Of a stretch of DNA of 5,989 nucleotides, positions 1-5,989 are shown one piece after another. The stretch spans positions 1-5,989 of the forward strand of contig JAGAXP010000289.1 of NCBI GenBank assembly GCA_017940955.1, written 5' to 3'. Position 1 is the stretch's first letter. Each line of letters begins with the position of its first letter. Below the pieces are notes generated by a model. That model saw only the letters and a program-made list of their open reading frames with translations, searched no databases and was not told the origin of the DNA. Origin of the DNA: Oribacterium sp. (GTDB lineage Bacteria > Bacillota_A > Clostridia > Lachnospirales > Lachnospiraceae). Made by a program: the position numbers and the translations under genes.

Positions 1-616
1 CGATGGATACAAGCTTTAAAAGAGGCTTTGTTATATAGCTTGACATGAAAACAGAAACCGCAAAAAGAATTATCAGAAGAACTAAAAATGCCGGGAGGAA
101 GTAAGGCGAAAAGTTGATGACAAAGGTCTTGAATGTGGGGAAATGTGTTTTTGCCATCACATAAAGCCCCGGTCTATTCAGCTCGTGAAAAACTATGTAC
201 TCGGAATCATCCTTGTACTCCAGAATATGTTTTTTATTGTATTTTGTTCCTGAGATCGAAACACTTGTATTCTGTCGTATCAGGTTCAGGGTATGGCTGT
301 TCACAGTTGTGTCTTCATTTGCAGGCTCTTCCGCATCGGAATCCGGTGCTATGGATTCATTAAGGAGCGATGTCAGATAGGGAATGATATCGCGGTACTC
401 AAGCTCGTCATAGTCCACAGCAGACGAATGTGTGAGAGGGATGCCGTTTTTATTCATCAGATAAAGATAGGTGGTGTCTGCCTGGGGATTGGATGCGTTC
501 AGTACATTGATAAGTCTCGCTCTGTCTATGAGAAATATGACGTAAAGATCCGGAACCACGTCGGTACTTGCAACTATCTGCACATAGTCGCCGATCATTT
601 TAAGAGGAATCACCAT
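1..616 (-). CDS. Membrane sensor protein with Cache-like extracellular domain, membrane helix and HAMP-like linker (partial at both ends)
   Basis: Reading right to left, one frame stays open for 205 codons from ATG at 616-614 to the window edge. About 170 residues look like an extracellular Cache-type ligand sensor: GDYVQIVAST, then PDLYVIFLIDRARLINVLN, then YLYLMNKNGIPLT. A hydrophobic helix at residues 173-195 (bases 32-100; FLPAFLVLLIILFAVSVFM) is followed by TKPLLKLVSI, whose proline and hydrophobic spacing match the start of a HAMP domain. Such proteins are histidine kinases, chemoreceptors or membrane-bound AraC-type regulators; the output domain lies beyond the window, so the class is open. 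The ATG is the first in frame, but an AAAGGAG at 629-635 is 12 bases away, too far for a good ribosome site. The preceding codons (to about 650; SPFTIKETIIP) also read like sensor sequence. I infer that the true N-terminus, with the first membrane helix, has been lost at the junction with nagB. Confidence 0.72.
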   Translation of the reverse strand, partial: MVIPLKMIGDYVQIVASTDVVPDLYVIFLIDRARLINVLNASNPQADTTYLYLMNKNGIPLTHSSAVDYDELEYRDIIPYLTSLLNESIAPDSDAEEPANEDTTVNSHTLNLIRQNTSVSISGTKYNKKHILEYKDDSEYIVFHELNRPGLYVMAKTHFPTFKTFVINFSPYFLPAFLVLLIILFAVSVFMSSYITKPLLKLVSI

Positions 617-639
617 AGGTATGATAGTCTCCTTTATGG

Positions 640-655
640 TGAAAGGACTGTCGGC
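640..655. other. Head-to-head breakpoint between sensor gene and nagB
   Basis: Minus-strand codons of the sensor gene still read plausibly up to about 650 (DSPFT), while plus-strand nagB-like codons begin at about 645 (GLSAD). Both genes lack their N-terminal parts, so neither start region is natural. The shared GGACTGTC at 645-652 fits both frames and could be a short microhomology at the join. The breakpoint is inferred from the two truncations; the exact base cannot be fixed without the parent sequences. Confidence 0.55.
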
Positions 656-1067
656 TGATATGGCGTCTGAATGTAAAAGGTATAATGAACTGATTCAGTC
701 ATTGGGCGGTGTGGACCTGCAGCTTTTGGGAATAGGCAGAAACGGCCATATCGGTTTTAATGAACCGGAAGAATCATTTGCAAAGGAAACCCATCTGGTA
801 AATCTTACGGAGAGTACCATCAACGCCAATGCGCGTTTGTTCGATGATCCGGCTAAGGTGCCGAGGCAGGCTGTAACCATGGGGATAAAGACGATAATGC
901 AGGCCAGAAGCATTCTCCTGATAGCGAGCGGAGAAGACAAAGCTGATGCATTGCAGCAGGCACTCTATGGAGAAGTGACCCCAATGGTACCGGCATCTAT
1001 TCTGCAGATACATAATTCGCTGACGGTGGTTGCCGATGAGGCGGCATTATCAAAATGCAATGTATAG
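645..1067 (+). pseudogene. nagB: Glucosamine-6-phosphate deaminase, N-terminally truncated
   Basis: NagB converts glucosamine-6-phosphate to fructose-6-phosphate and ammonia in the cytoplasm, the last step of N-acetylglucosamine and sialic-acid catabolism. The frame carries the family signature LLGIGRNGHIGFNEP, including the catalytic His and Glu; the Asn before Gly-His is the form common in Gram-positive members. Further family blocks are LTESTINANARLF, AVTMGIKTIMQAR and the C-terminal PASILQIH with VVADEAA. About 140 residues remain of a usual 240 or so. The missing front would hold the phosphate-binding GSTP loop and the DEY segment with the proton-transfer Asp, so no active enzyme is expected. 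An in-frame ATG at 660 or 621 exists, but neither has a convincing ribosome site. The 3' end looks natural. manA follows after about 70 bases on the same strand, in keeping with a former operon. Confidence 0.85.
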
Positions 1068-1137
1068 CGGATAAATGCAATTTACTTATCCGGAGGCAAA
1101 GAAAGCCGGACATAAACTGACTTTAAAAGAGGCATAT

Positions 1138-1544
1138 ATGGCAATGATAAAATTACAGTCGGGATTTAAGGACTATATATGGGGAGGAAGCCGTCTCATA
1201 GGTGAATATCATAAAAAATATGATGGGGAGATTTTGGCTGAAAGCTGGGAACTGAGCTGTAACCGGGATTGTCCCAGCAGCGTTTCCTGCGGTGATGAAA
1301 ATGGGATGACATTAGAAGACTATATAAAGAAATATGGTTTCATTGAGACTCTGGGAGAAAACTGCAGAAGATTCGAAGACTTTCCTATATTGACCAAATT
1401 TATAGATGCAAGGAAAGCTTTGTTCATACAGGTTCATCCTGATGAAGAATATGCATCCAGAGTTGAGCATCAGCATGGGAAGACTGAGATGTGGTACATA
1501 GTTGATGCGGAGCCGCAGATATTCTTTTGACTTATGAGGTATGA
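1138..1544 (+). pseudogene. manA: Mannose-6-phosphate isomerase, class I, with internal deletion
   Basis: ManA interconverts mannose-6-phosphate and fructose-6-phosphate using zinc. The frame shows the typical front: KLQSGFKDYIWGGSRL, ESWELS, FPILTKFIDA, FIQVHPDEEYA and GKTEMWYIVDAEPQ. The QVHPDE block and GKTEMWY supply zinc ligands and active-site residues. It then stops at TGA 1528-1530 after about 130 residues, where roughly 310-320 are usual. In another frame, bases 1515-1541 read ADILLTYEV and end at TGA 1542-1544; this resembles the usual ManA C-terminus and is followed at once by a strong terminator. I infer an out-of-frame internal deletion of some 170 codons. Start: ATG 1138 has AAAGAGG at 1126-1132 five bases upstream; ATG 1144 (MIKLQ) fits the family length better. 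The frame is open back to an ATG at 1075 (TYPEAKKAGHKLTLKEAY), which I do not recognise and treat as non-coding or remnant. Confidence 0.8.
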
Positions 1545-1561
1545 CAGCCTTACCAAGACTT

Positions 1562-1609
1562 AACAGAACGTTCGGGGGAAACGGATTCCCCCGGACGTTC
1601 TGTTTTTTT
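1562..1609 (+). terminator. Strong intrinsic terminator after manA
   Basis: An 18-bp stem (left arm 1562-1580, right arm 1586-1604, one G-T wobble) carries five consecutive G-C pairs and a 5-base loop ACGGA. It is followed by a run of seven T at 1603-1609. It is the natural end of the nagB-manA transcript, and its survival supports the idea that the manA deletion was internal. Confidence 0.93.
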
Positions 1610-1664
1610 ACAATAATGCCATCACATCGGTGTAAATGAACATGTGGTGGCTATCGTGAGTCGA

Positions 1665-1684
1665 GTAGGGAGCTGTTTCCCTAC
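1665..1684. repeat. Short inverted repeat (hairpin)
   Basis: A perfect 7-bp inverted repeat, GTAGGGA/TCCCTAC, with a 6-base loop GCTGTT lies just beyond the stop of the minus-strand remnant at 1689. Neither strand has a T-run next to it, so a terminator role is doubtful. It may be a worn terminator of that remnant or chance. Confidence 0.35.
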
Positions 1685-1688
1685 CTGA

Positions 1689-1950
1689 TTAATTACAAGG
1701 CTCGTAGTCTCTTTCGAAGCCTGTTCTTTCACACCATACCCAGTTACAATTTGGCTTGTACTGGACTTTATATCCCTCGATTGAACCCATATCGTAACGA
1801 ACTGCAGTTACTTCGTGAGTTCCGTTTTTCAATCTGAATGTCTTCAAAATCAATACCCTCCGGTAAAAATGGATTTTCGATACTATACACGTTATGTACG
1901 GTATTGGCAAGTTTTGACTGAAGATGATGAAATGGGTGAAAAATCTGCAT
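1689..1950 (-). pseudogene. Possible frameshifted remnant of an unknown small protein gene
   Basis: Two minus-strand frames appear to continue each other. From ATG 1950-1948 one reads MQIFHPFHHLQSKLANTVHN and on to PFLPEGIDFEDIQ. Near 1833-1850 the plausible sequence moves to the next frame (RLKNGTHEVTAVRYDMGSI), ending in NWVWCERTGF and EPCN before TAA at 1691-1689. Joined, this would give about 85 residues with beta-strand-like composition and three cysteines near the end. There is no ribosome site before the ATG, and an in-frame stop lies two codons upstream, so the 5' part may also be missing. I do not recognise the family. The frameshift is inferred from composition only; the region may simply be non-coding. 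Confidence 0.35.
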
Positions 1951-2190
1951 TTTTTATAAAAAGAGAATAGCAGGCAACAGGCAGAATTATCCAGCTTCCA
2001 CAGCGGATGATGAACATTTTCTTAATTGTTTGCCTGTCATTTGGTCGTAATATAGAAAATAATCCATCAGATTGAGGCGATAATCATCGGTCTTAATGAA
2101 AAAAACCGAAGGGAAGAGATAAAGGCGCTGTGATTTAGAGCCGATTAGCTTCGCATCTGTTGGTTATATATTCAGACAGTAAAACGGCCT
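1951..2190. other. Intergenic stretch without a recognisable gene
   Basis: No supported coding frame, RNA gene or mobile-element end is visible on either strand. There are only weak palindromes: CAGGCAA at 1971-1977 against TTGCCTG at 2030-2036, and TCGGT at 2087-2091 against ACCGA at 2105-2109. Neither is long enough to call. It is best read as worn sequence between the manA terminator and the yhcH promoter. Confidence 0.6.
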
Positions 2191-2220
2191 TTGATAGATG
2201 AGAAGTCTAAAAGGTACTAT
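2191..2220 (+). promoter_or_regulatory. Candidate sigma-A promoter upstream of yhcH
   Basis: TTGATA at 2191-2196 matches five of six -35 consensus bases. TACTAT at 2215-2220 matches four of six -10 bases. The spacing is 18 bases. Transcription would begin near 2227, only about 20 bases before a terminator hairpin at 2246-2280 and about 70 before the yhcH start. Called by eye; modest support. Confidence 0.45.
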
Positions 2221-2245
2221 ACATGTTCTTATTTAAATAGTGATG

Positions 2246-2280
2246 AACGGCGGAAATGGGGTAACCCTTTCCGCTGTTTT
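2246..2280 (+). terminator. Intrinsic terminator or leader attenuator before yhcH
   Basis: Outer stem 2246-2256 with 2268-2278 (11 bp, one G-T pair), a bulged T at 2257, then a GGG/CCC inner stem closed by a GTAA tetraloop of the GNRA type. The T-run is 2277-2280 on the plus strand; the minus strand has none, so it acts rightward. It may end a lost upstream gene. Alternatively, as it sits between a promoter-like site and the yhcH ribosome site, it could be a leader hairpin that limits yhcH expression. Confidence 0.75.
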
Positions 2281-2294
2281 AATTGGAGGTTCAG

Positions 2295-2539
2295 ATGATA
2301 GTTGATCACATTGAAAATATCGAAAGATACAAAGGAATAAATGATACTGTGCTGAAGGCACTGAACTGTATAAAAGAATTTGCAGCAGAACCGTCGAAGG
2401 AAGACGGAATATATGAAGTTGTTCCCGGGGAGATCATACTTCATGTCATAACTAAAGAAACTCATGAAAGAAGTGATGCAGGGTCGGAGATGAGAACAAA
2501 ATGATACGAAAGATCATCGCAAAGGTGAAGATGCATTAA
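2295..2539 (+). pseudogene. yhcH: YhcH/YjgK/YiaL (NanQ-type) family sugar protein with internal deletion
   Basis: This family (DUF386) includes NanQ, linked to sialic-acid anomer conversion, and its genes often sit with nan and nag genes. ATG 2295 has GGAGG at 2285-2289 five bases upstream, so it is preferred to the TTG at 2283. The product opens MIVDHIENIERYKGIN, continues DGIYEVVPGEIILHVI, and reaches TKETHERSDAGSEM, where the family goes on to a conserved His and a YIDI block that binds metal and sugar. Here it stops at TGA 2502-2504 after 69 residues, against about 150 usually. In another frame, 2501-2539 reads MIRKIIAKVKMH and stop, resembling the family's basic C-terminus. I infer an out-of-frame internal deletion of about 70 codons with the native 3' end kept. 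The metal-site region is absent, so no function is expected. Confidence 0.72.
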
Positions 2540-2660
2540 ATTTATATAATATCACATATAAATTAAGATTTATTGGCACGAATACTATCAAAATTATGTA
2601 TTTATTTAAGAAATCATTAATAATTCTAAAAAAATTTTTGAGATTTAAGTGAATCGTTAA
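2540..2660 (+). promoter_or_regulatory. AT-rich promoter region of the surface-protein gene
   Basis: This stretch is far richer in A and T than its flanks and has no coding frame. Weak promoter candidates are TTGGCA at 2573-2578 with TATGTA at 2595-2600 (16-base spacing), and a perfect TATAAT at 2545-2550 without a convincing -35. The promoter of the long gene at 2733 is probably here, but no single site is secure. Confidence 0.35.
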
Positions 2661-2675
2661 TGTGGTGACTGGTAA

Positions 2676-2709
2676 ACTTCCCCAAGTGATAATGAAAAGT
2701 CAAAAGGGG
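2676..2709 (+). promoter_or_regulatory. Possible structured 5' leader (hairpin or pseudoknot)
   Basis: ACTT (2676-2679), CCCC (2680-2683) and AAGT (2684-2687) can form a small hairpin whose C loop could pair with GGGG at 2706-2709. Alternatively CCCC and GGGG form a simple longer stem. The fold would end 13 bases before the GAGG ribosome site at 2723-2726. It does not match a riboswitch class that I know. Confidence 0.25.
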
Positions 2710-2732
2710 TTTGGCTTCGATTGAGGTAGTAT

Positions 2733-5700
2733 ATGAGAAAAAGAGTAATTCGTACAAATAATATCAAAAAGGGGATAGCTGCGCTTCTCGCCGCAAGCAT
2801 GGTATTTTCTCATGTTGAGATACCAGCATTTGCAGGCAGTTCAGAAGAAACAGAAGCAGCAGAATCCGGAGCTTCCGTAAAAGGGGGCACCATCAGCCGA
2901 AAAGACATTACTCTTGATCTCCTGAGTGATGACCTGAGAGAGGCTGCTCTTAAAGCCATTCGCGAGAATGAGCTTTTCGATGCACAGGATTATCTGGGTG
3001 CAACATCAGACAGTAAAAAAGCGATAAAAGAATATGAGGCATTTTTCAATGAGAACCCCGGACTCTATGTGGTAGAAGTTCCTGGTTCCGTGTCAGAAAC
3101 CATTGAGAATGAGGCAGAAGCAGAGCTTCGTATTTTCGTTCAGAAGGACGAGAAGATGCGTAAGGCTATGGATATAGCAAGTGCCAGTGAGCTCACAAGA
3201 GATGAAGCTGCATCTTCCAAGGATGTAGAGTTCCGTTACGGTACAGAGAAGGACATCATCCTTTACGAGCCTGCAACAGACGTTGATACATTGATAAACG
3301 GCGGAGAGGATGCTTACTATAAGGAACCTGAACAGGACAATGCTGATAATTCTGATTACGAGCTTACGGGCAAAGAGAAGATCACCTTCATGTTCGTGAA
3401 CAATTCCGATAAGTCAGTTAATTTCACACTTAATGTTGATGACATTACCTATGACAAGCTTACAGTAAGCGGAAAGGACGCTGCTCTTAAAAAGGTTCTT
3501 GCAGAGGCAGGAAAGAAGAAGGCTGACGAAGAAGAAACAGAGAAGGCCGCTGAAACAACAAAGGTCGCTGAGACAACAAAGGCTGTGGAAGCTTCAGAGG
3601 CAGAGACAGTGGCTGCAGATACCGAAGCAGAAACTGTTAAAGAAGAGACTGAAGCTTCGGAAGAGACAGCAGAAAACGCATCTGAGGCAGCTGTTGAAGC
3701 TTCAGAAGAAACAACTGAGGCAGTTGAGACAGCAGCGGAATCAACCGAGGCAGAGACAGAAGAGAGTATAACAGAGTCAAGAGAGACATCAGAGACAGAA
3801 ACTGCTGAAGCTGAAACAGAAGAAACTTTGGAAGTATCGGAAGATACGGAATCAGGTATAAAGGTCGAAGTCACTGAGGCATCTTTAGAAACTACTGCAG
3901 AAGCAGATGAGACCGAAGACGAGACAGAGATTGAGAAAACCATTCCTGAGAAGATAGCAGATGCTTTCCATGGATTGACAGATGGTGTTGCCGGATTATT
4001 CACCGGTGACAAGGAAGAAACTGAAGAAACAGAAGCAGTTGAAGCTGCAGAAGAAACAACAACTGCAGAGGAGACAACTTCAGAAGAGACAGAGACCGAA
4101 ACAGAGAAGGCTGAAGCTGTTGAGACAACAGAAGCTGAGGAAAAGGCAGCCGCTGAAGTTAAGAAGTCAGAGAACAAGAAATCATCAGGTAAGAAAGCAA
4201 CAGCTTCTGAGATAGATGAGACCGAGTATGATGAATTCGCAGAGGAAAAGATAGCTGAAGCAAAAGAAGCTGTAAAGGAAGATAAGGATGCAGCCAAGGA
4301 GAACATCAAGGTGGCAAAGATCGCACAGTACACACTTGATGAACTTGGAAAGATTCACTACGAGACAGAAATCGACGGATTCAAAGTGGATGTATTTGCA
4401 TCAAGAGATGCATTTGATATTTCAGATCCGAAGCTTTCAGTAAAGAAGCTCTGTAAGCCTAAAGAAAAGGACGGCTCAAGTGATGTCCTTTCCGATGAAG
4501 AGATAGCAGAGCTTAAGAAAAACGATATCTATGACCATTCACAGTCACTGGATGTGAGCTTCACGGATTTCTGGGACAAGGAGGTTGAGCCTCAAAAGCC
4601 TGTAAAGGTAAGAATAACTATTAGTGATGAAAAGCTTCTTGGAAAGATCGATGCATCATCTCTTGAAGTTCACCACTTAAAAGAAACAGAAAGCACATTG
4701 AAAACTGAAAAGGTTGCAGCAACTGAGGACGTTAAGCTTCTCGATGAGAATGACGAGAAAATCTCTGATTCTGACCTTGAGACAAATACAGAGGAAGATG
4801 CGGAGACTGATGAGAACACAGTCAACGTAGCCAGTGCGGTTGCGGAGTTCGAAGTTGAGAGCTTCTCAGTATTTGCTATCACCTGGAATGCAGAGGGTAC
4901 TCCTGTAGCTGATATCAGGGTTCACTATGTTGATTCTGATGGTAATCCAATCAAAATTAACGGAAAGGAAGTGAATTCCAGAGGCTTGAATTTGGGAGTT
5001 TATCATCAGGCACGTGATTACTTTATAGATTGGAATGGTTACTACGATTATTACGCTTACGATGTTTATAGTGATATTAAGCTTTCTGATGTTGAGGGAG
5101 GAATCACAGGTTTTACATATAAGGGTGCAAGACTTAATTCCCCTAAAGGACAGGAGATAACTGATGTAAAATCAGTCGAGAATAGTTTCATCGTTGAATA
5201 TTATAACAATGGAAATCTTGTGGAGTCCAATAATTACTATAATTGGAAACAAACTGACAAGGGAGCATACACTTCCGGAAATCATGATAAATTATATTAC
5301 TATGATGGGGATGAATCTACCTTACCTAAGGATGACGATGGATATTATGTAAAAGAGGATAACTCTGCTTTTAAGCTGATAAAGAACGATTCATTGGAAG
5401 GTAAGACCTTATATAGACAGGGTAAAACCACAACTAAATGGGGCTGGAAAGGAATTATACCCTGGCTTTATAGCTACTATCATTACATTCCTTATGATGG
5501 TGAAAGATATGATCAATTAATACTGGATGAAATATATCTTGTCTATGAGAAAACACCTTATTCTGATAGTACACTTCCGGATTTCGGTGAATTAAATGCC
5601 ATAGATAGCGATAAGAATCTTCAGGATAACGATGACGGAACATATACGCTTACACTTAGTGTTACAGGACAAGCTAAGTCGGTAACAGCTGATGTAAATG

Positions 5701-5858
5701 CAGATGTTTTGATCCTTTTTGACTTGTCCAGCAGTATGAATGAAAAGTCTGGTAGTAAAGGATATGCATTTGCAACTAACGGTGAGTACAAATATGGGGT
5801 CTCCAAAGTTGTTTGGGGTCTGACTTCAATGGGGGCTAACATTGGGGTCAATGTTTAG
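2733..5858 (+). CDS. Large secreted Glu/Thr-rich surface protein, truncated at the start of a VWA domain
   Basis: The 1041-codon frame starts at ATG 2733 with GAGG at 2723-2726. Residues 1-34 are a signal peptide: basic MRKRVIRTNNIKKG, a hydrophobic core, and probable cleavage after PAFA. Residues 45-260 form an N-terminal domain of unknown family. Residues 264-403 and 427-476 are Glu/Thr/Ala-rich tracts, probably an extended stalk, separated by a hydrophobic island (404-426, PEKIADAFHGLTDGVAGLF). A Lys/Glu-rich helical stretch (477-533) leads to a beta-rich module at 541-718 (from YETEIDGFKVDVFAS to FSVFAITWN). Residues 720-985 are rich in Tyr and Trp (YDYYAYDVY, WLYSYYHY). At 988-1002, VNADVLILFDLSSSM begins a von Willebrand A domain; D997, S999 and S1001 form the DxSxS metal site. 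Related Lachnospiraceae adhesins usually continue through VWA and Cna-B domains to a wall-sorting signal. Here the frame enters a GGGGTC tandem repeat at residue 1021 and stops, so no wall anchor remains. The product may be released, or the gene is inactive. Confidence 0.85.
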   Translation: MRKRVIRTNNIKKGIAALLAASMVFSHVEIPAFAGSSEETEAAESGASVKGGTISRKDITLDLLSDDLREAALKAIRENELFDAQDYLGATSDSKKAIKEYEAFFNENPGLYVVEVPGSVSETIENEAEAELRIFVQKDEKMRKAMDIASASELTRDEAASSKDVEFRYGTEKDIILYEPATDVDTLINGGEDAYYKEPEQDNADNSDYELTGKEKITFMFVNNSDKSVNFTLNVDDITYDKLTVSGKDAALKKVLAEAGKKKADEEETEKAAETTKVAETTKAVEASEAETVAADTEAETVKEETEASEETAENASEAAVEASEETTEAVETAAESTEAETEESITESRETSETETAEAETEETLEVSEDTESGIKVEVTEASLETTAEADETEDETEIEKTIPEKIADAFHGLTDGVAGLFTGDKEETEETEAVEAAEETTTAEETTSEETETETEKAEAVETTEAEEKAAAEVKKSENKKSSGKKATASEIDETEYDEFAEEKIAEAKEAVKEDKDAAKENIKVAKIAQYTLDELGKIHYETEIDGFKVDVFASRDAFDISDPKLSVKKLCKPKEKDGSSDVLSDEEIAELKKNDIYDHSQSLDVSFTDFWDKEVEPQKPVKVRITISDEKLLGKIDASSLEVHHLKETESTLKTEKVAATEDVKLLDENDEKISDSDLETNTEEDAETDENTVNVASAVAEFEVESFSVFAITWNAEGTPVADIRVHYVDSDGNPIKINGKEVNSRGLNLGVYHQARDYFIDWNGYYDYYAYDVYSDIKLSDVEGGITGFTYKGARLNSPKGQEITDVKSVENSFIVEYYNNGNLVESNNYYNWKQTDKGAYTSGNHDKLYYYDGDESTLPKDDDGYYVKEDNSAFKLIKNDSLEGKTLYRQGKTTTKWGWKGIIPWLYSYYHYIPYDGERYDQLILDEIYLVYEKTPYSDSTLPDFGELNAIDSDKNLQDNDDGTYTLTLSVTGQAKSVTADVNADVLILFDLSSSMNEKSGSKGYAFATNGEYKYGVSKVVWGLTSMGANIGVNV
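3522..3941 (+). repeat. Low-complexity Glu/Thr/Ala tract 1 in the surface protein
   Basis: About 140 codons of imperfect repeats built from ETT, EAE, EAS and AAE units. An in-frame GAAGCTTC word encoding part of an Glu-Ala-Ser motif recurs at 3588, 3651 and 3696. The DNA is purine-rich on the plus strand, and the reverse strand stays open as a Ser/Val/Ala-rich false frame. Length changes by slippage or unequal recombination are likely between strains. Confidence 0.8.
4011..4160 (+). repeat. Low-complexity Glu/Thr/Ala tract 2 in the surface protein
   Basis: A second tract of about 50 codons with the same composition (EETEETEAVEAAEETTTAEE, then TETETEKAEAVETTEAEEK). It is separated from tract 1 by the hydrophobic island. 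The two may descend from one duplicated stalk segment. Confidence 0.75.
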
Positions 5859-5891
5859 GGTCTAACTTTGGGGTCTGAGATTGGGGTCTGA
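5795..5891. repeat. Decayed TGGGGTCTRA tandem repeat, mostly 13-bp period
   Basis: Seven copies of a TGGGGTCTGA-like word begin at 5795, 5814, 5830, 5843, 5856, 5869 and 5882. The last five starts are exactly 13 bases apart; the first two gaps are 19 and 16. Copies at 5814, 5869 and 5882 are identical over ten bases; 5830, 5843 and 5856 carry one to three changes. The array encodes the last 20 or so residues and the stop of the surface protein and runs past it. The reverse-strand form, TCAGACCCCA, recalls repeats I have seen beside REP-associated (Y1-type) transposase genes. That link is from memory and is not shown here, since no transposase is present in the window. Confidence 0.85.
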
Positions 5892-5915
5892 AATACGTTT
5901 TTTAATTAAATTTAT

Positions 5916-5958
5916 AAGAAGAGGAGATCTCTGTTTTTAGAGACCTCCTCTTCTTTTT
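5916..5958 (+). terminator. Long intrinsic terminator
   Basis: Left arm 5916-5932 and right arm 5939-5955 form 16 pairs with one A-C mismatch (5927/5944) and a 6-base loop GTTTTT. Five T's at 5954-5958 overlap the stem end. It closes the surface-protein transcript in its present form. It could be the native terminator of the full-length gene brought close by deletion, or part of the repeat-bearing element. Confidence 0.9.
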
Positions 5959-5989
5959 GGCGTCTTGCGCCCACTACCTCCCGGATCTA

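Follow-up and report, generated by a model that had tools for sequence, protein, structure and literature searches.

A 13-bp tandem array that crosses the 3′ end of a VWA adhesin gene in the window (the whole stretch of 5,989 nucleotides that was analyzed) is, by sequence comparison, firmly identified not as adhesin sequence but as the left end of an ISL3-family insertion sequence by which this gene is interrupted. The event itself is just as firmly identified as an ordinary insertion-sequence insertion. What is new, as far as could be checked, is a conserved, asymmetric ladder of sites in the group of elements to which this one belongs; no description of the ladder array was found in searches of an open-licence literature library. 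Taken as a whole, we consider it very probable that an ISL3-family element inserted into the adhesin gene and that its arrays would serve as docking sites for the transposase.

The initial annotation had placed seven copies of TGGGGTCTRA at 5795-5891, five of them in strict 13-bp step. The array at this position is borne out by Tandem Repeats Finder (13-bp period, score 59; 26-bp period, score 71), by motif enrichment (15 window matches to TGGGGTCTRA with at most two mismatches vs 6.9 expected, seven of them at 5795-5891; none of 200 shuffles reaches 15) and by the lag-13 self-match of the element's first 130 bp (0.50 vs 0.27 in shuffles; z 5.6, 0 of 1000 as high). The five units in strict step stand, but the count of seven does not: T5795 and G5796 are adhesin bases and GGGTCTCC (5797-5804) is the tip of an inverted repeat, so that 5795-5804 is no unit and six true sites are left. 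These sites occupy 5812-5892 on the plus strand as the 13-mers 5812-5824, 5828-5840, 5841-5853, 5854-5866, 5867-5879 and 5880-5892, with cores that start at 5815, 5831, 5844, 5857, 5870 and 5883 (element positions 19, 35, 48, 61, 74 and 87). The first step measures 16 bp and the last five sites keep a strict 13-bp spacing.

The array belongs to the first 193 bp of the insertion sequence (5797-5989, plus strand; left end, transposase side), which are identical at 192 of 193 bases, with a single mismatch, to two complete elements in another genome of the same genus (G009). The ISL3 membership of the window copy rests on these 192 of 193 bases; its transposase gene falls outside the window, with a start expected at about 6030, past the window end. 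The two G009 copies are identical over all 2176 bases and both contain a transposase frame without internal stops. The encoded protein of 475 aa matches DDE_Tnp_ISL3 (PF01610) at 147.5 bits (cut-off 23) and the NCBIfam ISL3 equivalog NF033550 at 196.4 bits (cut-off 180). It has 1859 database relatives at E 0.001, and a PDB sequence search with the transposase profile returned nothing at E 0.01.

ISL3-family elements typically generate an 8-bp target duplication and carry terminal inverted repeats that start with GG. The G009 inverted repeats, GGGTCTCCAAAGTTGTTTGGGGTC and GGATCTCCAAAGTTTAGTGGGGTT, start with GG and match at 19 of 24 positions by eye. In the window, the left inverted repeat GGGTCTCCAAAGTTGTTTGGGGTCTGAC covers 5797-5824 on the plus strand, first array site included, and the reverse complement of the G009 right end reads GGATCTCCAAAGTTTAGTGGGGTT. 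The G009 target duplications are ACTAAAAA and CAAATCTT, 8 bp each, and each of them ends one left flank and starts one right flank; these flanks lie on four contigs (C6, C7, C14 and C43) whose own ends coincide with those of the elements, and their pairing relies on the 8-mers themselves. GAATGTTT is found outside both ends of the G1091 element (ends on two contigs, paired by the 8-mer), and the G1050 element has no target duplication. Of the four elements for which both flanks were read, three (two in G009 and the one in G1091) are bordered by 8-bp duplications. A pattern search for the inverted repeat gave 9 places in 3 of 17 genus genomes, and the backwards pattern gave 0.

The left array of the G009 element lies upstream of the transposase gene, and the right end, behind the genes, also bears an inward array. 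Following the array in the window is a hairpin and then a T-rich stretch (5916-5955, plus strand; folding z -5.67, 0 of 200 shuffles equally stable), and a hairpin follows the left array in five elements examined. This feature is probably a terminator shielding the transposase gene from outside transcription; a simple terminator scan of 5700-5989 listed nothing, despite the strong hairpin found by folding. No Rfam family was detected in the window at the gathering threshold. Plasmids gave no blastn match to window 2700-5989, and viral contigs contained no exact tandem, no adhesin relative and no transposase relative. Behind the transposase gene, the G009 element contains an ORF of 117 aa (L018 138-491, minus strand) with 3 database homologues and no family in Pfam or NCBIfam; in the G1091 and G229 relatives this place is taken by a different, short ORF (about 70 aa).

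We searched for related transposases in 17 genus genomes (5 with a match at E 0.001, most of them distant), 397 family genomes (6 at 1e-20, two of them distant), 392 order genomes (5 at 1e-50), 391 class genomes (1 at 1e-60) and three further genera (3 of 64, 2 of 138 and 1 of 5 genomes; the search of 5 genomes, in the genus of G388, gave nothing beyond G388). With membership defined as at least 57% identity or a clade-profile match at 1e-50, a clade transposase or fragment is present in eleven genomes: G009, G010, G137, G229, G388, G751, G1050, G1076, G1091, G1144 and G1227. Left ends were recovered in six of these (G009, G010, G388, G751, G1050 and G1091) and right-type ends in six (G009, G137, G229, G1050, G1076 and G1091); the flanks fetched for the G1144 and G1227 transposase fragments, both of which came from the searches of further genera, contained no ends.

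A comparison of these ends revealed a conserved site map. Five of six left and five of six right ends have at least five sites, the exceptions being G010 and G137, which have one or two sites only, both beside broken transposases. Left sites start at element positions 19, 35, 48, 61, 74 and 87 in four of six ends (G009, G388, G1050 and G1091; two G1050 sites are one letter off the search word and were placed by fixed-register reading), and the G751 left end has a shifted map (19, 32, 45, 58 and 71). Right sites start at 19, 39, 52, 84, 97, 110 and 123 in four of six ends (G009, G1050, G1091 and G229). The remaining right ends have sites at 19, 39, 52, 65 and 78 (G1076, in a rearranged copy) and at 19 and 39 (G137). 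Several sites at kept positions are found at both ends, in four of six left and four of six right ends. The transposases of map-sharing relatives are 58-65% identical, and between them the site letters drift and the map stays. The lag-13 signal is present in nine distinct ends (z 3.7 to 6.0) and falls below 0 in G010 and G137 (the G1076 end was left out).

Related ends also occur alone. Four solo ends in G001 and G003 have a weak 13-bp signal or none (z 2.7, 1.6, -0.1 and -0.2). Those in G001, a genome without a transposase match, are at L024 (G001:C29) 125, L008 (G001:C74) 1540 and L017 (G001:C97) 1502, and we take them to be relics or non-autonomous copies. In L011 (G003:C37), a right-end remnant that runs from 1524 downwards is directly followed by another ORF, which by eye resembles a helix-turn-helix transposase subunit. 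Elsewhere, the palindrome TAAGAAACCTGTAAGGGGGTCTGACCCC, which resembles the array motif, occurs twice in L002 17166-17310, with the copies 109 bp apart and without the inverted repeat.

The four map-sharing left ends and the four right ends align without gaps across the arrays, whereas the stretch from left array to transposase start has 42-52 gap columns in six pairs. Identity is 0.36-0.68 for spacers and 0.61-0.87 for cores, with cores more alike than spacers in 11 of 12 pairs; in the exceptional pair, the left ends of G388 and G1091, spacers are as alike as cores. Common descent accounts for part of this shared register and limits the independence of the maps. Unit identity between a left array and its own right array is 0.72, 0.69 and 0.75, vs 0.52-0.66 against the right ends of other elements, and the left array is best matched by its own right array in all three complete elements, a pairing that on three elements is weak alone (1 in 6 by permutation). 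Such joint change of left and right would fit recognition of both ends by one protein.

We infer that the transposase most likely docks at the array sites, which would make the ends asymmetric multi-site structures of the kind seen in Mu or Tn7. Each array unit would repeat the inward-lying half of the inverted repeat, the one for binding, and the row of units would be bound co-operatively by the transposase, which has invariant cysteines and a helix-turn-helix. Six left and seven right sites at fixed, unequal spacings could then assemble into an asymmetric synaptic complex in which the element tips reach the DDE active site, and the hairpin behind the left array would halt transcription from outside. 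More broadly, and with less confidence than we place in the insertion and docking sites, we lean towards an ISL3 transposase subgroup with an asymmetric multi-site synaptic complex. In this subgroup, a base-exact ladder of 13-, 16-, 20- and 32-bp steps would place six to seven sites on the left and seven to eight on the right, site letters and transposase would co-evolve, arrays would be alike within an element, and a single transposase gene would suffice with a multiplied inner repeat half.

The position of the left array upstream of the transposase gene, along with the hairpin that follows it in the five elements examined, could also be accounted for if the arrays were operator sites through which the transposase or a host protein controls the transposase promoter, with no role in end pairing. 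We consider this unlikely: the right end, which lies behind the genes, has an equal or longer inward array, and what is repeated in the arrays is the inner portion of the inverted repeat.

It is more doubtful still that the arrays are passive, functionless slippage copies of the inner inverted repeat. Slippage can create tandem units, and the short arrays of G010 and G137 would be in keeping with such an origin, but four of six ends on each side share the placement of the unequal 16-, 20- and 32-bp steps, and the spacers diverge without indels.

For comparison, a 13-bp array is absent from eight other ISL3 loci: seven plasmid loci (25-27% identical, chosen among 20 listed of 2129 records) and L039 (29%), with a top sliding-window lag-13 z of 2.8. 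Among these eight, clear repeats with a GGCTCT tip are seen only in L081 and L039, and the other six may be truncated elements. The L039 inverted repeat, GGCTCTTTGTCAAGTGTTGGGGTATG, carries GGGG at position 19, where the arrays have their first site, which suggests, from this one element, that the arrays may multiply the inner half of an ordinary inverted repeat; L081 has a clear inverted repeat, but no GGGG at position 19.

The interrupted VWA adhesin ORF (2733-5858, plus strand) encodes 1041 aa, comprising 1021 native residues (to 5795) and a 20-residue tail from the junction and the element. The array supplies its stop codon, as initially annotated, with the TAG at 5856-5858 (plus strand) inside the fourth site. 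The closest full-length homologue among those listed, P0002, is 95% identical over the query region. Its BLASTP match stops at residue 1021 of the window protein, and P0002 itself proceeds through the VWA domain past this residue and reaches 1785 aa; P0003 and P0004 likewise extend past the insertion point, which makes three close homologues in all. These named adhesin homologues are of Oribacterium origin. The element match and the end of adhesin homology at the insertion point together support the suggestion that the array is a mobile-element end and that the element inserted in the VWA region. The contrary case, an array found once per genome that every relative has as part of the gene, is not borne out in the relatives compared: the array is multi-copy in G009, and P0002, P0003 and P0004 run on without it.

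The native sequence of the predicted window adhesin stops at residue 1021; the protein continues for 20 further residues and is without the remaining VWA domain and the C-terminal region of its homologues. As part of the overall explanation, and with the same high probability, we place the element between the first and second bases of codon 1022 in a VWA adhesin gene of an Oribacterium, where an 8-bp target duplication, CAAATATG, is predicted. The left copy of this duplication (5789-5796, no strand assigned) is a prediction only, made from the tip position and the 8-bp duplications at sister copies. The truncated adhesin matches no Pfam family at E 0.001. Its Glu/Thr/Ala-rich low-complexity stretch at 3530-4200 varies in length between close homologues.

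Insertion sequences break assemblies, the G009 contigs C6, C7, C14 and C43 all terminate at the boundary of an element, and the window contains other cut genes, so we weighed an assembly artefact in which adhesin and insertion-sequence contigs were falsely joined. The database protein P0001, from a contig of 7075 bases, has the identical cut and the identical 20-residue tail and is counted as a separate sequence because one residue differs from the window protein. The same junction in a separate sequence, and a join that falls at the exact element tip, make such an artefact highly improbable.

The idea in the initial annotation of a non-autonomous REP/Y1 footprint or a 13-bp adhesin phase-variation device retains a negligible probability: 13 is not a multiple of 3, a stop codon lies within the array and Y1 genes are present in the genus, but the inverted repeat or tandem is found in 0 of 20 Y1 loci fetched (of 55 listed), the enzyme is an ISL3 DDE transposase and unit number is equal in the window and the two G009 copies. 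Y1_Tnp is detected in 9 of 17 genus genomes, and G001 and G003 carry ends yet have no Y1 match. We rejected a RAYT/REP element, the repeats adjoining no Y1 transposase among the 20 fetched of the 55 listed Y1 matches. "Non-autonomous" is likewise not sustained, since two complete copies with the same end encode an intact transposase frame; the window has 193 bp only of its own copy. A phase-variable tract was also rejected on the constant unit number: among the few sequences at hand, no indel separates the window from the two G009 copies, and P0001 has the same 20-residue tail.

Other regions of the window contain further gene remnants. A NagB-like ORF remnant (621-1067) is without the first ~104 profile positions, a PMI type I remnant (1075-1530) ends at profile position 113 of 143, and a YhcH-like remnant (2283-2504) covers 64 of 145 positions, just below cut-off. 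Window 1689-2102 (86%) and 2111-2491 (97%) match places about 5 kb apart on G009:C9, and the two genomes therefore differ by a large deletion or insertion there (window 1689-2529).

The usual picture of a short insertion sequence gives each end a single transposase site. If the proposed mechanism is true, the element would be an insertion sequence that attains a Mu- or Tn7-like end architecture from one transposase gene, via a multiplied inner half-repeat. A compact group with a base-exact ladder and changing letters would be a simple model for the origin of multi-site transpososomes and the role of spacing, and the 1859 transposase relatives leave the group open to comparative study. A practical rule also follows: a 13-bp ladder of GGGKCTGA-type units would mark an ISL3 end, and often a broken gene, rather than a REP array or phase tract.

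A comparison with known systems places the element within the ISL3 family (the IS204/IS1001/IS1096/IS1165 group), with which it shares DDE_Tnp_ISL3, an NCBIfam equivalog match over the cut-off, 8-bp duplications in three of four cases and GG-starting repeats. It differs in its long fixed-ladder arrays at both ends, which none of the eight other ISL3 loci has, and passages in two papers describe other ISL3 elements with inverted repeats or gene content only (PMC5398504; PMC4133298). Multi-site ends are known in IS607, Mu, Tn7 and hAT elements (PMC6188088; PMC10201428), and hAT elements such as Hermes also count among the nearest known systems. At IS607-family ends, transposase dimers assemble co-operatively on several subterminal repeats; IS607 uses a serine recombinase, lacks terminal inverted repeats and does not duplicate its target (PMC6188088), whereas the element described here combines a DDE transposase with inverted repeats and 8-bp duplications. 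Closer in layout are the ends of Tn7-like elements and Mu, which also have several sites per end, placed differently on the left and the right; for CAST/Tn7, the spacing of end sites matters (PMC10201428). Those systems rely on several proteins and other transposases, whereas the elements described here have one ISL3 transposase gene, 6-7 sites on the left, 7-8 on the right and 13-bp units.
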